Source of the DNA: a virus
IMG/VR virus record: IMGVR_UViG_3300023296_000639
Location: 1 to 64,000 of that record
Reading direction: 5' to 3' (one strand)
DNA length: 64,000 nt
The position numbers and the translations under genes are program-made. Position 1 is the stretch's first letter, and every line of letters begins with the position of its first letter. Positions 1 through 64,000 of the stretch are shown here, piece after piece. The notes under the pieces are model-generated. The model was given only the letters and a program-made list of their open reading frames with translations, searched no databases and was not told the DNA's origin.

Positions 1-110
1 TCCATATATATGATACAATGGGCCTGATGCCTTTCGTATCGATTAATAGTAATAATAACCCCTTGACAGATTCCATATATATGATACAATGGGCTTGATG
101 CCTGACGTAA
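1..110 (+). promoter_or_regulatory. Two tandem copies of a sigma70 promoter unit
   Basis: A TACAAT box lies at 14-19 (its -35 is outside the window). A second complete unit has TTGACA at 63-68, a 16-nt spacer and TACAAT at 85-90. Both are followed by the same start region, GGGCYTGATGCCT. Further copies of this unit occur at 2400-2880. Neither unit has a convincing gene directly downstream. Confidence 0.7.
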
Positions 111-167
111 TAGTGTGTGATATAGTAGCCTATTGACATACGATGCATTATGGTGTAGAGTAACTAT

Positions 168-275
168 ATGACATGCGAAATGGAAATTAATGATTGGGCA
201 CGGCACGTTGGACTATGGACGGTAAACTGCATAGAACCGATGGAAGCATTTTGGTGGACATTGAAACATGACTGA
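168..275 (+). pseudogene. Relic of an HRxDGPA-repeat gene
   Basis: A 35-codon open frame ends in EAFWWTLKHD, the tail seen on the full-length neighbour that follows. Another frame just upstream still reads GKLHRTDG. The simplest reading is an internal deletion that joined the start of a repeat unit to the C-terminal tail out of frame. Its stop overlaps the next start (268) in the coupled arrangement used by intact family members. It is probably not functional. Confidence 0.5.
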
Positions 276-873
276 ACCAAGATTTGATGCAAATGGTAGC
301 AAATATTGGTATTTGAATGGTGAACGTCATAGAACAGACGGACCAGCTATTGAATATGCAAATGGCGACAAGTATTGGTATTTGAATGGTGAACGTCATA
401 GAACAGACGGACCAGCTATTGAATATGCAAATGGCGACAAGTATTGGTATATTAATGGCTTACGTCATAGAACTGATGGCCCTGCCATTGTAAATTCAAA
501 TGGCGACAAGTTTTGGTACTTTAATGGTAAACTACATAGAGAAGATGGACCTGCCATTGAATTTGCACATGGCGACAAATATTGGTACTTGAATGGCGAA
601 CGACATCGAGTAGATGGTCCTGCTGTTGAAGATGCAAATGGCACCAAAGCTTGGTATTTGAATGACGAACGACATAGAGAAGATGGACCAGCCATTGAAG
701 AATATGGCAACATGTATTGGTATTTGAATGGTGAACGTCATAGAACAGACGGACCTGCCGTCGAAGCGGCAAATGGCGACAAGTATTGGTATTTGAATGG
801 TTTCTCCGTTCATATGGAAGACGTAATCACTGATCCAAAAGAACAGTTCTGGTGGACATTGAAACATGACTGA
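268..873 (+). CDS. HRxDGPA-repeat protein, eight repeats
   Basis: The 201-residue protein is almost entirely a repeat of about 22-23 residues with the consensus NGxKxWYLNGERHRxDGPAIE, present about eight times, followed by a tail SVHMEDVITDPKEQFWWTLK. Strand-like WYLNG segments alternate with charged turns, suggesting a small beta-solenoid or MORN_2-like fold, but I cannot place it in a family with confidence. The repeats are nearly identical at the DNA level, so copy number can change by recombination. The stop overlaps the next start (866). Function unknown; cytoplasmic, since no signal peptide is seen. Confidence 0.8.
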   Translation: MTEPRFDANGSKYWYLNGERHRTDGPAIEYANGDKYWYLNGERHRTDGPAIEYANGDKYWYINGLRHRTDGPAIVNSNGDKFWYFNGKLHREDGPAIEFAHGDKYWYLNGERHRVDGPAVEDANGTKAWYLNDERHREDGPAIEEYGNMYWYLNGERHRTDGPAVEAANGDKYWYLNGFSVHMEDVITDPKEQFWWTLKHD

Positions 874-1117
874 ATATCCAACTGGTGCCAAGTTTTGGTA
901 TATTAATGGCAAACGTCATAGAACAGATGGACCAGCAATCGAATATCCAACTGGTAGCAAACATTGGTATATTAATGGCAAACTACATAGAACAGATGGA
1001 CCTGCCGTTGTACGTGTAGATGGCACCAATGGCTGGTGTTTGAATGGCATACAAGTTACTATGGAAGACGTATTGACTGAACAGGAAGCATTTTGGTGGA
1101 GAATGAAACATGAATGA
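866..1117 (+). CDS. HRxDGPA-repeat protein, short
   Basis: The 83-residue protein has about three repeats (KFWYINGKRHRTDGPAIE and variants) followed by the family tail VTMEDVLTEQEAFWWRMKHE. The start ATG overlaps the stop of the preceding repeat gene by 8 nt, and its own stop overlaps the next gene, so the three genes form one translationally coupled block. The tail lacks the usual TDPKEQ and reads TEQEAFWW, a divergent version of the KExFW motif. Function unknown. Confidence 0.75.
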   Translation: MTEYPTGAKFWYINGKRHRTDGPAIEYPTGSKHWYINGKLHRTDGPAVVRVDGTNGWCLNGIQVTMEDVLTEQEAFWWRMKHE

Positions 1118-1340
1118 CGATAAACAATCGTTTTGGGATAGTTTACGTATGCCACCCGACATAAGAAAAAACTGTCTTAACTGTAAGCATTTCGCATTTC
1201 ATAATAATCCCAATATACGCTATACAAATGCTAGGGATAACTGTAACCACCCGACAGCAGGAGTTCGAAAGAAACGGCGGTGCTGGGCAGCAGACAGTGA
1301 TGAAAAACGCCTTTGGAGATATAAACGATTCGTAGAATAA
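1110..1340 (+). CDS. FW-tag small Cys protein
   Basis: The 76-residue protein starts MNDDKQSFWDSLRMPP and continues with CLNCKHF and later single cysteines (DNC, RRCW). This is the layout of the FW-tag family: an N-terminal [DE]-K-x-x-F-W-x-x-L helix, a CxxC knuckle, two further Cys, and normally a WEWDG end. Here the end is diverged (LWRYKRF). Four Cys suggest one zinc or a disulphide, but this is inference. It is coupled to the preceding repeat gene by overlap. Confidence 0.7.
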   Translation: MNDDKQSFWDSLRMPPDIRKNCLNCKHFAFHNNPNIRYTNARDNCNHPTAGVRKKRRCWAADSDEKRLWRYKRFVE

Positions 1341-1343
1341 CAC

Positions 1344-1371
1344 TTGACAATATTGTTGTTTTGCGTATAAT
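1344..1371 (+). promoter_or_regulatory. Sigma70 promoter of uvdE (leaderless)
   Basis: TTGACA at 1344-1349, a 16-nt spacer and TATAAT at 1366-1371. The ATG of uvdE is at 1378, only 6 nt after the -10 box, so transcription should begin at or next to the start codon. There is no room for a Shine-Dalgarno site. Confidence 0.85.
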
Positions 1372-1377
1372 CTTATT

Positions 1378-2403
1378 ATGAATTATTTTGACCAATCAAT
1401 ACAGCGTGTCGGCTTTGCATGTAAGTATATGCATCCCGACCAATCGCTCACCAAGAAGTTGCTGGAAGACGTTCAGCGACCGTTCAATGGCAAGACCACT
1501 ACTGCTCGTTGGCTTGCTTCACAATCATGCATTGATATAGCCGAACAGCGATTATATGAACTTGCCAAGTTTAACTGTGAATCAGTTATCAATCTTATCA
1601 AATATGTAGCCAGCTTGCCGCCTAATCAGCGTATGTTGCGCATCGGCAGTGACGTTCTACCAATGTATACCCATCCTGATTGGAAATACTTCTATAATAA
1701 TGATGTAAAACATCACGTTTCATCACGACTCAAACAGGCTGGCGACCTTGCACGTGATAATGATGTGCGACTATCAATGCATCCCGGTCAGTTTACCGTG
1801 CTTGCCAGTGACAACCCCGATATTGTAGAAAACTCTATTCGTGAGTTTGAATATCATGCTGACATTGCACGTATGATGGGTTATGGCGAAAACTTCATGG
1901 ACTTCAAAATTAACGTGCATATCTCTGGTCGCAACGGTCCCGATGGCATCGATGCCATTCTACCACGCTTGTCTACAGAAGCACGTAACTGTATCACTAT
2001 CGAGAATGATGAGAATGCGTGGGGTATTGACAGTTCACTTGACCTTGCTAATGACCTAGCACTTGTCCTTGACATACATCATCACTGGTGCCGTGAAGGC
2101 GAATACATACAGCCTACCGACGACCGATTCAAACGTGTCATTGACAGTTGGCGTGGTGTGCGTCCTACCATCCACTATAGCTTATCACGTGAGGATATCC
2201 TTATTGACCATCCTACCGATGTTATGCCCGATATGCCTACGTTGCTTGAGGATGGATACAAGAAACATAAACTACGTGCACACAGTGATATGATGTGGAA
2301 TACAGCGTGTAATCAATGGGCTGAATCATTCTTGCCATATGCTGACATCATGATCGAAGCCAAACATAAAAATCTTGCGTCTAGCGCATTGATTAACACT
2401 TGA
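1378..2403 (+). CDS. uvdE: UV damage endonuclease (UvdE/UVDE)
   Basis: The 341-residue protein matches the UVDE TIM-barrel family, which nicks DNA 5' of UV photoproducts and abasic sites to start repair without photolyase. Diagnostic segments in order are the N-terminal RVGFACKY, RIGSDVLP, the metal-site MHPGQF, FKINVHISG, the IENDE strand, LVLDIHHHWC and the C-terminal AHSDMMW, with a late EAKHKN. Length is near that of bacterial members. It is leaderless from the promoter ending at 1371, and its own stop overlaps the first promoter of the array at 2400. Its likely role is repair of sunlight damage in phage DNA. Confidence 0.95.
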   Translation: MNYFDQSIQRVGFACKYMHPDQSLTKKLLEDVQRPFNGKTTTARWLASQSCIDIAEQRLYELAKFNCESVINLIKYVASLPPNQRMLRIGSDVLPMYTHPDWKYFYNNDVKHHVSSRLKQAGDLARDNDVRLSMHPGQFTVLASDNPDIVENSIREFEYHADIARMMGYGENFMDFKINVHISGRNGPDGIDAILPRLSTEARNCITIENDENAWGIDSSLDLANDLALVLDIHHHWCREGEYIQPTDDRFKRVIDSWRGVRPTIHYSLSREDILIDHPTDVMPDMPTLLEDGYKKHKLRAHSDMMWNTACNQWAESFLPYADIMIEAKHKNLASSALINT

Positions 2404-2878
2404 CATAAAGCGTATATGTGTTACAATGACTTTCGTATGGATTAATAGTAATAATAACGCATAAAAACATGTTATAATGGTGGTGATACCCGACCCACCA
2501 ATAATAAAAACAGTGGTATTATAACACATATACTCAATGCTGTCAACCCTTGCCATATATGTGATACAATGGGCTTGATGCCTGACGTATAATCATTCTA
2601 TCACCGTGAAATAAACGCTTGACAAAGTTTCTATGTGTGTTACAATGGACTGATGCCTGCGTAGTAATAATAAAAAAACGGCGTATCACTACCAGTATAA
2701 CACGTTTTCATATACTGTCAAGCAATCTTTTACCTTGACATAAAACATATATGTGTTAGAATGGACTGATGCCTACAGAATCGTTTTCAAATCAAACGTA
2801 TCACTACCAGTATAACACGTTTTCATCCATAGTCAAGTAAAAAGATTGCTTGACACAATGTATACCATATAGCATAAT
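2400..2878. promoter_or_regulatory. Array of convergent sigma70 promoters, gene-free
   Basis: This stretch of about 500 nt has no convincing gene. Plus-strand promoters (-35/-10) are 2400-2405/2422-2427, 2619-2624/2641-2646, 2735-2740/2757-2762 and 2850-2855/2873-2878. Minus-strand promoters are -35 2541-2546 with -10 2518-2523, -35 2716-2721 with -10 2694-2699, and -35 2831-2836 (TTGACT) with -10 2809-2814. Spacers are 16-17 nt. Plus and minus promoters face each other across about 35 nt in two units repeated every 115 nt; a third pair at the left is wider. The last plus promoter can serve the gene at 2934. Confidence 0.75.
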
Positions 2879-2910
2879 GAACGTACAATAATATTGAGTG
2901 TAAAAATGCA

Positions 2911-2937
2911 CTGTTCTGGTGGAAGATGAAAACATGA
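2911..2937 (+). pseudogene. Tail fragment of an HRxDGPA-repeat gene
   Basis: The bases read LFWWKMKT-stop and are identical to the gene ends at 3306-3335 and 4033-4062. Only the last eight codons survive, joined to unrelated promoter sequence. They are followed by the same MTEPICHTY start as at 3332 and 4059, so an upstream gene has been deleted down to its tail. Confidence 0.75.
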
Positions 2938-3335
2938 CTGAACCGATATGTCATACTTATGCAAATGGCGACAAGTATTGGTATCTACATGGCAAACTAC
3001 ATAGAACAGATGGACCAGCTGTTGAATATGCAAATGGCGACAAGTATTGGTTATTCAATGGTGAATCGCATAGGGAAGACGGACCAGCCATTGAAGAATC
3101 AAATGGTAGCAAGTGGTGGTTTAAGAATGGCGAAGTTCATAGGGATGACGGACCCGCCATTGAATATACAAATGGCACCAAAGAATGGTATTTGAATGAT
3201 AAACTACATAGAACAGATGGACCTGCCGTTGTACGTGCAAATGACACCGAATGGCGGTTGAATGGCGAACGTGTTACTATGGAAGACGTAATCACCGATC
3301 CAAAAGAACTGTTCTGGTGGAAGATGAAAACATGA
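2934..3335 (+). CDS. HRxDGPA-repeat protein
   Basis: The 133-residue protein starts MTEPICHTYANG and has about five repeats (WYLHGKLHRTDGPAVE, WWFKNGEVHRDDGPAIE and others), then the tail RVTMEDVITDPKELFWWKMKT. The ATG at 2934 was chosen over an upstream GTG because the same MTEPICHTY start is used at 3332 and 4059. The start overlaps the stop of a relic tail and the end overlaps the next family gene. Function unknown. Confidence 0.75.
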   Translation: MTEPICHTYANGDKYWYLHGKLHRTDGPAVEYANGDKYWLFNGESHREDGPAIEESNGSKWWFKNGEVHRDDGPAIEYTNGTKEWYLNDKLHRTDGPAVVRANDTEWRLNGERVTMEDVITDPKELFWWKMKT

Positions 3336-3730
3336 CTGAACCGATATGTCATACTTATGAAGATGGCACCAAACGTTGGTATACGAATGATAAACTTCAC
3401 AGAGAAGATGGACCTGCTGTTGAATATGCAAATGGTAGCAAATCTTGGTATCTACATGGCTTACGTCATAGAACAGATGGACCAGCAATCGAATCATATG
3501 GCAACATGTATTGGTATCTACATGGCAAACGTCATAGAGAAGATGGACCTGCTGTCGAAAATGTAAATGGCAACATGTATTGGTATCAATATGGCAAACG
3601 TCATAGAACAGATGGACCTGCTGTCATTTGCACGTACAACACCGAATGGCGGTTGAATGGCGAACGTGTTACTATGGAAGACGTAATCACCGATCCAAAA
3701 GAACTGTTCTGGTGGAAGTTAAGATCATGA
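3332..3730 (+). CDS. HRxDGPA-repeat protein
   Basis: The 132-residue protein has the same MTEPICHTY start as its neighbours, about five repeats with variable facing residues (KRWYTNDKLHREDGPAVE, MYWYLHGKRHREDGPAVE), and the tail RVTMEDVITDPKELFWWKLRS. The start overlaps the previous stop in an ATGACTGA junction. The sequence is a mosaic of neighbouring genes, consistent with gene conversion or unequal crossing-over among the tandem copies. Confidence 0.75.
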   Translation: MTEPICHTYEDGTKRWYTNDKLHREDGPAVEYANGSKSWYLHGLRHRTDGPAIESYGNMYWYLHGKRHREDGPAVENVNGNMYWYQYGKRHRTDGPAVICTYNTEWRLNGERVTMEDVITDPKELFWWKLRS

Positions 3731-4062
3731 ATAAAAATGGAATGCATACCGATGCAAATGGCACCAAAGCTTGGTACTTTAATGATAAACTTCATAGAAC
3801 AGATGGACCTGCTATTGAAGAATCAAATGGCACCAAAGCTTGGTACTTGAATGGTGAATATCATCGAACAGATGGCCCTGCTATTGAATTTACAAATGGC
3901 GACAAACAATGGTTCAAGAATGGCAAACGTCATAGAACAGATGGACCTGCCATTGAGTTTGCTAATGGCAACAAGTATTGGTATTTGAATGGCGAACGTG
4001 TTACTATGGAAGACGTAATCACCGATCCAAAAGAACTGTTCTGGTGGAAGATGAAAACATGA
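3727..4062 (+). CDS. HRxDGPA-repeat protein
   Basis: The 111-residue protein starts MNKNGMHTDANG, has four to five repeats and ends YLNGERVTMEDVITDPKELFWWKMKT. The ATG at 3727 overlaps the preceding stop; longer upstream frame is the shadow of the previous gene's tail. The last repeat lacks its HRxDGPA half and runs directly into the tail, as in other members. Function unknown. Confidence 0.75.
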   Translation: MNKNGMHTDANGTKAWYFNDKLHRTDGPAIEESNGTKAWYLNGEYHRTDGPAIEFTNGDKQWFKNGKRHRTDGPAIEFANGNKYWYLNGERVTMEDVITDPKELFWWKMKT

Positions 4063-4322
4063 CTGAACCGATATGTCATACTTATGAAGATGGCACCAAA
4101 TCTTGGTATTTGAATGATAAACTACATAGAACAGATGGCCCTGCCGTCGAATATGCAAATGGCACCAAACGTTGGTACTTGAATGATAAACTACATAGAA
4201 CAGATGGACCAGCTGTTGTACGTGCAAATGACACCGAATGGCGGTTGTATGGCGAACGTGTTACTATGGAAGACGTAATCACCGATCCAAAAGAACAGTT
4301 CTGGTGGAAACTAATATCTTGA
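4059..4322 (+). CDS. HRxDGPA-repeat protein
   Basis: The 87-residue protein starts MTEPICHTYEDG, has three repeats and ends VTMEDVITDPKEQFWWKLIS. It is the last and shortest of the four-gene tandem block. Its stop is inside the TTGACA of the lysin promoter at 4319, so the block ends exactly where the next unit begins. Confidence 0.75.
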   Translation: MTEPICHTYEDGTKSWYLNDKLHRTDGPAVEYANGTKRWYLNDKLHRTDGPAVVRANDTEWRLYGERVTMEDVITDPKEQFWWKLIS

Positions 4323-4346
4323 CATTACTACATTATATGATATATT
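4319..4346 (+). promoter_or_regulatory. Sigma70 promoter of the lysin gene (leaderless)
   Basis: TTGACA 4319-4324, a 16-nt spacer and TATATT 4341-4346. The lysin ATG is at 4352, 5 nt after the -10 box, predicting a leaderless message. Confidence 0.7.
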
Positions 4347-4351
4347 AAATC

Positions 4352-4954
4352 ATGATGATGAAAAAACACACAATCAGTGTAATAGCATTACTAACAGCAT
4401 ATGCCGTAGGTAGCACACTATTGCACATATACCCCGAAAAACCAATGGTCCTCGTGCCCGCACCCATATCACCCGTATACGTAGAAATCCTCCCCGAACT
4501 ATATCCATGGGAAGATGCAAACGGAACACTACTAGACTGTAGTAAAGAACGTAGCGAACGTATCGCATTGGCTTGTAACATATACCATGAAGCACGTTCC
4601 GAAAGCCTACGTGGACAAGTAGCAGTGGCATTAGTAACACGTAATCGTGTCCTTTCAAAGAAATACCCCAATACATATGAAGAAGTGGTATGGGATATCA
4701 GACGTTCAGCTAAAACAAAACGTAAAGTGGCACAGTTCTCTTGGGCACTAGATGGTAAACACGATAGGGTATATGAACAACAAGCGTGGCGAACAGCTTG
4801 GGAAATCGCAGGGGATATATTAGCCAATAAATATACAGACTTTACAGAAGGTGCACTATGGTATCATACCAAAGCAGTTAATCCACGATGGAATAAACGT
4901 TTCAATGTTTCTACTATCATTGGGGATCATATCTTCTATGTCACACGAAACTGA
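4352..4954 (+). CDS. SleB-family cell-wall hydrolase (lysin)
   Basis: The 200-residue protein has a hydrophobic N-terminus (residues 5-27), which can act as a signal peptide or signal-anchor, then a Hydrolase_2/SleB domain from about 70 to the end. Family landmarks are CNIYHEARSE with the catalytic Glu, GQVAVALVTRNRV, VAQFSW, and the closing GALWYHTKAVNPRW and IIGDHIFY. SleB-type enzymes are muramidases or lytic transglycosylases that cut peptidoglycan. In this setting it is the best candidate for the phage endolysin, exported by its own N-terminus (SAR-type, inferred). It is the only obvious lysin in the window. Confidence 0.85.
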   Translation: MMMKKHTISVIALLTAYAVGSTLLHIYPEKPMVLVPAPISPVYVEILPELYPWEDANGTLLDCSKERSERIALACNIYHEARSESLRGQVAVALVTRNRVLSKKYPNTYEEVVWDIRRSAKTKRKVAQFSWALDGKHDRVYEQQAWRTAWEIAGDILANKYTDFTEGALWYHTKAVNPRWNKRFNVSTIIGDHIFYVTRN

Positions 4955-5041
4955 TACAAAACTTGGCGGAAAGAAAATGGTCAACTTCATAGAGAAGATG
5001 GTCCAGCCGCTTATCCATATGATAACTGGGAATGGAATAAA
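4955..5041 (+). pseudogene. Chimeric relic of both accessory families
   Basis: The frame beginning after the lysin stop reads KENGQLHREDGPA (one HRxDGPA repeat) joined directly to AYPYDNWEWNK, the C-terminal end of FW-tag proteins. There is no start codon in frame. It shows that the two families recombine with each other. Confidence 0.6.
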
Positions 5042-5057
5042 ATGACTGACAAAGAAC

Positions 5058-5219
5058 ATGGTATTTTGGAATAAGTTACGTGAACCTATCAAAAAAGGGT
5101 GTTTCAATTGTCGGTATGAGAGAACCATACAAAAAAGTATGTATGAAAAAGATTCTAAAATGATGAATAACCCTGTTTATCCAGATGATAACTGGGAATG
5201 GAATGGCAAATGTGAATAA
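5058..5219 (+). CDS. FW-tag small Cys protein
   Basis: The 53-residue protein reads MVFWNKLREPIKKGCFNCRYE, then a charged middle and PDDNWEWNGKCE. It is an FW-tag member with one CxxC pair and the canonical WEWNG end. The N-terminus is short: an upstream ATG (5042, MTDKEH) is out of frame by one base, so this copy may be a slightly truncated gene restarting at the internal ATG. Related sequence continues as a relic at 5225. Confidence 0.5.
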   Translation: MVFWNKLREPIKKGCFNCRYERTIQKSMYEKDSKMMNNPVYPDDNWEWNGKCE

Positions 5220-5224
5220 AGAAG

Positions 5225-5284
5225 ATGGTATTTTGGAATAAGTTACGTGAACCAGTTGACAACTGGGAATGGAATGGCAAATGA
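5225..5284 (+). pseudogene. FW-tag relic, internally deleted
   Basis: A 19-codon frame reads MVFWNKLREPVDNWEWNGK. The N-terminal tag and the WEWNG end are kept while the whole Cys-containing middle is missing. Further decayed family sequence (GKCHER, WEWNK) follows to about 5340. Confidence 0.6.
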
Positions 5285-5382
5285 TATAGTATTACGTGTG
5301 GTAAATGTCATGAACGCCCGACACGTATACTGGGAATGGAATAAACATTGACAACATTAGTAATAACTGCTAGTATACATTA

Positions 5383-5544
5383 ATGAATAAAGAAAAGTTT
5401 TGGAAGTCATTAAGTCATAACTGTGCTAATAACAGTCGAGGATACAATCAATCAGTGTATTGCAAAATCAAATCGTGCACTTCGTCGGCAAGTATGAGGG
5501 AGTATGGTGAAGTGTTTTGGGAATGGGATGGAAATGACGGATAA
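5383..5544 (+). CDS. FW-tag small protein
   Basis: The 53-residue protein starts MNKEKFWKSLSHNCANN and ends VFWEWDGNDG. Cysteines are CAN, YCK and SCT, so the usual CxxC is lost. A weak promoter (TTGACA 5348-5353, TAGTAT 5371-5376) lies just upstream. The stop overlaps the next family gene by 11 nt. Confidence 0.6.
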   Translation: MNKEKFWKSLSHNCANNSRGYNQSVYCKIKSCTSSASMREYGEVFWEWDGNDG

Positions 5545-5779
5545 AGAAAAGTTTTGGAAAACGTTACGTGAACCGTCTGAGAAATCATGTAAAAACTGTA
5601 AATGGCGATATGATATAAAATCAGTTAAACTGAATGAAGATGGTTCGGAATGCACTTCAGAGGATTACGACCATATTGGTGATATTTGTGAAGCGTGTAC
5701 AATGAATAGGCACATCAGGAGTAATAATGACACATCGAATGTTATCCTGCCTAAATGGCAATGGAATAATAAACATTGA
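5534..5779 (+). CDS. FW-tag small Cys protein
   Basis: The 81-residue protein reads MTDKEKFWKTLREPSEKSCKNCKWRYD, with later CTSED and CEACT and an end PKWQWNNKH, a variant of WEWDG. There are five to six cysteines, more than the usual four. It is translationally coupled to the previous FW-tag gene. Function unknown; metal binding is likely but unproven. Confidence 0.75.
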   Translation: MTDKEKFWKTLREPSEKSCKNCKWRYDIKSVKLNEDGSECTSEDYDHIGDICEACTMNRHIRSNNDTSNVILPKWQWNNKH

Positions 5780-5786
5780 CAACACC

Positions 5787-5929
5787 ATGGAATAAAGATT
5801 AAGTGAACCTAATAAAAAAGGTTGCTTTAACTGTCGGTTCGGACTACTTATATTGTCGTAAATGCGAACAATCAGGGTTATTCATCATTTCTGTATCCAG
5901 ACAACTGGGAATGGGATGGTTTGGCATAA
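5787..5929 (+). pseudogene. Decayed FW-tag gene
   Basis: Frameshifted pieces read EPNKKGCFNCRF, YCRKCEQS and PDNWEWDGLA. The N-terminal tag is reduced to an ATG and a few codons, and the pieces sit in different frames. Confidence 0.6.
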
Positions 5930-6001
5930 TCTGAAATGTCCTACTAATCGTACAGTTGGCGTGGTTGATGCACGTTGAATTGATCGTTTTGCGTATTAGG
6001 A

Positions 6002-6205
6002 ATGGAATGGCGTGACGTAATGAAAGCCTTTTTTAAATTATTTAGAGAACTAAACGGACGTTATACTAATTACAATGGTCATAGAACTGACGGGCCATCT
6101 ATTGAACGTGTTACTATGGAAGATGGAATCATGAATGATGATGTTGTATGTGTGACAGATTCATATGGCAATAAGGCTTGGTATTTGAATGGCTTATGCT
6201 ATTGA
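6002..6205 (+). pseudogene. Decayed HRxDGPA-repeat gene
   Basis: The 67-codon frame contains GHRTDGPSIE joined to RVTMEDGIMND and then SYGNKAWYLNGLCY. Tail and repeat pieces are in the wrong order, and more repeat debris (INDWYLHDKE, LSGKEAI) follows to about 6285. This is most likely a deletion mosaic, although the frame remains open. Confidence 0.55.
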
Positions 6206-6288
6206 TTGTTAATGGCATCAATGACTGGTATTTACATGATAAAGAATATGATGTATTATCTGGGAAGGAAGCAATTGGGTATTGACGT

Positions 6289-6519
6289 ATGACTGATGAT
6301 AAGGAAGAGTTTTGGAAGTCATTGACTACTATGCCTGTTATTGAGCGTTCCTGTGATAACTGTCGTTGGTTTAATGGTAAGTTTTGTATTGAGCCTATAT
6401 CTCTCCGCAATGACATTACGACTTGTATGTATGTTTATAGCGATGTTGATTATGATTCTGCGTATGTTAGTTATACTGGTTACAGTTTACCTAAATGGGA
6501 GCGTCGGGAGAATGATTGA
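6289..6519 (+). CDS. FW-tag small Cys protein
   Basis: The 76-residue protein starts MTDDKEEFWKSLTTMPVIERSCDNCRWF, with further Cys in FCIEP and TCMYV and an end AYVSYTGYSLPKWERREND. The ending resembles the one at 7625 (AYVNYEGRSLPMWKARDE), so this is a sub-branch without WEWDG. Its stop overlaps the following HRxDGPA gene. Confidence 0.75.
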   Translation: MTDDKEEFWKSLTTMPVIERSCDNCRWFNGKFCIEPISLRNDITTCMYVYSDVDYDSAYVSYTGYSLPKWERREND

Positions 6520-6841
6520 ATGTAAGACTGATGATGCTGGCAACAAGTTTTGGTTTTTGAATGGTGAATATCATAGGGAAGACGGACCAGCTATTGAGTT
6601 TGCTAATGGCGACACGGTATGGTATATTAATGGCGAACGTCATAGGGAAGATGGTCCTGCTATTGAGTTTGCTAATGGCGACAAGTTTTGGTATAATCAT
6701 GACAATCGACATAGGGAAGATGGACCAGCTATTGAGTTTGCTAATGGCAACAAGTCTTGGTATTTACATGGTAAAGAAGTTACTGTGTATGATGTATTGA
6801 CTGATCCGAGAGAACAGTTTTGGTGGAAGATGAAATCATGA
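6512..6841 (+). CDS. HRxDGPA-repeat protein
   Basis: The 109-residue protein starts MIECKTDDAGNKFWFLNGEYHREDGPAIE, has four repeats and ends VTVYDVLTDPREQFWWKMKS. The start at 6512 was chosen because it overlaps the preceding stop; the upstream frame is the shadow of the FW-tag gene. The repeats lie in the same operon-like run as FW-tag genes. Confidence 0.75.
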   Translation: MIECKTDDAGNKFWFLNGEYHREDGPAIEFANGDTVWYINGERHREDGPAIEFANGDKFWYNHDNRHREDGPAIEFANGNKSWYLHGKEVTVYDVLTDPREQFWWKMKS

Positions 6842-7005
6842 TTGAAAAAGAATCTATAGACCGGTTTGGCAACAAGTCGTGGCATGTGGGTGTGAAGCGT
6901 CATAGAGAAGTGGTGCCCGGTAGCGAAGCGACTGTTCGTTTTCAGAACAACATATGGCGTTCCCCGCTTTCCTGTTGTGTATCACATTTGGGAAGGCAAG
7001 TGTAA
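6838..7005 (+). CDS. Degenerate HRxDGPA-family protein
   Basis: The 55-residue protein starts MIEKESIDRFGNKSWHVGVKRHREV. One repeat is recognisable (GNKSW..KRHRE), after which the sequence is unlike the family (NNIWRSPLSCCVS). It is coupled to the preceding repeat gene by an ATGATTGA overlap. It is either a diverged member or a frame-shifted relic. Confidence 0.4.
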   Translation: MIEKESIDRFGNKSWHVGVKRHREVVPGSEATVRFQNNIWRSPLSCCVSHLGRQV

Positions 7006-7118
7006 TGTCTAAGTTCAAGGTTGGAGAAAGAGTAAGAATTGGCAGGTATAAAACATATCTACAAAATGAAATGGATGGTGTGTATGAAGGCGGGTGGGTT
7101 GTTGAACCGGAGATATAA
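7005..7118 (+). CDS. Small hypothetical protein, possibly frameshifted
   Basis: A 37-residue frame, MSKFKVGERVRIGRYKTYLQ and onward, overlaps the preceding stop. The first residues resemble the start of small SH3/Tudor-like barrels (KVGERVRI). After residue 34 another frame continues plausibly (DIIQPVDTGYEEIIKRK), so a one-base shift near 7111 may have shortened the gene. Confidence 0.4.
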   Translation: MSKFKVGERVRIGRYKTYLQNEMDGVYEGGWVVEPEI

Positions 7119-7165
7119 TCCAACCTGTAGATACTGGATATGAAGAAATTATCAAAAGGAAAATA

Positions 7166-7363
7166 ATGATGTCTGATATGAAACCAAGAAAATTTCGACA
7201 CTGTATTTCACGAGTCTTTATTGACGGCGATGCGTGTATTACGGATGGTGTGATTACCGAGGTTGATGGAAACCAAGTTACTTTTCAAACCTACCCTGAT
7301 TGCGGCGATCCTGTTAAGATGTTCACGGTACATGAGATGTTATCTTATATTCGAAGTGAGTGA
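7166..7363 (+). CDS. Hypothetical protein
   Basis: The 65-residue protein contains ISRVFIDGDACITDGVITEVDG and ends VHEMLSYIRSE. An AAAGGAAAA stretch 5-10 nt before the ATG can serve as ribosome-binding site. Alternating short strands suggest a small beta-barrel. I do not recognise a family. Confidence 0.55.
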   Translation: MMSDMKPRKFRHCISRVFIDGDACITDGVITEVDGNQVTFQTYPDCGDPVKMFTVHEMLSYIRSE

Positions 7364-7403
7364 AGAACGTATCGTTGCAACGGTAGGACTTTGATCCTAA
7401 TCC

Positions 7404-7432
7404 TTGACATATAGTAATTGTTATGATATGGT
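7404..7432 (+). promoter_or_regulatory. Sigma70 promoter (leaderless)
   Basis: TTGACA 7404-7409, a 17-nt spacer and TATGGT 7427-7432. The ATG of the FW-tag gene is at 7439, 6 nt further on. Confidence 0.65.
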
Positions 7433-7438
7433 TATGTT

Positions 7439-7603
7439 ATGAATGACAAAGAAGAATTTTGGAAAGCATTGAAGTCACCTATACGTGAGTGTAAAAACTG
7501 TGCTGTTATACATTCGTATGGTATGTCTACATTAACTAACAAGTATTGTCGTGAGTATTGTATCTCATGCGATAATTTCAGTAAGTGGATATCTGATGAA
7601 TAA
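7439..7603 (+). CDS. FW-tag small Cys protein
   Basis: The 54-residue protein reads MNDKEEFWKALKSPIRECKNCA, with CREYCISC further on and an end KWISDE in place of WEWDG. Five cysteines are in the usual places. It is expected to be expressed as a leaderless mRNA from the promoter ending at 7432. Confidence 0.65.
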   Translation: MNDKEEFWKALKSPIRECKNCAVIHSYGMSTLTNKYCREYCISCDNFSKWISDE

Positions 7604-7624
7604 TAAAGAATATCGGATGCGGTA

Positions 7625-7834
7625 ATGGTTCTGAAGCACAAGGCTGAAGCCCCTGAATGGTTAATAGCGCATGGTGCTAATATTTGGTTAATTGATTATG
7701 ACGACACTGACGATGAAACTATATTTCGTCCTATACTTAAAGCTATTGGTCAGGACGATGAAGGAATATTTGATCCGGCGTATGTTAACTATGAAGGACG
7801 TAGTTTACCTATGTGGAAGGCACGTGATGAGTAA
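7625..7834 (+). CDS. FW-family C-terminal half, tag missing
   Basis: The 69-residue protein ends AYVNYEGRSLPMWKARDE, clearly related to the end of the FW-tag protein at 6289, but it lacks the FW tag and CxxC. The N-terminal half (APEWLIAHGANIWLIDYDD) is unfamiliar. It overlaps the next FW-tag gene. It may be a recombinant or a truncated copy. Confidence 0.5.
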   Translation: MVLKHKAEAPEWLIAHGANIWLIDYDDTDDETIFRPILKAIGQDDEGIFDPAYVNYEGRSLPMWKARDE

Positions 7835-8015
7835 GCAGGAATTTTGGAATGATTTGCGGTCGGTGCCATTATCTGACCGTGATTGTAATAACTGTTTATA
7901 TTACACACGTAATACCACGCAGAGTTGGCTTAATTGTATATATTGTGTCCAAGATGCTAAAGATAGTAAAAAGCCTGTTGGTGCTTCGTCTGGTAGTTAT
8001 TGGAAACCAAAATGA
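7827..8015 (+). CDS. FW-tag small Cys protein
   Basis: The 62-residue protein starts MSKQEFWNDLRSVPLSDRDCNNCLYY, with LNCIYC further on and an end GSYWKPK. It starts within the end of the previous gene and overlaps the relic at 8012. WEWDG is replaced. Confidence 0.7.
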   Translation: MSKQEFWNDLRSVPLSDRDCNNCLYYTRNTTQSWLNCIYCVQDAKDSKKPVGASSGSYWKPK

Positions 8016-8196
8016 GTAAGCAGGAATTTTGGGATGCACACAACCAACACAAAGGGGTTGTGATAACTGTAAGTATAATAAAAGAATAAATGGGGGGATT
8101 TACTCAGTATGTAAGCGACCAAACCAAGTCTACGCCTGTGTTGGATTTTATGGAAAAAAATCGCAATGGGAATGGGATGGTAAGAACTATGGGTAA
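8012..8196 (+). pseudogene. Frameshifted FW-tag gene
   Basis: The start MSKQEFWDA is intact. The rest lies in another frame (TQPTQRGCDNCKYN, then CKRPN, YACVG and SQWEWDGKNYG). A net change of one base near 8037 separates the two parts. Apart from this the gene looks recent and complete. Confidence 0.75.
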
Positions 8197-8204
8197 GATA
8201 AATA
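8197..8204 (+). promoter_or_regulatory. T4-type late promoter octamer
   Basis: GATAAATA lies 7 nt before the ATG at 8212. T4 late transcripts start about 6-7 nt after this octamer, so the message would be leaderless. Confidence 0.6.
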
Positions 8205-8211
8205 CATTATA

Positions 8212-9441
8212 ATGTTATTAAATGATTTACTATTAGAATATAAAGAAGGCAAGAACCAGCACCTTCATCACGTTGAAGACATTGTATTTCACGAGGGTAA
8301 TGCTGGTGCACGTATTGCATTAAACTATATTGATAGCGTTCGTCAACTATTAGCACAGGGTGGTAACAGGCACGAAAGCATATCGGTTAAGTGGGATGGT
8401 GCGCCAGCTATTATATGTGGCATTGATCCTGCTGACGGTGAGTTTTTTGTTGGCACGAAGAGTGTATTCAATAAGACTGGTGGCAAGTTGATTAAGTCAC
8501 GTTCTGATTTAAAGAAGTATGGTTACGAGGGTGAGTTAGCAAACAAACTTATGTTAGCATTGACGCATTTATCCAAGTTAGGCATCACTGGTGTGTTACA
8601 GGGTGATATGATGTATACCCGAGATGATCTTGAGACAAAGACATTTGGTGGTGAAGAATACCTTATGTTTCAGCCTAATACGATTACGTATGCTGTTCCT
8701 ATTAATAGCGACGTTGCGAAGACTATGCGTAGATCGAAGATTGGTATTGTATTTCACACACGTTACAGTGGCGACAGCATTGGTGAAATGACGGCGGAAT
8801 TTGGTGCTAGTATTTCGGGATTGAATAGTGTATCGGATGTATGGTATGATGATGCATCTTACAAGGATTTGACTGGCATTGCATCATTAACCAAGGCGGA
8901 GAACGATAAACTTATCAGTGATATAGCGGCTACCAAACGTGCTATTAAGATTGCGAAGTTTGATGCATTGAAGAGTCAATATAGTCCATTGCTTATGACG
9001 TTTGTTAATAGTCGTATTCGTAAGGGTGATGATCAGGTTGCACATCCGCATGATTTTGCAGAAGGTTTCACTAAATGGTATGCGGCACGATTGATGCATG
9101 AGATTAGCAAATTAAAGAATCAAGACCCTGATGCGAAGCCTGTTCAGAATCGTATGAAGAAGATTGAAGAACAGAAGGAATACATGAAGCGTAATTTTAA
9201 GGGTATTATTGCTGGGTTAATGGTTTACAAGGATTTGATTGTTTTAAAGAATCAGTTATTAAACAAACTGAATAAGATTGATACGATGAAAAGTTTAGTA
9301 AAGACGGATGATGGTTACAAGGTAGTTAATCCCGAGGGGTTTGTTGCTATTGGTGCCGCTGGTGGGGCGATTAAATTAGTTGATCGTATGAGCTTTTCTA
9401 AAATGAATTTTGATGCAGCAAAAGACTGGAAAAAGACGTGA
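8212..9441 (+). CDS. Ligase/NTase-like phage protein (DUF6267-like)
   Basis: The 409-residue protein carries landmarks of the covalent nucleotidyltransferase (ligase/capping) fold: SVKWDGAPAI at about residue 65 (motif I KxDG), FVGTKSVFN, GVLQGDMMY (motif III-like), EGFVAI near 375 (motif IV EGxV) and IKLVDR (motif V). From memory this matches a family common in T4-like aquatic phages, DUF6267, whose activity is not established. The middle (230-350) is helical and basic. It is followed with a 4-nt overlap by a NadM-like adenylyltransferase, suggesting a joint nucleotide-transfer job, for example nucleic-acid end repair or cofactor handling. Expressed late. Confidence 0.75.
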   Translation: MLLNDLLLEYKEGKNQHLHHVEDIVFHEGNAGARIALNYIDSVRQLLAQGGNRHESISVKWDGAPAIICGIDPADGEFFVGTKSVFNKTGGKLIKSRSDLKKYGYEGELANKLMLALTHLSKLGITGVLQGDMMYTRDDLETKTFGGEEYLMFQPNTITYAVPINSDVAKTMRRSKIGIVFHTRYSGDSIGEMTAEFGASISGLNSVSDVWYDDASYKDLTGIASLTKAENDKLISDIAATKRAIKIAKFDALKSQYSPLLMTFVNSRIRKGDDQVAHPHDFAEGFTKWYAARLMHEISKLKNQDPDAKPVQNRMKKIEEQKEYMKRNFKGIIAGLMVYKDLIVLKNQLLNKLNKIDTMKSLVKTDDGYKVVNPEGFVAIGAAGGAIKLVDRMSFSKMNFDAAKDWKKT

Positions 9442-10064
9442 GTGACGTTTCGCATTTACGCAAACTAATGAGTTCGGTTGATAAGCCGAAGCGTATTGTT
9501 GCGATTTATCCGGGACGTTTTCAGCCATTTCATTTGGGACACGCAGCAGTATATAATATTGCGAAAGAGAAATACGGTGAATGTTATATTGCTACGTCTG
9601 GTAGTTTAGATATAAAATCGCCATTTACATCGGAACACAAGCGAATAATGATGATGCGTTCTGGTATTCCTATTGATAAGATTGCGGTATGTCGTCAGCC
9701 TTATATGCCTATTGAAATATTACAGAACTTTAATCCGCAATATGATTCTGTTGTATTTTTCATCGGTGAGAAGGATATGGCATCTGATCCACGTTTTCAA
9801 TTTAAACCCACTAAGTCTGGTAAGCCTAGTTATTTCCAGCCTTGGGTAAATGATGATACGCTTGATACTTTTAATAATCAGGGATACATACGTGTTGTGC
9901 CTACGATTGATTTTACTGTAAATGGACAGTTGATGCGTTCTGCCAGTGAATTCCGTAGCATGTTTGCGAAGGCGGATAATGCTGCACAGACGGTGATGGT
10001 AACAGATATGTATGGTGTATATGACGGACAAATCCATAATATTATGAAAAACCGCTTGACATAA
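9438..10064 (+). CDS. NadM-like nucleotidyltransferase
   Basis: The 208-residue protein starts at GTG within a GTGA overlap. It contains YPGRFQPFHLGHAAVYNIA, the (H/T)xGH cytidylyltransferase signature as found in NadM-type NMN adenylyltransferases, and FFIGEKDMAS. The C-terminal RSASEFRSMFA resembles the ISSTxIR-type phosphate-binding motif in position (MRSASEFR). The reaction is likely adenylyl transfer to a nucleotide or sugar phosphate; the exact substrate is unknown. Coupled to the ligase-like gene upstream. Confidence 0.8.
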   Translation: MSDVSHLRKLMSSVDKPKRIVAIYPGRFQPFHLGHAAVYNIAKEKYGECYIATSGSLDIKSPFTSEHKRIMMMRSGIPIDKIAVCRQPYMPIEILQNFNPQYDSVVFFIGEKDMASDPRFQFKPTKSGKPSYFQPWVNDDTLDTFNNQGYIRVVPTIDFTVNGQLMRSASEFRSMFAKADNAAQTVMVTDMYGVYDGQIHNIMKNRLT

Positions 10065-10083
10065 TTTCAAAAATAGCTATACT
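10056..10083 (+). promoter_or_regulatory. Sigma70 promoter (leaderless)
   Basis: TTGACA 10056-10061, a 16-nt spacer and TATACT 10078-10083. The ATG at 10090 is 6 nt downstream. The -35 box overlaps the end of the preceding gene. Confidence 0.8.
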
Positions 10084-10089
10084 ACAAGT

Positions 10090-10767
10090 ATGGCAAATTT
10101 ACACCCCGACGCAAACTTTATTACGGAACTTTCATTATTACTTGATTCGGTAAACGAACAGTATGTTGCTTTTTTGTCTGACAATAACAATGTTGATGAC
10201 CCGACTGAACTTGCTGATATTATGAACAGTATGTTTGAAGTGTATGATATGGATCATATCTACGTAGACGTTGGTTCAGCGACGTGTGTAACTGCGGTTG
10301 ATTGGTATATCCAGAATGCTGTTGTTGATGGTGATGGAGAGATAACGATTATGCTAGACCCATCGTCAATTAACGGTTATTGGGGTCCAGCAACTTTTAA
10401 AGATGTTGTCTTAAAGACGCTTGAACACGAAGACATTCATATGCGCCAGCGGGATCGCATGGGTGTTAATAAGTATAACAGCATTCCGAGCGGTTATATG
10501 AAGGGTGTTTTGAAAGCAGCCGAAACTGGTAATCAAAATGATATGAAGCGTATGTATTTTCGTGATCCACAGGAGTTGATGGCGCACGGACACGATATAT
10601 ATCGTGAGTTACAGCGTTTAGATAATCCACAGGAAGCGTTACGTAATCCAGAGAGTTTTCGTAATGATTTACCAACGTATGATAAGCATCGTGCGATTTT
10701 CCCACCAAATGCAAAACCATTGCAGCGGTTGTTAGGGTATGCTGCACGTTATTTCGAGTATGCATAA
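10090..10767 (+). CDS. Predicted zinc metallopeptidase
   Basis: The 225-residue protein has TLEHEDIHMRQRDR at about 117, an HExxH zinc motif on a predicted helix, and a downstream FRDPQELMAHGHD that can supply the third ligand (Glu or His). The N-terminal 100 residues look like a small alpha/beta domain. There is no signal peptide, so it acts in the cytoplasm or virion. Similar HExxH proteins are scattered through T4-like phage genomes and have no assigned substrate. Its stop overlaps the next start (TAATG). Confidence 0.65.
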   Translation: MANLHPDANFITELSLLLDSVNEQYVAFLSDNNNVDDPTELADIMNSMFEVYDMDHIYVDVGSATCVTAVDWYIQNAVVDGDGEITIMLDPSSINGYWGPATFKDVVLKTLEHEDIHMRQRDRMGVNKYNSIPSGYMKGVLKAAETGNQNDMKRMYFRDPQELMAHGHDIYRELQRLDNPQEALRNPESFRNDLPTYDKHRAIFPPNAKPLQRLLGYAARYFEYA

Positions 10768-11030
10768 TGAGTGAACTCGACGCAGATATATTTGGTAACA
10801 AGTTTTGGTGGATGGATGATAAACTTCACAGAGAAGATGGACCTGCTGTTGAATATCCAAATGGCAACAAGTTTTGGTATCTTGATGATAAACTTCACAG
10901 AGAAGATGGACCTGCTGTTGAATATCCAAATGGCAACAAGTTTTGGTATCTTCATGGACATGAAGTTACTATGGAAGATGTTATAACCGATCCAAAAGAA
11001 CGATTTTGGTGGAGAATGAAAAGTGACTGA
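10767..11030 (+). CDS. HRxDGPA-repeat protein
   Basis: The 87-residue protein has three units of FGNKFWW-DDKLHREDGPAVE type and the tail HEVTMEDVITDPKERFWWRMKSD. Two units are nearly identical at the DNA level (about 66-bp tandem repeat). It is coupled to the metallopeptidase by a 1-nt overlap and lies far from the main repeat-gene block, showing that this family also moves as a cassette. Confidence 0.8.
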   Translation: MSELDADIFGNKFWWMDDKLHREDGPAVEYPNGNKFWYLDDKLHREDGPAVEYPNGNKFWYLHGHEVTMEDVITDPKERFWWRMKSD

Positions 11031-11043
11031 AAGGATATAACAA

Positions 11044-11199
11044 ATGTGGTCGAATAGTAACGAAATCAAAATACATGATACGCCAACACCGAGAGGCGGA
11101 TATATCCGTGGGTATGTAGCCAAGTGGAAAGGTCATACTGAAACGATGGAAGGCACATCACGCAAGACGTATTGGACGTGGCGCATTGATATTAAGTGA
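11044..11199 (+). CDS. Hypothetical protein
   Basis: The 51-residue protein starts MWSNSNEIKIHDTPTPRGGY and is basic and aromatic-rich toward its end (KTYWTWRIDIK). An AAGGA ribosome-binding site is correctly spaced. The stop overlaps the GTG of the next small gene. Confidence 0.5.
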   Translation: MWSNSNEIKIHDTPTPRGGYIRGYVAKWKGHTETMEGTSRKTYWTWRIDIK

Positions 11200-11351
11200 G
11201 TAGCGGTGTGCGTATTCAGAACTTTGGTGAAGGTCGCAATGATTCGACACCGATGGCACAATCACGGCATCATGGTTCAAAGAAACGTGCGGTTGATGAT
11301 ATGCGATCCGCGATGAATGAAATGAAACTATTATCTTGTTGTAAATTTTAG
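11196..11351 (+). CDS. Hypothetical protein, GTG start
   Basis: A 51-residue frame begins at GTG within a GTGA overlap: SSGVRIQNFGEGRNDSTPMA, then HHGSKKRAVDDMRSAMNEMK. It is basic and predicted helical at the end. Length and coupling suggest a real gene; no family recognised. Confidence 0.45.
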   Translation: MSSGVRIQNFGEGRNDSTPMAQSRHHGSKKRAVDDMRSAMNEMKLLSCCKF

Positions 11352-11353
11352 AC

Positions 11354-11381
11354 TTGACATCTACGTTGGATGTGGTATTGT
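11354..11381 (+). promoter_or_regulatory. Sigma70 promoter with leader
   Basis: TTGACA 11354-11359, a 16-nt spacer and TATTGT 11376-11381. Unlike the leaderless promoters it is followed by about 25 nt with an AAGGAGAG ribosome-binding site before ATG 11413. Confidence 0.7.
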
Positions 11382-11412
11382 GTATGTATCAGATTAATCA
11401 AGGAGAGATATT

Positions 11413-11634
11413 ATGGGTATGACATTTGCACCTGACACATCATTCAACTGGTCACAGCCACGTGAAGTTAGCACAAACTGTGCCAATGCCGCTATCACGA
11501 TTGTTGAGTTCGGCAAGCTGGGCTGGAAAGCATTTATTAACGATGGCGTTCCATTCTTTTCAGAGCCTATGCCAAAAGCCGAGTTGATTCGTCACCTTGA
11601 ATCATCCTTTCCCTTTACGGTGAAAGTACGATGA
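11413..11634 (+). CDS. Hypothetical protein
   Basis: The 73-residue protein has an alpha/beta look (ITIVEFGKLGWKAFINDGVP, then a C-terminal helix AELIRHLESSF and FTVKVR). It has a strong Shine-Dalgarno and its own sigma70 promoter. The stop overlaps the next start. No family recognised. Confidence 0.65.
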   Translation: MGMTFAPDTSFNWSQPREVSTNCANAAITIVEFGKLGWKAFINDGVPFFSEPMPKAELIRHLESSFPFTVKVR

Positions 11635-11819
11635 CCCTTTTTATTCGAGCGTGTCAAATCCGCAAATCCTGTAAGACAACAGAGCAAGAGCTTACTGCTC
11701 TAAGATACGCAATGTTGGCGATGGAACGGGAATTAACCACAGTCGGACACGGATTTTTTGCAGATCATGAGACACATATCCGCATTCTGCGAAAATATAG
11801 AACATTACTAGTTGACTGA
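11631..11819 (+). CDS. Hypothetical helical protein
   Basis: The 62-residue protein is mainly helical, with a central TTEQELTALRYAMLAMEREL. It is coupled to the preceding gene by a 4-nt overlap. No family recognised. Confidence 0.55.
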   Translation: MTLFIRACQIRKSCKTTEQELTALRYAMLAMERELTTVGHGFFADHETHIRILRKYRTLLVD

Positions 11820-11869
11820 ATACTATATGTGTGTTATATATAATCATAATCAATGAAAGGCGAGATGAC

Positions 11870-12031
11870 ATGAAGTTTTACACATATAATGCAGATTTTT
11901 CCGATGGTAAGAAAATGACCATGGAGACAGGCGCAAAGATTACGGAAGCAAAACGTAGCATGGCGTTCGAAGCAGCAAGTCGTGGCACTAAACTGATGAA
12001 GTTTGTGAAGGTAAGTGAACGGAATTTATGA
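11870..12031 (+). CDS. Hypothetical basic protein
   Basis: The 53-residue protein starts MKFYTYNADFSDGKKMTMET. A promoter (TTGACT 11812-11817, 17-nt spacer, TATATA 11835-11840) and an AAAGGCGAG ribosome-binding site lie upstream, which decides this ATG rather than 11831. It overlaps the phosphatase gene by 4 nt. Function unknown. Confidence 0.6.
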   Translation: MKFYTYNADFSDGKKMTMETGAKITEAKRSMAFEAASRGTKLMKFVKVSERNL

Positions 12032-12504
12032 AAAAGCTATTATCAATTAAAGTTACTTCAAAACTATTCGCTAAGTCCGAAGCAGAGGACTGGGCGAATC
12101 ATGCTGTATCTTTAGTTGATCCCGGACATAGTGTCCCTGAGTTTGATTGTCGGCATCATGTCGGTTTCTTTGAAGATCACGAAGATGCTAATGACAGCAA
12201 TGCACCTGTTTTAAATGACGTTGCCGCCGCATTGGATTTTGGTTTAAAGTTTGAAGATGGTGATAATGTATTGGTTCATTGTCATGGTGGGATTTGTCGT
12301 TCTACTGCGATGGCTATGCTGTTTCACATTCAAGCAGGGTTTACGCCCAAAGAAGCATTGAAGCGTGTTGAACGCAACCGTCCACAAATGTGGCCAAATA
12401 CTTTAGTAGTCGCATTAGGTGATGAAATATTAGGATTAGATGGCGCAGCTATTCGTGCGCTTGATGATTTCATTGAAGAAAACGATGGCAAAATTGTCTG
12501 GTAG
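12028..12504 (+). CDS. Cysteine-based protein phosphatase
   Basis: The 158-residue protein contains VLVHCHGGICRSTAMAM at about 92, the HCx5R signature of dual-specificity/tyrosine phosphatases (Cys nucleophile, Arg phosphate clamp). A general-acid Asp is likely in the earlier FFEDHEDAND loop. Length suits a minimal phosphatase domain. It could remove phosphate from host proteins or RNA 5' ends; the substrate is not visible. No signal peptide. Confidence 0.85.
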   Translation: MKKLLSIKVTSKLFAKSEAEDWANHAVSLVDPGHSVPEFDCRHHVGFFEDHEDANDSNAPVLNDVAAALDFGLKFEDGDNVLVHCHGGICRSTAMAMLFHIQAGFTPKEALKRVERNRPQMWPNTLVVALGDEILGLDGAAIRALDDFIEENDGKIVW

Positions 12505-12513
12505 GAGATAGAA

Positions 12514-12723
12514 ATGATGACGATTGAAAAACTAATTGAGTTATACGAAAAAGAGTTGGTTGATAATAAAAACTATATCAAGACTTTATATGATGACGAA
12601 GATGCAGAAGAACTAGCTGCCGCATACTCTGAAAAAGAGATGTTGAATCGTATCATTCAAGACTTGAAAAGGGTTAACCAACCAACGAGATGGACTGAGG
12701 GCGAGTTAGGTCTGGAGTATTAA
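12514..12723 (+). CDS. Hypothetical acidic helical protein
   Basis: The 69-residue protein is acidic and helical (IEKLIELYEKELVDNKNYIK). An AGGAGA ribosome-binding site lies 7 nt before the ATG. Its stop overlaps the next start. It could be a small coiled-coil partner; no family recognised. Confidence 0.6.
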   Translation: MMTIEKLIELYEKELVDNKNYIKTLYDDEDAEELAAAYSEKEMLNRIIQDLKRVNQPTRWTEGELGLEY

Positions 12724-12974
12724 TGAAAATCCGTGAACACTATTCGGTTCGTATCATTGACTTTGTGTGTGACCGTGATGAAAAAGAAATCATTCATGAT
12801 ATGATTTCGGATATCATTATGGACGACAAAATCGCAAGGGTAGTTCGTTCTGGGCCGCTTGTTGATGGTAATAAGATTATGCCCGGTAAGTTTCATTACA
12901 TCGTTCACATTGATAGTGAAGCTGCTGACGCCTTTATAAAATCCCTTAAAAAAATGGCAAATACCTTTGAGTGA
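12723..12974 (+). CDS. Hypothetical protein
   Basis: The 83-residue protein has a beta-alpha-beta pattern: REHYSVRIIDFV, a helix EKEIIHDMISDIIM, GKFHYIVHIDS, and a last helix AFIKSLKKMANTF. This looks like a ferredoxin-like mini-domain (inference). It overlaps its neighbours on both sides. Confidence 0.6.
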   Translation: MKIREHYSVRIIDFVCDRDEKEIIHDMISDIIMDDKIARVVRSGPLVDGNKIMPGKFHYIVHIDSEAADAFIKSLKKMANTFE

Positions 12975-13308
12975 AAAAGATAATTTTTGGAATGCGTTGC
13001 GAATGCCACATGATTTGGATAGGCATTGTGTGAACTGTGCCGTCCCGCCACTTGCCGAGAATGGCATAAGCACGGGTTATTATGGATGCGTGATATCTGA
13101 ATCCTGCACAGCGCCACACCGATGCGTATTGCATCCAACAGAAACTGTGTTAACCAACGATAAAAATAATATAATATCTAGTGTAGAGGAATATATTGAA
13201 TATCAGTTAGCTGCATGGGAAGAAACGGTGAAAACATTCCCAAGCAAGAAGCCACCCGGCACAATACCATTTGAAAACTATTGGGAATGGAATGGCGATG
13301 ATGATTAA
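12967..13308 (+). CDS. FW-tag protein, long variant, TTG start
   Basis: The 113-residue protein begins at TTG in an overlap with the preceding stop: SEKDNFWNALRMPHDLDRHC, then HCVNC, YGCVI, ESCTA and HRCVL. A helical insert of about 40 residues (VEEYIEYQLAAWEETVKTF) precedes the canonical NYWEWNGDDD end. It is the longest family member that keeps both ends. The TTG start is inferred from the conserved tag sequence. Confidence 0.7.
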   Translation: MSEKDNFWNALRMPHDLDRHCVNCAVPPLAENGISTGYYGCVISESCTAPHRCVLHPTETVLTNDKNNIISSVEEYIEYQLAAWEETVKTFPSKKPPGTIPFENYWEWNGDDD

Positions 13309-13331
13309 TAAAACCATATCAAGTGTAAAAC

Positions 13332-13339
13332 GATAAATA
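13332..13339 (+). promoter_or_regulatory. T4-type late promoter octamer
   Basis: GATAAATA ends 4 nt before the ATG at 13344, predicting a very short leader or none. Confidence 0.55.
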
Positions 13340-13343
13340 TCAT

Positions 13344-14903
13344 ATGCGTAGTACACTAGTTATGGGTTGGATGTCCCTTGCAATGTCCTTATTGATTGCG
13401 GGTTGTGCCGCCTATTTTAGTATCACCGGATTGGCGGCACTATTTGCGGCTGCGCTTGTGCCTGTTATTATTATGGCAACAGTTCTTGAGTTTGGTAAAG
13501 TAAGCGCAACCTTCTTTCTACACCGATTCTGGGATGATTTGCCCGGTCAGTTAAAATACCCCCTTACGATAATGGTCGTTATTCTTATGGTTATTACCAG
13601 TATGGGTATCTTTGGTTTCTTATCAAAAGGTCACCTAGAACAAGAAGCACCAGCTGAAATAGGTGGGTTACAGATTGAACGAATTGACCAACAAATCAAT
13701 CGTGAGAAGGATACCATTTCACGCCAAGAGGAACGTTTATTGCGATTACAAGGCATTGTCGATGCGCTTATTAAGTATGACCGCATACGTGGAGCAGATG
13801 GCGCAGATGCCACACTTGAAAAGCAACAGCCAGAACGTAAAGTGATTCAAACAAGCGTCGATGAAGCATACGAACGCATTAATACCCTACAAGAAAAAAG
13901 ATTACCATTGCAATCAGAGGTAAGTAGTATTGAAGCCAAGCTTGGACCTATCAAATACGTAGCTGAGTTGTTTGGCTATGACTTGGTTACTGATCCTGAT
14001 GGTAAGGGCAAGGCTGTTCGTATTGTTATTGTTATGTTTATGCTGGCATTTGACCCATTGGCTATTTGGCTTGTTATGGCGGCGGATTGGGCATTTATGC
14101 GCCACCGTAAAGAACGTGATGCATTTAATGATGAAGAAATAAAAGAAATAAAGGAAATTGAATATAAACTTGTTGGCGATGTAACGGAACTTGAAACCGC
14201 ACTTGTTGATGTTTATAATGAATTGGAGGAAAAAGAAATGGAACTTAAAGAATATATGGCAGTCCTAGAAGAATTGGGACGCATCATTGACGAGAAACCA
14301 ACCGAGGTTGAAAAGATTATTGAGATTGAAGATACAGCAAAGATTGAAGAAATGAATGCTGATATCAATGGTTTAACTAGTTTAAAGCATTCTATGGAAC
14401 AAGAGCTTGATACCCTGCGTTCCAGTTTGCTAACGAAAGAACAAGTTACGACAGAACTACAACAAGCGTTAGGAGAAATCCGCAATCAACTTAATATGAT
14501 TCAGCAAGAAAATAATACGCTTCGTAAAGAGATTGATGCACGTGATGGTGCTGTGCTTAACCTAAACAAGAAGTATAATCTTGTTGAAAAAATCCCCGGT
14601 ATGCTTGCCCGTCCTGACAGCGTAGCTAAAAACACACCGTCATTCGGCACCGAGTTTCCAGCATCCCCAACATTAGACCAGACATTTTTACGTGTTGATG
14701 AAATGCCAAGTAAACTATATCGTTATGATGGTTCACGTTGGTTGGAAGTTATCAAAGACGAAAGTGTTTTGTATGATGAAAAGTATCTACAGCACCTTAT
14801 CAGTGAACTTGGTGATGGCAAAGTCGCACTTGACGATTTAAGTCATAAGGAACAATCTGAGATTCAGAGCTTATTGAGTAAAGAGGATGTTCTTGGAAGA
14901 TAA
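13344..14903 (+). CDS. Coiled-coil membrane protein
   Basis: The 519-residue protein has membrane segments at about residues 7-50 and 72-95, a coiled coil from 105 to 205, another membrane segment near 228-250 (IVIVMFMLAFDPLAIWLVMA), then a long acidic coiled coil (255-410). A C-terminal domain follows with FLRVDEMPSKLYRYDGSRWL and KYLQHLISELGDG. From memory, proteins with this C-terminal pattern are widespread in T4-like aquatic phages without assigned function. The overlap with the next gene (14887) suggests coupling. A role in membrane remodelling or lysis timing is possible. Confidence 0.75.
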   Translation: MRSTLVMGWMSLAMSLLIAGCAAYFSITGLAALFAAALVPVIIMATVLEFGKVSATFFLHRFWDDLPGQLKYPLTIMVVILMVITSMGIFGFLSKGHLEQEAPAEIGGLQIERIDQQINREKDTISRQEERLLRLQGIVDALIKYDRIRGADGADATLEKQQPERKVIQTSVDEAYERINTLQEKRLPLQSEVSSIEAKLGPIKYVAELFGYDLVTDPDGKGKAVRIVIVMFMLAFDPLAIWLVMAADWAFMRHRKERDAFNDEEIKEIKEIEYKLVGDVTELETALVDVYNELEEKEMELKEYMAVLEELGRIIDEKPTEVEKIIEIEDTAKIEEMNADINGLTSLKHSMEQELDTLRSSLLTKEQVTTELQQALGEIRNQLNMIQQENNTLRKEIDARDGAVLNLNKKYNLVEKIPGMLARPDSVAKNTPSFGTEFPASPTLDQTFLRVDEMPSKLYRYDGSRWLEVIKDESVLYDEKYLQHLISELGDGKVALDDLSHKEQSEIQSLLSKEDVLGR

Positions 14904-15270
14904 TATTACGATTGTAACTTCACCTAACTATTTTTACGGCGACCAGCCTAGTCTGATGCTATTCGATGTATCGGGCGCTGATATTAAACTTATAATCGAA
15001 CTTATAATGGAAGCTAATCTTGTAATGAGCCTTCATTTATGTTATAATGGTAAATCCGATAGGGAATGGTTACTAAATACCGCAAGGCAATGCGACCGTG
15101 TGATAGTTAATTTAGAAAATCATACCCTAATCAAAGGATTTATATTGAATCATAAGAACGTTTCGTACTATAATAGTGATAATGATATTACGTCATTGAA
15201 CACCAACGAGTTAACCGATCCCCTAGATTATATAATGAGGTTTGTAAATGAGCAAAGACAAAGACAGTGA
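14887..15270 (+). CDS. Hypothetical protein upstream of clpX
   Basis: The 127-residue alpha/beta protein contains ADIKLIIELIMEANLVMSLH, DREWLLNTARQCDRVIVNLE and a late [10 protein letters not shown]. The strand-helix repeats suggest a small Rossmann-like or toprim-like fold. It overlaps both the membrane protein before it and clpX after it by 16-23 nt, so the three are co-translated. No family recognised. Confidence 0.65.
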   Translation: MFLEDNITIVTSPNYFYGDQPSLMLFDVSGADIKLIIELIMEANLVMSLHLCYNGKSDREWLLNTARQCDRVIVNLENHTLIKGFILNHKNVSYYNSDNDITSLNTNELTDPLDYIMRFVNEQRQRQ

Positions 15271-16504
15271 TAAGACTAAAAACTTAGAATGTGATTTCTG
15301 CGGCAAGAATCGAAATGAAGTAGATAAACTCATTGTCGGTAATGAAACAAGCATTTGTAACGAATGTGTTGATCTTTGTCACGACATATTAGAAGATGAT
15401 CGTTATGCTAAGATAAAGAAATCTCTTATCAGCAAGGATCATCTTAATCCCATCATGATTAAAGCACACCTTGACCAATACGTAGTGTCACAAGACAATG
15501 CTAAAATCGCATTAAGTGTAGCCGTAGCCAATCATTTTAAACGTATCAATCACCCACCAAAAGACTTGAAAATCGAAAAATCAAACATTATGATTGCAGG
15601 TCCGACTGGCAATGGTAAGACGATGCTGGCACGTGCTATTGCAGAGTATCTTGAAGTTCCATTCGTTATCACCGATGCGACAACCTTAACCGAGGCGGGT
15701 TATGTCGGTGATGATGTAGAAAGTATCGTGTCACGATTGTTACATGTTGCTGGTGGTGACATAGAAAAGGCACAGAATGGTATTATCTTTATCGATGAGA
15801 TTGATAAGATTGCACGTAAAGGTGAAAATGCCAGTATTACACGTGATGTTAGTGGAGAAGGCGTTCAGCAAGCATTATTGAAGCTTGTAGAAGGCACTGA
15901 GTGTCGCATTGCCCCGCAAGGTGGACGCAAGCATCCCGGTCAGGATATGGTGAGCGTGGATACACATAACATTTTATTCATTGTTAGTGGAGCATTTGTT
16001 GGCTTGGATAAACTTATTGCTAAACGTCAGAAGCCTACATCAATCGGCTTTGGTGCGTCAGTAAACAAGATGGATGAAGATAATACGCATCTATTGGACC
16101 AAGTTGAGCCACACGATTTTGTAGACTTTGGGCTTATCCCTGAGTTCACAGGTAGATTTCCTGTATTCACAAATGTCCAGCGTTTAACAAGTGAGCAACT
16201 TGTTCATATTATGACCGATACAAAGAACAGTATTGTTGAGCAGTATCAATATTACTTTGATTTACAAGGTGTGTCGCTTGAGTTCACTGAATCCGCATTA
16301 ATGGCTATTGCTGAAAAGGCGGTTACATTGGATACGGGTGCACGTGGCTTGAAGAAGATTATCGAAGATGTTCTATTACATCATCAGTATAATCTATATA
16401 CATATGCTGAAGAAGGTGTGAAAAAACTTATTGTAACTGATGACACAATCATGTATAATGATAGAGTAAAGTTTGTTTATGCTGATAAAGAAGCAAACGA
16501 ATAA
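15248..16504 (+). CDS. clpX: ATP-dependent Clp unfoldase ClpX
   Basis: The 418-residue protein is a full-length ClpX. It has the zinc-binding N-domain ([14 protein letters not shown]), Walker [12 protein letters not shown] at about 116, pore loop GYVGDDVE, Walker [15 protein letters not shown] loop [10 protein letters not shown], the SIGFGA loop that docks ClpX onto ClpP, the [11 protein letters not shown] sensor region and TGARGLKKI. Because the IGF loop is kept, it can probably work with host ClpP. This implies the phage redirects host proteolysis or uses ClpX in assembly. A ClpS-like adaptor is encoded at 19508. Phage clpX genes are uncommon. Confidence 0.95.
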
Positions 16505-16519
16505 CCGGATAGGAAAAAA

Positions 16520-16771
16520 ATGAGAGAGTTTAAAGGAACAAGAATCGACGTTCGTAGTCGTCACGGCGATACGGAAGAACAGCGTGGTCGTGCTATTACA
16601 AATGCGATGCGCAAGTTCAAGAAGATGGTACAGAATGAGAATATCATTCAAGATTATCGTGAAGCACAGTTTTACGAAAAGCCAACAGATAAGCGTCGTC
16701 GTAGAAAGGCAGCAGCCATTCGCCGTTGTCAGAAAGCTGCACAAGAAGCAACATTGGAAAGAGGCTGGTGA
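16520..16771 (+). CDS. rpsU: Ribosomal protein bS21
   Basis: The 83-residue protein contains ITNAMRKFKKMVQNENII, FYEKPTDKRRRRKAAA and a basic end, the S21 pattern. bS21 sits near the anti-Shine-Dalgarno end of 16S rRNA and affects start-site choice. Phage bS21 genes are known in large and pelagic phages. The N-terminal extension (about 25 residues, RIDVRSRHGDTEE) is longer than in E. coli. A ribosome-binding site AGGAAAAAA precedes it. It fits with the IF-1 gene at 54772 and the many predicted leaderless mRNAs. Confidence 0.9.
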   Translation: MREFKGTRIDVRSRHGDTEEQRGRAITNAMRKFKKMVQNENIIQDYREAQFYEKPTDKRRRRKAAAIRRCQKAAQEATLERGW

Positions 16772-17022
16772 TGAAAACATTAATCGCAGTAGTGGCATTA
16801 GTAGCCCTTTCGGGTTGTGCTAATAACTTTCCGTTTACTAACGTAGGCGGAACGACAGAGTATGAATATATTGGTTGTCATAAGGTTGATACGCCATCTA
16901 CCGAAGGTGTCTATCAGTTTGGACCACTTGGTGTTCATCCACGTTATGTAGGCAATCGTGTATTCTTTAAGCAGAAGAGTGCTGATGGCACGGTAGCCGA
17001 TACAAACTTGGAAAAATGCTAA
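16771..17022 (+). CDS. Small lipoprotein
   Basis: The 83-residue protein has a lipoprotein signal (MKTLIAVVALVALSGCANN) with an LSGC lipobox, so it is expected to be lipidated and anchored to a membrane. The mature part contains a YIGCHKVDTP and VYQFGPLG region and one more Cys at the end. It overlaps rpsU by 1 nt and the next gene by 7 nt. Not an obvious Rz1-type spanin since it lacks a proline-rich linker. Function unknown. Confidence 0.75.
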   Translation: MKTLIAVVALVALSGCANNFPFTNVGGTTEYEYIGCHKVDTPSTEGVYQFGPLGVHPRYVGNRVFFKQKSADGTVADTNLEKC

Positions 17023-17132
17023 TCGAACAATATAGATGTTTGCAATGCAATCATCAATATACTGGTCCAGCGGGACCAACTGGATGTCCTGTGTGTGACC
17101 ATATATATGTTAAATGGGAGAGTTACAAATGA
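17016..17132 (+). CDS. Small zinc-ribbon protein
   Basis: The 38-residue protein MLIEQYRCLQCNHQYTG continues to CPVCDHIYVKWESYK. Two CxxC knuckles 16 residues apart make a rubredoxin-like zinc ribbon. From memory the YRCLQC...CPxCxHxYVKW pattern recurs in T4-like aquatic phages. It overlaps the flanking genes, which supports it despite its size. Confidence 0.7.
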   Translation: MLIEQYRCLQCNHQYTGPAGPTGCPVCDHIYVKWESYK

Positions 17133-17191
17133 CATTCGTAATCGGATTTCTAGTCGGATATTGTGTTCATTGGTTAATATTTGGTAATTGA
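17129..17191 (+). CDS. 20-residue membrane micropeptide
   Basis: MTFVIGFLVGYCVHWLIFGN is a single predicted membrane helix starting in an ATGA overlap with the zinc-ribbon stop. Coupling is the main support; it may be fortuitous. Confidence 0.35.
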   Translation: MTFVIGFLVGYCVHWLIFGN

Positions 17192-17214
17192 ATATTGTGT
17201 TCACAACTGGCTAA

Positions 17215-17222
17215 GATAAATA
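17215..17222 (+). promoter_or_regulatory. T4-type late promoter octamer of hsp20
   Basis: GATAAATA at 17215-17222 would start a transcript near 17229, leaving a leader of about 137 nt before hsp20. Confidence 0.55.
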
Positions 17223-17228
17223 ATGATG

Positions 17229-17365
17229 ACAACGTGCCATTACGGGCGTTGCAATCGAGGCTTTGGAACATTGTGCCAGCGTAGCAAATCAAGTTCCATT
17301 TTAGTAGGTGCCAAATGGTTTGGGCTTACACACATTACTTGCTTATAACAAAGGAGTATAGCAAA
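17229..17365 (+). promoter_or_regulatory. ROSE-like RNA thermometer leader of hsp20
   Basis: The long leader ends with TTGCT (17339-17343) 8 nt before AGGA (17352-17355), 10 nt ahead of the hsp20 ATG. In ROSE thermometers the conserved UYGCU pairs with the AGGA of the Shine-Dalgarno with one bulged G, melting on heating; the pairing possible here is exactly this. A GGAAC/GTTCC stem lies further up. ROSE elements occur almost only ahead of small heat-shock genes of proteobacteria, which matches the gene here. Confidence 0.55.
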
Positions 17366-17803
17366 ATGAAAACTACACTATCACGCAGAAACTTACCTAA
17401 CTTTCTTGGATTCGACAGTATTTTTAATGAACTGGAACGTGCATCGGGAACTGTTCAATCAACGGCGGGTTATCCGCCATATAACGTAATCAGCGAAAAC
17501 GAAAATGCCTACACGGTTGAAGTCGCAGTAGCTGGTTTCGGGAAAGATGAGGTAACGCTTGAAGAACACAATGGTGAACTTATTATCCGTGGTGTCCTTC
17601 AGAATGAATCAGAATCGGATGAACAACGTAACTATCTACACAAAGGTATTTCAAACCGTAAGTTTGAACGCATCTTTAGACTGGCTGAACACGTTCAAGT
17701 GGCTGGCGCAGTTGTAGAAAATGGTATGTTAACGATTAAGTTGGTTCGTGAGGTTCCCGAAGAACTACAACCACGTACCATTAAGATTGAATACAAAGGA
17801 TAA
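17366..17803 (+). CDS. hsp20: Small heat-shock protein Hsp20/IbpA
   Basis: The 145-residue protein has a short N-arm with FLGFDSIFNEL (the IbpA-type F-D-x-I/L-F start), YPPYNVISENENAYTVEVAVAGF opening the alpha-crystallin domain, LIIRGVL, the YLHKGIS-RKFERIF loop (Y-x-x-R-G-I-A-x-R-x-F in IbpA) and GMLTIKLVREVPE. It holds unfolding proteins for later rescue. Start 17366 is set by AAGGAG at 17351. Hsp20 is common in T4-like aquatic phages. Translation is probably heat-dependent through the ROSE-like leader. Confidence 0.95.
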   Translation: MKTTLSRRNLPNFLGFDSIFNELERASGTVQSTAGYPPYNVISENENAYTVEVAVAGFGKDEVTLEEHNGELIIRGVLQNESESDEQRNYLHKGISNRKFERIFRLAEHVQVAGAVVENGMLTIKLVREVPEELQPRTIKIEYKG

Positions 17804-17822
17804 TCCGTTAGCGAAAATAATG

Positions 17823-17857
17823 AGGGACAGGTGTAAAAGCCTGTCCCTTTTCCTTTT
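17823..17857 (+). terminator. Intrinsic terminator after hsp20
   Basis: A perfect 9-bp stem, AGGGACAGG with CCTGTCCCT, has an 8-nt loop and is followed by TTTCCTTTT. Confidence 0.9.
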
Positions 17858-17858
17858 G

Positions 17859-17866
17859 TATAAATA
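17859..17866 (+). promoter_or_regulatory. T4-type late promoter of the ExbB-like operon
   Basis: TATAAATA begins right after the terminator U-tract of hsp20 and lies 28 nt ahead of ATG 17895. An AAGGA sits at 17884-17888. Confidence 0.65.
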
Positions 17867-17894
17867 CATTATATATGTACATTAAGGACTAGTT

Positions 17895-18374
17895 ATGCAA
17901 AACAATATTCTATTGAAATGGTGGATTCAAACCGTAGTGGTTATGTTCGGTGCCGTTATGGCATCACATCTTGGATGGTGGGAAGCCTTATGGTATGCTG
18001 ACCAAACCAAGATTTCAATGGTAATCATTGCTGTATATCTATTTGCGACCATATCGTGTGGCATCATTGCTAAAAGAAAAGATACTAAGTTTCTGGATAG
18101 ACAAGGCGAGTATGTATGGTTTTCATGTGATGCAATGCTAACGCTTGGAATGATCGGAACGGTTGCTGGTTTTATTATGTTATTTGGCGATGCATTTACT
18201 AACATTGATGTAGAAAATACCGAGAACTTACAGGCTGTTATTGTTGATATGGCAGTGGGTATCGGCACAGCATTAACCACTACGCTTATGGGTCTTATTG
18301 GATACTTGTTAACCAAGCTTCAAATACAGGTTATTGAAAGCAGTTGGGAAGACGATGAAGTATCAGAGAAATAA
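17895..18374 (+). CDS. ExbB/TolQ/MotA-like proton channel subunit
   Basis: The 159-residue membrane protein has four predicted helices (about 8-25, 38-58, 80-100, 112-140). The third contains LGMIGTVAGFIMLFG and the fourth MAVGIGTALTTTLMGLIGYLL, matching the ExbB/TolQ core (GxxGTVxGxxxxF, then AxxTTxxGL). These proteins form the pentameric channel of proton-driven motors. The gene overlaps an ExbD/TolR-like gene, the usual partner. It is shorter than ExbB or TolQ (about 230), lacking much of the cytoplasmic part. Late promoter upstream. Phage copies are unusual. Confidence 0.75.
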   Translation: MQNNILLKWWIQTVVVMFGAVMASHLGWWEALWYADQTKISMVIIAVYLFATISCGIIAKRKDTKFLDRQGEYVWFSCDAMLTLGMIGTVAGFIMLFGDAFTNIDVENTENLQAVIVDMAVGIGTALTTTLMGLIGYLLTKLQIQVIESSWEDDEVSEK

Positions 18375-19011
18375 GCGATCAGGAACAGTCGTTGGCTTCA
18401 ATGACTTACTATTCAATCTATTAATCAGTTTTGTTTGTTTGTTTATTATTGCATTCATCATGATGAATCCCCCTACTAAAAAGAAATCGATTGATCCAAA
18501 GGCTGAGTATATGATTACTATGACGTGGCCAGATGGTGACACGAATGACATTGACCTATGGGCAAAAAATACCCATGGCGCTGTTAGCTTTCGTGCACGT
18601 GATAATGAAACGATGCATCTTGACCGTGATGATCTCGGACAAACGAATGACAAGCTTGTATTGGATGGTGTCGAAGTTGTAAATCCTATGAATACTGAGG
18701 CTATTGCTATTCGCCAAACAATAGAAGGCGAGTATACTATTAGCATTCATTGGTATTCAACGAAAGATGATAGCCTAGACGTTGTGCCTGTCGAGATTGA
18801 AGTGATACGTATAAATCCATATAGACTTATGGCTAAGAGAACTGTTATAATGACAATAGTAGGTCAAGAACAAACGGCGTTTAAGTTTACAATGAGTGGC
18901 ATGGGATTGGCAAAGGCATTTACTACTGAACAAGAGGAATGGGTTACTGAGCAGGTAGCGAAGTTTCGCAGTGATGCCATCGTACACGAGACACCCGACA
19001 CAGGAAATTAA
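18355..19011 (+). CDS. ExbD/TolR-like protein with periplasmic beta domain
   Basis: The 218-residue protein has a basic start and one membrane helix GFNDLLFNLLISFVCLFIIAF (about 15-36). Its Asp is placed like the proton-carrying Asp of ExbD, TolR and MotB. The periplasmic part differs from ExbD: MTWPDGDTNDIDLWAKNTHG and EGEYTISIHWYST resemble the beta-sandwich of DUF2135/YfaP-type proteins. Start 18355 is the coupled ATG within the upstream gene. Together with the ExbB-like protein it may form a proton-driven envelope complex. Confidence 0.7.
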   Translation: MKYQRNKRSGTVVGFNDLLFNLLISFVCLFIIAFIMMNPPTKKKSIDPKAEYMITMTWPDGDTNDIDLWAKNTHGAVSFRARDNETMHLDRDDLGQTNDKLVLDGVEVVNPMNTEAIAIRQTIEGEYTISIHWYSTKDDSLDVVPVEIEVIRINPYRLMAKRTVIMTIVGQEQTAFKFTMSGMGLAKAFTTEQEEWVTEQVAKFRSDAIVHETPDTGN

Positions 19012-19500
19012 ATGGAATTCTTTTTAACAACGACAGGCGCATTGGTTAGTATTTGGGTTGCATTAACTATTGTATTTTTAATGCTGGTAGCTAAGTCAAC
19101 CTTAACATTAACTAGAAAAATGACGATTGTACCATTGACATTCCTACTTCTGTATGTTACTATAAGTGATACAATAAATCTATTCGGATATCCTTATGAT
19201 GGTTATCCAGTAGGTGAATTTCAAATCGTGTCACATCGTGTGGACGAAACAAAGACTATTGTGTTATGGGTTCGGAATGATGATGGTGATCGTCTGTATC
19301 GTTTCCCATATGATGAAAATGCGAAAAAGGCACTTGATGCTGCTAAGAAGAAAGCTGACAAAGGTGTGCGACAGATGGGTAAGTTTGAACGTTCAAACAA
19401 ATCCAAAGGAAATAAGAACCAAGGCATGTCACGTGACAGTGAAAACTCTTTAAAAGTATATGATTTTCCACATCAACAACGTATTCCTAAAAACCAATGA
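19012..19500 (+). CDS. Membrane protein of the ExbB-like operon
   Basis: The 162-residue protein has two membrane helices (about 5-30 and 37-55), then a soluble domain with IVSHRVDETKTIVLWVRNDDG. A Lys-rich linker and a C-terminal VYDFPHQQRIPKNQ follow. It begins immediately at the stop of the ExbD-like gene. I do not recognise a family; position suggests a third part of the same envelope complex. Confidence 0.6.
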   Translation: MEFFLTTTGALVSIWVALTIVFLMLVAKSTLTLTRKMTIVPLTFLLLYVTISDTINLFGYPYDGYPVGEFQIVSHRVDETKTIVLWVRNDDGDRLYRFPYDENAKKALDAAKKKADKGVRQMGKFERSNKSKGNKNQGMSRDSENSLKVYDFPHQQRIPKNQ

Positions 19501-19507
19501 GGTAATA

Positions 19508-19810
19508 ATGACTGATTCAGATATTGCGATTGCTACAAAAACGAAGGTAAGAGTTAAAGAACCTTCTATGTTCAACGTGATTTATTTAAACGACGATGCA
19601 ACAACAATGCAGTTCGTTATCGATACGCTTATGCGTCATTTTGATTATGATGATGAACGTGCGATTACTAAGATGGCTGAAATCCACGAAGAAGATTCCG
19701 CGGTTGTCGCCACGCTACCATACGAGATTGCCGAACAGAAAGGCGTCGAAGTAACACTTGAAGCCCGTGCGCTTGGTTTTCCACTTCAAGTCAAAGTAGA
19801 GCCATCGTGA
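19508..19810 (+). CDS. clpS: ClpS-like N-degron adaptor
   Basis: The 100-residue protein has MFNVIYLNDDATTMQFVIDTL, matching the ClpS core (VxLxNDDxTxMxFVxxxL), then AITKMAEIHEEDSAVVA, the helix PYEIAEQKGVEVTLEARALG and FPLQVKVEP, as in ClpS. The usual ClpS pocket residues N and DD are present. ClpS delivers N-end-rule substrates to ClpAP; with a phage ClpX in the same genome it may retarget host proteolysis. Start 19508 is preceded by GAGGTAAT. Confidence 0.85.
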   Translation: MTDSDIAIATKTKVRVKEPSMFNVIYLNDDATTMQFVIDTLMRHFDYDDERAITKMAEIHEEDSAVVATLPYEIAEQKGVEVTLEARALGFPLQVKVEPS

Positions 19811-20004
19811 TGGATAGTTATATGGATGAAGCCTGTAAGAATGCAGCAAAGGCTTATCTAAAAACGTGTTCATCTGGCGGTATGCCAGACAAAGAAGTTG
19901 AGGTGGTTCAGAAGCACGTTGATGCAATGGGTGACTTACATTACTTTGCGATGAATATTGCAGAAGCCTTGAAAGAAAATGGATACAAGGTGGTGAAAGC
20001 ATGA
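19810..20004 (+). CDS. Hypothetical helical protein
   Basis: The 64-residue protein starts MDSYMDEACKNAAKAYLKTC and is helical throughout. The ATG overlaps the clpS stop by 1 nt, and its end overlaps the kinase gene. Function unknown. Confidence 0.6.
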   Translation: MDSYMDEACKNAAKAYLKTCSSGGMPDKEVEVVQKHVDAMGDLHYFAMNIAEALKENGYKVVKA

Positions 20005-20525
20005 AATGTATAAATTTATGGGCGGGTCCGGGCGCAGGTAAGTCCACTACTGCTTCGGGTCTTTTCTTCGAAATGAAGACAAGGGATATGGAAGTTGAAC
20101 TTGTCACCGAATATGCTAAGAAACTTGTGTGGCAAAAGCGACATAACACTCTTAAAGATCAGTTATATGTGACTGCCAAACAGAACAGTCGTATGATGGT
20201 ATTGCAGGATCAAGTGAACTGGTGTATTACTGACTCGCCATTGTTATTGGGGCTGTATTATATGCCGAATTATCATCCACTGACATTTCCGACATTTGCA
20301 TTAGAACTTTTTAATTCGTATGACAATCTAAACATTTGGATTAATCGAACTAAAAAATATAATCCAAACGGTCGTAATCAGAACGAACAAGAAGCACGTC
20401 AGGCTGACGATGATATCAAACAACTTCTTATTGACAATAATCTTCCGTTTGTTGAAGTTGATGGCGATGCAATGGCACCGAAGCGTATATTGGAAACTGT
20501 TTTAGCACAAGGAAAATACACATGA
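20001..20525 (+). CDS. P-loop NTPase, NadR-kinase/AAA_28-like
   Basis: The 174-residue protein starts MKCINLWAGPGAGKSTTASG (Walker A at residue 9). ELVTEYAKKLVW, CITDSPLLLG (Walker B-like DSP), INRTKKYNPNGRNQ (lid arginines) and VEVDGDA follow. The layout matches the NadR ribosylnicotinamide-kinase-like AAA_28 group often seen in phages. It probably phosphorylates a small nucleoside or sugar; the substrate is not determinable. A NadM-like enzyme is at 9438. Confidence 0.75.
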   Translation: MKCINLWAGPGAGKSTTASGLFFEMKTRDMEVELVTEYAKKLVWQKRHNTLKDQLYVTAKQNSRMMVLQDQVNWCITDSPLLLGLYYMPNYHPLTFPTFALELFNSYDNLNIWINRTKKYNPNGRNQNEQEARQADDDIKQLLIDNNLPFVEVDGDAMAPKRILETVLAQGKYT

Positions 20526-20710
20526 TTTACTGTTTATACTTTACTCTTATTTCATCAGCATTGGTGATGGTCACATCGATTGTTAGTTGTCTTATTTTAG
20601 GAATAATTCCAATGTCGATGATGTCGGTGCATATCTTATTGATGATGCTATTGATGGGTGCGCTTTCATATCATATCAGGGATTTAGCTGATGAGGAAAT
20701 GAATAAATGA
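20522..20710 (+). CDS. Small two-helix membrane protein
   Basis: The 62-residue protein has two membrane helices (about 3-28 and 31-50), then DLADEEMNK. It is coupled on both sides by overlaps. A holin would have this size and shape, but nothing else supports that. Confidence 0.55.
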   Translation: MIYCLYFTLISSALVMVTSIVSCLILGIIPMSMMSVHILLMMLLMGALSYHIRDLADEEMNK

Positions 20711-21063
20711 AAGTAGTATACGGTGAAGATGTAAGCGAAATGTTTGGCGACAAGTATATCGTGCTTGAACTTGACACGTTTATGGTAGAAGGCGAAGAAC
20801 TCCCGGCGTGGTCAGTAATCAGTGCAGAAAATATTAGTCTTGGTGATTTACCACAAATGGACCATTGGAAAGAGTTTCACGCCAAGATGATTAATGGCTA
20901 CAAAACACAGCAATGGAACTTTGTATTGGATTGTGTATCTAATCTTCGTGGTAAATGGGGAGGAGAGATAGATTCATTTTATGACCATATGGAACAACGT
21001 GTGAAAGAGTTGCAGTTAAGTGTTCCTGACCATTGGACGCCTGTTATCCATCGCAATGGATAA
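20707..21063 (+). CDS. Hypothetical protein
   Basis: The 118-residue acidic protein has an N-terminal beta part (VVYGEDVSEMFGDKYIVLEL) and a C-terminal helical part rich in Trp and Lys (AKMINGYKTQQWNFVLDCVS). No known family. It is coupled to the flanking genes. Confidence 0.65.
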   Translation: MKVVYGEDVSEMFGDKYIVLELDTFMVEGEELPAWSVISAENISLGDLPQMDHWKEFHAKMINGYKTQQWNFVLDCVSNLRGKWGGEIDSFYDHMEQRVKELQLSVPDHWTPVIHRNG

Positions 21064-21262
21064 AGAAGAGTTCTGGGAAGCGTTAAAAAGTAATCAAGAT
21101 TGCGAGGACTGTCGGTTCGCAAAGATATACCGAACGCTTGATGATAACAATCCAGATCATTTTCAAGTGTTTTGTCACGAGAAAAGCCAAATATTTCAAA
21201 ATCACTATGTTCCTGAGAAATGTAAGATGTGGAAGATAAGAAGATATGAGCTATTGGAATGA
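21056..21262 (+). CDS. FW-tag small Cys protein
   Basis: The 68-residue protein starts MDKEEFWEALKSNQDCEDCRFA, with FCHEK and KCKMWKIRRYELLE toward the end. Tag, CxxC and two later cysteines are present; WEWDG is replaced by MWKIRR. It begins inside the preceding gene and couples to a relic. Confidence 0.75.
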   Translation: MDKEEFWEALKSNQDCEDCRFAKIYRTLDDNNPDHFQVFCHEKSQIFQNHYVPEKCKMWKIRRYELLE

Positions 21263-21459
21263 ATAAGGATGCATTTTGGGAAGCGTTAAGTCTGCCATCG
21301 CCGTGGTTATAGCAACTGCAAGCATTTTAATACATCATATGTATATATTACATCAGTGATAACTCGTGTATCTGCACAGAACTAATGGATAAAGACTCCG
21401 CTACGACATGTAAGTACGGACACCCATGGTTACGCCAATGGGAACGGGATGGAAAATGA
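21259..21459 (+). pseudogene. Frameshifted FW-tag gene
   Basis: MNKDAFWEALSLPSP is intact, then the frame stops. Another frame continues with GYSNCKHFNTSYVYI, and the end QWERDGK is a decayed WEWDG. At least two indels are needed to restore it. Confidence 0.7.
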
Positions 21460-21480
21460 CGAAAATACCTAAATATATGT

Positions 21481-22047
21481 ATGTACGAGAAACTTATTAT
21501 TTGGGTAATCATTACGTTAGTGCCCCTTATTCCGACCTATGTAACCCACAAGGTGTTGCAAAGTAATAGCTCGTTCAAAAACACTAGCCAAGGCATTAAA
21601 CTAGGTGGCTCAATCGCCGCCTATTTTATTTTATTGGGCGTAGCTTTCACATCATACAATAATATGTATAGTGATCCATTAGAGCCTATTCGGCACGATC
21701 TTGAAGGTAACTGGATTTGCAATGGTACAATAATAAACTCCCTTAATGAAGATAAAGTAAACACAACCATTGAAAGCGCACTATCCATTAATATGAATAG
21801 CGGCGGAAAGCTGTCATTAACTGGACAAGTCATAGATTCAAATAAGTTTTGGCAAGCCGAAGAAGTTATTGTAACGCCAAAGAAACTAATCTTTATCTTT
21901 CAAACACCTACCCAAGCAACAGGCATCACGTGGTTATCATTTAGCTATCAGGACGATACTATCAAAGCATTGTTCGGCACTTGGGTAATCACGGGACAGA
22001 TTGGACGAGGCTCCCTTAGTTGTTTCCGTGCCGTCAACCCACAATAA
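21481..22047 (+). CDS. 2TM protein with C-terminal beta-barrel-like domain
   Basis: The 188-residue protein has two membrane helices (about 4-24 and 42-62). A domain of about 115 residues follows that is mostly beta: LEGNWICNGTI, ALSINMNSGGKLSLTG, KKLIFIFQT, ALFGTWVITG. The order of two helices then a lipocalin-like barrel resembles the membrane effectors of some cyclic-nucleotide defence systems (Cap15, S-2TM-beta). This is a topology resemblance only. A weak late-type octamer (CCTAAATA, 21468-21475) precedes it. Role in the phage unknown. Confidence 0.55.
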   Translation: MYEKLIIWVIITLVPLIPTYVTHKVLQSNSSFKNTSQGIKLGGSIAAYFILLGVAFTSYNNMYSDPLEPIRHDLEGNWICNGTIINSLNEDKVNTTIESALSINMNSGGKLSLTGQVIDSNKFWQAEEVIVTPKKLIFIFQTPTQATGITWLSFSYQDDTIKALFGTWVITGQIGRGSLSCFRAVNPQ

Positions 22048-22054
22048 TAACCCC

Positions 22055-22082
22055 TTGACATAATCAATCTATTCTGTTATCT
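22055..22082 (+). promoter_or_regulatory. Sigma70 promoter of an FW-tag run (leaderless)
   Basis: TTGACA 22055-22060, a 16-nt spacer and TTATCT 22077-22082; the ATG at 22090 follows after 7 nt. Confidence 0.75.
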
Positions 22083-22089
22083 TTTATCA

Positions 22090-22293
22090 ATGAATAAAAA
22101 AGAACACCAGTTTTGGAATATTTTAACCAATCCGATACCAGAACCTCGTTGTTCTAACTGTAGACACCGAGAGTATTTTAATGATACATGCTATCGTCTA
22201 CGTGAAACTGGCGAAGAAGAATGCGCTATATTTCTTATTAATGTGGTCCAAACTTATCCTTTTTGGGAATGGGATGGAACTTTTGATGAATAA
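22090..22293 (+). CDS. FW-tag small Cys protein
   Basis: The 67-residue protein starts MNKKEHQFWNILTNPIPEPRC, with CSNCRH, TCYRL and ECAIF and an end PFWEWDGTFDE. It is a complete family member at the head of a run of overlapping FW-tag genes to 23873. A leaderless message is predicted. Confidence 0.8.
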   Translation: MNKKEHQFWNILTNPIPEPRCSNCRHREYFNDTCYRLRETGEEECAIFLINVVQTYPFWEWDGTFDE

Positions 22294-22489
22294 GAATGAG
22301 TTTATCAAGGCTTTATCTGAACCGTATGATAAAAGTTGTCTGAACTGTAAGTTTGCCAGACGGTCTGGCACAATGCCAGAGGATGGATATAATAACAAGT
22401 GTGGGAAGTGTCACGAACACGATCCAGAAATGATAAATAAACCTGACCTGTATCCAGAAGACAACTGGGAATGGAACGGCGACAAATGA
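22286..22489 (+). CDS. FW-tag family protein, F-I variant
   Basis: The 67-residue protein reads MNKNEFIKALSEPYDKSCLNCKF, then KCGKCHEHDPE and EDNWEWNGDK. The tag Trp is replaced by Ile (EFI). The segment from KCHEHDPE to the stop is almost identical in DNA to the end of the gene at 23048, showing recent exchange. Confidence 0.8.
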   Translation: MNKNEFIKALSEPYDKSCLNCKFARRSGTMPEDGYNNKCGKCHEHDPEMINKPDLYPEDNWEWNGDK

Positions 22490-22713
22490 ATAAAGATAAA
22501 GAACAGTTTTGGGAATCAATGGTATCGCCTGAAATCGGGTGCGGCACATGTAAGCACTTAGAACCAGATGGTGCCGAAAGTTGTGGGAGGGTGCTACTAC
22601 AGGACGAGGATGAATGCATTGTTGTATCCCGCATGGTGAGTGACAGTCACCCGAAGAGTATATACCCACATTGGGAATGGGATGGAGTTAACACAGAGGA
22701 CAATGACCGATGA
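22486..22713 (+). CDS. FW-tag small Cys protein
   Basis: The 75-residue protein starts MNKDKEQFWESMVSPEIGCGTCKH, with SCGRV and ECIVV and an end PHWEWDGVNTEDNDR. It has the canonical KEQFW motif and four cysteines. Coupled to both neighbours. Confidence 0.8.
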   Translation: MNKDKEQFWESMVSPEIGCGTCKHLEPDGAESCGRVLLQDEDECIVVSRMVSDSHPKSIYPHWEWDGVNTEDNDR

Positions 22714-23051
22714 TATGTAAAGAAGATTTTATATTTGGATTAACGGCTTCAAGTAATGACATTGAATTCGAGAAACGGCGTCGTGAATATGCCAAAAAAT
22801 ATAAAAGGGCGAAGAGAAATGCGCTGAAAGAGTTTAAAGACACACCTACCAAAGCGCTTCTCAATATGCGATATGGTTATTTTAGGAATGAGTATAGTGA
22901 TGATGATGAATATCATAGTCGGGAAGGTGTATCCGATGCGGTGTATGAGATTCTAAGCACCCGAGAGCACATTCCGAACAAACTTGAAGGCAAACGTGCC
23001 CGTCAAGCAAAGGCGAAAATGGGTAGACATAAAGGAAGACGTGATAAATGA
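22710..23051 (+). CDS. Hypothetical highly basic protein
   Basis: The 113-residue protein is rich in Lys and Arg (RRREYAKKYKRAKRNALKEF, end KAKMGRHKGRRDK) with a central NMRYGYFRNEYSDDDEYHSR. It is likely to bind nucleic acid or ribosomes. It sits between FW-tag genes but does not carry the tag. Confidence 0.6.
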   Translation: MICKEDFIFGLTASSNDIEFEKRRREYAKKYKRAKRNALKEFKDTPTKALLNMRYGYFRNEYSDDDEYHSREGVSDAVYEILSTREHIPNKLEGKRARQAKAKMGRHKGRRDK

Positions 23052-23218
23052 ATAAGACTGAGTTTATCAATGCGTTAAGTGAGCCTACTAAAAAAGGTTG
23101 CTTTAATTGCAAGTTCAAATACGAGAATTGGTGTGTGACGTGTCACGAACACGATCCAGAAATTATGGCAACCCTTAGTTATCAAGAAGATAACTGGGAA
23201 TGGAACGGCGACAAATGA
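23048..23218 (+). CDS. FW-tag family protein, F-I variant
   Basis: The 56-residue protein reads MNKTEFINALSEPTKKGCFNC, then CVTCHEHDPE and EDNWEWNGDK. It is a close relative of the product at 22286 with a deletion in the middle. Its WEWNGDK end overlaps the next start. Confidence 0.75.
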   Translation: MNKTEFINALSEPTKKGCFNCKFKYENWCVTCHEHDPEIMATLSYQEDNWEWNGDK

Positions 23219-23703
23219 ATAAAGAAAAGTTTTGGGAAGCATTGCAAGCACCGATACGCCGTGATTATTGGAATACCGAAGAGTTCGGACTTGAACTTGA
23301 AAAATGGTTTGGGTATTCTAATCTACGGGAAGCCGAACATCATCATACTTTTAACAGTATTATAAAACGGTTTCCTAACCTTCCGTCATACATTGATCGT
23401 ATTAATATTGAAAATGAACAGCGGGCTGAACAACGGCGGCGTGATTATGACACGTGGACTAGAAAGAATGTAACACTTGTTGAAGTAGATATGCTTGCTG
23501 GTGGAAAAGATAGCCATCCTGATATCAAAACAGATAGTACACAATATCTTGCGCTGATTGGTGGAGGGTTTGTTGCTGGAACGTTTAGTAAGGTTAACGA
23601 GAAGGGTAGACTAAACTTTTGGGGTGGCTATAACCAACAGTATGATAAACCGGGATATAACAGCAGCGACTGGCAAAAACTATGGGAAATCGTAACCAAA
23701 TGA
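23215..23703 (+). CDS. FW tag fused to an unrelated domain
   Basis: The 162-residue protein starts MNKEKFWEALQAPIRRDYWN, then departs from the family. It has no CxxC and instead a helical stretch (FNSIIKRFPNLPSYIDRINI) and a C-terminal TQYLALIGGGFVAGTFSKVN with LNFWGGYNQQYDKPGYN. The N-terminal tag has thus been placed on a different protein, or the protein arose by loss and gain of its body. Function unknown. Confidence 0.7.
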   Translation: MNKEKFWEALQAPIRRDYWNTEEFGLELEKWFGYSNLREAEHHHTFNSIIKRFPNLPSYIDRINIENEQRAEQRRRDYDTWTRKNVTLVEVDMLAGGKDSHPDIKTDSTQYLALIGGGFVAGTFSKVNEKGRLNFWGGYNQQYDKPGYNSSDWQKLWEIVTK

Positions 23704-23873
23704 ATAAAGATAAAGAACTGTTTTGGAAGCGACTATCATTTGAAAAGAGTTGTAATAACTGCTTTTATTCACGTGCGTGTATATCACGATTTATGCCAAA
23801 ACCCGTAACTTGTTCACCTACCCGATTAAATGAATGGGTATGGAATAAAAAGACTTACACGAAAATGAAATGA
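23700..23873 (+). CDS. FW-tag small Cys protein
   Basis: The 57-residue protein starts MNKDKELFWKRLSFEKSCNNC, with ACISR and TCSPT and an end NEWVWNKKTYTKMK (WVWN for WEWN). It is the last gene of the run begun at 22090. Confidence 0.75.
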   Translation: MNKDKELFWKRLSFEKSCNNCFYSRACISRFMPKPVTCSPTRLNEWVWNKKTYTKMK

Positions 23874-23964
23874 CTGAAAAGGATTTATCTTATGTCTAAA
23901 AAAGACTTGACTTAACTTATTGTCCATGTTACTTTAATGAACAATAAGGAAAAGGAATACACAC

Positions 23965-24183
23965 ATGGTAAACGGTTTTGAAGTAGGTCAGAAAGTTACT
24001 TGGTCAAGCGCAGCTGGTCAGTTGGTTGGAACCATCAAAAGTTTCAACAAGGCCAAGAATGCAGCACATAATATGATTGATTGGGTGACGATTAGTTGCC
24101 CTACCCCGATGAACCCAAATCGTACTGCGCACTTCGCAGCAACAAAAAGCTATTTTGCACAGCTTAAAGTTCAAGCAATATGA
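23965..24183 (+). CDS. Small Tudor/SH3-like protein
   Basis: The 72-residue protein contains GFEVGQKVTWSSAAGQLVGTIKSF, similar in pattern to hypervirulence-associated Tudor (DUF2945) domains. A weak promoter (TTGACT 23907-23912, TTACTT 23929-23934) and AAGGAAAAGGA precede it. Overlaps the next gene. Low-certainty family guess. Confidence 0.55.
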   Translation: MVNGFEVGQKVTWSSAAGQLVGTIKSFNKAKNAAHNMIDWVTISCPTPMNPNRTAHFAATKSYFAQLKVQAI

Positions 24184-24377
24184 TCTGGTTAATTTTAGGT
24201 CTGACGACTTGGACAGTTGCATCTGTCGTTTTCTTCTTTTGGTCTTGGGAGACTAAAGGTAAATGCGGCGGACCCGATCCGTGGTACGTTTGGGTCTTTA
24301 TGTTGCCGTCATTTGCACTGGCGACTATTATTGGACTGGGTTTTTCGTTAATAGAGATGGTAAAGAAAGGAAAATAA
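24180..24377 (+). CDS. Small two-helix membrane protein
   Basis: The 65-residue protein has membrane helices at about 2-22 and 36-57, separated by ETKGKCGGPDPW, and ends MVKKGK. A holin-like topology is possible; no further evidence. Confidence 0.6.
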   Translation: MIWLILGLTTWTVASVVFFFWSWETKGKCGGPDPWYVWVFMLPSFALATIIGLGFSLIEMVKKGK

Positions 24378-24378
24378 A

Positions 24379-24792
24379 ATGACTGAAACACTACCGACGC
24401 TATACATTCTGATGCGGAATGACATGGAAAGCATGAACGCTGGCAAAGCAATGGCGCAAGCTAGTCACGCAAGTAACGCTTTCGTAAAACATGCTAACGA
24501 AGCGTTGCCTGACTTCAATCTTGGTCAATTGTTTCCGCAATGGAAATTGGAAACCGAACAAGGTTTCGGCACTGTTCTGGTTCTAGCTGTTAACGAAAAG
24601 CAGATGCGCCAAGCTGTAGAAACTTCTGAAGTTATGGGTTTGGTTTCTGGTGTTGTTCACGATCCAACCTACCCTCTACGGGATGGTGACACGACACACT
24701 TCCTGCCAGTTGATACGTGTGCTTATGTTTTCGCAGATCGTGCTAACCCGATGGTTAAAGCAGTTCTGGGCAACTTTCCACTTCACCCTTAA
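24379..24792 (+). CDS. Peptidyl-tRNA hydrolase 2 (PTH2)-like protein
   Basis: The 137-residue protein starts with LYILMRNDMESMNAGKAMAQ followed by ASHAS, matching the PTH2 signature (LRxDLxMxxGKxAAQxxHA). The later VHDPTYPL and LPVDTCAYVFADRANPM fit the end of the fold. PTH2 enzymes free tRNA from stalled peptidyl-tRNA. The phage copy would recycle tRNA during heavy phage translation. There is a 2-3-residue insertion in the signature (MES), so activity needs testing. Confidence 0.75.
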   Translation: MTETLPTLYILMRNDMESMNAGKAMAQASHASNAFVKHANEALPDFNLGQLFPQWKLETEQGFGTVLVLAVNEKQMRQAVETSEVMGLVSGVVHDPTYPLRDGDTTHFLPVDTCAYVFADRANPMVKAVLGNFPLHP

Positions 24793-24814
24793 AACACCAT
24801 AAGGAATAAATACC

Positions 24815-25049
24815 ATGTTATACCAACGAGATATTTTCAAAGGCACGACAATCCAACTAACGACCAAACCCTTCAAAAACTGGGAAGGCGGTGGGCACAG
24901 TCCATCAAACCTTTACGCCTGTAACTGAAGTTGTTGAGTTAGACGATTACAACTTACGGCAGGTGATTAAAGTTACACCGATTGTGATGCGAACTGGTAA
25001 TTTTCCTGACCCGAAATGTCCATACACATCTTACGTAGTGGAGTATTAA
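24815..25049 (+). pseudogene. Frameshifted small gene
   Basis: The first 26 codons (MLYQRDIFKGTTIQLTTKPF and onward to NWEG) are in one frame. The continuation GTVHQTFTPVTEVVELDDYN to YTSYVVEY-stop lies in another frame from about 24893. There is no obvious slippery heptamer, so decay is more likely than programmed shifting. An AATAAATA octamer (24805-24812) precedes it. Confidence 0.55.
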
Positions 25050-25053
25050 AAAA

Positions 25054-27568
25054 ATGATAGATGATTTAGTGGTACAGTACAGGGAATCAAATGGTGGAGA
25101 AAGCAACGGACAACACATTACTAGTAGTATCCATGATGGTCGCATTGATCAAATGGTGGAGAAAGCAACGGACAACACATTACTAGTAGTATCCATGATG
25201 GTCGCATTGATGACAATGACAATCCTCGGGATATTATCAACAGCGACAACCCAGACGAAATCCGTAGCGATGGACCCGCCAGAGGGACGATACGAGAGAC
25301 TGGTGGAAGTACGGGAACAGATGGTTCCGAACTCAGTGGCGACACTGGAAATGTTAAACGAGAAACAATCACAGATGGAGAACAAGTAAATGGAAACCCT
25401 AGCACTAGCGGCACCACTAATGACGGTGGCGATACTACAAGCACAGGAAGCACTACCGACGACGACACTGGAACAGATGAAGGTGAAGATGGAGACACAA
25501 CTGGAAACGGTGACGGTGGGGGCGACGATCCATCTTCTGGCGATGGTGATGGTTCTGGCACCAGCAATGGCAGTCTAACTGTAACAGTAACCACACGCAC
25601 ATATAGTGAAACAGAAACAGGCGATCCAGTGCTGGTTGATACTAGCACTGACGCCGTTTCGTCACGTTCTAATGACCTTGAAAACAATCGTGAAGTTGTT
25701 ACAACCGATACAACTACCACTAACACATACGAAACCACTGTAACTACAACACAATACGAAGTTGAAGTAACTACTATTACTGATGCAGATGGTAACGTGG
25801 TAAGCATGACTGAATCTGACCCGACAGTTACTAGCCAAGATTCTACCGTTGACCAAACGAGTGATGCAAGTGTTAACAGTGAAACATCATACGAAGAACC
25901 TACATACGAGACAACGCAGCAAGTCGAAACCGTAACGGTTGTAAGTGATCCTGTTACCGAAACCACGTATGAAGACGTAACTTCACGTACCAACGATTTA
26001 GAAAACAATGAAGAAGATGTAACCGTTACTAGAAATTATACGGACGAAACTTCTGTTGATAAACACGTGAAGTAGAACACGTTGATACTTTCACAACCTT
26101 TGAGAATGCGGCGGTAACGGTTGAATATGTTCAAGACGTTAACGTGGTTGTCGGTGATCCTGTGGTTGATGTTCAATCAGAAACATATACTGAGCGTGAG
26201 ATTGATTACGACAATGACCGTGAAAAACTTTCAACATATGAAGATACCACTACAACCACAACGATAACAACCACTACGACCACAACCACTACGCCTGTGT
26301 ATACTGTGACGTATTCAGATGGAACAACGGAAACAGAATATGGCAATCCTGCCGCTGATGTGGTGAGTAGTGATAACGTGACGGTTGATACAAATGTTGA
26401 AGCAATCAATACAGATTACGAATATCCAGAGATTGTTACCACAAATGATACTGTAACGTCAACTGATGTTACTGACCCTGCTGTTACGACCACGTATGAA
26501 GATGTGACTGTTACTGTTCAAAATGAAGATGGAACGACAACTGAAGTCACCACACGTGAGTTCACTGACACAACATCGGTTACAACGACTGTAACAAATA
26601 CAACGACACCAACAACCACGTTGACCTATTCCGATGGAACAACTGAAACGGTGGTTGGTGATCCGATTATTACTACCGAAACAACAACAGATGAAACATT
26701 CATTGAACGTGATGAAATCATTGACCAAGACACAACACCATTCGCTGATGAAGATGCCTTTACTGGTGTAGAAGATCAAGCTACGCAGTTTTACCTTGAT
26801 GATATTCTTGAAAATGATTATGATCTTGATGGTGATGTATTGGATTTGGTATCGTTTGATCAGCCATCTAACGGCACATTGACATACGATGCTAACGAAC
26901 AACTGTTTACATTTACGCCTGACGAGAATTGGAATGGCGAGACATCATTTGGATATACAATCACTGACGGTGACGATGAAGTAAGTTCAACAGTGAACCT
27001 AACGACTGAAGATGATTTAACTGATGAAGGTGAAGAAAACTACGAAGACCCTAATGGCGGTGGATCGGGACACGGTTCAGGTTCAGGAAGTGGATCAGGG
27101 TCTGGTTCAGGACATGGAAAGGATTCTGGCTCTGGAAAAGATAAAGATACTGGTTCAGGTTCGGGTCATGGAAAGGATTCTGGTTCTGGAAAAGGCAAGG
27201 ATAAAGATGGCAAAGATAACGACGATTCAGGACACGGAAAAGGTGGCTCAAAATCTGGAAGCGGTTCTGGGAAAGGAAGCGGCGAAGGCAAAGATTCGGG
27301 AATGGAAAAGAACGATGGGTCTGCTGAAGGCGATGCGAAGGATTCGCAAAAGAACGATGAAGAAGCCGACTTCGTATTTGGATTAGAACGTGATGGTGAT
27401 GTTCAAAACGATTGGGTGAATGCTGAAGCATCTGATGAAAGCAACGGCAATGGATGGACAGATCATACACCTACAGAAGATGATGATACAATGAACTGGG
27501 GCGATGGCGAAAGTAAAGTTGACCTGCCAGATGATTTACACGACTACGATAATAACCATAATTACTAA
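25054..27568 (+). pseudogene. Large acidic surface protein, frame broken twice
   Basis: The intact reading would be about 820 residues. An acidic linker (SDNPDEIRSDGPARGTIRE, then Gly/Thr/Asp-rich) leads into Thr-rich repeats (DLENN..VT, SDGTTETxxGDP). A tandem-95/cadherin-like domain follows (DEDAFTGVEDQATQFYLDDI, TPDENWNGETSFGYTITDGD), then a Gly-Ser-Lys-rich stretch and an acidic end. Such proteins are adhesins or fibre-like displays. The frame is lost at the 62-bp duplication (25087-25210) and again near 26061. Removing one duplicate restores MIDDLVV...HDGRID joined to DNDNPRD. No signal peptide is visible. Confidence 0.65.
25087..25210 (+). repeat. 62-bp perfect tandem duplication
   Basis: Positions 25087-25148 and 25149-25210 are identical. 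Since 62 is not a multiple of three, two copies shift the frame of the surface-protein gene, while one copy leaves it open. Confidence 0.95.
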
Positions 27569-27602
27569 ACAAAGACTTATTTGATACTAAGAAAAATGAT
27601 GA

Positions 27603-27878
27603 TTAATCATCACACCAACGTATAACACCGTATTGCACTTCGGCAATGGCTTCATCTGGTGTGATATCAAACCATTCACCTGATACCCTAGTGTGACGGT
27701 TTGCTTTGTGTATTTCTGATTCTATAAGGCGAACTTGTTTCTCTGGCACTTCCGCATAATAATGTATTTTTAGTTTAGTGGGATTACCTGTCTGTAGTGC
27801 AGCTAACCTTGTATCAACATCATTGCTGAACCCTATTTTTTGTGGTCCATCCACGCCACCTATTACATATATAAACAT
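27603..27878 (-). CDS. T5orf172/MUG113-type GIY-YIG protein
   Basis: The 91-residue protein contains FIYVIGGVDGPQKIGFSNDV, DTRLAALQTGNPTKL, then LIESEIHKANRHTRVSGEWF and DITPDEAI. This matches the T5orf172 branch of GIY-YIG nucleases (YVIG..KIG, R-x-x-x-L-Q-x-G-N-P, the Glu of the ExxxH helix, GEWF). It may be a nuclease or DNA-binding remnant. Its ATG overlaps the stop of the upstream minus-strand gene. Confidence 0.8.
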   Translation of the reverse strand: MFIYVIGGVDGPQKIGFSNDVDTRLAALQTGNPTKLKIHYYAEVPEKQVRLIESEIHKANRHTRVSGEWFDITPDEAIAEVQYGVIRWCDD

Positions 27879-28954
27879 TACGAATAGACTGCCCGTTGAT
27901 AGTTAACTATTAGTTCTTGGAGGATACTATCTTCGAACTCTCCGTAAAATAGATTGTTATTATGCTCTAGGATAGGTTTCATATCATGATACATTGTGTG
28001 TAGATCATCCATAGATAATGAGTTGACATACTTTACAACTTCTGCGATCATATCAAGTCTGCGGCGTGGGTTAAGTTCAAGGTCATAACTTTCATCCCAC
28101 CATTTGTCAAATGACTGGAAGCCATATCGTTTCAAATAAGCTAATGAACCGGGTGTTGATGTTAATACGAATGGACGTTGTAGTGCGATGGGTTTGAATA
28201 TCTTTTCCGTTAAGTGATTGAATTTCTCATAAAAAACTGTTTCGTTTACTACATGAAGGAATGATTTAGATTGCGTGACCCAATCAATCTCAAAACTTGT
28301 ATTTGGGATAGGATTATCTAAGTGATCATACCGATATGGGAAGCTTGCTTTACGCACAGATGCCTTTTGATGTTCGTTTAAAAAGCAGTATTGGTTATCC
28401 AATATTTCGTCAATGGTTTTGTTGCTGAATGGACATATATCTGAGCAGCTTACTTGATTGGTATGTGGGTCGGGCAGGATGCTTGATAGATACAAACGAT
28501 AATCTCGCATACCTTCTATGATACGACTTGAACTGTTATACTTATATTCAAAGGTGTCGAATGGTTTATAATGTCTATAGTTTCTATACCACCGTAATGC
28601 TAAATATCCTTGAAAGAAAAAATAAACTGTTTCGAACGACCCGCACCCTTCAAATGTTTGCTTATAGTCATTGTTGTAATCACTAATAAGGATTAGTTTC
28701 TTCTTGGAACCTCTCGCAGTTCTCAGTTGTGGTATTTTATCATATGAAAAGTTTGGTTCATTGGCGGCGAATATATTTATAAAGGATGACTTTACACTAT
28801 TCGCCGAATGACTCACCTGAATGTCTAAATAACAATCGGTAACCGTGCCGGGGTCTTCAAAATATACATTTTTATATATGCCAAACCCATTTTTATATAG
28901 AAATTCAGCTATGGAAATGCTATAATTAAGAACATCATACAAAGGACACTCCAA
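27878..28954 (-). CDS. Glycosyltransferase-like protein
   Basis: The 358-residue protein has a diverged N-terminal half and a C-terminal half with HVVNETVFYEKFNHLTEKIF, KPIALQRPFVLTSTPGSLAYL and DKWWDESYD. The E-K-x-F/I-K-P-I-A-x-x-x-P-F-V pattern is that of the nucleotide-sugar site of fucosyl/exostosin-like transferases. I place it as a probable glycosyltransferase of unknown specificity. The start is TTG only 2 nt from the divergent dehydrogenase start; no Met occurs before residue 148, so the start is uncertain. Confidence 0.6.
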   Translation of the reverse strand: MECPLYDVLNYSISIAEFLYKNGFGIYKNVYFEDPGTVTDCYLDIQVSHSANSVKSSFINIFAANEPNFSYDKIPQLRTARGSKKKLILISDYNNDYKQTFEGCGSFETVYFFFQGYLALRWYRNYRHYKPFDTFEYKYNSSSRIIEGMRDYRLYLSSILPDPHTNQVSCSDICPFSNKTIDEILDNQYCFLNEHQKASVRKASFPYRYDHLDNPIPNTSFEIDWVTQSKSFLHVVNETVFYEKFNHLTEKIFKPIALQRPFVLTSTPGSLAYLKRYGFQSFDKWWDESYDLELNPRRRLDMIAEVVKYVNSLSMDDLHTMYHDMKPILEHNNNLFYGEFEDSILQELIVNYQRAVYS

Positions 28955-28955
28955 T

Positions 28956-30029
28956 ATGAAAATATCGTTTATAGGGCTTGGTAAACTTGGTTTGCCGTGC
29001 GCTGAAGAAATTGCTAAAAAAGGTCATACTGTTACCGGTTATGATATCCAAGGGTTCAAGTCAGATTTGGTTACTAGTGTGGAATCAATCAAAGATTTAA
29101 TACACCACGACTACAGTAACCGCCCTGATATTTTATTTATCGCAGTTCCAACACCCCACGAAGAATCTTATGATGGTCGATACCCAACTGCGCATTTGCC
29201 ACCAAAAGATTTTGACTACACCATTGTTAAAGATGTGATGAAAGAAGTTAATCGTTATAGTAATCGCCAGACACTGGTGGTCCTTGTATCGACCGTGCTA
29301 CCCGGCACAGTTCGCCGTGAGCTTATTGATGTGATTCCACGTAATCGCTTTGTATACAATCCATACCTAATCGCTATGGGAACAGTTGGATGGGATATGG
29401 TCAATCCAGAAATGGTAATGATTGGTACTAAAGATGGCGATGAAACAACTGAAGCACGAGAGTTGATTGATTTCTATGAAACCGTTATGGATAATGACCC
29501 ACGTTATGTTGTCGGAACATGGGATGAAATGGAATGCGTGAAGATTTTCTACAATACATTCATTTCTACAAAAATCGGTCTTGTGAATATGATTCAAGAC
29601 GTTGCTGAAAAGCAAGGCAATATCAATGTTGATGTAGTTACAGATGCCATTGCGCATTCAACACACCGTATTATGTCACCTATGTATATGAAGGCTGGCA
29701 TGGGCGATGGGGGTGCTTGTGTTAAATCTGACTTTAAAATTAATGTAAATGACGCACATATTGAAATCAGCGAGTTATATAACACATTTAACGACACTGA
29801 ATATTATATCGTAGATTCAATGAATTGGGCAGGAACAAAGAAAGACCAAAAGAAAATTGCCGATGTTACTATGCGAGAATATAGCGGCCCATTGTATACT
29901 TTTACTACCGAATCTGGAAAGAAAATATCAGTTACAAAAGATCATTTAATTCCAGTAGAACGAAAAAGAAAACGAATTATTATAAAGGCAGAAGACATCA
30001 AAGAAACAGATAAATTATTTATTTTATAG
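28956..30029 (+). CDS. Nucleotide-sugar dehydrogenase N-part fused to split-intein N-half
   Basis: Residues 1-254 are the N-part of a UDP-glucose/GDP-mannose dehydrogenase: FIGLGKLGLPCAEEIAKKGH (NAD site), LFIAVPTP, STVLPGTVR, YNPYLIAMG, EMECVKIFYN and KAGMGDGGA. At Cys255 (29718) an intein begins: CVKSDFKINVNDAH (block A), then SGKKISVTKDHLIPV (block B with TxxH), ending at residue 357 with a stop. The dehydrogenase resumes in the gene at 30897. The insertion is directly before the catalytic Cys. AAGGA lies before the ATG. IntN is 103 residues. Confidence 0.9.
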   Translation: MKISFIGLGKLGLPCAEEIAKKGHTVTGYDIQGFKSDLVTSVESIKDLIHHDYSNRPDILFIAVPTPHEESYDGRYPTAHLPPKDFDYTIVKDVMKEVNRYSNRQTLVVLVSTVLPGTVRRELIDVIPRNRFVYNPYLIAMGTVGWDMVNPEMVMIGTKDGDETTEARELIDFYETVMDNDPRYVVGTWDEMECVKIFYNTFISTKIGLVNMIQDVAEKQGNINVDVVTDAIAHSTHRIMSPMYMKAGMGDGGACVKSDFKINVNDAHIEISELYNTFNDTEYYIVDSMNWAGTKKDQKKIADVTMREYSGPLYTFTTESGKKISVTKDHLIPVERKRKRIIIKAEDIKETDKLFIL

Positions 30030-30058
30030 GTGATAACGGTACTTGTTATGTATTTTTG

Positions 30059-30066
30059 TATAAATA
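30059..30066 (+). promoter_or_regulatory. T4-type late octamer before the homing endonuclease
   Basis: TATAAATA at 30059-30066, 18 nt before ATG 30085, with AGGAGA at 30073-30078. The endonuclease can thus be transcribed apart from the dehydrogenase half. Confidence 0.6.
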
Positions 30067-30084
30067 AAGTATAGGAGATACATA

Positions 30085-30900
30085 ATGATAGTAGAAGAAT
30101 TTAGACGAAAATATTCATGGATAGATAAGAAAAAAAACAAGACTGTTTATTGTAGTACAAAGATGATCCGATTGAAATGCGACAAATGCGATCTAATACA
30201 CGAACGAGATTTATCACATTACACCAAGATGACAAAGGTTGATCTGTTTGACAAGGATTATTGTAATAAATGTTGGCGGTCGATATTAAACAACCGTCCG
30301 GAGAAAATAAAAAAGATGTCAGACGCATTAAAAAAGGTGTGGAGTGACCCAAAAAAACGACAGGAAATGTCAATAATGATGAAAAATATTTGTGCTAAAA
30401 CTGGAAGAATGATTGGAGATAATAACCCAATGAAAAATCCAGAAACACAAAAAAAGGTAGGAAAAACCCGTTCAGAACGAATGACAAAAGAAGAAAGAAA
30501 GAAATATTCATTAGGATCAAAAAAAGCATGGGAGGACGGAAAATATATAGGCGCTAATACAACAGGAAAATGTGTTTGGCATGATTACGTCCATTCGAAT
30601 GGTGAATTGTACAAAGTTCAAGGAACATGGGAATTAGCATTTATTAAATGGTTAGATAGAAACAATATGACATTTAGTTGTCATATAGGACGTATCCCTT
30701 ATGTGGATGCAAATGGTAAAGAACGAAATTATTATCCTGATTTTTATGTGAATGAATGGAAGTGCTATATAGATGTTAAATCTGATTACTGGCACAGCAA
30801 AGAACCAACCAAGTTTGATCTACTAAAAGAACAACACCCAAATAATCCAATTAAATTATTATTTAAACGAGATTTAGAAAACTTAGGAATTAAAATATGA
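30085..30900 (+). CDS. Free-standing Vsr-like homing endonuclease
   Basis: The 271-residue basic protein has an N-terminal zinc-finger-like pair (CDKC...CNKC, 33-70) and NUMOD3-like DNA-binding segments (DNNPMKNPETQKKVGKTRSE; SLGSKKAWEDGKY). Its C-terminal nuclease domain shows GTWELAFIKWLDRNN, RNYYPDFYV and CYIDVKS (E, PDF, DVK). This is the Vsr/PD-(D/E)xK-like pattern reported for endonucleases that sit between split-intein gene halves. It presumably cuts intein-free alleles of the dehydrogenase gene. Its stop overlaps the next start by ATGA. Confidence 0.85.
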   Translation: MIVEEFRRKYSWIDKKKNKTVYCSTKMIRLKCDKCDLIHERDLSHYTKMTKVDLFDKDYCNKCWRSILNNRPEKIKKMSDALKKVWSDPKKRQEMSIMMKNICAKTGRMIGDNNPMKNPETQKKVGKTRSERMTKEERKKYSLGSKKAWEDGKYIGANTTGKCVWHDYVHSNGELYKVQGTWELAFIKWLDRNNMTFSCHIGRIPYVDANGKERNYYPDFYVNEWKCYIDVKSDYWHSKEPTKFDLLKEQHPNNPIKLLFKRDLENLGIKI

Positions 30901-31418
30901 CAACTGAACGAATTACAAATATTGAAATAACTGAATACAATGGTGATGTTTACAATTTAGAAGTGGAACCCAATCATGAAAATAAAGATGATCAATTTTA
31001 TATGTGTGCTGACACTGGAATCGTAATTCATAATTGTCACCCACGTGACAACATTGCTTTACGTTGGATGGCAAAAGACCTAAATCTTGGCTACGATTTG
31101 TTTGATGCGGTAATGAATGCCCGTGAACAACAAGCCAAGAATATGGCAGACAAACTAGTTAGTTACAATCTACCTGTTGTGATTATGGGCAAAAGTTATA
31201 AGCCCGGTGTGGATTACGAAGATGGGTCAAGTTCTATTCTTGTTGGATCATATATTGATGATGTGCAATATGATGTAATCCTTGACGAACCTGCTGTATA
31301 TCTAATGGCACATCCGCAAGATACGTTTAACGAAGGCGCAGAAGATTCTGTGGTTGTTGACCCTTGGCGTCAAGTACGTTCACAACATAAGACATATTGG
31401 TATGGAAATACTAGATGA
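30897..31418 (+). CDS. Split-intein C-half fused to dehydrogenase C-part
   Basis: Residues 1-46 are an intein C-half: NIEITEYNGDVYNLEVEPNH (block F region) and DTGIVIHN (block G), ending in the usual His-Asn before Cys47 (31035). From Cys47 the dehydrogenase continues: CHPRDNIALRWMAKDLNLGY, VIMGKSYKPGVDYEDGSSS, ending at residue 173. Cys47 is both the +1 splice nucleophile and the catalytic thiol of the dehydrogenase motif GGACHPRD. Trans-splicing would give a 381-residue enzyme, close to family length. Confidence 0.9.
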   Translation: MTTERITNIEITEYNGDVYNLEVEPNHENKDDQFYMCADTGIVIHNCHPRDNIALRWMAKDLNLGYDLFDAVMNAREQQAKNMADKLVSYNLPVVIMGKSYKPGVDYEDGSSSILVGSYIDDVQYDVILDEPAVYLMAHPQDTFNEGAEDSVVVDPWRQVRSQHKTYWYGNTR

Positions 31419-31612
31419 ATAAGGATGAGTTTTGGCGAGCATTGACAATCCCGCCAAATGATCAACGAACATGTTCGAACTGTATTAAGAAGAATGGTCT
31501 TGAATGCTTTATTCAAGATTTGGACATGGCGCATTGGCCAGAAAACAAGTATTGTTCACGTGGATTGCATCTTGACAATAGCGTTGATAAATGGGAATGG
31601 AATGGCGAATGA
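31415..31612 (+). CDS. FW-tag small Cys protein
   Basis: The 65-residue protein starts MNKDEFWRALTIPPNDQRTC, with CSNCIKK, ECFIQ and YCSRG and an end VDKWEWNGE. Its start overlaps the dehydrogenase stop and its WEWNGE codons contain the start of the next gene, an example of the cassette sitting between two unrelated genes. Confidence 0.8.
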   Translation: MNKDEFWRALTIPPNDQRTCSNCIKKNGLECFIQDLDMAHWPENKYCSRGLHLDNSVDKWEWNGE

Positions 31613-32355
31613 AACTAATAGCTGGTGGATGTAGCCTGATACAAGGCGCAGAGTTACAAAATACTGATAATACGTGGACTGGAAATATTGCCGAACGCCG
31701 TGGATTTGAGTATATCAACGAAGGCTATCCCGGCGCAGGTAACAGATATATCGCCAAACGCATTATTGATAGGGTATCAACGATAGACGACAATGTTGCG
31801 GTAATAGTTCAATGGTCATATCTTTCACGCTATGATTACATTTGTTCATTTGATACTAAAGAGCAGAATAGTCCTTGGTATACCCTAACACCCGCACACC
31901 TAAACTTGTCTGATAAAACGGTAGCATCGTGCTTTGGCGATGAGTATGTTCAACGCATCAAAAACTTCGGCACCGACAAGTGGGCAGAAGTTGAATATCG
32001 TATGCTTGATAGTATGAATGAACTTGACAACACACTTACACAAATCCTATTGCTACAGGAATATTTGAATAATAGAAACATCCCGTATATGTTTTCTTGT
32101 GCTGAACGATGGAACGATTTCAAACATTGGAATACATTAAAGAATAATGGTCCATCTATTTGTAGAAGTCTATACGACAGCATTGACTGGAATAAGTTTA
32201 AATGGTTTCCGCACGATTATGGCGACACAGGATTTGTATATTGGGCTAATGCACACAACTTTGAAAAGGGGCAATACGGACACCCTCTTGAAGAAGCACA
32301 TGTTGCCGCTGCTGACATTATGGAACCACATTTTATGGAGATTCTAAATGAGTAA
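31609..32355 (+). CDS. SGNH-hydrolase-like protein
   Basis: The 248-residue protein starts MKLIAGGCSLIQGAELQNTD, where the GGCSLxxG motif is the usual nucleophile block (G-x-S) of SGNH-like phage proteins. EGYPGAGNRYIA (GxxN oxyanion block), VIVQWSYLSRYD and a C-terminal YGHPLEEAHVAAAD with candidate catalytic His follow. From memory a related family in T4-like phages is annotated DUF6071. A likely role is acyl or ester hydrolysis on a glycan. Confidence 0.65.
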   Translation: MKLIAGGCSLIQGAELQNTDNTWTGNIAERRGFEYINEGYPGAGNRYIAKRIIDRVSTIDDNVAVIVQWSYLSRYDYICSFDTKEQNSPWYTLTPAHLNLSDKTVASCFGDEYVQRIKNFGTDKWAEVEYRMLDSMNELDNTLTQILLLQEYLNNRNIPYMFSCAERWNDFKHWNTLKNNGPSICRSLYDSIDWNKFKWFPHDYGDTGFVYWANAHNFEKGQYGHPLEEAHVAAADIMEPHFMEILNE

Positions 32356-32572
32356 GGAAAAGTTCTGGAAGTTATTGGCTGGTCCAACTGAAAAGTCTTG
32401 TATGAACTGTCAGTTTAAAGGCGATTATGTTACTGTTAAATGCAGTATTGATGAAAGCCCGTTTTGGGGAAATGGCAAATGGCTATGCTATAACAGAGAT
32501 GTATTGGACCACACTACATATGAACTTATTCATTATAAACAACAATGGGAATGGGATGGTGAAAGAGAATGA
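32348..32572 (+). CDS. FW-tag small Cys protein
   Basis: The 74-residue protein starts MSKEKFWKLLAGPTEKSCMNC, with KCSID and WLCYN and an end YKQQWEWDGERE. It overlaps the genes on both sides by 4-8 nt. Confidence 0.8.
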   Translation: MSKEKFWKLLAGPTEKSCMNCQFKGDYVTVKCSIDESPFWGNGKWLCYNRDVLDHTTYELIHYKQQWEWDGERE

Positions 32573-33183
32573 TTATAGAAGATTATGAAAACCCGTTTGA
32601 CGCATTATTAGATTTTGAGGATATGCTGTCGGAATATACTGGCGCACCTTATGTGGTGTTAACAGATTGTTGCACACACGCATTGGAACTGTGCTTACGG
32701 CACGAATATACAATGTGGGATGTCACATTGCCAGCCCGAACATATCTAAGTATTCCGATGATGTTAAAAAAGATTAACAAGAACTATTTCTTTAAGGATA
32801 TTGATTGGGAAGAAGATGGCGAATACGATGTCATTCCAAGTGTATACGATTCGGCAAGATTATTTGAAGAAGGAATGTTCCGTCCACGTGAAAAGCAATG
32901 CCTTAGTTTTGGGCACGGAAAACCATTGCAAATCGGCGCAGGTGGTGCTATACTATTAGATAACGCTGACGACTACGCTACCTTAAAACGTATGGCATAT
33001 GATGGTCGTAACATTCATACCTATGATAAATGGGCTGACCAAAATGTATTTGATATTGGTTATCATTATCATATGCGTCCTGAATGGGCAATAAAAGGTA
33101 TGCGGATGTTGGATGATGGTGATATCAAATCCCCGCCGCCATTCAACTATCCTGATTTGCGAGATATAACTATCAATGGATGA
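32569..33183 (+). CDS. Short DegT/StrS-type sugar aminotransferase
   Basis: The 204-residue protein matches the PLP fold of DegT/DnrJ/EryC1: YVVLTDCCTHALELCLR, TLPARTYLSIPMMLKK, PSVYDSARLFEEGMF (Asp for the ring nitrogen) and CLSFGHGKPLQIGAGGAILL with the Schiff-base Lys. Usual length is about 370, and the C-terminal domain is missing, so the protein may be a half-size phage version. It fits a nucleotide-sugar pathway with the neighbouring dehydrogenase. Confidence 0.8.
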   Translation: MIIEDYENPFDALLDFEDMLSEYTGAPYVVLTDCCTHALELCLRHEYTMWDVTLPARTYLSIPMMLKKINKNYFFKDIDWEEDGEYDVIPSVYDSARLFEEGMFRPREKQCLSFGHGKPLQIGAGGAILLDNADDYATLKRMAYDGRNIHTYDKWADQNVFDIGYHYHMRPEWAIKGMRMLDDGDIKSPPPFNYPDLRDITING

Positions 33184-33412
33184 CAGTAAACAAGAGTTTT
33201 GGAATGCGCTAACCCAGCCAACAAAAAGAACGTGTGATAACTGTTTCTTTAACGAAGCTACGGTTAGCACCACATCGTGTTCATTGCGGGCTGGATTAAT
33301 GTGCGATGTTCATAATGATTATATTTACTCATCGGTTGCAAACACAAGTAGCAGACCTTTTAACACGTATAAAGCAAAAAGATTATGGGAATGGGATAGA
33401 AAAAATGCATAA
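33176..33412 (+). CDS. FW-tag small Cys protein
   Basis: The 78-residue protein starts MDDSKQEFWNALTQPTKRTC, with CDNCFFN, SCSLR and MCDVH and an end KRLWEWDRKNA. The KQEFW tag and four to five cysteines are kept. Coupled to both neighbours. Confidence 0.8.
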   Translation: MDDSKQEFWNALTQPTKRTCDNCFFNEATVSTTSCSLRAGLMCDVHNDYIYSSVANTSSRPFNTYKAKRLWEWDRKNA

Positions 33413-33911
33413 AATAGAAAAGATGACACCGTTTTGGGACGATGAATATAAGTTTTTAGATTATCAACGAGAAGCATTCAATGACCCTGAGTTGTTGAAT
33501 CAATGGAAGAAAGACGGTTATACCCACAAATACTATGTAGGCAAGATGGCTGATTTCCGCAAGGAACAACCGTCTTGGAATAACCTAGTCAAAGAACATT
33601 TCCGTCATTGGAATGATGTTGGAACAAGTTATTATGTGATGGAAACAGGCGTTATTCTACCAGAACACGCAGACCTGTACGCACGATATAAACAGGCTTA
33701 CGAGTTATGGCACAACGAGAATATTAATCGTGCAGTGATCTTCTTAGAGGATCGAAAGCCGGGACACATCTTTGAGATTGATGGCGAATGTCTTAACTGG
33801 AAAGCTGGTGATTATGTCGTTTGGCAGAACGATAATAAGCATTCTGCCGCAAACATCGGGATTGAACCCCGATATACATTACAGGTGACAGGATGGACCA
33901 AAGCGACTTAA
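33405..33911 (+). CDS. 2OG-Fe(II) oxygenase-like protein
   Basis: The 168-residue protein has VILPEHADLYARYK (HxD iron ligands), GHIFEIDGECLNWKAGDYVV, WQNDNKHSAANIG (distal His) and EPRYTLQVTGW (2-oxoglutarate-binding Arg). This is the jelly-roll oxygenase layout seen in several aquatic phages. It could hydroxylate a sugar, peptide or base; the context of sugar enzymes favours a small molecule or glycan. Start 33405 overlaps the preceding gene. Confidence 0.7.
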   Translation: MHKIEKMTPFWDDEYKFLDYQREAFNDPELLNQWKKDGYTHKYYVGKMADFRKEQPSWNNLVKEHFRHWNDVGTSYYVMETGVILPEHADLYARYKQAYELWHNENINRAVIFLEDRKPGHIFEIDGECLNWKAGDYVVWQNDNKHSAANIGIEPRYTLQVTGWTKAT

Positions 33912-33912
33912 A

Positions 33913-34152
33913 ATGAATAAAGAAAAGTTTTGGAAAGCATTGCGTGAACCAACACACCATAACTGCCGTAACTGTAAACATCTTGATCATTTTGCGAATA
34001 TGGGTATGGGAAATTACTCTGTTGTGTGTGACACCAAATCTGAAAATGGTCGTATGCTAGACCCTGATTGTGCTAGCATTTCACACCCAATCAGTGGAGC
34101 CACCCGAGCATTATATAAAGATAATTGGGAATGGAATGGAAAAGATGAATAA
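33913..34152 (+). CDS. FW-tag small Cys protein
   Basis: The 79-residue protein starts MNKEKFWKALREPTHHNCRNC, with VVCDT and DCASIS and an end KDNWEWNGKDE. It is a canonical member with four cysteines. Coupled downstream to 34145. Confidence 0.8.
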   Translation: MNKEKFWKALREPTHHNCRNCKHLDHFANMGMGNYSVVCDTKSENGRMLDPDCASISHPISGATRALYKDNWEWNGKDE

Positions 34153-34345
34153 AGATAAAGAACTGTTTTGGGAAGAACTCTGCGCCGACCCACCAGAACC
34201 AAAACCATATATAGTATCATATTACGATGATGGACATCACGTAGAGGTAGAATATTCGGATGGAAGTATTAGTGCGTGGGGCAAAGATATAGAAGAAGAA
34301 CTGATGCGATTGTTGGTAACCGAGATTGAAGATGATAGTAAATAG
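34145..34345 (+). CDS. FW tag fused to a short acidic domain
   Basis: The 66-residue protein starts MNKDKELFWEELCADPPEPK and continues with YIVSYYDDGHHVEVEYSDGS and an acidic helix. It has no CxxC and no WEWDG. Together with 23215 and 54990 it shows the FW tag on unrelated bodies. Confidence 0.7.
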   Translation: MNKDKELFWEELCADPPEPKPYIVSYYDDGHHVEVEYSDGSISAWGKDIEEELMRLLVTEIEDDSK

Positions 34346-35351
34346 CAATAACGAATGGGATAAGTTACATGATGTGGTGGTTGGTGTATCCAACTTTGCC
34401 CGTTTCCCTACCGAAGACCCTTTATTCAGTATGCAATCCATCACTACTAAATGGAAAGAAACATCGTTGCCACAAGGAAACTTTGATAAGAAAGTTAAAA
34501 CTAAGGCGACCGAGAACCTTATGGATATCGTTCTTCGTCTTGAGCAATATGGAATCAAAACACGAGTCCCAGCGAAACTTGACTACCGTGAAACACATAA
34601 CAACTACTATTGGGAAACCGACGGTATGTATGGCTATTGTCCACGTGACGTTCTACTAGTAGTCGGCAACCGTGTCATTGAAACACCAATGGCGTATAGA
34701 AGCCGTTGGTATGAGTTCCAAGGATACGAACACATTAAACGAGATGCAATAAAGGATGGGGCAGTATGGTTCAGTGCACCTAAACCAGCATTATTCGATG
34801 ATGATTTCAAACTTGACCACGACAATAACAAGATGATACTTACCGAAGACTATCCTATCTTCGACGCAGCAAACGTATGCAGGGTGAATGATGATCTACT
34901 ATACCTTGTAAGTGAGACAGGTAACTATCGTGGCGGCGAATGGTTACAGCAAATGCTACCTGATAAGACCGTTCATATTCTTGATAACCTATATAGTTAT
35001 GCTCATATCGATAGCACTATTTGTCCGCTTAAAGAAGGATTGGTTATGCTTAATGCCAATCGTGTAAATGAAAGCAACTGCCCGAAGGTCTTTAAGGATT
35101 GGGAAAAGATTTACATTACCGAAGAAGAAGTTGTGGCACAATATTTCAAAGACTACCCGTATGCGTCTAAGTGGATTGCATTGAACTTATTGGTTATTGA
35201 GCCGGGTTTGGTGTTGATGGAATCAGGACAACCATACATTAAAAAACGACTTGAAGCGCACGGCATTGAGGTTATTGACACGCCAATGGATATGGCACGA
35301 ACACTTGGTGGAGGGATTCATTGTTGCACACTTGACTTACATCGTAGCTAA
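34332..35351 (+). CDS. Amidinotransferase-family protein
   Basis: The 339-residue protein is of the guanidine-group-modifying superfamily. It has VVVGVSNFARFP at the start, ETDGMY and PRDVLLVVGN, PIFDAANVCR (Asp near the substrate), SYAHIDSTICPL (His-x-Asp) and a C-terminal GGGIHCCTLDLHR with the nucleophilic Cys. The closest functional class is glycine/inosamine amidinotransferase. It could add amidine to an amine of a sugar or polyamine. Start at the ATG 34332 overlapping the previous gene. Confidence 0.8.
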   Translation: MIVNSNNEWDKLHDVVVGVSNFARFPTEDPLFSMQSITTKWKETSLPQGNFDKKVKTKATENLMDIVLRLEQYGIKTRVPAKLDYRETHNNYYWETDGMYGYCPRDVLLVVGNRVIETPMAYRSRWYEFQGYEHIKRDAIKDGAVWFSAPKPALFDDDFKLDHDNNKMILTEDYPIFDAANVCRVNDDLLYLVSETGNYRGGEWLQQMLPDKTVHILDNLYSYAHIDSTICPLKEGLVMLNANRVNESNCPKVFKDWEKIYITEEEVVAQYFKDYPYASKWIALNLLVIEPGLVLMESGQPYIKKRLEAHGIEVIDTPMDMARTLGGGIHCCTLDLHRS

Positions 35352-35383
35352 ATACAGTAGCGGTATAAGGAATAATAATAATA

Positions 35384-36073
35384 ATGAACACTACCGAATT
35401 TACGGCAATTGCTGTAGACTTTACATCTATTACTGATGTTGCAAAGTTAAGTGAACTTGCTGCTATCAAAACGCATATGGTATTGTCCGTTATCAAACAG
35501 GATTTTACTACCGTGCTGAGTGTTGGCAATAGCCTTGTTGCCTATGGTCTTGCTGACCTTGGGTATAAGGTATATATAATTGATGACCGATTATTTCTAC
35601 ATAAAAATATTGTGTATATTACAGAACCTACCCAGAAATACGATTTGGTATTGGCTATGGATCAAGCCACCACGTATTGCGATAGTAACGATAAACAACA
35701 AGCCAAGGTTAAACTATTTGCCAGCTACACTAAAAAATATTTTGTGACCACAGTGATGGATTATAAAAATACCACTAATAGGATTTTTGAAGAACCATTT
35801 TATATCAAAACTGGTAATGACGAACGAGTGGTATTGCATCATCGCAAATGGGATAATAATGATCGACAGGCGTGGACACATTACACTTACATTACTGACG
35901 AAAATCATGTAACCACAATGCATGGACCATATAATAGACGAACGATGTATTTCAAACAGCTTGCCAAGTTCTTATTTGACAACGGTGTAAAAAAATATAA
36001 TGTCCATAAAGAACCCTTATATAAGGGTGTATATAGTAAAACATTTCAACATATTGTTACGGCGGAGTTTTAA
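35384..36073 (+). CDS. Rossmann-like protein, possible methyltransferase
   Basis: The 229-residue protein contains VLSVGNSLVAYGLADLGYKV followed by YIIDDR (motif I-like and acidic loop), YDLVLAMDQATTYCDS (motif IV position) and YFVTTVMDYKNT. This order fits a diverged SAM methyltransferase, but the glycine-rich loop is not canonical. The C-terminal RRTMYFKQLAKFLFDNGVKK is helical. A weak octamer (CTAAATA, 35348-35354) and AAGGA precede it. Confidence 0.5.
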   Translation: MNTTEFTAIAVDFTSITDVAKLSELAAIKTHMVLSVIKQDFTTVLSVGNSLVAYGLADLGYKVYIIDDRLFLHKNIVYITEPTQKYDLVLAMDQATTYCDSNDKQQAKVKLFASYTKKYFVTTVMDYKNTTNRIFEEPFYIKTGNDERVVLHHRKWDNNDRQAWTHYTYITDENHVTTMHGPYNRRTMYFKQLAKFLFDNGVKKYNVHKEPLYKGVYSKTFQHIVTAEF

Positions 36074-36076
36074 TAG

Positions 36077-36084
36077 GATAAATA
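36077..36084 (+). promoter_or_regulatory. T4-type late promoter octamer
   Basis: GATAAATA, 7 nt ahead of ATG 36092; leaderless transcription predicted. Confidence 0.6.
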
Positions 36085-36091
36085 TATATTG

Positions 36092-36370
36092 ATGAAGGTA
36101 CGCATAAGTCAAGTCAAAAATCACGCACAAAAGTTCAAGTGCTGGCTAGATGCCGGAACCCACTATTATTATGGTCGTTCATACGTTGACCACACCAATC
36201 TTACCCCCGAAATGATTAAAACCGAATCCGATATCGAAGTTTATCTCAAACAACAAGAAGCAGATTTCGTAAAAACCCACACAGTAGGATGCCTACCCGA
36301 ATGGGTTATTGATTTCAAAAGCCCTAAAGATATTATGTACTTCTCATTAAAATGGGTTGACAACCGATAG
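36092..36370 (+). CDS. Hypothetical protein
   Basis: The 92-residue protein starts MKVRISQVKNHAQKFKCWLD, with GTHYYYGRSYVDHTNLTPEM and an end MYFSLKWVDNR. No domain recognised. The late-type promoter suggests virion or assembly use. Confidence 0.6.
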   Translation: MKVRISQVKNHAQKFKCWLDAGTHYYYGRSYVDHTNLTPEMIKTESDIEVYLKQQEADFVKTHTVGCLPEWVIDFKSPKDIMYFSLKWVDNR

Positions 36371-36407
36371 ATTTCTACGTATACTCTGTAAAGATAAGGA
36401 GATACAA

Positions 36408-36608
36408 ATGATTACCACCCCTATAACTCTAGCATTATTGTTAATGATTGTGACCAGCATGATTCGTGTTTTGATGAATGGGGAAAATGGCAGCAATATT
36501 GATAAGATTATGGCGATGGCGATGACCCTCGCGCCGCTAATGGTAGTCACTGGCATGGTGTTTATATCCTATGTCGTCTTCAACTTCATTTCCGCACTGA
36601 TCGGCTAA
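36408..36608 (+). CDS. Small two-helix membrane protein
   Basis: The 66-residue protein has two membrane helices (about 5-25 and 42-64) separated by NGENGSNIDK. AAGGAGA lies 6 nt before ATG 36408, which fixes the start. Its stop overlaps the next FW-tag gene by 1 nt. Confidence 0.65.
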   Translation: MITTPITLALLLMIVTSMIRVLMNGENGSNIDKIMAMAMTLAPLMVVTGMVFISYVVFNFISALIG

Positions 36609-36898
36609 TGAACAAACAACAATTTTTCAAGGCCCTCTCAGAACCCACTGTAAAAGCCAAACGAATGAATAAAGAAGAATTCTGGCAAGCATTGAGTCAA
36701 CCTATATTTCACAGGCACACTTGCGCCTCTTGTAAATACGCCGAGCATGGTAATCCTAAAGGATGGGGGGCGGACCATGACCAGACGTACGATTACAAAC
36801 CCTGTATGGTGTGCCAAACCACGCCCCCGAACGATCTAATGCATAAAGACAATGCATGGGAATGGGATGGTAAAACTATGCCTGATGATGAGTATTAA
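36608..36898 (+). CDS. FW-tag protein with duplicated tag
   Basis: The 96-residue protein carries two tags: MNKQQFFKALSEPTVKAKR at the start and MNKEEFWQALSQPIF from residue 20. The usual CASCKYA, PCMVC and NAWEWDGKTM follow. The arrangement is best explained by one cassette start being fused to a complete second copy. The internal Met could still serve as a second start. Confidence 0.8.
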   Translation: MNKQQFFKALSEPTVKAKRMNKEEFWQALSQPIFHRHTCASCKYAEHGNPKGWGADHDQTYDYKPCMVCQTTPPNDLMHKDNAWEWDGKTMPDDEY

Positions 36899-36899
36899 T

Positions 36900-37127
36900 A
36901 TGAATAGCGAAAAAGAAGAGTTCTGGAATACATTGACCGATCCTGTATTTAAGGCTTATGGATGTGGAACCTGCAAATATAAAGAAAATGTCACGAAGAA
37001 GGGGGAGTGTCGGCACCCCGATAATATACGGTATGATGTTTGCAATTCATGGATTCATCCATCCATGACTAACAATAATCTATGGGCGTGGGATGGTGAA
37101 ACCTATCACGATTATGAGTATGAATAA
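36900..37127 (+). CDS. FW-tag small Cys protein
   Basis: The 75-residue protein starts MNSEKEEFWNTLTDPVFKAY, with CGTCKYK, ECRHP and VCNSW and an end NLWAWDGETYHDYEYE. It is closely related to the following gene (37120), a recent tandem pair. Confidence 0.8.
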   Translation: MNSEKEEFWNTLTDPVFKAYGCGTCKYKENVTKKGECRHPDNIRYDVCNSWIHPSMTNNNLWAWDGETYHDYEYE

Positions 37128-37332
37128 AGAAAAAGAAGAGTTCTGGAATACATTGACTGAGCCTGTATTTAATGAATATGGATGCAATACATGTAAATAT
37201 GAGAGTGGGATTGGATGCTCCCATCCCGACATTGCCGGGACAAGCCTACTGTCCAGATGCACATCCTACAAGCATCCCTCTACCACCTCTTATAACCAAT
37301 GGGAATGGGATGGCAAAACCTATAATGAATAA
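37120..37332 (+). CDS. FW-tag small Cys protein
   Basis: The 70-residue protein starts MNKEKEEFWNTLTEPVFNEY, with CNTCKYE, GCSHP and RCTSY and an end YNQWEWDGKTYNE. The KEKEEFWNTLT block is shared with 36900. It is the last plus-strand gene before the convergent transporter gene. Confidence 0.8.
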   Translation: MNKEKEEFWNTLTEPVFNEYGCNTCKYESGIGCSHPDIAGTSLLSRCTSYKHPSTTSYNQWEWDGKTYNE

Positions 37333-37335
37333 TCG

Positions 37336-38295
37336 TTAAGAAATGTTTTCTTCAAACTCTTTTAGTCGTTTCCATATACTTCGTAGTTCTGTTATCTGTG
37401 TCCAGTTTTCTATGGGCAAACTAAACGCCTGATACACCTTCTGAAATGCATTGGACACTTGAACCAGCGTTCCCAATAAGATGGCACCGGTGAACAGGCT
37501 AGGCCCCATAACGAGGTAAGGTGCAATGACCATAAACTGCCCTAGTATATTTGTCCATAGATCAAAGTAACCATAATGATTAAATAGTCTTTGATAGTTT
37601 ACCTTAATGCCACTGAATAGATCAATCAATGTTTCTTCGTAGCCGTATCGTAGTTTGTCATCCTCTGCATACACCAACTCTTTACGGAACCGTGCTTCTA
37701 CCCTTTGGTTATTGTATTCAAGACCGGGAAGGAACCATCCAACAAACCATGAAACAATAATGCCACCAAAACTAACAGCAATGGCAAGCCATACAAGACT
37801 ACCGGGAATACTGGCAAATGGCTCAATACTCACCCCTCCGGAAAGTGTCCAAAGGATTGGAATAAAAGCAATGACCATCATAAATGCCCGAACAACTTGT
37901 AGCCCGAGCGTTTCAACGATCCGGGCGAAGCGATACGTATCTTCTTGAATACGCTGACTGGCACCTTCTATCTCCCTCATAACCAGCCGCCATCGTGGGA
38001 TGTAACTGAATGTTATTGCCTCACGCCATCGCATAGCATACATTCTGGTGAACCAGTTTGTCACCGTAACGACAGCGACATATGGCATCGCAAGATAAAA
38101 GAATGTCATCAGGCTATCCCAAAACTCTTGAATATCATGCTCAGTTGCCTTTTGTAAAATATTATAGAATGAACCATACCATTCATTTATTTGAACTGTA
38201 AGATACACTTGGAAAGATAATGAGACGAAGAGTAGTAATAAACCACCCCAAGCCCATAGACGCCATTGCGGTGAGCAGAAAAACGATTTTATCAT
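37336..38295 (-). CDS. SbmA/BacA-like inner-membrane transporter
   Basis: The 319-residue protein has six to seven membrane helices. Typical SbmA/BacA segments are INEWYGSFYNILQKA, EFWDSLMTFFYLAMPYVAV, AMRWREAITFSYIPRW, RIQEDTYRFARIVETLG, RFRKELVYAEDDKLRYGYEE and AFQKVYQAFSLPIENWTQIT. SbmA and BacA import peptides, including microcins and Pro-rich antimicrobial peptides, using the proton gradient. The phage protein lacks the first helix region of the 400-residue bacterial proteins. It has its own late octamer on the minus strand. A phage copy is unusual. Confidence 0.85.
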   Translation of the reverse strand: MIKSFFCSPQWRLWAWGGLLLLFVSLSFQVYLTVQINEWYGSFYNILQKATEHDIQEFWDSLMTFFYLAMPYVAVVTVTNWFTRMYAMRWREAITFSYIPRWRLVMREIEGASQRIQEDTYRFARIVETLGLQVVRAFMMVIAFIPILWTLSGGVSIEPFASIPGSLVWLAIAVSFGGIIVSWFVGWFLPGLEYNNQRVEARFRKELVYAEDDKLRYGYEETLIDLFSGIKVNYQRLFNHYGYFDLWTNILGQFMVIAPYLVMGPSLFTGAILLGTLVQVSNAFQKVYQAFSLPIENWTQITELRSIWKRLKEFEENIS

Positions 38296-38299
38296 ACCG

Positions 38300-38307
38300 T
38301 ATTTATA
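38300..38307 (-). promoter_or_regulatory. T4-type late promoter of the SbmA-like gene
   Basis: TATAAATA read on the minus strand, 4 nt before the start codon at 38295. Confidence 0.6.
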
Positions 38308-38313
38308 AAAGTT

Positions 38314-38342
38314 TTGACCCCTGTGAGGAAAAGTGATACAAT
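38314..38342 (+). promoter_or_regulatory. Orphan sigma70 promoter
   Basis: TTGACC 38314-38319, a 17-nt spacer and TACAAT 38337-38342, preceded by TGA as in the repeated promoter units of 1-110. It points into the 3' end of the minus-strand GIY-YIG gene and has no plus-strand gene. Confidence 0.45.
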
Positions 38343-38394
38343 AAGATGTAGCAATCCGGTTACGCTCATAAATTATGGTTACTACCGTTTTGTT

Positions 38395-38850
38395 CTACTT
38401 GCCTATATATATGTAGGTTCGTAAAAAGTTTAATAACTCCGCATCAGGATGAGGCATAGCACCATTATGTATCATATGTGCAAATATTAGTTTTCCTAGT
38501 TGCTGCTGTAATTTTACAAATTCAGGGTCAGCTTTTTTCCCCTTTCGTTTACTTCCGCCACCCGCCGTGCTGTTATATCCATCACCATGGAATGTATTGT
38601 ATTCATTGATGAAGTGAGGTTCCATTGTGTTCAAAGTATGATCTTCGTCGAGGCTTTGGTAGATGGTTTCAACAATGAAGTTTTCAGGACCATGCTTCAC
38701 AATAGCTGCTTGGAACAGTGATTTCCCCCCACGATTTGCGGCTACTTTGTGTGATGACCATCTATGCTGCGGTGAATATGATGTAAATCCTATATAAGAT
38801 TTGTTGTTGATTTGATTGGTGATTTTATATATAGTATAAATATTTGACAT
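38395..38850 (-). CDS. GIY-YIG homing endonuclease
   Basis: The 151-residue protein starts with YTIYKITNQINNKSYIGFTS (the GIY-YIG pair), RWSSHK, NFIVETIYQSLDEDHTLNTM, EPHFINEYNTFHGDGYN (catalytic Glu, Asn) and GGGSKRKGKK. It is of the T4 Seg type. It has an AAAGGAG ribosome-binding site, and its leader of about 75 nt is shared with the HNH gene at 60337. Confidence 0.85.
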   Translation of the reverse strand: MSNIYTIYKITNQINNKSYIGFTSYSPQHRWSSHKVAANRGGKSLFQAAIVKHGPENFIVETIYQSLDEDHTLNTMEPHFINEYNTFHGDGYNSTAGGGSKRKGKKADPEFVKLQQQLGKLIFAHMIHNGAMPHPDAELLNFLRTYIYIGK

Positions 38851-38925
38851 TGCTGATGCTCCTTTAAAGCGTTAGAGTAAGTGGATATTTCAGTATCGTG
38901 ACTTACATCTTTATTTAGCTATGTT
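38851..38925 (-). repeat. Leader shared by two different homing endonuclease genes
   Basis: Read on the minus strand it contains ATGTAAGTCACGAT, CACTTACTCTAA, AAAGGAG and ATCAGCA before the ATG. The same blocks in the same order lie at 60270-60336 before the HNH gene. A 24-nt part (CTTACTCTAACGCTTTAAAG and onward) also occurs on the plus strand at 39262-39285 inside a small gene. Confidence 0.7.
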
Positions 38926-39046
38926 CCCGCCGCAATGCTGCATAGCAACATCAACATGGTGATTTGATAGACTTACCTACTAAATAATGTTATAATAAGA
39001 ACAATGAAAACACATTAACACTTTAACAACACGTAGGAGAGACAAA

Positions 39047-39181
39047 ATGTTTGGTTTAAAGAAGAAGCATCCGCAACAGCGGGATTACGATACGTATCTT
39101 CGCACAGAATTTCGTGAAGAATACAAGCACCACCAGAAGCCATCACCGGCATATCTGTATGGTATGCGTTTTTTCTGGTAG
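39047..39181 (+). CDS. Hypothetical basic protein
   Basis: The 44-residue protein MFGLKKKHPQQRDYDTYLRT ends KPSPAYLYGMRFFW. TAGGAGAG lies 7 nt before the ATG; a TATAAT (38991-38996) lies 50 nt upstream. First of four small genes in a row. Confidence 0.55.
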   Translation: MFGLKKKHPQQRDYDTYLRTEFREEYKHHQKPSPAYLYGMRFFW

Positions 39182-39192
39182 GGGATATAACT

Positions 39193-39357
39193 ATGAATTT
39201 ATTTAATGGAATCATTTCGCTATTTAAGCGCAAAGAAATGACAGATACGAGTTATATCTTGACTTACTCTAACGCTTTAAAGGAGCCAAGGACATTTATG
39301 ATCTTGAGCATCGTGAGAATGCTTGGAAAAGAGGCAAGAGACTATGAATATATTTAA
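39193..39357 (+). CDS. Hypothetical protein carrying an endonuclease-leader sequence
   Basis: The 54-residue frame MNLFNGIISLFKRKEMTDTS continues through codons YSNALKEP that are identical in DNA to part of the GIY-YIG leader on the opposite strand at 38858-38881. Its last codons overlap the next gene. It may be a disrupted gene whose middle was replaced by the leader piece. Confidence 0.4.
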   Translation: MNLFNGIISLFKRKEMTDTSYILTYSNALKEPRTFMILSIVRMLGKEARDYEYI

Positions 39358-39484
39358 AAGAATTGGTGGATACTTCATTAGTGAGGAATTCATTCAAGCC
39401 CGTACACGTACAGCATTGTCACGTGCGGGTATTACAAGAGAACGACTAGAACAACTCAAACAGGAGAGAATTAAGAATGTTTAA
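39344..39484 (+). CDS. Hypothetical protein, DUF1127-like feel
   Basis: The 46-residue protein MNIFKRIGGYFISEEFIQAR ends LSRAGITRERLEQLKQERIK. The RTALSRAGITRERL segment is reminiscent of DUF1127 (LxDxGIxRxxI), known mainly from alphaproteobacteria; this is a weak resemblance. Overlaps neighbours. Confidence 0.5.
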   Translation: MNIFKRIGGYFISEEFIQARTRTALSRAGITRERLEQLKQERIKNV

Positions 39485-39650
39485 ATTAGAAGATATGCAA
39501 AAAGCTTTCACACCCGAAGGTTTCGTAACAGCAATGGAAAAGATGCAGAGCAACTATTTCAGTGCGATTGAACAAGGTCTTGAAGCACAGCGCAAAGCTG
39601 CAAAAGAAGGTCTTATTGCATTCAAGAAGGTATCTGCACAAAGCAAATAA
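39477..39650 (+). CDS. Hypothetical helical protein, phasin-like
   Basis: The 57-residue protein has the sequence pattern of short phasin-type helices: AMEKMQSNYFSAIEQGLEAQ and RKAAKEGLIAFKKVS. It overlaps the previous stop. Function unknown. Confidence 0.55.
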   Translation: MFKLEDMQKAFTPEGFVTAMEKMQSNYFSAIEQGLEAQRKAAKEGLIAFKKVSAQSK

Positions 39651-39653
39651 GTC

Positions 39654-39711
39654 TTGACAACACCACATCAAAAGCCCTATACTAGTATATAAACTGGTAT
39701 GGGCTTTTTTT
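39654..39711 (+). terminator. Terminator with a promoter inside it
   Basis: The stem AAAGCCC-ATAC (39671-39682) pairs with GTAT-GGGCTTT (39697-39707) and is followed by Ts. The same bases hold a promoter: TTGACA 39654-39659, an 18-nt spacer and TATACT 39678-39683, whose -10 is the left arm of the stem. It ends the upstream small-gene run and can start the HNH gene at 39726. Confidence 0.75.
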
Positions 39712-39725
39712 ATGGAGAATACTAA

Positions 39726-40007
39726 ATGAAACTACCTATAAACTATACGAGAATCGGTGCACGCGAGCGTCGTGAAGTCCGTGAAGAATACATTCGCATT
39801 CAAGACGGAAAATGTTGGTGGTGTGAGAACGCACTTACCGATAATCCTACCACTGAGATTATGGATACAGATGTTAATCGTCGGTTATTCCCGCCGAACT
39901 TCTTTAAGCATCCTGTTCACTTACAGCATGATCATGATACTGGTATGACCGAAGGTGCGGTTCATGCCAGATGCAATGCAGTAATGTGGCAATACCACGG
40001 GAAATGA
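39726..40007 (+). CDS. HNH endonuclease (endonuclease VII-like)
   Basis: The 93-residue protein contains CWWCENALTDNP and HLQHDHDTGMTEGAVHARCN, then AVMWQYHGK, the zinc-supported ββα-Me motif of the T4 gp49/phage HNH group (H-x-x-x-D-H-D/C-H-x-x-T-G). It may resolve DNA junctions or act as a free-standing nuclease. From memory this short form is common in T4-like aquatic phages. Coupled to the following FW-tag gene. Confidence 0.85.
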   Translation: MKLPINYTRIGARERREVREEYIRIQDGKCWWCENALTDNPTTEIMDTDVNRRLFPPNFFKHPVHLQHDHDTGMTEGAVHARCNAVMWQYHGK

Positions 40008-40195
40008 ACGACAGGGAAAAGTTTTGGCAGGATTTATCAAAGCCGCCGTTGAATAGACGAGGTTGCCGCAACTGTATTCATTTCGCTTCATCGGGTTTAC
40101 TAAGCGATTGTATGAATCCAGTGGGCATGACAATATGTAGTGGGGGGCGTGACGAGTATTGGGAGTGGAATGGCGAACATTGTTATGGACGATAA
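40004..40195 (+). CDS. FW-tag small Cys protein
   Basis: The 63-residue protein starts MNDREKFWQDLSKPPLNRRGC, with CRNCIHF, DCMNP and TICSG and an end DEYWEWNGEHCYGR. It overlaps the HNH stop; its own end overlaps a relic copy. Confidence 0.8.
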   Translation: MNDREKFWQDLSKPPLNRRGCRNCIHFASSGLLSDCMNPVGMTICSGGRDEYWEWNGEHCYGR

Positions 40196-40314
40196 AGAAA
40201 AGTTTTGGCAGGATTTATGCAAACGCACAGATTTATTGTAAAAAACAGATGGGTCAACGCATAACTACAACATGCGAACCATGTATGTGGGAATGGGATG
40301 GAATAAGGGAATGA
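40185..40314 (+). pseudogene. Decayed FW-tag gene
   Basis: MDDKEKFWQDLCKRTDLL then a stop; family sequence continues in another frame to MWEWDGIRE. The start is nearly identical to the previous gene (EKFWQDL), so this is a recent duplicate that has lost its middle. Confidence 0.65.
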
Positions 40315-40382
40315 ACATGAAAAAAATAGAAGGTGACAAGTTCTTTTGGGCAACATTAAAAGGGGAATTTGATGAGATATAA
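40311..40382 (+). CDS. Minimal FW-tag peptide
   Basis: A 23-codon frame, MNMKKIEGDKFFWATLKGEF, overlaps the relic before it and purS after it. It keeps only the tag (DKFFWATL). It may be a relic kept open by chance, or a leader coupling translation to purS. Confidence 0.35.
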   Translation: MNMKKIEGDKFFWATLKGEFDEI

Positions 40383-40587
40383 AATAACGACAACATTACG
40401 TGACGGTATTCGTGACAATGCTGGCGTGGCTGTAACCAATGCCCTACACGGTATGGGATTCGATATGCTAAAAAGCACCCGCATCGGTAAGGTATTTTAC
40501 ATTGAAACAGATGATGATATTAACGAGATTGTTAAACACATTGTCAATCCAGTTATGGAGGATTTTACCATTGAAAAACAAGACTAA
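40372..40587 (+). CDS. purS: PurS subunit of FGAM synthetase
   Basis: The 71-residue protein matches PurS: YKITTTLRDGIRDNAGVAVT, NALHGMGFDMLKSTRIGKVF, IVNPVMEDFTIEKQ. PurS is the small structural subunit that links PurL and PurQ in purine synthesis of bacteria with the three-part enzyme. A lone phage purS could tune host FGAM synthesis, or pair with purL/purQ outside the window. Coupled to the tag peptide upstream and the FW-tag gene downstream. Confidence 0.85.
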   Translation: MRYKITTTLRDGIRDNAGVAVTNALHGMGFDMLKSTRIGKVFYIETDDDINEIVKHIVNPVMEDFTIEKQD

Positions 40588-40807
40588 GAAAGAAAAGTTT
40601 TGGGAAGCATTGCATATGCCACAAAATAAGAACTGTAGTACCTGCATATATGACGGCGATCCTACCTATAACAAAGATCATATGTATTCTGAACCAGATG
40701 GACCCTGCTTTCATCCTACTCGCACCGAAGATGAGGGGTGTTCTTTAGGTAGACCCGCCTCGAATAACTCTTTCCCGTTTTGGAAATGGGATGGGGTATC
40801 GACATAA
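40571..40807 (+). CDS. FW-tag small Cys protein, TTG start
   Basis: The 78-residue protein begins at TTG inside the purS end: KNKTKKEKFWEALHMPQNKNC, then CSTCIYD, PCFHP and GCSLG and an end FPFWKWDGVST. The tag fixes the frame; TTG is the only suitable start. Complete member with four to five cysteines. Confidence 0.75.
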   Translation: MKNKTKKEKFWEALHMPQNKNCSTCIYDGDPTYNKDHMYSEPDGPCFHPTRTEDEGCSLGRPASNNSFPFWKWDGVST

Positions 40808-40813
40808 TAAAAC

Positions 40814-40858
40814 CTTAACAAATGTGTAACAAAACCTTAAATTGCAAGTATATAAATA
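40814..40858 (+). promoter_or_regulatory. Putative PhoB box and late octamer of pstS
   Basis: Three 7-nt direct repeats spaced by 4 nt, CTTAACA (40814-40820), TGTAACA (40825-40831) and CTTAAAT (40836-40842), have the 11-nt period of PhoB boxes, though not the exact CTGTCAT consensus. TATAAATA (40851-40858) follows. The pstS gene could therefore answer both to host phosphate starvation and to the late programme. Confidence 0.5.
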
Positions 40859-40901
40859 TTTGTGATATAATAAGGAATAATCATTTAAAGGAAATCAACA
40901 A

Positions 40902-41906
40902 ATGAAACTAAATCTACTAGCCGTCGCCGCAACGGCATTTTTGCTTGTGGCAACAACTGCTGAAGCACGTGACCAAATTCGCATCGTAGGCAGTTCTACC
41001 GTTTACCCATTTTCAACTACCGTTGCTGAATCATTCGGCAATACAACCTCCTTCAAAACACCAGTCGTCGAATCTACGGGATCAGGCGGCGGCTTGAAAC
41101 TATTTTGCAGTGGTGTTGGAACACAATTCCCAGACATTACGAACGCATCAAGACAAATCAAACCTTCTGAAATCAAACTATGCGCAAAGAACGGCGTGAC
41201 TGATGTAACCGAGGTTTTAGTTGGCTTTGATGGTATTGCTATCGCTAACGCAAAGGGAGCAACACATCTTGACTTAACCGTTCGTGATTTATTCTTGGCT
41301 TTAGCTAAGTTTATTCCTGATGCAAATGGCGAGTTAATCGCTAATCCAAATGAAACATGGAATGACATTGGTATTAACTTACCAGAAATTAAGATTGAAA
41401 TATTAGGACCGCCACCAACGTCAGGTACACGAGATGCGTTCCTTGAATTGGTTATGGAAAAAGGCGCAAAGACATTCCCTTCATTGAAAGAACTTCGCAA
41501 GACAGATAAGAAAAAGTTCAAAGCAGTAGCACATGGTCTACGTGAAGATGGTGCTTATGTAGAAGCTGGCGAGAACGACAACTTGATTGTTCAAAAGCTA
41601 TCGGCTAATAAGAATGCTGTTGGTATCTTTGGATTTAGCTTTCTAGAGAATAACAGTGATAAGGTTCAAGGTTCACACATCAATGGTGTGTTGCCAACAT
41701 TTGAAAACATCTCTGATGGTTCTTATCCAGTGTCTAGGTCATTGTTCTTTTATGTGAAAGAACAGCACGTTGGCAGTATAGCTGGTATTGAAGAATATGT
41801 TAGTGAGTTTATCAGTGAAAAGGCAACGGGTGAATACGGATATCTTTCTGATAAGGGTCTTATCCCGGCACCAGAAGGAACTGTTCGAAAACGAAAAGTT
41901 AAATAA
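40902..41906 (+). CDS. pstS: Phosphate-binding protein PstS
   Basis: The 334-residue periplasmic protein has a signal peptide (residues 1-22, cut near AEA-RD), then IRIVGSSTVYPFSTTVAESF, ESTGSGGGLKLFC, DITNASRQIKPSE, ILGPPPTSGTRDAFLEL and the late AVGIFGFSFLENN. These are the phosphate-contact loops of PstS. It would bind phosphate for the host PstABC importer during infection. PstS is a known phage-borne gene in phosphate-poor waters; this copy looks like an alphaproteobacterial-type PstS. AAGGA lies before the ATG. Confidence 0.95.
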   Translation: MKLNLLAVAATAFLLVATTAEARDQIRIVGSSTVYPFSTTVAESFGNTTSFKTPVVESTGSGGGLKLFCSGVGTQFPDITNASRQIKPSEIKLCAKNGVTDVTEVLVGFDGIAIANAKGATHLDLTVRDLFLALAKFIPDANGELIANPNETWNDIGINLPEIKIEILGPPPTSGTRDAFLELVMEKGAKTFPSLKELRKTDKKKFKAVAHGLREDGAYVEAGENDNLIVQKLSANKNAVGIFGFSFLENNSDKVQGSHINGVLPTFENISDGSYPVSRSLFFYVKEQHVGSIAGIEEYVSEFISEKATGEYGYLSDKGLIPAPEGTVRKRKVK

Positions 41907-41923
41907 TCATATACGATATAAGG

Positions 41924-41962
41924 AAATAGGGGCTTGACAGTCCCTATTTTTTTGCGTATACT
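41924..41962 (+). terminator. pstS terminator overlapping a sigma70 promoter
   Basis: The stem AAATAGGG (41924-41931) pairs with CCCTATTT (41942-41949), then Ts. The loop holds TTGACA (41934-41939), and TATACT follows at 41957-41962 with a 17-nt spacer. One element thus ends pstS transcription and starts the next gene. Confidence 0.8.
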
Positions 41963-41992
41963 CCATAATAATAAATGAAATGGAGATTTAGA

Positions 41993-42295
41993 ATGTTTGT
42001 AATTAAAGATATAATGAGCGGGAAATACTTGATTACAAGTAACGCTAATACGGCTGATCCAAAAAATATTGAATTAGCAAAAAGATACGAAAATGAAAAA
42101 GGTGCTGAAAAGGCTAGAAAATATCACCAAGATCGTGCCGATAAAAATGTGGCGAGTGGAAAGAAGTTGTATGAGCTATATGTTCGTGACGGCGACCAAT
42201 CCAACGCCGATTGCGTTAAAAATTGGAAAGATCGGGAACAGGAATGGAAAGTGGTTGAAGTCCAATCCATTACAGTAGAAGTGAGGACTGTGTAA
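41993..42295 (+). CDS. Hypothetical protein
   Basis: The 100-residue protein starts MFVIKDIMSGKYLITSNANT, with a basic helical middle (ELAKRYENEKGAEKARKYHQ) and an end VEVQSITVEVRTV. ATG 41993 was preferred over 41975 because GGAG lies 8 nt before it. No family recognised. Confidence 0.6.
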   Translation: MFVIKDIMSGKYLITSNANTADPKNIELAKRYENEKGAEKARKYHQDRADKNVASGKKLYELYVRDGDQSNADCVKNWKDREQEWKVVEVQSITVEVRTV

Positions 42296-42296
42296 T

Positions 42297-42431
42297 ATGC
42301 TAGGAATAGCTTGTGTAGCAGGACTATTGATTTTCAATACGACAGCATTTAATCCAGATACAATATTTGCCATTAAACTTGATAAGGGAGACATAAGAGT
42401 TAGTTGTGTATGGCACAAAAAAACTTCTTGA
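42297..42431 (+). CDS. Small exported or membrane peptide
   Basis: The 44-residue protein starts with a hydrophobic stretch (MLGIACVAGLLIFNTTAFNP) that could be a signal sequence, then DTIFAIKLDKGDIRVSCVW. Its stop lies inside the next promoter's TTGACA. Confidence 0.45.
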   Translation: MLGIACVAGLLIFNTTAFNPDTIFAIKLDKGDIRVSCVWHKKTS

Positions 42432-42455
42432 CATTCATACCGATTCTGCTATTAT
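42428..42455 (+). promoter_or_regulatory. Sigma70 promoter
   Basis: TTGACA 42428-42433, a 16-nt spacer and TATTAT 42450-42455, then a short leader with AGGGAGA before ATG 42484. Confidence 0.75.
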
Positions 42456-42483
42456 GTATAAGTAATCAATAGGGAGAACCCAA

Positions 42484-42708
42484 ATGAAAGTTACCGTTTT
42501 TATCACCGCCGCACAGAACGCAAAGTTCTTTGACAATGCATTGAACACCAGCGAAGGTTTCGCTGAGTTGTCCCGAGTTGTTCGCAATGTTGTGACCAAT
42601 GAAGACGGTGCACTTATCGCCGAAGCAACTGTCAACGGTCGCAATGTTCCAGTGATTTCAAACTACGGCGACACCGAGTTCTACGACCTTAACGCAGAAG
42701 CGATGTAA
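42484..42708 (+). CDS. Hypothetical protein
   Basis: The 74-residue protein starts MKVTVFITAAQNAKFFDNAL, with ELSRVVRNVVTNEDGALIAE, and ends GDTEFYDLNAEAM. A small alpha/beta protein with a good ribosome-binding site. Its stop overlaps the phosphoesterase start (TAATG). Confidence 0.6.
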   Translation: MKVTVFITAAQNAKFFDNALNTSEGFAELSRVVRNVVTNEDGALIAEATVNGRNVPVISNYGDTEFYDLNAEAM

Positions 42709-43460
42709 TGAAAATACGCTTACTCAGTGACGTTCATCTCGAATTTGACAATACTCCAATGGAGTTTTGTGACGCACTTTACAACCCAAACTGGAATGGG
42801 GCAGATGTGCTTGTTCTGGCGGGGGATATCACTACTAAAAGCCGTGTGCAATGGATTGTGGAAATGTCTAAACATTTTCCGCACGTTGTCTATGTATACG
42901 GCAATCATGAGTTTTATAAGAGTAACTTTGATAGCGTGAAACGTCATACTGTCGAAAGTCTACCAAGTAATGTGCATGTCCTTGATGATAGTTCAGTGAT
43001 GCTGGATGGTGTAAATTTCCACGGCTGCACATTGTGGTCTGATTTTAATAAAGGCGATCCACTTACGTATCACGCTGCACAATCGTCGATGAATGATTAC
43101 AGGCAAATCCGTGACGAGAAGTATTCGATTATTAAACCACAGGGTATTCACACCAGACATAACGTGTCAAAGATGTTCCTTGCTGATAACGTTAAGGAAG
43201 GCGACGTGGTTGTAACGCATCACGCACCAACGTATAAGAGTATTCACGCAAGATTCCGAGGCGATAAGTTGTCTGGATGTTATGCCAGTGATTTGTCTGA
43301 CCTTATATTGGACACGAAACCGGCATTATTCTGCCACGGTCACGTTCACGATTCATTTGATTATATGGTCGGCGACACACGTGTGGTATGTAATCCGAGA
43401 GGTTACAAAGGGAGCGAACTTAATCCTAACTTTGACGAGGATTTGACAGTAGAGATATGA
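42708..43460 (+). CDS. Calcineurin-like metallophosphoesterase
   Basis: The 250-residue protein has all metal-site motifs in order: LLSDVHLEF (DxH), VLVLAGDITTK (GD), VYVYGNHEFY (GNHE), VVVTHHAPTYKS (H) and LFCHGHVHDSFDY (GHxH). Such enzymes hydrolyse phosphomono- or diesters, for example cyclic nucleotides, Ap4A or nucleic acid ends. The substrate cannot be told; anti-signalling use against the host is possible. Overlaps both neighbours. Confidence 0.9.
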   Translation: MKIRLLSDVHLEFDNTPMEFCDALYNPNWNGADVLVLAGDITTKSRVQWIVEMSKHFPHVVYVYGNHEFYKSNFDSVKRHTVESLPSNVHVLDDSSVMLDGVNFHGCTLWSDFNKGDPLTYHAAQSSMNDYRQIRDEKYSIIKPQGIHTRHNVSKMFLADNVKEGDVVVTHHAPTYKSIHARFRGDKLSGCYASDLSDLILDTKPALFCHGHVHDSFDYMVGDTRVVCNPRGYKGSELNPNFDEDLTVEI

Positions 43461-43810
43461 ACGGCGAACTACGATATTTATCAGACTCAAATATATTCCG
43501 GTTGGATTACTATGAGTATGTCGCATCGGATCGTGAAGAAAGAATACAGCACGTTCGTGAAGATTTGGAGTTCATTTTTCGCTACGCATCGACCGCAGAC
43601 ATAGAAATGTTTGGGGTTGACAAAGCCGAAGTATATAATCGTCGTGTAACGATTTCTAATATGGACGGGTTTGAAAAAATACTGGTTGCATATCTAACAG
43701 AATGTGCTGATGTTCAAATCGATGATATTGATTTCGTAATAGATGACGAAAAATCCCGAATGTTCTTTGACCTATCGGCTGACTATAAAAAAGTGGAGTA
43801 TTGGAAATGA
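43457..43810 (+). CDS. Hypothetical protein
   Basis: The 117-residue acidic alpha/beta protein contains EERIQHVREDLEFIFRYAST and VQIDDIDFVIDDEKSRMFFD. No family recognised. Coupled to the phosphoesterase before and the lipoprotein after. Confidence 0.6.
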   Translation: MNGELRYLSDSNIFRLDYYEYVASDREERIQHVREDLEFIFRYASTADIEMFGVDKAEVYNRRVTISNMDGFEKILVAYLTECADVQIDDIDFVIDDEKSRMFFDLSADYKKVEYWK

Positions 43811-44172
43811 AAACTATTGTTGTAACCATTACAATGGCTGCAATCGTTTTAACGGGTTGTGTGCGTGAGTTATCAAGTTACGAGCGACAACTTCAGTGGG
43901 AAGAAAACCAACCAAAATCGTGGGCTGGCAAGACTGGTCAAAAGGGTAGGGACTTTCAGATGTGGCAATTCCGTAAACGTTGCGAAACGGCATACAGTTA
44001 TGAATGCCTTGAACTTGATATTCATGGTGACCGCAGCGTACGTGAGGCACCGCCACCACCAGCACGAACAGGCAACAAGCGCATCTACAGCATTTGTGAT
44101 GGTGGCGTATGTGTCACTGAAAAGATTTGTTATGATTTGGTTAATGGAACAGAGGAATGTGTCCGTGAGTAA
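43807..44172 (+). CDS. Lipoprotein
   Basis: The 121-residue protein has a lipoprotein signal ending in VLTGC (Cys near residue 18), then a soluble part with a Pro-rich spacer (EAPPPPARTG) and four cysteines (YSICDGGVCVTEKICYD and a late EECVRE) that can form disulphides in the periplasm. The Pro-rich spacer recalls outer-membrane spanins, but the Cys-rich end does not. Function unknown. Confidence 0.75.
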   Translation: MKTIVVTITMAAIVLTGCVRELSSYERQLQWEENQPKSWAGKTGQKGRDFQMWQFRKRCETAYSYECLELDIHGDRSVREAPPPPARTGNKRIYSICDGGVCVTEKICYDLVNGTEECVRE

Positions 44173-44554
44173 AAAATCAAAAGCGTGGGAATCTTCGTAT
44201 GATCCCGATAAACAAAACAAGCGTGATGTTCCCAGCTGGTGGTTGGGGGTGGATCAGCGAACGATAGTTAATGACTGGGAGCCTAACATCATAACGGCAG
44301 ATTATGACGAGTTTATAGAAATCCTTGAATACTGTAAGAAGAATAAGATTGGTATTAAAAACTGGCAATATGCGAGGATTGGCGGCAGACAAGGTGACAA
44401 GTTTATAGAACTCCTTGAAAAATGTAAGAAGAATAAGATTGGTATTAGAAAATGGCAATATCCGATGCTTGATGGCGGCAGACAAGGTTTTATCATTCGA
44501 TTGAAAAAACAACGTGACCTTTTTGCTGTAAATCTTACACTAAGACAATCATAA
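44165..44554 (+). CDS. Hypothetical protein with internal repeat, GTG start
   Basis: The 129-residue basic protein begins at GTG in an overlap with the lipoprotein stop (SKKSKAWESSYDPDKQNKRD). A 30-residue unit, FIEILEYCKKNKIGIKNWQY with a following GGRQG, occurs twice in tandem. No family recognised. Confidence 0.6.
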   Translation: MSKKSKAWESSYDPDKQNKRDVPSWWLGVDQRTIVNDWEPNIITADYDEFIEILEYCKKNKIGIKNWQYARIGGRQGDKFIELLEKCKKNKIGIRKWQYPMLDGGRQGFIIRLKKQRDLFAVNLTLRQS

Positions 44555-44627
44555 TAATGTTGACTAACCCTTCCTAATGTAGTATAATAGTTCATTGAGT
44601 TAAACCAACCTTTATAGGAGAAATAGT

Positions 44628-44798
44628 ATGGATGCTTTTGAAAAAGAACTACACGACGCTGCCGACGAGGCTATCTTCGGACTTCAACTAGACCACGATG
44701 CTGCTGTTCGGTTTGTTAGAAACAATGTTGACAACACCGAAGACTATCAAGCAGAAGCCGCAGTGAACCGTTTATTGACTGGCACATCACCACTATGA
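44628..44798 (+). CDS. Hypothetical acidic protein
   Basis: The 56-residue protein starts MDAFEKELHDAADEAIFGLQ. The promoter is TTGACT 44560-44565 with a 17-nt spacer and TATAAT 44583-44588, plus TAGGAGAA before the ATG. It overlaps the nucleotidyltransferase gene by 4 nt, which makes an accessory or antitoxin-like partner role possible, but this is conjecture. Confidence 0.6.
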   Translation: MDAFEKELHDAADEAIFGLQLDHDAAVRFVRNNVDNTEDYQAEAAVNRLLTGTSPL

Positions 44799-45346
44799 AA
44801 GAGTTAACACATCTTGGGGGGATCACTGTATCCCCCCAACAAGCCCACGTATTCTATTATGTTAGACCAGACTTTGAAAAAGGTCCGTGGGTAGCGGGCG
44901 GTGCCATTAGGCAACTACTACAATGCAGAACAGTTAAGTCGGATTTTGATGTATATTGTTCTAGTCAAGAGCAATCAAAAATCATTGCGGATCGACTAAC
45001 CGACGCTGGGTTCAGCGTAGCCTTTGATTCCGAGAACGCAGTCACATACCGTGCGGATGATATTGATGTCCAACTTATCAAGAAGCAGTGGTTTCAAAAT
45101 CCACTTGATGTAGTTAATGACTTTGATTTCGCACAAGCCCAACTTATTTCAGATGGCTATTCGGCGTGGGGCAATCCTGATTGGAACGAAGACGACATTG
45201 ACATTGTGAGCTACCGTCCGAAATCGATTCTGAAACGCCTTGTGAAATATTATGCATACGGCTACAAGATTAAACAGGAAACACTTACAAAGCTTTCCGC
45301 AGATTCTGATTTACAATATGATTTTCGCAATGATCCGGGGTATTAA
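44795..45346 (+). CDS. Pol-beta-type nucleotidyltransferase-like protein
   Basis: The 183-residue protein contains GPWVAGGAIRQLLQCRTVKS followed by DFDVYC: the GG-x-x-R and D-x-D motifs of the pol-beta nucleotidyltransferase head, as in CCA-adding enzymes. IDVQLIKK supplies the third acidic position. It is much shorter than CCA enzymes, and a full one is at 50077. It may modify tRNA or another RNA or protein. Confidence 0.7.
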   Translation: MKELTHLGGITVSPQQAHVFYYVRPDFEKGPWVAGGAIRQLLQCRTVKSDFDVYCSSQEQSKIIADRLTDAGFSVAFDSENAVTYRADDIDVQLIKKQWFQNPLDVVNDFDFAQAQLISDGYSAWGNPDWNEDDIDIVSYRPKSILKRLVKYYAYGYKIKQETLTKLSADSDLQYDFRNDPGY

Positions 45347-45348
45347 TT

Positions 45349-45927
45349 ATGGCATTTAATATTAATGTATCACTACCAGATTCAGATTCAGATAACGATT
45401 CGAGTAGCTTTGTGCCAATCGATTCAATGTGGAAAAAGGAATCGATGTGGGCATCACTATCCGAGCAACCTACTATGGTCACCTTGGATGTCAAAGGTGT
45501 AGAACATCTTTATGTATTAACAAAAACACGTATGTTCACGCATCGCACATTTGTGGCATTGGTATCTGATTACCGTTGGTTTATCCGTCCTACACCATTG
45601 ATGAAGGAAGCATTGTTTGATGACGCTGCCAACAATCATTTGGTCGGCAGTAAGTATACTGAATCTTGTGAAAGTGTTTATCATAGTTGGTGGTCGCAAA
45701 CCAAGCGTGAGTTTGCATTCAACTGCAAAAAATGGATTGATTCATATCCCGATAATACTGAAGCAGATATTTTGGCTTTTCTTGATCCATCAAACTCACA
45801 GTTCACACAGAAAAGTGATAAGTTGCGGTCAGATGGTATAGCATCAAGTTGGACATTACTTAATAGTATATCAAAAAAGAAGAAAGCAAACTATGCAGCT
45901 ATTAGTGAAATTGAAATAGAGTTCTAA
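45349..45927 (+). CDS. Hypothetical protein
   Basis: The 192-residue protein has an acidic serine-rich start (LPDSDSDNDSSSFVPIDSMW), a middle TFVALVSDYRWFIRPTPLMK and a Lys-rich end. Size and late position recall virion or internal proteins, but no family is recognised. Its stop overlaps the next ATG. Confidence 0.6.
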   Translation: MAFNINVSLPDSDSDNDSSSFVPIDSMWKKESMWASLSEQPTMVTLDVKGVEHLYVLTKTRMFTHRTFVALVSDYRWFIRPTPLMKEALFDDAANNHLVGSKYTESCESVYHSWWSQTKREFAFNCKKWIDSYPDNTEADILAFLDPSNSQFTQKSDKLRSDGIASSWTLLNSISKKKKANYAAISEIEIEF

Positions 45928-46163
45928 TGGATCAAAAAAAATGCCCTAGATGTGAAATCGAACAGGAAATAGCCACCGAATTCTTCTTTATTAAAGCCAC
46001 TGGATATTACCAATCTTGGTGTAAGTCCTGTATGCGAGAAGTGTCGGCTATTAAATATAAAGAGCGTAAGCAAAAAGAAAAAGAAGAAAAAACAGACCCA
46101 AAAAAAATATTTGCGGATATTCTAGAAAGAAAACGATTGACAACAGACGACGATAATGTATAA
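45927..46163 (+). CDS. Zinc-knuckle basic protein
   Basis: The 78-residue protein starts MDQKKCPRCEIEQEIATEFF, then YQSWCKSCMREVSAIKYKER. Two CxxC pairs form the zinc finger often found at the start of endonuclease VII-like HNH proteins, but no HNH part follows. The end is basic and helical. It may be a DNA-binding remnant. Confidence 0.65.
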   Translation: MDQKKCPRCEIEQEIATEFFFIKATGYYQSWCKSCMREVSAIKYKERKQKEKEEKTDPKKIFADILERKRLTTDDDNV

Positions 46164-46284
46164 TGATGATAATGTAACTGAACCAGAATCTGACGAGGAA
46201 GAAATGAAAAAAGACGAACGCATCGAAAACATTTGCGGCATTTTACTGATTGTCGTGCCACTTGTATTTATGTTGCTATCATGA
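46156..46284 (+). CDS. Small tail-anchored membrane protein
   Basis: The 42-residue protein has an acidic head (MYNDDNVTEPESDEEEMKKD) and a C-terminal membrane helix (ICGILLIVVPLVFMLLS). It overlaps the lipoprotein gene by 4 nt, so the two may act together at the envelope. Confidence 0.5.
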   Translation: MYNDDNVTEPESDEEEMKKDERIENICGILLIVVPLVFMLLS

Positions 46285-46592
46285 AGATCGCAGCAGCATT
46301 GCTAGTAGTAGCAACCCTTGCGGGATGTTCTTCTACCCATCGTATGGATATTTATGACCTTCGTTATATGAAGATTGATTGTGCAAATAAAGAAGCGCAA
46401 ATCAAGTTTCTTGAAACGCAAATGTCAACCGAATGGGATCGTTTATCTGCAACCTACCATACACGTGGAATGCTTAGTGGATTGATGGGGGCTATCAACG
46501 GCACCTATACACAACAGAAGGCACTCGCTGATCGTGAATATGATAAGATTGCTAAAAATTTGATTTGGGATTTAAGAACCCAATGCCCGTAA
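46281..46592 (+). CDS. Lipoprotein
   Basis: The 103-residue protein has a signal with lipobox TLAGC (Cys near residue 16). A helical periplasmic part follows (CANKEAQIKFLETQMSTEWD) and a Gly-rich GMLSGLMGAINGTY hairpin-like stretch. It could be an envelope or lysis accessory. Coupled to the tail-anchored peptide before it. Confidence 0.7.
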   Translation: MKIAAALLVVATLAGCSSTHRMDIYDLRYMKIDCANKEAQIKFLETQMSTEWDRLSATYHTRGMLSGLMGAINGTYTQQKALADREYDKIAKNLIWDLRTQCP

Positions 46593-46611
46593 CTTTTAAA
46601 GGAAACACACC

Positions 46612-46896
46612 ATGAGTGATAAAAATGTAGACTACCTTAGTGAACTATTACCGCTAATTAATTATGCGTATCACCCTATGCCGAAGTTTGAATTCACTTT
46701 TCAATTTCCAGTAGGCGACAGCACGGTTTCATTCGCTATTCCTGCCGATGATTTGGGCATGGATGATGATACGTTTCAAGCAACCGACGATCAGTTAAAG
46801 ATTGCGGCGACTATTGCTATCGCTAAGTTTGAACATTTTGTTGAACGTGAAAGCGGACGCCTAACCAATCAGTTATTTAAAGAGACTGAACTATGA
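46612..46896 (+). CDS. Hypothetical protein
   Basis: The 94-residue acidic protein starts MSDKNVDYLSELLPLINYAY, with FEFTFQFPVGDSTVSFAIPA, and ends with a helix. AAAGGAAA precedes the ATG. No family recognised. A 17-codon frame (46893, MTSKRRVEVTNLDQFYG) overlaps its stop and may be spurious. Confidence 0.6.
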   Translation: MSDKNVDYLSELLPLINYAYHPMPKFEFTFQFPVGDSTVSFAIPADDLGMDDDTFQATDDQLKIAATIAIAKFEHFVERESGRLTNQLFKETEL

Positions 46897-46954
46897 CATC
46901 AAAGAGGCGAGTTGAAGTCACAAATTTGGACCAATTTTACGGATGATATTCCCA

Positions 46955-47491
46955 ATGGCGAAAATCTTAAAGTATAGTATTCTTGCAAGTGTCTTGTTTG
47001 CTACACCTGTAGCTGCCGAGTGCGTCTTAAAAGAAACCACTAATGCAAAGCAACTAGGCACTATTGAAAGCGTTCGTAACATTACAAAGAACGTTGTTCC
47101 GTGGCGTGAAAACAAGCAGAAGTGTATGGTTTCATTCGAGGCACAAGTCGATGGCAACTGGCATCAGGGTCTTGGGTCTTATGTATTCCATAAAGATGAA
47201 GGCAAAGCGTGTGCAGTGGCATATGAAACTGGTAAAAAGTTAATGCTTGAAGAGTTATATCCACAACAAATCCGTAGCAAGGCTGAACTTGTTTGTGATG
47301 ATTCAAATAAAGAAAAGGATTTAACTGGTTTAGAAGGCTTATCTAAAATCAGTGGCAATAGATTTGTATACCAAGGAAAAACGTGCGACCGCTATTTTGA
47401 AACCGTAGTAGAAGGTCGTGACCTATATCAATGGACTGTCATTATGTGTCAACTACGCCCAAACCGTTGGGTTGAAATGGATCGTTACTAA
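46955..47491 (+). CDS. Secreted periplasmic protein
   Basis: The protein of about 178 residues starts MAKILKYSILASVLFATPVA followed by AEC, a signal peptide with AxA cleavage. The mature part has several cysteines (ECVLK, KCMVS, ACAVA, LVCDD, TCDRY, MCQLR) likely in disulphides. An upstream ATG (46943) is also possible. No family recognised; export suggests action on the host envelope. Confidence 0.65.
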   Translation: MAKILKYSILASVLFATPVAAECVLKETTNAKQLGTIESVRNITKNVVPWRENKQKCMVSFEAQVDGNWHQGLGSYVFHKDEGKACAVAYETGKKLMLEELYPQQIRSKAELVCDDSNKEKDLTGLEGLSKISGNRFVYQGKTCDRYFETVVEGRDLYQWTVIMCQLRPNRWVEMDRY

Positions 47492-47492
47492 A

Positions 47493-47729
47493 ATGTCACT
47501 ATCATCAGCATATCGTGCTAAATTCATTGTATCCATTTATGAAGAAGACGGGGTATCTAGGGTATCCGTTGACAAGAATAGACAAGGCAGGACAGGTAAT
47601 CTTGATCCAGTTGCATATCCACCCGACGAGTTGAAAATGCTTTGGAAGATGTTTATCGGATTAAAGAATGATCCAAAATACAAAGATGCATATGATAAGT
47701 TAAAGTTCATGTATGAGTTAAGTGAATGA
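47493..47729 (+). CDS. Hypothetical protein, paralogue of 47726
   Basis: The 78-residue protein ends PPDELKMLWKMFIGLKNDPK followed by YKDAYDKLKFMYELSE. The last 40 residues are closely related to the end of the next gene, so the two are tandem duplicates. Coupled by a 4-nt overlap. Function unknown. Confidence 0.65.
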   Translation: MSLSSAYRAKFIVSIYEEDGVSRVSVDKNRQGRTGNLDPVAYPPDELKMLWKMFIGLKNDPKYKDAYDKLKFMYELSE

Positions 47730-48040
47730 ACGGAATCAAATCAGGTGCAATGAACGTCATTTCTGGCGGCACTGGCAAAGGTAAATCAGTTATAGATACA
47801 ATGATGCATTCTGACGTTATTATTTCTATACGGCATGGCTTTGGTGATGATGCTTGGGAAGGGCGACGGGTATGTATTGAGAAGAATCGATATACTGGCG
47901 AATGCGGTGTATTACCATCAGAAACTTGTGATCCTGCTGAACTTGATATGTTATTGAAACTGTATTTTTATCTAAAAGACGATCCGAAATACAAAAATGC
48001 ATATGACAAGTTAAAATTTATTTATGAACTAAGTGAATAA
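47726..48040 (+). CDS. Paralogue with Walker A-like N-terminus
   Basis: The 104-residue protein starts MNGIKSGAMNVISGGTGKGK followed by SVIDTMM, a good P-loop sequence, and ends CDPAELDMLLKLYFYLKDDP, matching the preceding gene. A P-loop alone, with no Walker B or core, cannot form a normal NTPase, so the first 27 residues may be a grafted fragment of an ATPase gene. Confidence 0.65.
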   Translation: MNGIKSGAMNVISGGTGKGKSVIDTMMHSDVIISIRHGFGDDAWEGRRVCIEKNRYTGECGVLPSETCDPAELDMLLKLYFYLKDDPKYKNAYDKLKFIYELSE

Positions 48041-48045
48041 AAGAC

Positions 48046-48075
48046 TTGACATAACGATACCAATGTGTGTATAAT
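48046..48075 (+). promoter_or_regulatory. Sigma70 promoter of the LPP20-like gene
   Basis: TTGACA 48046-48051, an 18-nt spacer and TATAAT 48070-48075; a leader with AAAGAGGA precedes ATG 48114. Confidence 0.75.
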
Positions 48076-48113
48076 GATTACAGTTAAACTTTAACAATAA
48101 AGAGGATATCACT

Positions 48114-48710
48114 ATGAATACTAAACTTCTATCGGCAGTTGCCGGTGTAATGTTCTTGGCTGGATGTGCGGCAGACCCCGGTTCGCCAGAAGCCCGTTAT
48201 CAAGCCTATCTTGACGCACAAGAAGCGAAACAAGAAGCCATTCAAGAACAGGTAGACAATATTCCAGACTGGTTTATTGATCCACCACAGAGCAATATCG
48301 CTGTATATACAGTGGGTTCGGGTGCATCCAAAAGTCTGGATATGTCCCTTACCAAAGCAACCCTATCGGCAAAACGTCAGCTTGCAGACCGCATGGCTGG
48401 TGAGTTGAGCGAAGTTATTCGTGAGTTTGCCACCGAGATTGGGTCCAGCGATGATCCAACGGTCTTTGAAGAAATGGAACGGGCGACCAAAAACGTTGTT
48501 CGTAACACTGCGGTATACGGTTATCGTATTGCCAACAAAGAAATCGTAGCTAAATCGGGTGGGGTGTATCAAACATATATCCTATTGGAATACGGTGACG
48601 AAGAAATCAATAAAGTATTGAAACGTGTTATTCAACAGCAACAGCTTGCTGAACGTGATAAGCGTAAAGCTTCTTTGTATAAAGAGCTTGAAAAACAAGT
48701 AGCACAATAA
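48114..48710 (+). CDS. LPP20-like lipoprotein
   Basis: The 198-residue protein has a lipoprotein signal (MFLAGCAADPG). DNIPDWFIDPPQSNIAVYTV, GSGASKSLDMSLTKATLSAK and the late YQTYILLEYGDEEINK follow, the LPP20 pattern (PxWFxxPP, then GxGxSxSLxxAxxxA). LPP20 proteins are outer-membrane-associated lipoproteins of unclear role. The C-terminal end is a charged coiled coil. A terminator lies at 48731. Confidence 0.7.
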   Translation: MNTKLLSAVAGVMFLAGCAADPGSPEARYQAYLDAQEAKQEAIQEQVDNIPDWFIDPPQSNIAVYTVGSGASKSLDMSLTKATLSAKRQLADRMAGELSEVIREFATEIGSSDDPTVFEEMERATKNVVRNTAVYGYRIANKEIVAKSGGVYQTYILLEYGDEEINKVLKRVIQQQQLAERDKRKASLYKELEKQVAQ

Positions 48711-48730
48711 CGAACATTGATATATTAGAA

Positions 48731-48770
48731 AAGGGCGGTTCCTACGGGTGCCGTCCTTTTTGTATAAATA
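48731..48770 (+). terminator. Terminator fused to a late promoter
   Basis: The stem AAGGGCGG (48731-48738) pairs with CCGTCCTT (48751-48758, one G-U pair), followed by T5 and then TATAAATA at 48763-48770. Its U-tract leads straight into the late octamer that serves the gene at 48792. Confidence 0.75.
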
Positions 48771-48791
48771 ACATATCAGTGAGGATTTAGA

Positions 48792-49697
48792 ATGCGCATA
48801 TCAGAAATAGCTGTCGGCGAAGCACCTATTAGTGACTATCAGACAATAAGCGATGAACCATCCAGTCAGCGGGGTGACCCAACGGCTATCAGTAAAGACC
48901 CAGAAGCATTTGCAAAGCGGTCATCAAGTTTCACTGATAAACGTGATCGTGTTCTTACAACGAATCCAAAAGCAGTTCAGCAGTTAAAGAAAAAGTGGGA
49001 AAAGATTGGCGAAGATGTATATGTTTATGTGGTTAATAGCAAAGAAGCAAGGGATCACACAGAGGTCGGCGTAGTAACTCGTGAATGGCTTGAGACACAA
49101 ATGCCAGCCATTGCCCCACACATTCCACAACACGAAGACGGTATTACTATTTTATACACAAACAACAAGGGTGCCGAGAAGGTTCCTATGACGCCTTGGA
49201 TTATGGCACATCGTCTTGCACACGCAATGGCACGTGGCAAATGGCAAGGTGGTAGGGACATCAATGAATATAGTGAAGCCGAGCGTTCCATTAACGATAC
49301 CGTTGCCGATATTTTAAAGACAAGTTATGGGTATACGCCGCCATCTACTGATAAATATGGAAATGACAGAACATCGACGGTAAGATATGAAAAGATACGT
49401 AAAAAGTTTTTTGAAGAGATTGGCACCTTTCGTTCGGCAAGAAATAAAAAACTTCGTGCTGATTTCGAGTTTTTGAATGAAGTCATTGCACAATACATTA
49501 TCACTGGAAAAATAACATTTAATCCGATTCCGCAGAAAATCATTTTAACGAAGGCTTGGGGTAATGACGCAGATGGGATTTATCTTCGCAATGATGAAGA
49601 TATGTCAAATCAAATGATTCAAACATTATCACGTGACCTTGAATATTATGTAGAAAATATGTTTAGCCAATCTATTGGCCGCATATTTGTGATGTAA
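48792..49697 (+). CDS. Hypothetical protein with HxxxH motif
   Basis: The 301-residue protein starts MRISEIAVGEAPISDYQTIS, a start style common to T4-like phage proteins. PWIMAHRLAHAMARGKWQGG resembles a metallopeptidase helix with Arg in place of the catalytic Glu (HRLAH), and EYSEAERSINDTVADILK follows. It may be an inactive relative of the HExxH phage proteins. Late promoter upstream; coupled to the next gene. Confidence 0.55.
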   Translation: MRISEIAVGEAPISDYQTISDEPSSQRGDPTAISKDPEAFAKRSSSFTDKRDRVLTTNPKAVQQLKKKWEKIGEDVYVYVVNSKEARDHTEVGVVTREWLETQMPAIAPHIPQHEDGITILYTNNKGAEKVPMTPWIMAHRLAHAMARGKWQGGRDINEYSEAERSINDTVADILKTSYGYTPPSTDKYGNDRTSTVRYEKIRKKFFEEIGTFRSARNKKLRADFEFLNEVIAQYIITGKITFNPIPQKIILTKAWGNDADGIYLRNDEDMSNQMIQTLSRDLEYYVENMFSQSIGRIFVM

Positions 49698-50053
49698 TGC
49701 GTATATTCGAGTTTGACCAAAAAGAGATTCCATCCTTGAAGTTCTATAGTGGCGTCACAGATTCACACTCTGGACAGACAAACGGTGTGTTGTGGGCATA
49801 TGACCCGACAAAATACCAACGAGGCTTCGATGCAAAACAAGTCGAAGGACCGGGCATCTATGGTTACATCGAATGGGTAAGTTATCAGGGCGAAACCCAG
49901 ATTCAAATGATTGAGGTATTGCCAGAGTTCCGTCGCAAGAGCATTGGATCACAAATGGTCAAGGCACTTAATGGCAGCACATCCGACAATGTTGTGTGGA
50001 GTGGCACCACCGATGATGGTGAGAATCTACGTAAGTCTATAGAAAAACTTTAA
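49697..50053 (+). CDS. GNAT-family acetyltransferase
   Basis: The 118-residue protein starts MRIFEFDQKEIPSLKFYSGV. IQMIEVLPEFRRKSIGSQMV, followed by KALN, is the GNAT motif A (V-x-P-x-x-R-x-x-x-I-G) binding acetyl-CoA. It is short (GNAT is usually 140-150), lacking part of the first strands. The substrate is unknown. Confidence 0.7.
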   Translation: MRIFEFDQKEIPSLKFYSGVTDSHSGQTNGVLWAYDPTKYQRGFDAKQVEGPGIYGYIEWVSYQGETQIQMIEVLPEFRRKSIGSQMVKALNGSTSDNVVWSGTTDDGENLRKSIEKL

Positions 50054-50063
50054 CCGCCGTTTT

Positions 50064-50071
50064 TATAAATA
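50064..50071 (+). promoter_or_regulatory. T4-type late promoter octamer
   Basis: TATAAATA ends 5 nt before the ATG at 50077. Confidence 0.6.
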
Positions 50072-50076
50072 TTCTT

Positions 50077-51405
50077 ATGAAACCTGTACAGGAATGCGAA
50101 CGTTTACTTGACCAACTATCACTCGCTATTGATAATGGTTTGCCCGAAACTTATATAAATACCTTGACAGTTAAGATCAGTATGGTAGTATCACATTATG
50201 AGAGCAAACACATTATGAGAGCAAACGAATTCACCGAGGCGAAAATGAGCCAGTCAAAGTTTCAGCATCTATTGACACCAGCAGTAACGCATCTTGACGA
50301 TGTTATGCGTAAAGGCGGTTTTGAAATCCGTATTGTCGGCGGTGCAGTCCGTGACTTGGTATTAGGTAAAGACCCCAAAGACATTGATATGGCGACAGAC
50401 GCCACCCCTGATCAAATGATTGAAGTGTTTGACCGTGCGGGTATCTCGTGGGTGCCTACAGGCTTAGAACACGGCACGTTGACCGTTGTATTGGACGGTG
50501 AGCCTATTGAAATCACAACCTTGCGTATCGATTCAGAAACTGATGGTCGCCACGCTGATGTAGAGTTTACCACAGATTGGAAAGTTGATGCTGAACGCCG
50601 TGACTTGACGTTCAACGCTATGTCAATGGACTTGGATGGTAACCTGTTTGACTACTTCGGTGGTGTTGAAGACTTGAAGGCTGGTAAGGCTAAGTTTGTT
50701 GGCGATGCTGGTCAGCGTATGGAAGAAGACTTCCTGCGTATCCTGCGCTTCTTCCGTTTTCAAGGCCGTATGCCTACCCCGCAATGGGATAAAGAAACAT
50801 TGTCCAAAGTCGCCGAAAAGGCAGAAGGATTGACTGGTATCTCCGGTGAGCGTGTATGGATGGAATTGACTAAAATCCTGTCAGGTAATCACGCCGAAGA
50901 AATCTTGAAGATGATGGATAATACTGGTGTGGCAGATGCTATCGGATTGCCGATGAATAACTTGAATGAATTTACTCGTGTAAAGCAAATCACTAACAAT
51001 TACAACCTACTGGCAGCATCGTTGGTTGACGATATGAATCAATTGAAGACACTACGAAAGCGTTGGAAGTTTAGCAATAACGAAAATGATATGATTGAAT
51101 TCATTGTTGCTAACCGTGACATCAATATCACAGTAGAAAATGCAAAGCGTTTGATGTCTAAACCAAAGGCACAACCAAGCAAGATTCGTGCAGTATTGCA
51201 CTACCAAGGCAAAAGTAAATTGGCGAATTCATTGAAGCGTTGGAAAGCACCAGAATTTCCCGTCACTGGAAAAGACCTGTTGGCAACTGGTATGACATCC
51301 GGCAAAGAAATGGGTGCGGCGTTGGCAGCAATGCGTAAGCGTTGGGAAGACAGTGACTTTACGTTGAGTAAAGATCAGTTAATCCAACAAAAAAACCCAG
51401 CATAA
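50077..51405 (+). CDS. cca: CCA-adding tRNA nucleotidyltransferase
   Basis: The 442-residue protein has GFEIRIVGGAVRDLVLGKDP followed by KDIDMATDATPDQM (the GGxVRD and DxD catalytic block), EITTLRID, ERRDLTFNAMSMDLDG, and EEDFLRILRFFRFQGRM. These are the class II CCA enzyme motifs A-E. The C-terminal 130 residues are helical and variable. It repairs or adds the CCA end of tRNAs. The first 50 residues are extra; ATG 50202 or 50248 are alternative starts. No tRNA gene was seen in the window, so it may serve host tRNAs cleaved during infection. Confidence 0.9.
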   Translation: MKPVQECERLLDQLSLAIDNGLPETYINTLTVKISMVVSHYESKHIMRANEFTEAKMSQSKFQHLLTPAVTHLDDVMRKGGFEIRIVGGAVRDLVLGKDPKDIDMATDATPDQMIEVFDRAGISWVPTGLEHGTLTVVLDGEPIEITTLRIDSETDGRHADVEFTTDWKVDAERRDLTFNAMSMDLDGNLFDYFGGVEDLKAGKAKFVGDAGQRMEEDFLRILRFFRFQGRMPTPQWDKETLSKVAEKAEGLTGISGERVWMELTKILSGNHAEEILKMMDNTGVADAIGLPMNNLNEFTRVKQITNNYNLLAASLVDDMNQLKTLRKRWKFSNNENDMIEFIVANRDINITVENAKRLMSKPKAQPSKIRAVLHYQGKSKLANSLKRWKAPEFPVTGKDLLATGMTSGKEMGAALAAMRKRWEDSDFTLSKDQLIQQKNPA

Positions 51406-51417
51406 AAGCTGGGTTTT
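51392..51417. terminator. Bidirectional terminator
   Basis: AAAACCCAGC, a 6-nt loop, then GCTGGGTTTT: a perfect 10-bp stem with A- and T-tracts, placed between the converging cca gene and the minus-strand gene at 51443. Confidence 0.9.
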
Positions 51418-51442
51418 CGTTAATCTAATCCTTTAAACTATA

Positions 51443-51646
51443 TTAAATCATCATTGCTTCTGCTTCTGATTTTAGTTCTGTCTCGTTAGTAGCTTTGGAA
51501 CGAGAAGCGATAGTTTCATTATCGCCGGGAAGAAGATCAACTTTCGATTTGATATATTCTTTCAAACGGTCAGTAGTGATGTACCCATTGTTAGCTTTGA
51601 TTGCTTCAATGGCATATGGCTCAAGTTCTGCTTCTGTGTGATACAT
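51443..51646 (-). CDS. Hypothetical protein after the restriction-modification pair
   Basis: The 67-residue acidic protein starts MYHTEAELEPYAIEAIKANN, with YITTDRLKEYIKSKVDLLPG. It has its own minus-strand sigma70 promoter (TTGACA 51695-51700, TAATAT 51673-51678) and AAAGGAG. A winged-helix-like start is possible. It could be a regulator for the adjacent pair, but this is not shown. Confidence 0.55.
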   Translation of the reverse strand: MYHTEAELEPYAIEAIKANNGYITTDRLKEYIKSKVDLLPGDNETIASRSKATNETELKSEAEAMMI

Positions 51647-51704
51647 AATAACTCCTTTGTGTTTAAGTTAGTATATTACCATACCTAGTATATATGTCAA
51701 GCTA

Positions 51705-52565
51705 TTATTCAAACAATGATGAAAACCTGTCATCTTTTGAGTTGTACATAAGAATCTCAGTAGCTTTCTTTGCTTCGTGACCGCCTTCGACCACCTTGCG
51801 ACGACCGGCAGTATATGTGACTGGGAACCTATGAACTCTAGCTGCCCTATTATCAAAGAACCCGTCGCCAGAATCCCGATTACACAACCATACGTTATAA
51901 TTATTCTCTACAACGCCAATGAGTTTTTCGGTTTCACTATCGGCGAATGCCGCATTATAATCGGCGAACGAATTACGATATGGTGGATCATAGAATGTAA
52001 AATCAGATATTGGAACATTAGACCAATCCCCACACGTGATCACGATATTCTTATTAGATAATAGTGTGTGCCAACATTCCATAACTTCTCTATCATATAC
52101 CGCAGTTGTTTGGGTTAGTAACCCACTCGGTGTGCCATAGCGATTATTGGTGTTTTTGTTAATTTGCCATATACCATTAAACCCGGTCTTCATAAGAAAA
52201 TACAAAGTTGCCGCTTCTTCTGGCATTGACCACTTCTGATAATCATATGCGTGTTCCTGTCGAATATCATAGTAGTATTTTTTACGATCTTCTTTGGATA
52301 ACGGAAGGTATTTCGCTTCGTATGCGTTAATGGTATTCGTAAACTCGCTGTAGTTATTCTTAATCGCAATGTAAATGTTTATCAATGATTGGTTAATGTC
52401 ATTGATATAACAAGTTTTTGGATCATAGCGTTTAATGACGTGTAAAAACATAGCTCCGCCACCAAAGAAGGGTTCGGAGTATGTTTTTACACCATTCGGA
52501 AAGAATGGCTGGTAATGCTTGAGCATTTTGTTCTTGCCGCCAGCCCATATGTATAATGGTTTCAC
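51705..52565 (-). CDS. D12-class adenine-N6 DNA methyltransferase
   Basis: The 286-residue protein starts MKPLYIWAGGKNKMLKHYQP. YSEPFFGGGAMFLHV (motif I FxGxG), YINDINQSLIN, LKTG-type FLMKTGFNGIWQIN and DFTFYDPPYRN (motif IV DPPY) follow. This is the Dam/DpnM order with a target-recognition part between. It starts within the end of the nuclease-like gene upstream (4-nt overlap), as in type II restriction-modification operons. It probably protects the phage's own DNA from that nuclease. Confidence 0.9.
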   Translation of the reverse strand: MKPLYIWAGGKNKMLKHYQPFFPNGVKTYSEPFFGGGAMFLHVIKRYDPKTCYINDINQSLINIYIAIKNNYSEFTNTINAYEAKYLPLSKEDRKKYYYDIRQEHAYDYQKWSMPEEAATLYFLMKTGFNGIWQINKNTNNRYGTPSGLLTQTTAVYDREVMECWHTLLSNKNIVITCGDWSNVPISDFTFYDPPYRNSFADYNAAFADSETEKLIGVVENNYNVWLCNRDSGDGFFDNRAARVHRFPVTYTAGRRKVVEGGHEAKKATEILMYNSKDDRFSSLFE

Positions 52566-53110
52566 TGTTTTAATGCCTTTTCGATAATACTATTAACGTA
52601 TTCTTGTGTGAACCCTTCTTCGTGACCGAAGAAAGAACTGCCTTTTGTATACAGTTCATTCCACACACGGGTGTCTTTAAACACAGCTTCGTCAATAGCC
52701 AACGCTACGTTGAATGTGCGATACATGGTTGACTTTGGTAGAGTACCTGTGCCGCTACAAAAAGTAACATACATAACGTCTGGATTTATATGCTGTGCAA
52801 CCGCCCGATTTTTAAACCAACGCTCACATGCATTTCCTACTGGACCTTGTTTCTTTGCTTCGGCAACCAATACTAGTTGGTCATCCTTATCGAACCACAT
52901 CCCGCCATCGGGTGACATACCAACGCATCCATCTTTGCCAAAGATGCCATTGCCAGTGATTGAAGATTTGCATGTATATCCTTCAATGGTCATGGACTTT
53001 GTATTCTTTAACATTTCGTCCAGTCTTTTAGAATCCGTGTCGTATGCTGTAGTTCCCGCTTGAATACCGCCACGGAAGTCCTTATTGTAAGTGCTTAATA
53101 CTTTTGTCAT
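52562..53110 (-). CDS. EcoRI-like type II restriction endonuclease
   Basis: The 182-residue protein has GMSPDGGMWFDKDDQLVLVA with AEAKKQGPVGNACERWFKNR. This matches the PD-(D/E)xK core of the EcoRI/RsrI group (PDG-D, VEAKHQG, then GNAxERxxKN), and MYVTFCSGTG follows as in that group. It is shorter than EcoRI (277). Its gene is first in an operon with an adenine methyltransferase. Cleavage specificity is unknown. The ATG has AAAGGA before it. Confidence 0.8.
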   Translation of the reverse strand: MTKVLSTYNKDFRGGIQAGTTAYDTDSKRLDEMLKNTKSMTIEGYTCKSSITGNGIFGKDGCVGMSPDGGMWFDKDDQLVLVAEAKKQGPVGNACERWFKNRAVAQHINPDVMYVTFCSGTGTLPKSTMYRTFNVALAIDEAVFKDTRVWNELYTKGSSFFGHEEGFTQEYVNSIIEKALKQ

Positions 53111-53128
53111 TTATTTATCCTTTCCAAA

Positions 53129-53214
53129 AATGATTGACATTATTGATTTAATAGATTACACTTCATTTAACAATGATTGACATCATTGATTTAATAGATT
53201 ACACTTCATTTAAC
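53129..53214 (+). repeat. 43-bp tandem repeat containing a promoter
   Basis: Positions 53129-53171 and 53172-53214 differ by one base. Each copy holds TTGACAT with TACACT 17 nt on, so two promoters stand in tandem before the gene at 53240. Confidence 0.85.
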
Positions 53215-53239
53215 AATTAGGCACATAGGAACCTCGTAA

Positions 53240-53389
53240 ATGTTAGAAGATATCGATCTTGATCTTAAAGAAGTAGAAAAGTTTCTACAAGATGGCGGCG
53301 ATATGGAAGATTTAATTATCTCTGTATTTATTGAATATGGATATGACCCAGAGACAGCCTTTGAAATGGCTAAATCTTATTTTTTATAG
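53240..53389 (+). CDS. Small acidic protein
   Basis: The 49-residue protein starts MLEDIDLDLKEVEKFLQDGG and ends YDPETAFEMAKSYFL. Two helices are likely. AGGAACC lies before the ATG. It converges with the minus-strand gene at 53377, overlapping it by 13 nt. Confidence 0.6.
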   Translation: MLEDIDLDLKEVEKFLQDGGDMEDLIISVFIEYGYDPETAFEMAKSYFL

Positions 53390-53958
53390 AACTTCGTAAC
53401 ATCTGTAACTAAATTAGCCACATCGGGGTCTGCTAACACGACCGCCAAAAAATCTATTGGTGCCCGAGCGCCAGTGAATGCATATAGTTCTTGTTGGTTA
53501 TCAGAAACAAGGTCTTTTCCGATGTGATAATTTTTCGCTGCTATAGACACAAGTTTTTCTAGCATTCGACTGTCTTGTGTGTGTAATAATGCGCCAAAGC
53601 CCCAAGACGATCCTGATTGATTTCTTCCTCTATATATCGCACCCATATCATTGGATTGTCCAACTTTACTTGCGGTTCCTTCGAACGAGAATTTAATTGG
53701 ATTTTGTATATCTATAATTGGGAAACCGCCACTCGATTCAGATAATCCATATATTAGGTGTCCAGAACCACCGATATAAACACACGGTACATGATACGTT
53801 TTTTCGAATCTACTATGAGATACCCCATAGTGTTCTGTTATACAACTGTTATAATCATCTTGATTAAAATATGGATGATCGCATGGACCTTTTTTATCCA
53901 ACACATTGTAAATTAAGGATTGCGGTAGAAAATTCTTTGTTATTAATTGTTTAGTCAT
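53377..53958 (-). CDS. Hypothetical protein near the restriction-modification genes
   Basis: The 193-residue protein contains VPCVYIGGSGHLIYGLSESS, IKFSFEGTASKVGQSNDMGA and ELYAFTGARAPIDFLAVVLA. No family recognised. A TATAAT-like box on the minus strand (53996-54001) and an AAAGAGA leader precede it. Shares strand and neighbourhood with the restriction-modification pair but is separated from it by the promoter repeat. Confidence 0.6.
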   Translation of the reverse strand: MTKQLITKNFLPQSLIYNVLDKKGPCDHPYFNQDDYNSCITEHYGVSHSRFEKTYHVPCVYIGGSGHLIYGLSESSGGFPIIDIQNPIKFSFEGTASKVGQSNDMGAIYRGRNQSGSSWGFGALLHTQDSRMLEKLVSIAAKNYHIGKDLVSDNQQELYAFTGARAPIDFLAVVLADPDVANLVTDVTKFYKK

Positions 53959-54091
53959 TAAAATGTCTCTTTCTGTGTGATTGAATTTATAAACTATTAT
54001 ACCATGCGCACAGGTGGTGATTTCAATATAAAAGATTATATAAACATATTGACTATTATTACGAGTATTTGATATAATACATATTTATGGG

Positions 54092-54120
54092 TTGACAATC
54101 TACTGATTTGTGGGTATAGT
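54092..54120 (+). promoter_or_regulatory. Sigma70 promoter
   Basis: TTGACA 54092-54097, a 17-nt spacer and TATAGT 54115-54120. A second one upstream has TTGACT 54049-54054 and TATAAT 54073-54078. Both read toward ATG 54147. Confidence 0.7.
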
Positions 54121-54146
54121 TACATCATAATGAAAAGGAAGAGAAA

Positions 54147-54305
54147 ATGCAGATTTATATGGACACCAGCGACAACATTAGCGCCAGCGAAATGGCAGCA
54201 TTTATGTCCGAAATCAACTCTATTTTGGTCAACCAAAACCCCAAGCGTGAAGAAGCCGCCCGTATTATTGAAATGAACGGTCAGGCAGCAGAAGCTAATA
54301 AATGA
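54147..54305 (+). CDS. Small helical protein
   Basis: The 52-residue protein starts MQIYMDTSDNISASEMAAFM, a two-helix pattern. AAGGAAGAG precedes the ATG. It overlaps the next gene by 4 nt. No family recognised. Confidence 0.6.
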   Translation: MQIYMDTSDNISASEMAAFMSEINSILVNQNPKREEAARIIEMNGQAAEANK

Positions 54306-54511
54306 TTTGGTCACTTGTGCTAATATCTGTTTTAACCGGTAATCCTGTCGTAGACTTGAAACCACTTGGTAAGTTTTCTGTATATGGGCATTGTGACCGT
54401 ATGATGCAGAAAATGAATGCGAAACGTGATATATCCGTCAGTTATTTTGACTGCCGCTTGCAGTTACCAAATGGAATCCGTGAAAATAAAGAAAAAATCG
54501 AGGCAAGATAA
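54302..54511 (+). CDS. Small exported protein
   Basis: The 69-residue protein starts with a hydrophobic stretch (MIWSLVLISVLTGNPVVDLK), then GHCDRMMQKMNAKRD and YFDCRLQL with two cysteines that could pair in the periplasm. The signal is plausible but short. Function unknown. Confidence 0.55.
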   Translation: MIWSLVLISVLTGNPVVDLKPLGKFSVYGHCDRMMQKMNAKRDISVSYFDCRLQLPNGIRENKEKIEAR

Positions 54512-54589
54512 ATACAATATGATCGACTAGAATACTACTATTTGCGAGGTACAACAGCCCATTCAAAGATGCTGTTGACCTCTTTTTTT
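54507..54589 (+). ncRNA. Possible short late RNA ending at a strong terminator
   Basis: GATAAATA (54507-54514) predicts a start near 54521. A strong terminator follows at once: GAGGT-A-CAACAGC (54546-54558) pairs with GCTGTTG-ACCTC (54571-54582), then seven Ts. The product would be about 65-70 nt and has no gene. The octamer overlaps the end of the upstream gene, so it may be fortuitous and the hairpin simply ends that gene. Confidence 0.4.
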
Positions 54590-54604
54590 GTGCGGAGATG
54601 AAAA

Positions 54605-54769
54605 ATGGATAGTTTAGAATATATCGAAATGACAGGCTGTGAGCGTATTTTACATCGTGTATCAGCAACAAGCGTTAACACACCGTGGGCAGCAGATGCC
54701 GACAAAAACTTAGAGATTGTCAAACAGTTTTTGGCACATCGTTATCAAGAATTAAAGGATAAAACTTAA
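54605..54769 (+). CDS. Hypothetical small protein upstream of infA
   Basis: The 54-residue protein starts [20 protein letters not shown] and ends [22 protein letters not shown] lies 6 nt before the ATG. It ends 2 nt before the TTG start of the IF-1 gene, so they are probably co-translated. Confidence 0.6.
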
Positions 54770-54771
54770 CA

Positions 54772-54993
54772 TTGGCTAAAGAAGAATTGCTAGAATTAGA
54801 GGGTGAAATCATTGACGTTTTACCACAAAGTATGTTTAAAATCAAAGTGGATAATTCGGAACACATAGTTCTGGCATATCTTAGCGGAAAGATGCGCAAG
54901 TTCAAAATCAAGTTGGTATTGGGCGATAAGGTTAAAATCGAAGTGTCACCATATGACGTTTCAAAAGGTCGAGTAACTTATAGGCATAAATGA
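54772..54993 (+). CDS. infA: Translation initiation factor IF-1
   Basis: The 73-residue protein from a TTG start reads [40 protein letters not shown], and ends [16 protein letters not shown]. This is full-length bacterial IF-1, an OB-fold (E-G-x-V/I-x-E/D-V-L-P, SGKMRK, DKVxxExSPYDxxKGRIxYR). The phage form differs at [11 protein letters not shown] where bacteria have NYIRILxGDKV. IF-1 binds the 30S A site during initiation. With bS21 (16520) it points to phage control of start-codon choice. Confidence 0.92.
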
Positions 54994-55226
54994 TGGACAA
55001 AGACAAAGATAAAGAACAGTTTTGGGACGATTTAAAAGCACCGTTTGCACCAGAAAACTGCGGGTGTGTTAGTTGCGCCCGTCCAAGTGCAGGTATGATG
55101 ATGTCGCCCAACTTTCTGTATGCATGTGAAATCTGCGGCAATAAACGGTGCCCGCATCACACGCATCATGCACGTGCATGTACTAACAGTAATGAACCGG
55201 GACAAAAAGGAAGTATTTACAAATGA
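54990..55226 (+). CDS. FW tag fused to a Cys/His zinc module
   Basis: The 78-residue protein starts [20 protein letters not shown], then CGCVSC, and ends [20 protein letters not shown] and [13 protein letters not shown]. The last module ([32 protein letters not shown]) is a stand-alone motif I recall from T4-like aquatic phages, here joined to the FW tag. Coupled to infA (ATGA overlap) and to the IscA-like gene. Confidence 0.8.
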
Positions 55227-55546
55227 TTACAATAACCGAAAATGCTAAAAAGCAGTTTACGACAATGATGGAAGACAATGGATTTGAAGCATTCATTTTC
55301 GGTGCATCTGGTGGTGGATGTGCTGGTTTTAACTATCTTTTAAAAGAAACTAAGTTAGACGATGCCAATGAAGGTGATGAAGTAATCGACTTCGATGGTG
55401 TTAAAATCGTTCTTGATAAGGCTAGCGTATTCGCTGTCGCTGGTACAGAGATTGACTATAAGATTGATGTGATGGGTTCACGCTTTGCGTTTTCAAATCC
55501 TATCGCAACATCATCTTGTGGATGTGCAACGTCATTTAGTATCTGA
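55223..55546 (+). CDS. A-type iron-sulfur carrier (IscA/ErpA-like)
   Basis: The 107-residue protein has FGASGGGCAGFNYLLKETKL, VIDFDGVKIVLDKASVFAVA and SSCGCATSFSI: the three conserved cysteines of A-type carriers (C near 36, CGC near the end). These proteins hand Fe-S clusters to client enzymes. Phage versions are common in T4-like aquatic phages. Its end overlaps the convergent htrA-like gene by 15 nt. Confidence 0.9.
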   Translation: MITITENAKKQFTTMMEDNGFEAFIFGASGGGCAGFNYLLKETKLDDANEGDEVIDFDGVKIVLDKASVFAVAGTEIDYKIDVMGSRFAFSNPIATSSCGCATSFSI

Positions 55547-56530
55547 CGCTGGTTCCATTAATCCTAGCTGCATATCGATATGCATTACAACTTCATCTCG
55601 CATAATCATTAGCTTGAAATCTTCGTATGGTAACTTGTATTGCAATACGTCGAACAAGTCATCTACGCTTTCGATATTTGCACCATCGGCTTCAATAATA
55701 ACATCGCCTATTTTAACGCCAGCCGTTTCAGCAGCTGAACTAGGTTCAACCATATTGACAAACACCCTACCCAGCGCAGGATTATAGTCAAGTCCTGTGC
55801 CTATCCTTGGTCTATCGATACGTCCATTCTCAATCAACTTCTTAATGACATACAGCGCCAACTTGCTATCCACACTCATGCTCAACCCGTCGCTACCGCC
55901 GTCTTTCGATAGGATTAATGTATTGATAGCGATAACATTACCTGCCATATCCATTAATGGTCCACCGCTATTTCCTTGGTTAATAGACACGTCGCTTTGA
56001 ACTACTGTCTGCCAACCGCTTGATATACGACGATGAATATGACTAACTACGCCTTTTGACACTGTATACATTAATCCACGTGGATGACCCATCGCCCATA
56101 CTTCTTGTCCAGCACGTAGTTTATCACTATCGCCCCATTTCATTGGTATGGTTTTTGGCATACCCTTTTCAACACGCAATACTGCAATATCAGATAGTGC
56201 ATCAGTGCCAATCAATTTTGCTATATGTCGTTTTGTGGAATTTTCAAAACTTATTGTAATGACTTTAGCTTTATCAATCACGTGGTTATTTGTGATGATA
56301 TATTGCCCGTCAATGACGAATCCTGTGCCTACACTGACCGGTTCTCGGTTTGGTTTGTTTTTATTTAGGTATTTGTCCAACGCTGAACCGGGTATTACGC
56401 CTTCTCTCTTGGATTCAACCAAGACGATTGAACTTCTTACATTTTCAACCGTATCCAAAAATTCCTCGTTGCTATGTGCAAATGACTGGAATGGTAGCAA
56501 TAAAATTGCCATTATGATTAATATACGCAT
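55532..56530 (-). CDS. HtrA/DegP-like periplasmic serine protease
   Basis: The 332-residue protein has a signal peptide (MRILIIMAILLLPFQSFAHS) and a trypsin-like domain with IITNNHVID (His), DALSDIAVLRV (Asp) and NQGNSGGPLMD (Ser). One PDZ domain follows from about 245 (GRVFVNMVEPSSAAETAGVK, IGDVIIEADG). Length suits DegS/DegQ-type one-PDZ enzymes. It would act on periplasmic or envelope proteins. Late promoter on the minus strand at 56535. A phage HtrA is uncommon. Confidence 0.92.
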   Translation of the reverse strand: MRILIIMAILLLPFQSFAHSNEEFLDTVENVRSSIVLVESKREGVIPGSALDKYLNKNKPNREPVSVGTGFVIDGQYIITNNHVIDKAKVITISFENSTKRHIAKLIGTDALSDIAVLRVEKGMPKTIPMKWGDSDKLRAGQEVWAMGHPRGLMYTVSKGVVSHIHRRISSGWQTVVQSDVSINQGNSGGPLMDMAGNVIAINTLILSKDGGSDGLSMSVDSKLALYVIKKLIENGRIDRPRIGTGLDYNPALGRVFVNMVEPSSAAETAGVKIGDVIIEADGANIESVDDLFDVLQYKLPYEDFKLMIMRDEVVMHIDMQLGLMEPASDTK

Positions 56531-56534
56531 ATTA

Positions 56535-56559
56535 TATTTATCACGGAAAAAGATAAATA
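56535..56559. promoter_or_regulatory. Divergent pair of late promoter octamers
   Basis: GATAAATA on the minus strand (56535-56542) lies 4 nt before the htrA-like start, and GATAAATA on the plus strand (56552-56559) serves the virion gene at 56579, which has ACAGGAG before its ATG. Confidence 0.75.
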
Positions 56560-56578
56560 CTAGAAACAGGAGTCTCAC

Positions 56579-57106
56579 ATGGCTAAACAAACTATTGGTA
56601 TCGGCGCAGCAGCAAATGACGGAACGGGCGATGATCTTCGTGTTGCGTTTGATAAAGTAAACGACAACTTTTCGGAAATCTATACCGAGTTAGGCGGCAC
56701 AACGCTTAGTAACCTCAACTTTATAGGTAATACTATTTCTTCAGAAGATTCAAATGGAGCTATTATTCTTGATCCAAACGGAACGGGCAATGTGACTATT
56801 GCCAGCGGTAGTTTGGTTGGTAATGTGACTGGTGCCCTAACTGGTAATGCGGATACGGCAACAACAGCGGCAACAGTAACAACTGCCGCTCAACCAACAA
56901 TCACATCCGTGGGAACATTATCCTCACTTAATATCGGCGCAGACAGATATAATATTTCAACCACATACACCCCAGCATCATCAGTGGGAAGTCCCGGCGA
57001 CACAACAGGCGACGTTGCAGTAGACAATAGTTTCTTCTATTATTGCACGGGTGTATATGATGGTTCGACCGTGATTTGGGTTCGTTCTACGCTGTCCGCT
57101 TTCTAA
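56579..57106 (+). CDS. Virion/tail-fibre-like structural protein
   Basis: The 175-residue protein starts MAKQTIGIGAAANDGTGDDL then RVAFDKVNDNFSEIYTELGG, a conserved N-terminal module of structural proteins in T4-like aquatic phages. A Gly/Ala/Thr-rich middle follows (GALTGNADTATTAATVTTAA). The end VDNSFFYYCTGVYDGSTVIW is shared with the protein at 60666. Late promoter and good ribosome-binding site. Likely in the tail or capsid decoration. Confidence 0.8.
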   Translation: MAKQTIGIGAAANDGTGDDLRVAFDKVNDNFSEIYTELGGTTLSNLNFIGNTISSEDSNGAIILDPNGTGNVTIASGSLVGNVTGALTGNADTATTAATVTTAAQPTITSVGTLSSLNIGADRYNISTTYTPASSVGSPGDTTGDVAVDNSFFYYCTGVYDGSTVIWVRSTLSAF

Positions 57107-57116
57107 GTAAAACTGA

Positions 57117-57124
57117 TAAATACC
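57117..57124 (+). promoter_or_regulatory. T4-type late promoter octamer
   Basis: GATAAATA, 15 nt before ATG 57140, with AAAGGGGA between. Confidence 0.65.
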
Positions 57125-57139
57125 CTAAAGGGGATATAA

Positions 57140-59566
57140 ATGGGAATTCCAGTATGGGTAACACCAGCAGGTGATTTAGGAAAAATTCAGGAAGCTGAGT
57201 TTTATGACTTTCAGGTTATTGTAGAAGACCCTGAAGCCCCTAGCGACGAATTGCAACCAAGATTTAACTTACAATCAGGAACAATGCCAACTGGTCTACG
57301 TATTACACGAGAAGGTCTGATGGAAGGGCGTCCAAGTTGTGAAATCTTTATTGCAGGTGTTCCTACAAACGTTGGTCAAAATGTAACATCTAGATTTGTC
57401 CTACGTGCGACAAGTTATGATGGTATCGTGAGTGACCGCACATTTGAATTGACTGTTGTGGGACAAGATGACCCCCTTATTCTTACAGCTGACGGAGAAC
57501 TTGGTATATACCGTGATGGGCAATATGTAAATGAACAGATTGTTGCCACCGATGCTGATCCCGACGATACACTTACTTTTAGAATTTTAGATGGTGAATT
57601 ACCACCGGGCGTAACGATTAGTAATGATGGTTATATTACTGGATACATCGAACCTACGCCATTGCTTACGGGAACACCGGGGTTTGATGCCAACGCATTT
57701 GATGTGAATAGCTTTGATTTCCGCACGATTGCGCAAAATAAAAACTTTCAATTCACAGTTGCAGTGACAGATGGTAAATCAACAGTTGCTGGAAATTATA
57801 CAATATACGTGTATGCTGGCAATACATTTACCGCCGACAACGCTGATCTTACCGCAGATATGGCAGGATTTCCGTTTACTACTGACCAAAATTCGCTTCG
57901 TCCACCAGTATTATTAACGGCTGAAGCAGATATTGGAATAGTCACACACGACAACTATTTCGCATACCAATTCACTGGAATGGATTTCGATGGCGATCCA
58001 ATCGAATATAGTCTAGGTGTAGGTGGTGGCGAAGGTTACGATAACGATTTAGGATTCGACGGCGAAATAAACGGATTTGATGTTGGCGATCTTGAACTGC
58101 CGCCGGGTCTTGTTTTGGATTCAACAACAGGTTGGTTATATGGCTATATACCAAATCTAGCAGCAACGCAAACCGAATATACATTCACCGTGCGTGTTCT
58201 TAAAGCAAATGATTCAACATATAAAAGCGATTTTAAATTCTTCACGATGACAATTGTTGGCGATATTCGTTCGATAGTTAACTGGATTACGCCCGAAGAT
58301 ATAGGCACCATTGCCGTGGGTGAAATCAGCACTATTTCTATAGAAGCTACCAATACCTTAAATAAAAATTTACAGTATCGCTTGAAATCAAGATCAAATA
58401 GTAAGTTGCCACAAGGATTAAACCTTAACTTGGATGGACTTATTGTCGGACGACCAGCATTTAAAACGTTTATGATAGATGGCGGAACAACATCATTTGA
58501 TTCCGAGAGCTTCGTTATTAATGAAACCACGTTTGAACGCACATATACATTTACAGTAGAAGCTTTTGATTCCGATGGCGATGTATCTGCTTTTAAAACG
58601 TTTACCATAGTTATTGATCCCGGCGATTTTATTCCGTATGAAAATCTGTGGGCAAAAGCATATCCAAAGGTAGAGCAACGTGACATATGGTCTTCTCTTA
58701 TTAACTCACCCGATGACTTTCCACCAGATTTGATCTATCGCCAGAATGATTATTATTATGGAAAACAGCAGGATATAAGAATCATTCTTAGTACGGGATT
58801 AAACCCTAGTCTTCCTGCTGAAATGATATCGGCAATCGCTAAAAACCATTACAATAAACGTGTTGCATTTGGAGAAATTAAAAAGGCACGAGCAGTTCGT
58901 GACGGCGTGGTTCAGTATGAAGTTGTATATCTTGATGTATTGGATACCGAAGCAAACTCATTAAAACAATCAACAGGATTGAGTATTGATTTTTATGAAA
59001 ACCATAACGATATATGGAGTAATCCTGCGTTAGTATCTGACACAAACCTTACAGGAGACTACGATGGCATTGACGCTGGTGATAGTGATCAACACGTATT
59101 CTATCCAAACTCCTTTGAGAATATGAACCAACAACTATTGGATAACGTAGGGCAACTTGCACTGACTAGTCTTCCACTATGGATGCGTTCTAAACAAGAA
59201 AATGGAAGCATACTTGGATTCACTCCTGCCGTTGTTATTGCATACGTTACACCGGGTTCGGCAGATGAAATCATTTTCAATATTAAACGTCGCACCGATA
59301 TTGACTTGAAAGATATTGAATTTATTATTGACAGATATATCTGGGATAATGATATGACTGTGAACTTTGATATCGCTAATGATGAGTGGGGAACAGAAAC
59401 AGAGACTACGTTTGATCTAAGTGTCAATGCTGCGGATGAAACCTTCTTCGATGGCGGGTCTACACGATTTATAACCGATTCATTCTTGTATAAATCCAGT
59501 CGTGATGATGGCGATTCTTTCTTGAAATTCCCATTGACAAATATTGATAGTAAAATACTAGGTTAA
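57140..59566 (+). CDS. Large structural protein with putative-Ig (He_PIG) repeats
   Basis: The 808-residue protein starts MGIPVWVTPAGDLGKIQEAE, then repeated units of the form LPPGVTISNDGYITGYIEPT, LPPGLVLDSTTGWLYGYIPN and LPQGLNLNLDGLIVGRPAFK, the He_PIG cadherin/Ig-like signature. The C-terminal 300 residues (LWAKAYPKVEQRDIWSSLIN, TDIDLKDIEFIIDRYIWDND) are not Ig-like and may attach it to the baseplate. From memory such proteins are baseplate or tail-associated in T4-like aquatic phages. Late promoter upstream. Confidence 0.8.
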   Translation: MGIPVWVTPAGDLGKIQEAEFYDFQVIVEDPEAPSDELQPRFNLQSGTMPTGLRITREGLMEGRPSCEIFIAGVPTNVGQNVTSRFVLRATSYDGIVSDRTFELTVVGQDDPLILTADGELGIYRDGQYVNEQIVATDADPDDTLTFRILDGELPPGVTISNDGYITGYIEPTPLLTGTPGFDANAFDVNSFDFRTIAQNKNFQFTVAVTDGKSTVAGNYTIYVYAGNTFTADNADLTADMAGFPFTTDQNSLRPPVLLTAEADIGIVTHDNYFAYQFTGMDFDGDPIEYSLGVGGGEGYDNDLGFDGEINGFDVGDLELPPGLVLDSTTGWLYGYIPNLAATQTEYTFTVRVLKANDSTYKSDFKFFTMTIVGDIRSIVNWITPEDIGTIAVGEISTISIEATNTLNKNLQYRLKSRSNSKLPQGLNLNLDGLIVGRPAFKTFMIDGGTTSFDSESFVINETTFERTYTFTVEAFDSDGDVSAFKTFTIVIDPGDFIPYENLWAKAYPKVEQRDIWSSLINSPDDFPPDLIYRQNDYYYGKQQDIRIILSTGLNPSLPAEMISAIAKNHYNKRVAFGEIKKARAVRDGVVQYEVVYLDVLDTEANSLKQSTGLSIDFYENHNDIWSNPALVSDTNLTGDYDGIDAGDSDQHVFYPNSFENMNQQLLDNVGQLALTSLPLWMRSKQENGSILGFTPAVVIAYVTPGSADEIIFNIKRRTDIDLKDIEFIIDRYIWDNDMTVNFDIANDEWGTETETTFDLSVNAADETFFDGGSTRFITDSFLYKSSRDDGDSFLKFPLTNIDSKILG

Positions 59567-60237
59567 ATGGATGCTAACCATTTCGTAGCGACAGGATTAT
59601 GCACTGGCGTTTCAGTCCATTGTTTGATAGGCTTCCACATAGTATCGGTAAGCTCTTGACTACGTTCTGGTGTCATCAACGATGAATTATTAACACTGTA
59701 AAAATCCTCATTGCCGAACAACGTCTGGAAGGTTGCTTTGTTTTTCTGGGTGCTAGTCCACGCATCAGTTACAATATCTACCGGAACACGACGATTGCGC
59801 TGGTCATTTCGATCCAATGCTACCTGAAGGTCAGTATTAACAAAAATCATCTTTGTTTCATAGCCCAACGCTTCTAGACGATCTTTAATCTGCGTCGATT
59901 TAGTGATATCGGCAGCTGTGCTATCAATAATCAACCCAAGGCGACCTTCAATGTAGTTACCAAGGCGATTTGCAGTGATGTCTTGTGCTTGCTTACGAAC
60001 AGCATCCCGTTTTTCTGTTTCTTCAGGAGGCATACGTAAACTTAGATTGTTCTTACGCATAAGATATTCAAATACATCATCGCTATTAACTGTTTTAAAT
60101 CCCATTCCCTGTGTGGTTTGGCGGGCAATCATACCTTTTCCTGAACCACCACCGCCAGCAAGGAATATAGCCTTGAAGATGCTCGGATCGTGTGGTCCTT
60201 CGGTTATAATAGTTTCAATGATTTGATTAATTCGCAT
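59563..60237 (-). CDS. P-loop kinase, zeta-toxin-like
   Basis: The 224-residue protein starts MRINQIIETIITEGPHDPSI, with FLAGGGGSGKGMIARQTTQG (Walker A), VNSDDVFEYLM, LIIDSTAADI (Walker B-like) and DRNDQRNRRVPVDIV (lid Arg). This is the zeta-toxin/polynucleotide-kinase-like P-loop group common in T4-like phages. It phosphorylates a small substrate or nucleic acid end; identity unknown. A late octamer on the minus strand lies at 60258-60265 and AAGGAAA before the ATG. Confidence 0.75.
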   Translation of the reverse strand: MRINQIIETIITEGPHDPSIFKAIFLAGGGGSGKGMIARQTTQGMGFKTVNSDDVFEYLMRKNNLSLRMPPEETEKRDAVRKQAQDITANRLGNYIEGRLGLIIDSTAADITKSTQIKDRLEALGYETKMIFVNTDLQVALDRNDQRNRRVPVDIVTDAWTSTQKNKATFQTLFGNEDFYSVNNSSLMTPERSQELTDTMWKPIKQWTETPVHNPVATKWLASI

Positions 60238-60257
60238 AAGTGTTTCCTTATTTGAAG

Positions 60258-60336
60258 TATTTATCAACATAAATAGAATGTAAGCCACGATGCGACAACA
60301 TCCGCTTACTCTAATACTGAAAAGGAGTATCAGCAA
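60258..60336 (+). promoter_or_regulatory. Leader of the HNH gene, shared with the GIY-YIG gene
   Basis: On the plus strand ACATAAATAGA, ATGTAAGCCACGAT, CGCTTACTCTAA, AAAAGGAG and TATCAGCAA precede ATG 60337, matching the GIY-YIG leader (minus strand, 38851-38925). The minus-strand octamer GATAAATA (60258-60265) for the kinase lies at its left end. Confidence 0.65.
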
Positions 60337-60627
60337 ATGTATTTACCCGAAGAAGAAAAGAAAAAAGAAAAACTTGCTGCGTATAAGCGAGAATATCGTA
60401 AAGCCAATAAAGAAAAACTGGCGGCGCAGGATAAGATACGCTATGAAAACAATAAAGAGGAAATAGCAATACGAGGTAAGCAATACCGAGAAAATAATAG
60501 AGAAAAGATTTTAGAACAAAAACACCATGTTGATCATATAATCCCATTACAGGGCGAAACAGTTTGTGGATTGCATGTGCCGTGGAATTTACAAATGATA
60601 ATATTGCCAAAGGCAATAAATTGCTAA
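60337..60627 (+). CDS. HNH homing endonuclease
   Basis: The 96-residue protein has a basic coiled-coil start with repeated Y-R-x-x-N-K/R-E-K units ([32 protein letters not shown]), then an HNH core [20 protein letters not shown] with WNLQ (His-His, Asn). This form with [12 protein letters not shown] repeats is common among free-standing phage HNH genes. It stands between kinase and virion genes. Confidence 0.85.
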
Positions 60628-60634
60628 ATACATG

Positions 60635-60642
60635 TATAAATA
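60635..60642 (+). promoter_or_regulatory. T4-type late promoter octamer
   Basis: TATAAATA, 23 nt before ATG 60666, with GGAGATATA between. Confidence 0.65.
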
Positions 60643-60665
60643 CTACAAATGGAGATATATAAAAA

Positions 60666-61394
60666 ATGGCAAGTAACATAAATCCGAACAATATAGACGG
60701 AACTTTCCCAGTTGCCGGACAAGATAATTCATCACAGGGGTTTAGAGATAACGCAACCAATACTAAGAACAACTTTACTGAAGCAAAAACTGAGATTGAA
60801 GACCTTCAAAGTAAGGTAATGCTAAAATCGGCATTGGATGGCACAACGATTGATAACGCTGGTGGCGGTGCGCTTCTTAAAGACTTTGAAATCCGTGACT
60901 TCTCGGAGACACGTCTTGCTAAAGGTTCAACAAGCGGAACGGTTACATTCAACTACACTGAGGGTGGATATCAAACGGTATCATCGAGTGGTTCATTATC
61001 ATTTGCATTTTCAAACTTTCCTGCATCTGGTAAACTTGGACGTATGCGTGTTGAAGTTTCTATCTCTAGCATTGCCCATACGGTTACATTACCGGCTACT
61101 GTTACTGTAGGCACCGCATACATTCAGGGATATGCATCGAATATTATTACGTTTGATGCAACTGGAACATATATTCTAGAATTTACAACCCATGACAGTG
61201 GAGCAGTCATTGCTATCCAAGACTTAACCCGATCTTCGGGTGATCAGGTTGCTCAACGCACACCAGTAAACGTTGGTGTAGCAGGCGACGTTGCAGGCAA
61301 GATTGCCGCAGATGCATCATACGTATATGTATGCACTGGAACATATGATGGTTCGACAGTTATTTGGAAACGTGCTGCGATTAGTGCATACTAA
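60666..61394 (+). CDS. Virion/tail-fibre-like structural protein
   Basis: The 242-residue protein starts MASNINPNNIDGTFPVAGQD, then SSQGFRDNATNTKNNFTEAK, a start I recall from structural proteins of T4-like aquatic phages. A beta-rich domain follows (GSLSFAFSNFPASGKLGRMR). The end ADASYVYVCTGTYDGSTVIW is shared with the protein at 56579, so both may end in the same binding or assembly module. Confidence 0.8.
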   Translation: MASNINPNNIDGTFPVAGQDNSSQGFRDNATNTKNNFTEAKTEIEDLQSKVMLKSALDGTTIDNAGGGALLKDFEIRDFSETRLAKGSTSGTVTFNYTEGGYQTVSSSGSLSFAFSNFPASGKLGRMRVEVSISSIAHTVTLPATVTVGTAYIQGYASNIITFDATGTYILEFTTHDSGAVIAIQDLTRSSGDQVAQRTPVNVGVAGDVAGKIAADASYVYVCTGTYDGSTVIWKRAAISAY

Positions 61395-61404
61395 GGACTG
61401 AAAA

Positions 61405-62639
61405 ATGTCCAAGGTTCTAGAAGAAGCATACACCTATAGTTATCTACGAGAGACTGAACGTGGTATTGCATTCTATGGAAGTAGTAAGGCACAAGTTCCG
61501 TATCTTATAGTTTTCAACGATGACTGGTACAATTCCAGCACCGTAGAATCGGGCACATTTACCGCTGTTATTTTCAAACCAAAGAAAACCCTTGAACTTT
61601 TATTTTCAAACCAAAGAAAACCCTTGAACTTTTAAAGGTATATCAGCGCCGTGGTAACGATTATGATAGGTCAACCCTCATTAACGTGATTAAGCTTGAA
61701 GACGATCCGTATGCATTGCATTCGATTGATGAAACGGGTTTCTACAAAACAAAAGAGTTAACAAGTCGTGTAGAACTTTTTAAGTATCTCACTGTTGACC
61801 TTAGTATGCCATCCGAGACTTTTGAGCGTTATCTGGGTGATGCACCGACTGACTTTGATGACAATGACTACGTTGCATATCACGATGCCAGAGTATTCTT
61901 TCCTGATAATATCAGAGAATCCGTAAAGAAAAATATGTTATCATTGCTTGATGTCTTTGAAAACCTATTAGATGCAAAAAAACTAAACTTTCTTATTGAT
62001 GATAGTGACATTCGTTTTAGCAAACTTCCCGGCAAAACAATCGGGACATATAATAAGTCTTCCCGTAATATTATCATCCAATATTCTGCTAAGAAAACAC
62101 AGGAAGTAATCTATACAATCATTCACGAATATGGGCATAAATTCTGGTATGAGTATATGACCGATAAACATCATACCCATATCAAAAATATGTTTGAAAA
62201 GATTAAAGGCGTTGAAAAATATAGCAATATTCACCAAAGCACACGTGATGAGTATATGGCAGGTATTATTCCACAACTTAAAGTAGGTCAAGAAGTGCAT
62301 TATCTTGGCAGGAAACGAACATATAAGAGCAACTCCCCGTTTACTATTACAGCCGTATCTTCTGAACAGCTAGTTCTTAATGCTTTACACGGCGGCACAT
62401 TAACGGGAACACCAGCGTTTATTCTTGGTGGAAAATGGAAAATAGAAGGTGTTGATATGAGTCCACCGAAAACCACTGACTACATCAATAAATCAGATTG
62501 GTTTCCGACTAGTTATTCTCAGAAAGATCACGAAGAATGGTTCTGTGAAATATTTTCATTCTATGTAAATAACTCATTGGATGGTAAACCAAAAGAATGG
62601 ATGGAAGGTCTTTTGACCCTTGGAGCAAAAAATGCGTGA
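61405..62639 (+). pseudogene. Metallopeptidase-like gene broken by a 32-bp duplication
   Basis: The first 60 codons (MSKVLEEAYTYSYLRETERG onward to TLELL) and the rest (KVYQRRGNDYDRSTLINVIK, then the frame 61686-62639) are separated by a 32-bp tandem duplication at 61569-61632. With one copy the frame is continuous, giving about 400 residues. The body has VIYTIIHEYGHKFWYEYM, an HExxH zinc site, and DHEEWFCEIFSFYVNN that may give the third ligand. The downstream part could still be made from an internal start. Confidence 0.75.
61569..61632 (+). repeat. 32-bp perfect tandem duplication
   Basis: Positions 61569-61600 and 61601-61632 are identical; 32 is not a multiple of three, so the second copy stops the frame at 61635. 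Confidence 0.95.
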
Positions 62640-64000
62640 TATATTGAATAAAATAAAACTACTTGAAAATATTCTTATTGAATACTACGACTACAATAAT
62701 GAAGTATTGATGAAACGAATGAACCGAGATAACTCATTCGGTATGTATAAAGATAAGATTGGCGAAGAAGGTGAAAACTGGACCGATTGGCTTGCTGAAC
62801 AAGACCCAACGCAGAATAAAAAATACGTAAACTGGATGATTACCAGATACCTTAAAGGTGGTATTCAACGCCTCGAAGATATCCCATCAAAAATCACACC
62901 AGCATTAACAATCTATGCTAAACTAGCTGTAAAGAAAAAGCTAAATCCAGAACACCGTGATATCAATCGATTTAAAAACTTAGATCAATTCGTTGACGCA
63001 GTTGCTTCCTATACCGAAACAGTAGCGTCGGACGTTCTTTCCAGTAAGAAGGAAAAGAAGGTTAGTATTGAACAGGAAATGTATGCCAGCGGTGATGCTG
63101 AACTTGTATTCAACGACAAAGAATATAAGATAATTATTCCACATTCGCATAAGGCAAGTTGCTATTTCGGTAAAAATACAAAATGGTGCACGACTGCGGC
63201 TGACAATGATAGTTATCACAACCAGTATAGCGCACAGGGACCAATGTATATCATTTTACATAAACCAACGAATTCAAGATGGCAATTCCATTTTGAATCA
63301 AAGCAATATATGGATGAACAGGATCATCAAATTCAGTTGGGAACCTTCTTCGAAGAACATCCAACAATCTTTGATGTATTTCAAGAACGTGATCTATTGC
63401 CACCAAGTTTTACTATTATTCGAGATATACGTAAAGAGGGCGGTGTTACGAAAGACAACCTTAATGTTCTTTACGATGCGCTACGTGATGAAGGTGTCGC
63501 ACCGCATAATTTTCAACAGATGGATAAATCAAGCACTGATACTCGTCAAGATATTATGATTGAAGATTTCAGTGATGTTGCTGATTTTGCAAATGATAAA
63601 CTTAATAGCGATCACCCGGTTCACACATTGATCAATATTATCGAAGACCCAGATATGCTGGGTGAACTAACTGATTTTGAACCAACCGATATTCCCGATG
63701 ATTATTATGCCAAAATGATTGAATTATTGGAACCATATTATCAGGACAAAATCTTTCAGGCGGCGGGTAATACAGACGACCCACAACGTGCATTTTGGAG
63801 ACTTGAAAGAGAAGGACATCGATACTATAATCTTATGATTGATTCTTTTGAAAAAGCATTCAAAATCGGCGAGGGAAGCCAAGATGAGATTATTAAAAAT
63901 CTAAAAGAACGTGCTGTTAAATATATACAATATACTGCTTTTAATCCATCCTCACTTCAAGTGAGGATTGTTAACTATGACAGTGAAATCCAACTTATTG
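62632..64000 (+). CDS. Conserved phage protein, partial
   Basis: The frame runs from ATG 62632 (8-nt overlap with the metallopeptidase stop) past the window end, with 456 codons visible. It contains KIIIPHSHKASCYFGKNTKW, then CTTAADND and PMYIILHKPTNSRWQFHFES, QYMDEQDHQI. From memory this SCYYGxxTKWCTxA...GPxYII...QFHFE pattern is a conserved module of large proteins in T4-like aquatic phages with no known activity. Remaining parts are acidic and helical. Confidence 0.75.
   Translation, partial: MRDILNKIKLLENILIEYYDYNNEVLMKRMNRDNSFGMYKDKIGEEGENWTDWLAEQDPTQNKKYVNWMITRYLKGGIQRLEDIPSKITPALTIYAKLAVKKKLNPEHRDINRFKNLDQFVDAVASYTETVASDVLSSKKEKKVSIEQEMYASGDAELVFNDKEYKIIIPHSHKASCYFGKNTKWCTTAADNDSYHNQYSAQGPMYIILHKPTNSRWQFHFESKQYMDEQDHQIQLGTFFEEHPTIFDVFQERDLLPPSFTIIRDIRKEGGVTKDNLNVLYDALRDEGVAPHNFQQMDKSSTDTRQDIMIEDFSDVADFANDKLNSDHPVHTLINIIEDPDMLGELTDFEPTDIPDDYYAKMIELLEPYYQDKIFQAAGNTDDPQRAFWRLEREGHRYYNLMIDSFEKAFKIGEGSQDEIIKNLKERAVKYIQYTAFNPSSLQVRIVNYDSEIQLI

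What the first reader, a model, noticed from the sequence alone, without database searches (positions are those of the whole stretch)
28956..31418. Nucleotide-sugar dehydrogenase split by a split intein, with a free-standing homing endonuclease between the halves
Three coupled genes read: dehydrogenase N-part plus intein N-half (103 residues, blocks A and B visible, begins Cys255), then a Vsr-like endonuclease with NUMOD3-like segments, then intein C-half (46 residues, ends His-Asn) plus dehydrogenase C-part starting at Cys. The split point is GDGGA|CHPRD, directly before the catalytic Cys, so the +1 splice residue is also the enzyme's nucleophile. This is the fractured-gene layout described for a few genes in environmental phage DNA (helicase, IMPDH, ribonucleotide reductase); I do not know of a UDP-glucose/GDP-mannose dehydrogenase case.
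Basis: partly seen in the sequence, partly recalled or inferred. Interest (0 to 1): 0.95.

Follow-up and report, generated by a model that had tools for sequence, protein, structure and literature searches.

The report
Homing split intein at enzyme's active-site codon
A phage sugar-nucleotide dehydrogenase gene is cut in two by a split intein carrying its own DNA-cutting gene, and related phage genomes show this element jumping, with close relatives of the cutter sitting either inside or beside the same kind of gene at the codon for the enzyme's catalytic cysteine.

Summary
Three ORFs encode dehydrogenase N-part + intein N-half (28956-30029), an endonuclease (30085-30900) and intein C-half + dehydrogenase C-part (30897-31418), split exactly before the catalytic Cys. 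Viral-contig relatives show a mobile element. Of the 80 closest dehydrogenase genes kept, 78 are uninterrupted there and 2 carry the element. One triad records homing: element DNA is 1297/1300 identical between phages whose flanks are 78% and 69% identical, while an empty allele matches the product at 1977 of 1979 upstream bases, with a 15-28 bp donor-type tract at the junction. Of 76 endonuclease-related loci, the 56 above threshold all sit at this gene: 36 in split inteins, 20 free-standing just downstream of an uninterrupted gene with an altered active-site motif (0 of 20 canonical; 47 of 69 without the gene). One near-identical pair differs by such a gene plus a dehydrogenase 3' end starting 28 bp before the Cys codon. 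Corrections: the endonuclease has PD-(D/E)XK residues, and contiguous inteins at this site are frequent in cells (86 of 120 capped pattern matches). Repeated switching between free and embedded forms is possible, not shown. Splicing and cleavage are inferred. New variant of a known kind.

The parts
28956..29717 (+). N-terminal 254 aa of the nucleotide-sugar dehydrogenase (N-extein), ending GDGGA
   Evidence: PF03721 2.8e-20, PF00984 3.3e-13; phrog_9148 UDP-glucose dehydrogenase 2.5e-71
29718..30026 (+). Intein N-half, 103 aa, Cys1, block B TxxH; stop codon 30027-30029
   Evidence: TIGR01445 7.3e-10, 39.7 bits vs cut-off 24.5; profile of 14 N-halves hits KlbA (2jmz) and NrdJ-1 (8ubs) inteins in the PDB; C1 and T73 invariant, H76 nearly so
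30043..30088 (+). Predicted RNA hairpin that pairs over the endonuclease ribosome-binding site and start codon
   Evidence: 61-nt stretch: z -2.43, 4 of 200 shuffles as stable; 76-nt stretch: z -1.59, 14 of 200. Similar hairpins in L090 (0 of 200) and L092 (13 of 200), not in L085, L087, L094
30059..30066 (+). TATAAATA, the T4-type late promoter word (recalled), in the 5' arm and loop of the hairpin
   Evidence: word not enriched in the window (10 found, 6.9 expected, 18 of 100 shuffles reach 10), present in 2 of 16 distinct gaps: weak evidence
30085..30900 (+). Homing-type endonuclease ORF, 271 aa: CxxC...CxxC, helical middle part, C-terminal PD-(D/E)XK domain
   Evidence: T7 endonuclease I by profile 4.2e-6; C32, C35, C60, C63 invariant in 4; E183, D219, D230, K232 invariant in 24 relatives
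30562..30894 (+). Endonuclease catalytic domain (residues about 160-270)
   Evidence: model mean pLDDT 88.3, pTM 0.48; VIA-align TnsA Z 9.2, I-Bth0305I Z 6.7, Vsr Z 6.0
30897..31034 (+). Intein C-half, 46 aa, own ATG overlapping the endonuclease stop (ATGA), ends His-Asn
   Evidence: TIGR01443 16.7 bits vs cut-off 15.6; the 24 C-halves printed all end HN before Cys
31035..31418 (+). C-terminal 127 aa of the dehydrogenase (C-extein); first residue is the catalytic Cys (31035-31037)
   Evidence: phrog_9148 9e-22; uninterrupted relative L048 aligns CHPRD to the CFPKD motif of UDP-glucose dehydrogenase 3vtf

Best explanation
A composite mobile element sits in a phage nucleotide-sugar dehydrogenase gene: a naturally split intein whose two halves flank a separate PD-(D/E)XK homing-type endonuclease gene, inserted precisely before the catalytic-Cys codon. 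Inferred chemistry: the two precursors associate and trans-splice, the active-site Cys serving first as the +1 splicing nucleophile and then as the enzyme's nucleophile. Shown from genomes: the element moves as a unit between diverged alleles, with a short co-converted flank, and empty alleles exist. Inferred: the endonuclease cuts the empty site near the Cys codon, and break repair copies intein plus endonuclease gene in. The same endonuclease family also exists free-standing beside uninterrupted dehydrogenase genes with altered active-site codons, so the composite element plausibly arose by pairing a free-standing endonuclease gene with a split intein at one shared target (collaborative homing, here for an intein).
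For: Profiles for all parts. Same layout in diverged phages at G[GA]x|C[HFL][PS][RK]D (24 loci printed, in 4 of which the junction was located with that pattern). Empty vs filled: L048 and L044 differ at 2 of 1979 upstream and 6 of the first 1150 downstream bases; 7 of these 8 lie within 15 bp of the insertion and leave the protein unchanged. Donor-like L094: element 1297/1300 identical (5 gapped columns), flanks 547/700 and 310/450, and the downstream tract (15 bp in L044, 28 bp in L043) is donor-type. Incongruence: window vs L085 N-extein 45%, HE 57%, IC 69%; window vs L093 N-extein 69%, HE 46%, IC 56%. Of 76 HE loci, the 56 with a profile E below 1e-30 all lie at this gene, 36 split and 20 free-standing. 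L132 vs L114: near-identical flanks, exchanged tract from 28 bp before the Cys codon through the HE gene. Canonical motif in 0 of 20 loci with the free-standing gene vs 47 of 69 without, Fisher 1.3e-8 ignoring kinship. Site series: contiguous mini-intein L471, split without HE L442/L450/L459, HE remnants L405/L412.
Against: No splicing or cleavage assay. IC alone scores barely above cut-off. Foldseek gave no PDB match at E<=0.001; Z under 8 for I-Bth0305I and Vsr may mean only a common arrangement (note). Altered motifs also occur in 22 of 69 alleles without this HE gene nearby. The direction of the L048/L044 change is inferred. Only one clean with/without pair was found for the free-standing form; other pairs (for example L133/L136, 0.816 to 0.713) lie within background. 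The 44-row tree needs 4 split/free changes with 3 forced, but without two long rows and one row pieced together from two fragments it needs 2 with only 1 forced, so repeated switching is not shown. The 20 weaker HE relatives have no dehydrogenase hit. Loci are contigs, not independent lineages. The intein tree is poorly resolved.
Confidence: 0.85

Rival explanations
1. The split dehydrogenase is an inactive pseudogene or assembly artefact: an intein decayed into pieces and the enzyme is lost.
For: The enzyme is encoded in two ORFs; some relatives do carry a broken endonuclease (L405, L412).
Against: Splice residues and enzyme motif kept in the 24 split loci printed; same arrangement in three other contigs and in diverged ones; a near-identical uninterrupted counterpart exists for L044.
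Confidence: 0.05
2. The split intein is real, but the endonuclease is an unrelated cargo nuclease (for example a resolvase) that does not home to this site.
For: Best sequence matches are T7 endonuclease I and resolvase- or endonuclease-type phage families.
Against: 56 of 56 relatives above threshold lie in or just downstream of this one gene; exchange tracts begin at the intein site in two separate comparisons.
Confidence: 0.07
3. The split is mainly regulatory: HE and C-half come from a late promoter with a sequestered ribosome-binding site, so the enzyme is assembled only late in infection. This could be true beside the main explanation.
For: TATAAATA within a hairpin over the ribosome-binding site in the window and L090, and GATAAATA in a weaker one in L092, the arrangement described for T4 intron endonucleases (passages of PMC2988022); C-half start overlaps the HE stop.
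Against: Hairpin/promoter absent in L085, L087, L094; with more flank the window hairpin is only z -1.59; TATAAATA not enriched in the window.
Confidence: 0.2

Closest known systems
'Fractured genes' with split inteins (Dassa et al. 2009; seen only as a citation, paper not held)
   Same: Split intein halves on separate ORFs with a free-standing homing endonuclease gene between them, in phage-like environmental DNA (recalled).
   Different: Host gene is a nucleotide-sugar dehydrogenase; the nuclease carries an invariant D-x-K (PD-(D/E)XK) where the EDxHD signature (recalled) has His; empty, donor and product alleles and free-standing sisters are available here.
Contiguous inteins in UDP-glucose 6-dehydrogenase (haloarchaeal 'udp' allele, PMC4071816, one passage)
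   Same: Same enzyme family. The contiguous cellular inteins found here, some in haloarchaea (titles), sit at the same residue, immediately before the catalytic Cys.
   Different: Contiguous, median 470 aa in 84 sized; the one scanned (L281) carries LAGLIDADG domains. The published allele's exact site was not read.
Collaborative homing: F-CphI and psbA (passages of PMC6083498; passages of PMC2988022; section 21 of PMC10448857)
   Same: A free-standing endonuclease beside the gene aims at the insertion site of a splicing element; an insertion protects the donor.
   Different: Splicing element is an intein, not a group I intron; both a free-standing and an embedded form of one endonuclease family are seen at one site. 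Cleavage has been shown there, not here.
I-Bth0305I (EDxHD), structure 3r3p
   Same: Similar catalytic fold, Z 6.7, rmsd 3.1 over 80 residues.
   Different: D-x-K invariant in 24 relatives; T7 endonuclease I is the closest by sequence profile and TnsA by fold.

Membership tests
Naturally split intein | N-half with Cys1 and block B TxxH in frame behind the N-extein | tested here: met
   TIGR01445 above cut-off; C1 and T73 invariant, H76 nearly so, in 14 N-halves
Naturally split intein | C-half ending His-Asn before a Cys/Ser/Thr, in frame with the C-extein | tested here: met
   the 24 C-halves printed; TIGR01443 just above cut-off
Naturally split intein | Halves on separate genes; uninterrupted homologues exist | tested here: met
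   Separate ORFs; 78 of the 80 relatives kept are uninterrupted at the site
Naturally split intein | Protein trans-splicing activity | not testable with these tools
   needs co-expression of both halves
Fractured-gene layout (Dassa 2009, recalled) | Free-standing endonuclease ORF between the intein halves | tested here: met
EDxHD / Vsr-like homing endonucleases (I-Bth0305I) | Fold of the I-Bth0305I catalytic domain | tested here: inconclusive
   Z 6.7, rmsd 3.1, 80 aligned; TnsA scores higher (9.2)
EDxHD / Vsr-like homing endonucleases (I-Bth0305I) | EDxHD catalytic signature | tested here: inconclusive
   D230-x-K232 invariant in 24 relatives, K where the signature (recalled) has His; no direct alignment to the I-Bth0305I sequence was made
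PD-(D/E)XK nucleases | E, PD, D/E-x-K residues conserved | tested here: met
   E183, P218-D219, D230, K232 invariant in 24; T7 endonuclease I profile match
Homing endonuclease | Gene moves between alleles with co-conversion of the flank | tested here: met
   genomic comparisons; direction inferred
Homing endonuclease | Site-specific cleavage of the empty allele | not testable with these tools
   needs purified protein
Nucleotide-sugar dehydrogenase | NAD-binding and central domains, catalytic Cys in GGxC[FLH]P[KR]D | tested here: met
   alignment of uninterrupted L048 to 3vtf

The most novel reading that the evidence does not exclude
One endonuclease lineage attacks the catalytic-Cys codon of phage nucleotide-sugar dehydrogenase genes and has switched more than once between living beside the gene (protected by a recoded active site) and living between the halves of a split intein (protected by the insertion). 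The composite element is thus assembled by collaborative homing, and alleles in all intermediate states survive in nature.
Probability: 0.45. Interest if true: 0.85.

Novelty: new variant of a known kind. Interest (0 to 1): 0.75.

Why it matters
How endonuclease genes come to be joined to splicing elements is an open question; PMC10448857 states that it is not clear how collaborative homing arrangements would arise (section 21). Here free-standing and embedded forms of one endonuclease family, empty alleles, a donor-recipient-product set, intein-only forms and decayed forms occur at one codon, so each step can be tested with existing sequences. Because the +1 residue is the enzyme's own nucleophile, the enzyme should be inactive until exact splicing (inference). 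The set also supplies new natural split inteins for protein ligation.

Tried and rejected
Vsr or NUMOD3 assignment by Pfam: no hits. Foldseek alone on the endonuclease model: nothing at E<=0.001. Endonuclease in the cellular genome collection: 74 stretches matched the two short patterns, none encodes a relative; a pattern scan can miss distant ones. Endonuclease in 50,697 named phage records: 13 records (0 covering 80% of the query) and 17 records (2 covering 80%), all under 60% identity. Search by intein N-half profile in viral contigs was not possible, replaced by exact junction patterns. Print: no held paper combines 'split intein' with 'UDP-glucose dehydrogenase', nor 'intein', 'nucleotide sugar dehydrogenase' and 'phage'; most subscription papers are not held, so absence from print is not shown. 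Dassa 2009 and Taylor 2011 are not held and are cited from recall or reference lists. Intein tree too weak to date the association. The other-nuclease variant L438 gave no Pfam hit when scanned from four codons after its start and a homing-endonuclease PHROG from the full start.
Full report
Observation. The window lies in a virus record of 141,891 bases. The first and third encode a nucleotide-sugar dehydrogenase in two parts (254 + 127 aa), joined to a 103-aa intein N-half and a 46-aa intein C-half. The middle ORF starts 55 bases after the first stop, and the third ORF starts one base before the middle ORF's stop codon (ATGA).

Where it sits. The uninterrupted relative L048 aligns GDGGG|CHPRD with the GFGGSCFPKD motif of UDP-glucose dehydrogenase 3vtf, so the split is immediately before the catalytic Cys. 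I printed 24 of the 34 full split loci: in each the N-half follows G[GA]x and starts with Cys, and the C-half ends His-Asn before Cys. In four of them (L223, L224, L225, L233) the N junction was located by searching for that pattern, so there it is not an independent result.

Empty and filled alleles. 78 of 80 are uninterrupted at the site (77 by a zero gap, plus L019, whose contig ends just after the motif); two (L043, L044) carry the same IN/HE/IC element of 1305 bp. Scans with the endonuclease found three contigs with an identical endonuclease (L082-L084) and further carriers. L087 carries a further, contiguous intein at a second site of the same gene.

A homing event. L048 (empty) and L044 (filled) share 1977 of 1979 bases upstream (differences at -1560 and -1). 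In the first 1150 bases downstream they differ only at +3, +6, +9, +10, +12 and +15. The seven differences next to the insertion leave the protein unchanged. L043 differs from L048 also at +25, +27, +28 and +396. L094 carries an element 1297/1300 identical to that of L044 (5 gapped columns), yet its flanks are only 547/700 and 310/450 identical. The downstream junction of L044 is donor-type to +15, that of L043 to +28. The base at -1 is G in L043 and L044 but C in both L094 and L048, which I cannot explain. Polarity (gain in the L044 lineage) is inferred. Across lineages element and host gene disagree: window vs L085 N-extein 45%, IN 52%, HE 57%, IC 69%; window vs L093 N-extein 69%, IN 44%, HE 46%, IC 56%.

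The endonuclease. Two CxxC pairs lie in residues 32-63 (invariant in 4; the first pair nearly invariant in 24), the middle is helical, and residues 160-270 form the nuclease domain. The profile matches T7 endonuclease I (4.2e-6). E183, D219, D230 and K232 are invariant in 24 relatives. The model resembles TnsA (Z 9.2), I-Bth0305I (6.7) and Vsr (6.0); Z under 8 can be a common arrangement, a mitoribosomal protein scores 7.5 in the same list, and Foldseek alone was not significant. GDNNPMKxPExRxKVS-type segments recur, by eye, in other nuclease genes (L119, L121), consistent with a shared DNA-binding module, though Pfam finds no NUMOD3.

One target gene. A wider scan gave 76 loci. With a profile threshold of 1e-30, 34 have the full IN/HE/IC layout, 2 are cut by a contig end (HE and IC only), and 20 have the endonuclease free-standing downstream of an uninterrupted dehydrogenase gene (in L237 and L260 the contig starts inside that gene; in L109 the endonuclease is itself interrupted); 20 are weak or other. 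The 20 others show no dehydrogenase hit, so weaker relatives of the nuclease live elsewhere; I looked at ORFs around four of them. Loci are contigs and include near-copies. I put 47 of the 56 into a tree (44 different rows): the split/free label needs 4 changes and supported branches force 3. That result leans on L109 (joined from two pieces), L237 and L255 (long branches): without them (41 rows) 2 changes are needed and 1 is forced. Split loci L240/L244 group with the free-standing ones in both trees.

Free-standing form. L114 (with the gene) and L132 (without) are 57-60 of 60 identical in nearly every 60-base window outside one tract. The tract starts 28 bp before the Cys codon, holds a diverged dehydrogenase 3' end, and includes the inserted endonuclease gene. 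The drop in identity across the Cys codon (0.976 to 0.628) exceeds the largest among gene-less pairs (0.179); other with/without pairs are more distant and less clear. The active-site motif is canonical (GGxC[FL]PKD) in 0 of 20 loci with the free-standing gene and in 47 of 69 uninterrupted loci without it (Fisher 1.3e-8, ignoring kinship). The 69 come from the 80 loci after dropping 4 split loci, 6 with an endonuclease gene and L197 (site not read). So a free-standing gene goes with an altered site, a split intein with an interrupted one; both would prevent self-cutting. The 22 altered gene-less alleles show that alteration also occurs without the gene nearby.

States at one codon. Exact junction patterns gave 71 viral stretches, many on contigs already seen: 44 split with this endonuclease or part of it, 14 split without a hit to it (two of these begin just before the C-half), 9 contiguous, 4 without any profile hit. 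L471 is a contiguous mini-intein that matches the same N- and C-half profiles; L442, L450 and L459 are split with no room for an endonuclease; L438 holds a different homing endonuclease (phrog_314, 3e-11); L405 and L412 hold remnants. L281, the one scanned, carries LAGLIDADG domains. PMC4071816 lists a haloarchaeal UDP-glucose 6-dehydrogenase intein allele (one passage).

Expression. Between the first two ORFs TATAAATA lies in a hairpin over the endonuclease start (z -2.43 for 61 nt; z -1.59 for 76 nt), as described for T4 intron endonucleases (passages of PMC2988022). L090 has the same word and hairpin (0 of 200 shuffles as stable), L092 a weaker one; L085, L087 and L094 do not. TATAAATA is not enriched in the window. 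This is a hypothesis.

Verdict. A real, recently mobile split-intein element with its own endonuclease gene at an enzyme's active-site codon. Membership in split inteins is met on sequence; trans-splicing and cleavage are untested. It differs from the fractured genes recalled from Dassa 2009 in host gene and in nuclease signature, and it adds a free-standing sister form, which bears on how composite homing elements arise (passages of PMC6083498, PMC2988022 and PMC3943268; section 21 of PMC10448857).

Noticed in passing
Same virus record, G000:C1:103037-104680 (L128:2038-3681, outside the window): A second split intein, in a DNA polymerase, by eye at YGDTD|S, with 108 bases between the two ORFs and so no endonuclease gene; a cysteine-less polymerase split intein, Aes123 PolB1, is in print (PMC11923092, abstract start in a search listing).
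   Followed up: partly
L087:1824-3956: The dehydrogenase N-ORF carries an additional contiguous intein, by eye at FYN|TFIS, so this gene would need two splicing events, one in cis and one in trans.
   Followed up: partly
window 31415-31612, 32348-32572, 33176-33412, 33913-34152: Four small ORFs look like dispersed paralogues: FW[RKN][AL]L and a CxNC motif near the start and WEW near the end, alternating with larger genes (read by eye output).
   Followed up: no
window 27603-27878, minus strand: 91-aa ORF resembling a small GIY-YIG/T5orf172-type domain by eye (recalled, no family search made).
   Followed up: no
window 26144-27568: 474-aa ORF with Thr-rich stretches, a cadherin-like segment by eye and a long G/S/K/D low-complexity tail.
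   Followed up: no
L048 versus L043/L044, about 1.15 kb downstream of the intein site: A gapped stretch of roughly 0.24 kb is the only other large difference seen between these near-identical alleles.
   Followed up: no
L438, L439, L441, L460, L463, L466: Split dehydrogenase intein with about 0.9 kb between the halves but no match to this endonuclease; in L438 the insert encodes another homing endonuclease (phrog_314; GIY-YIG by eye); the other five were not opened.
   Followed up: partly
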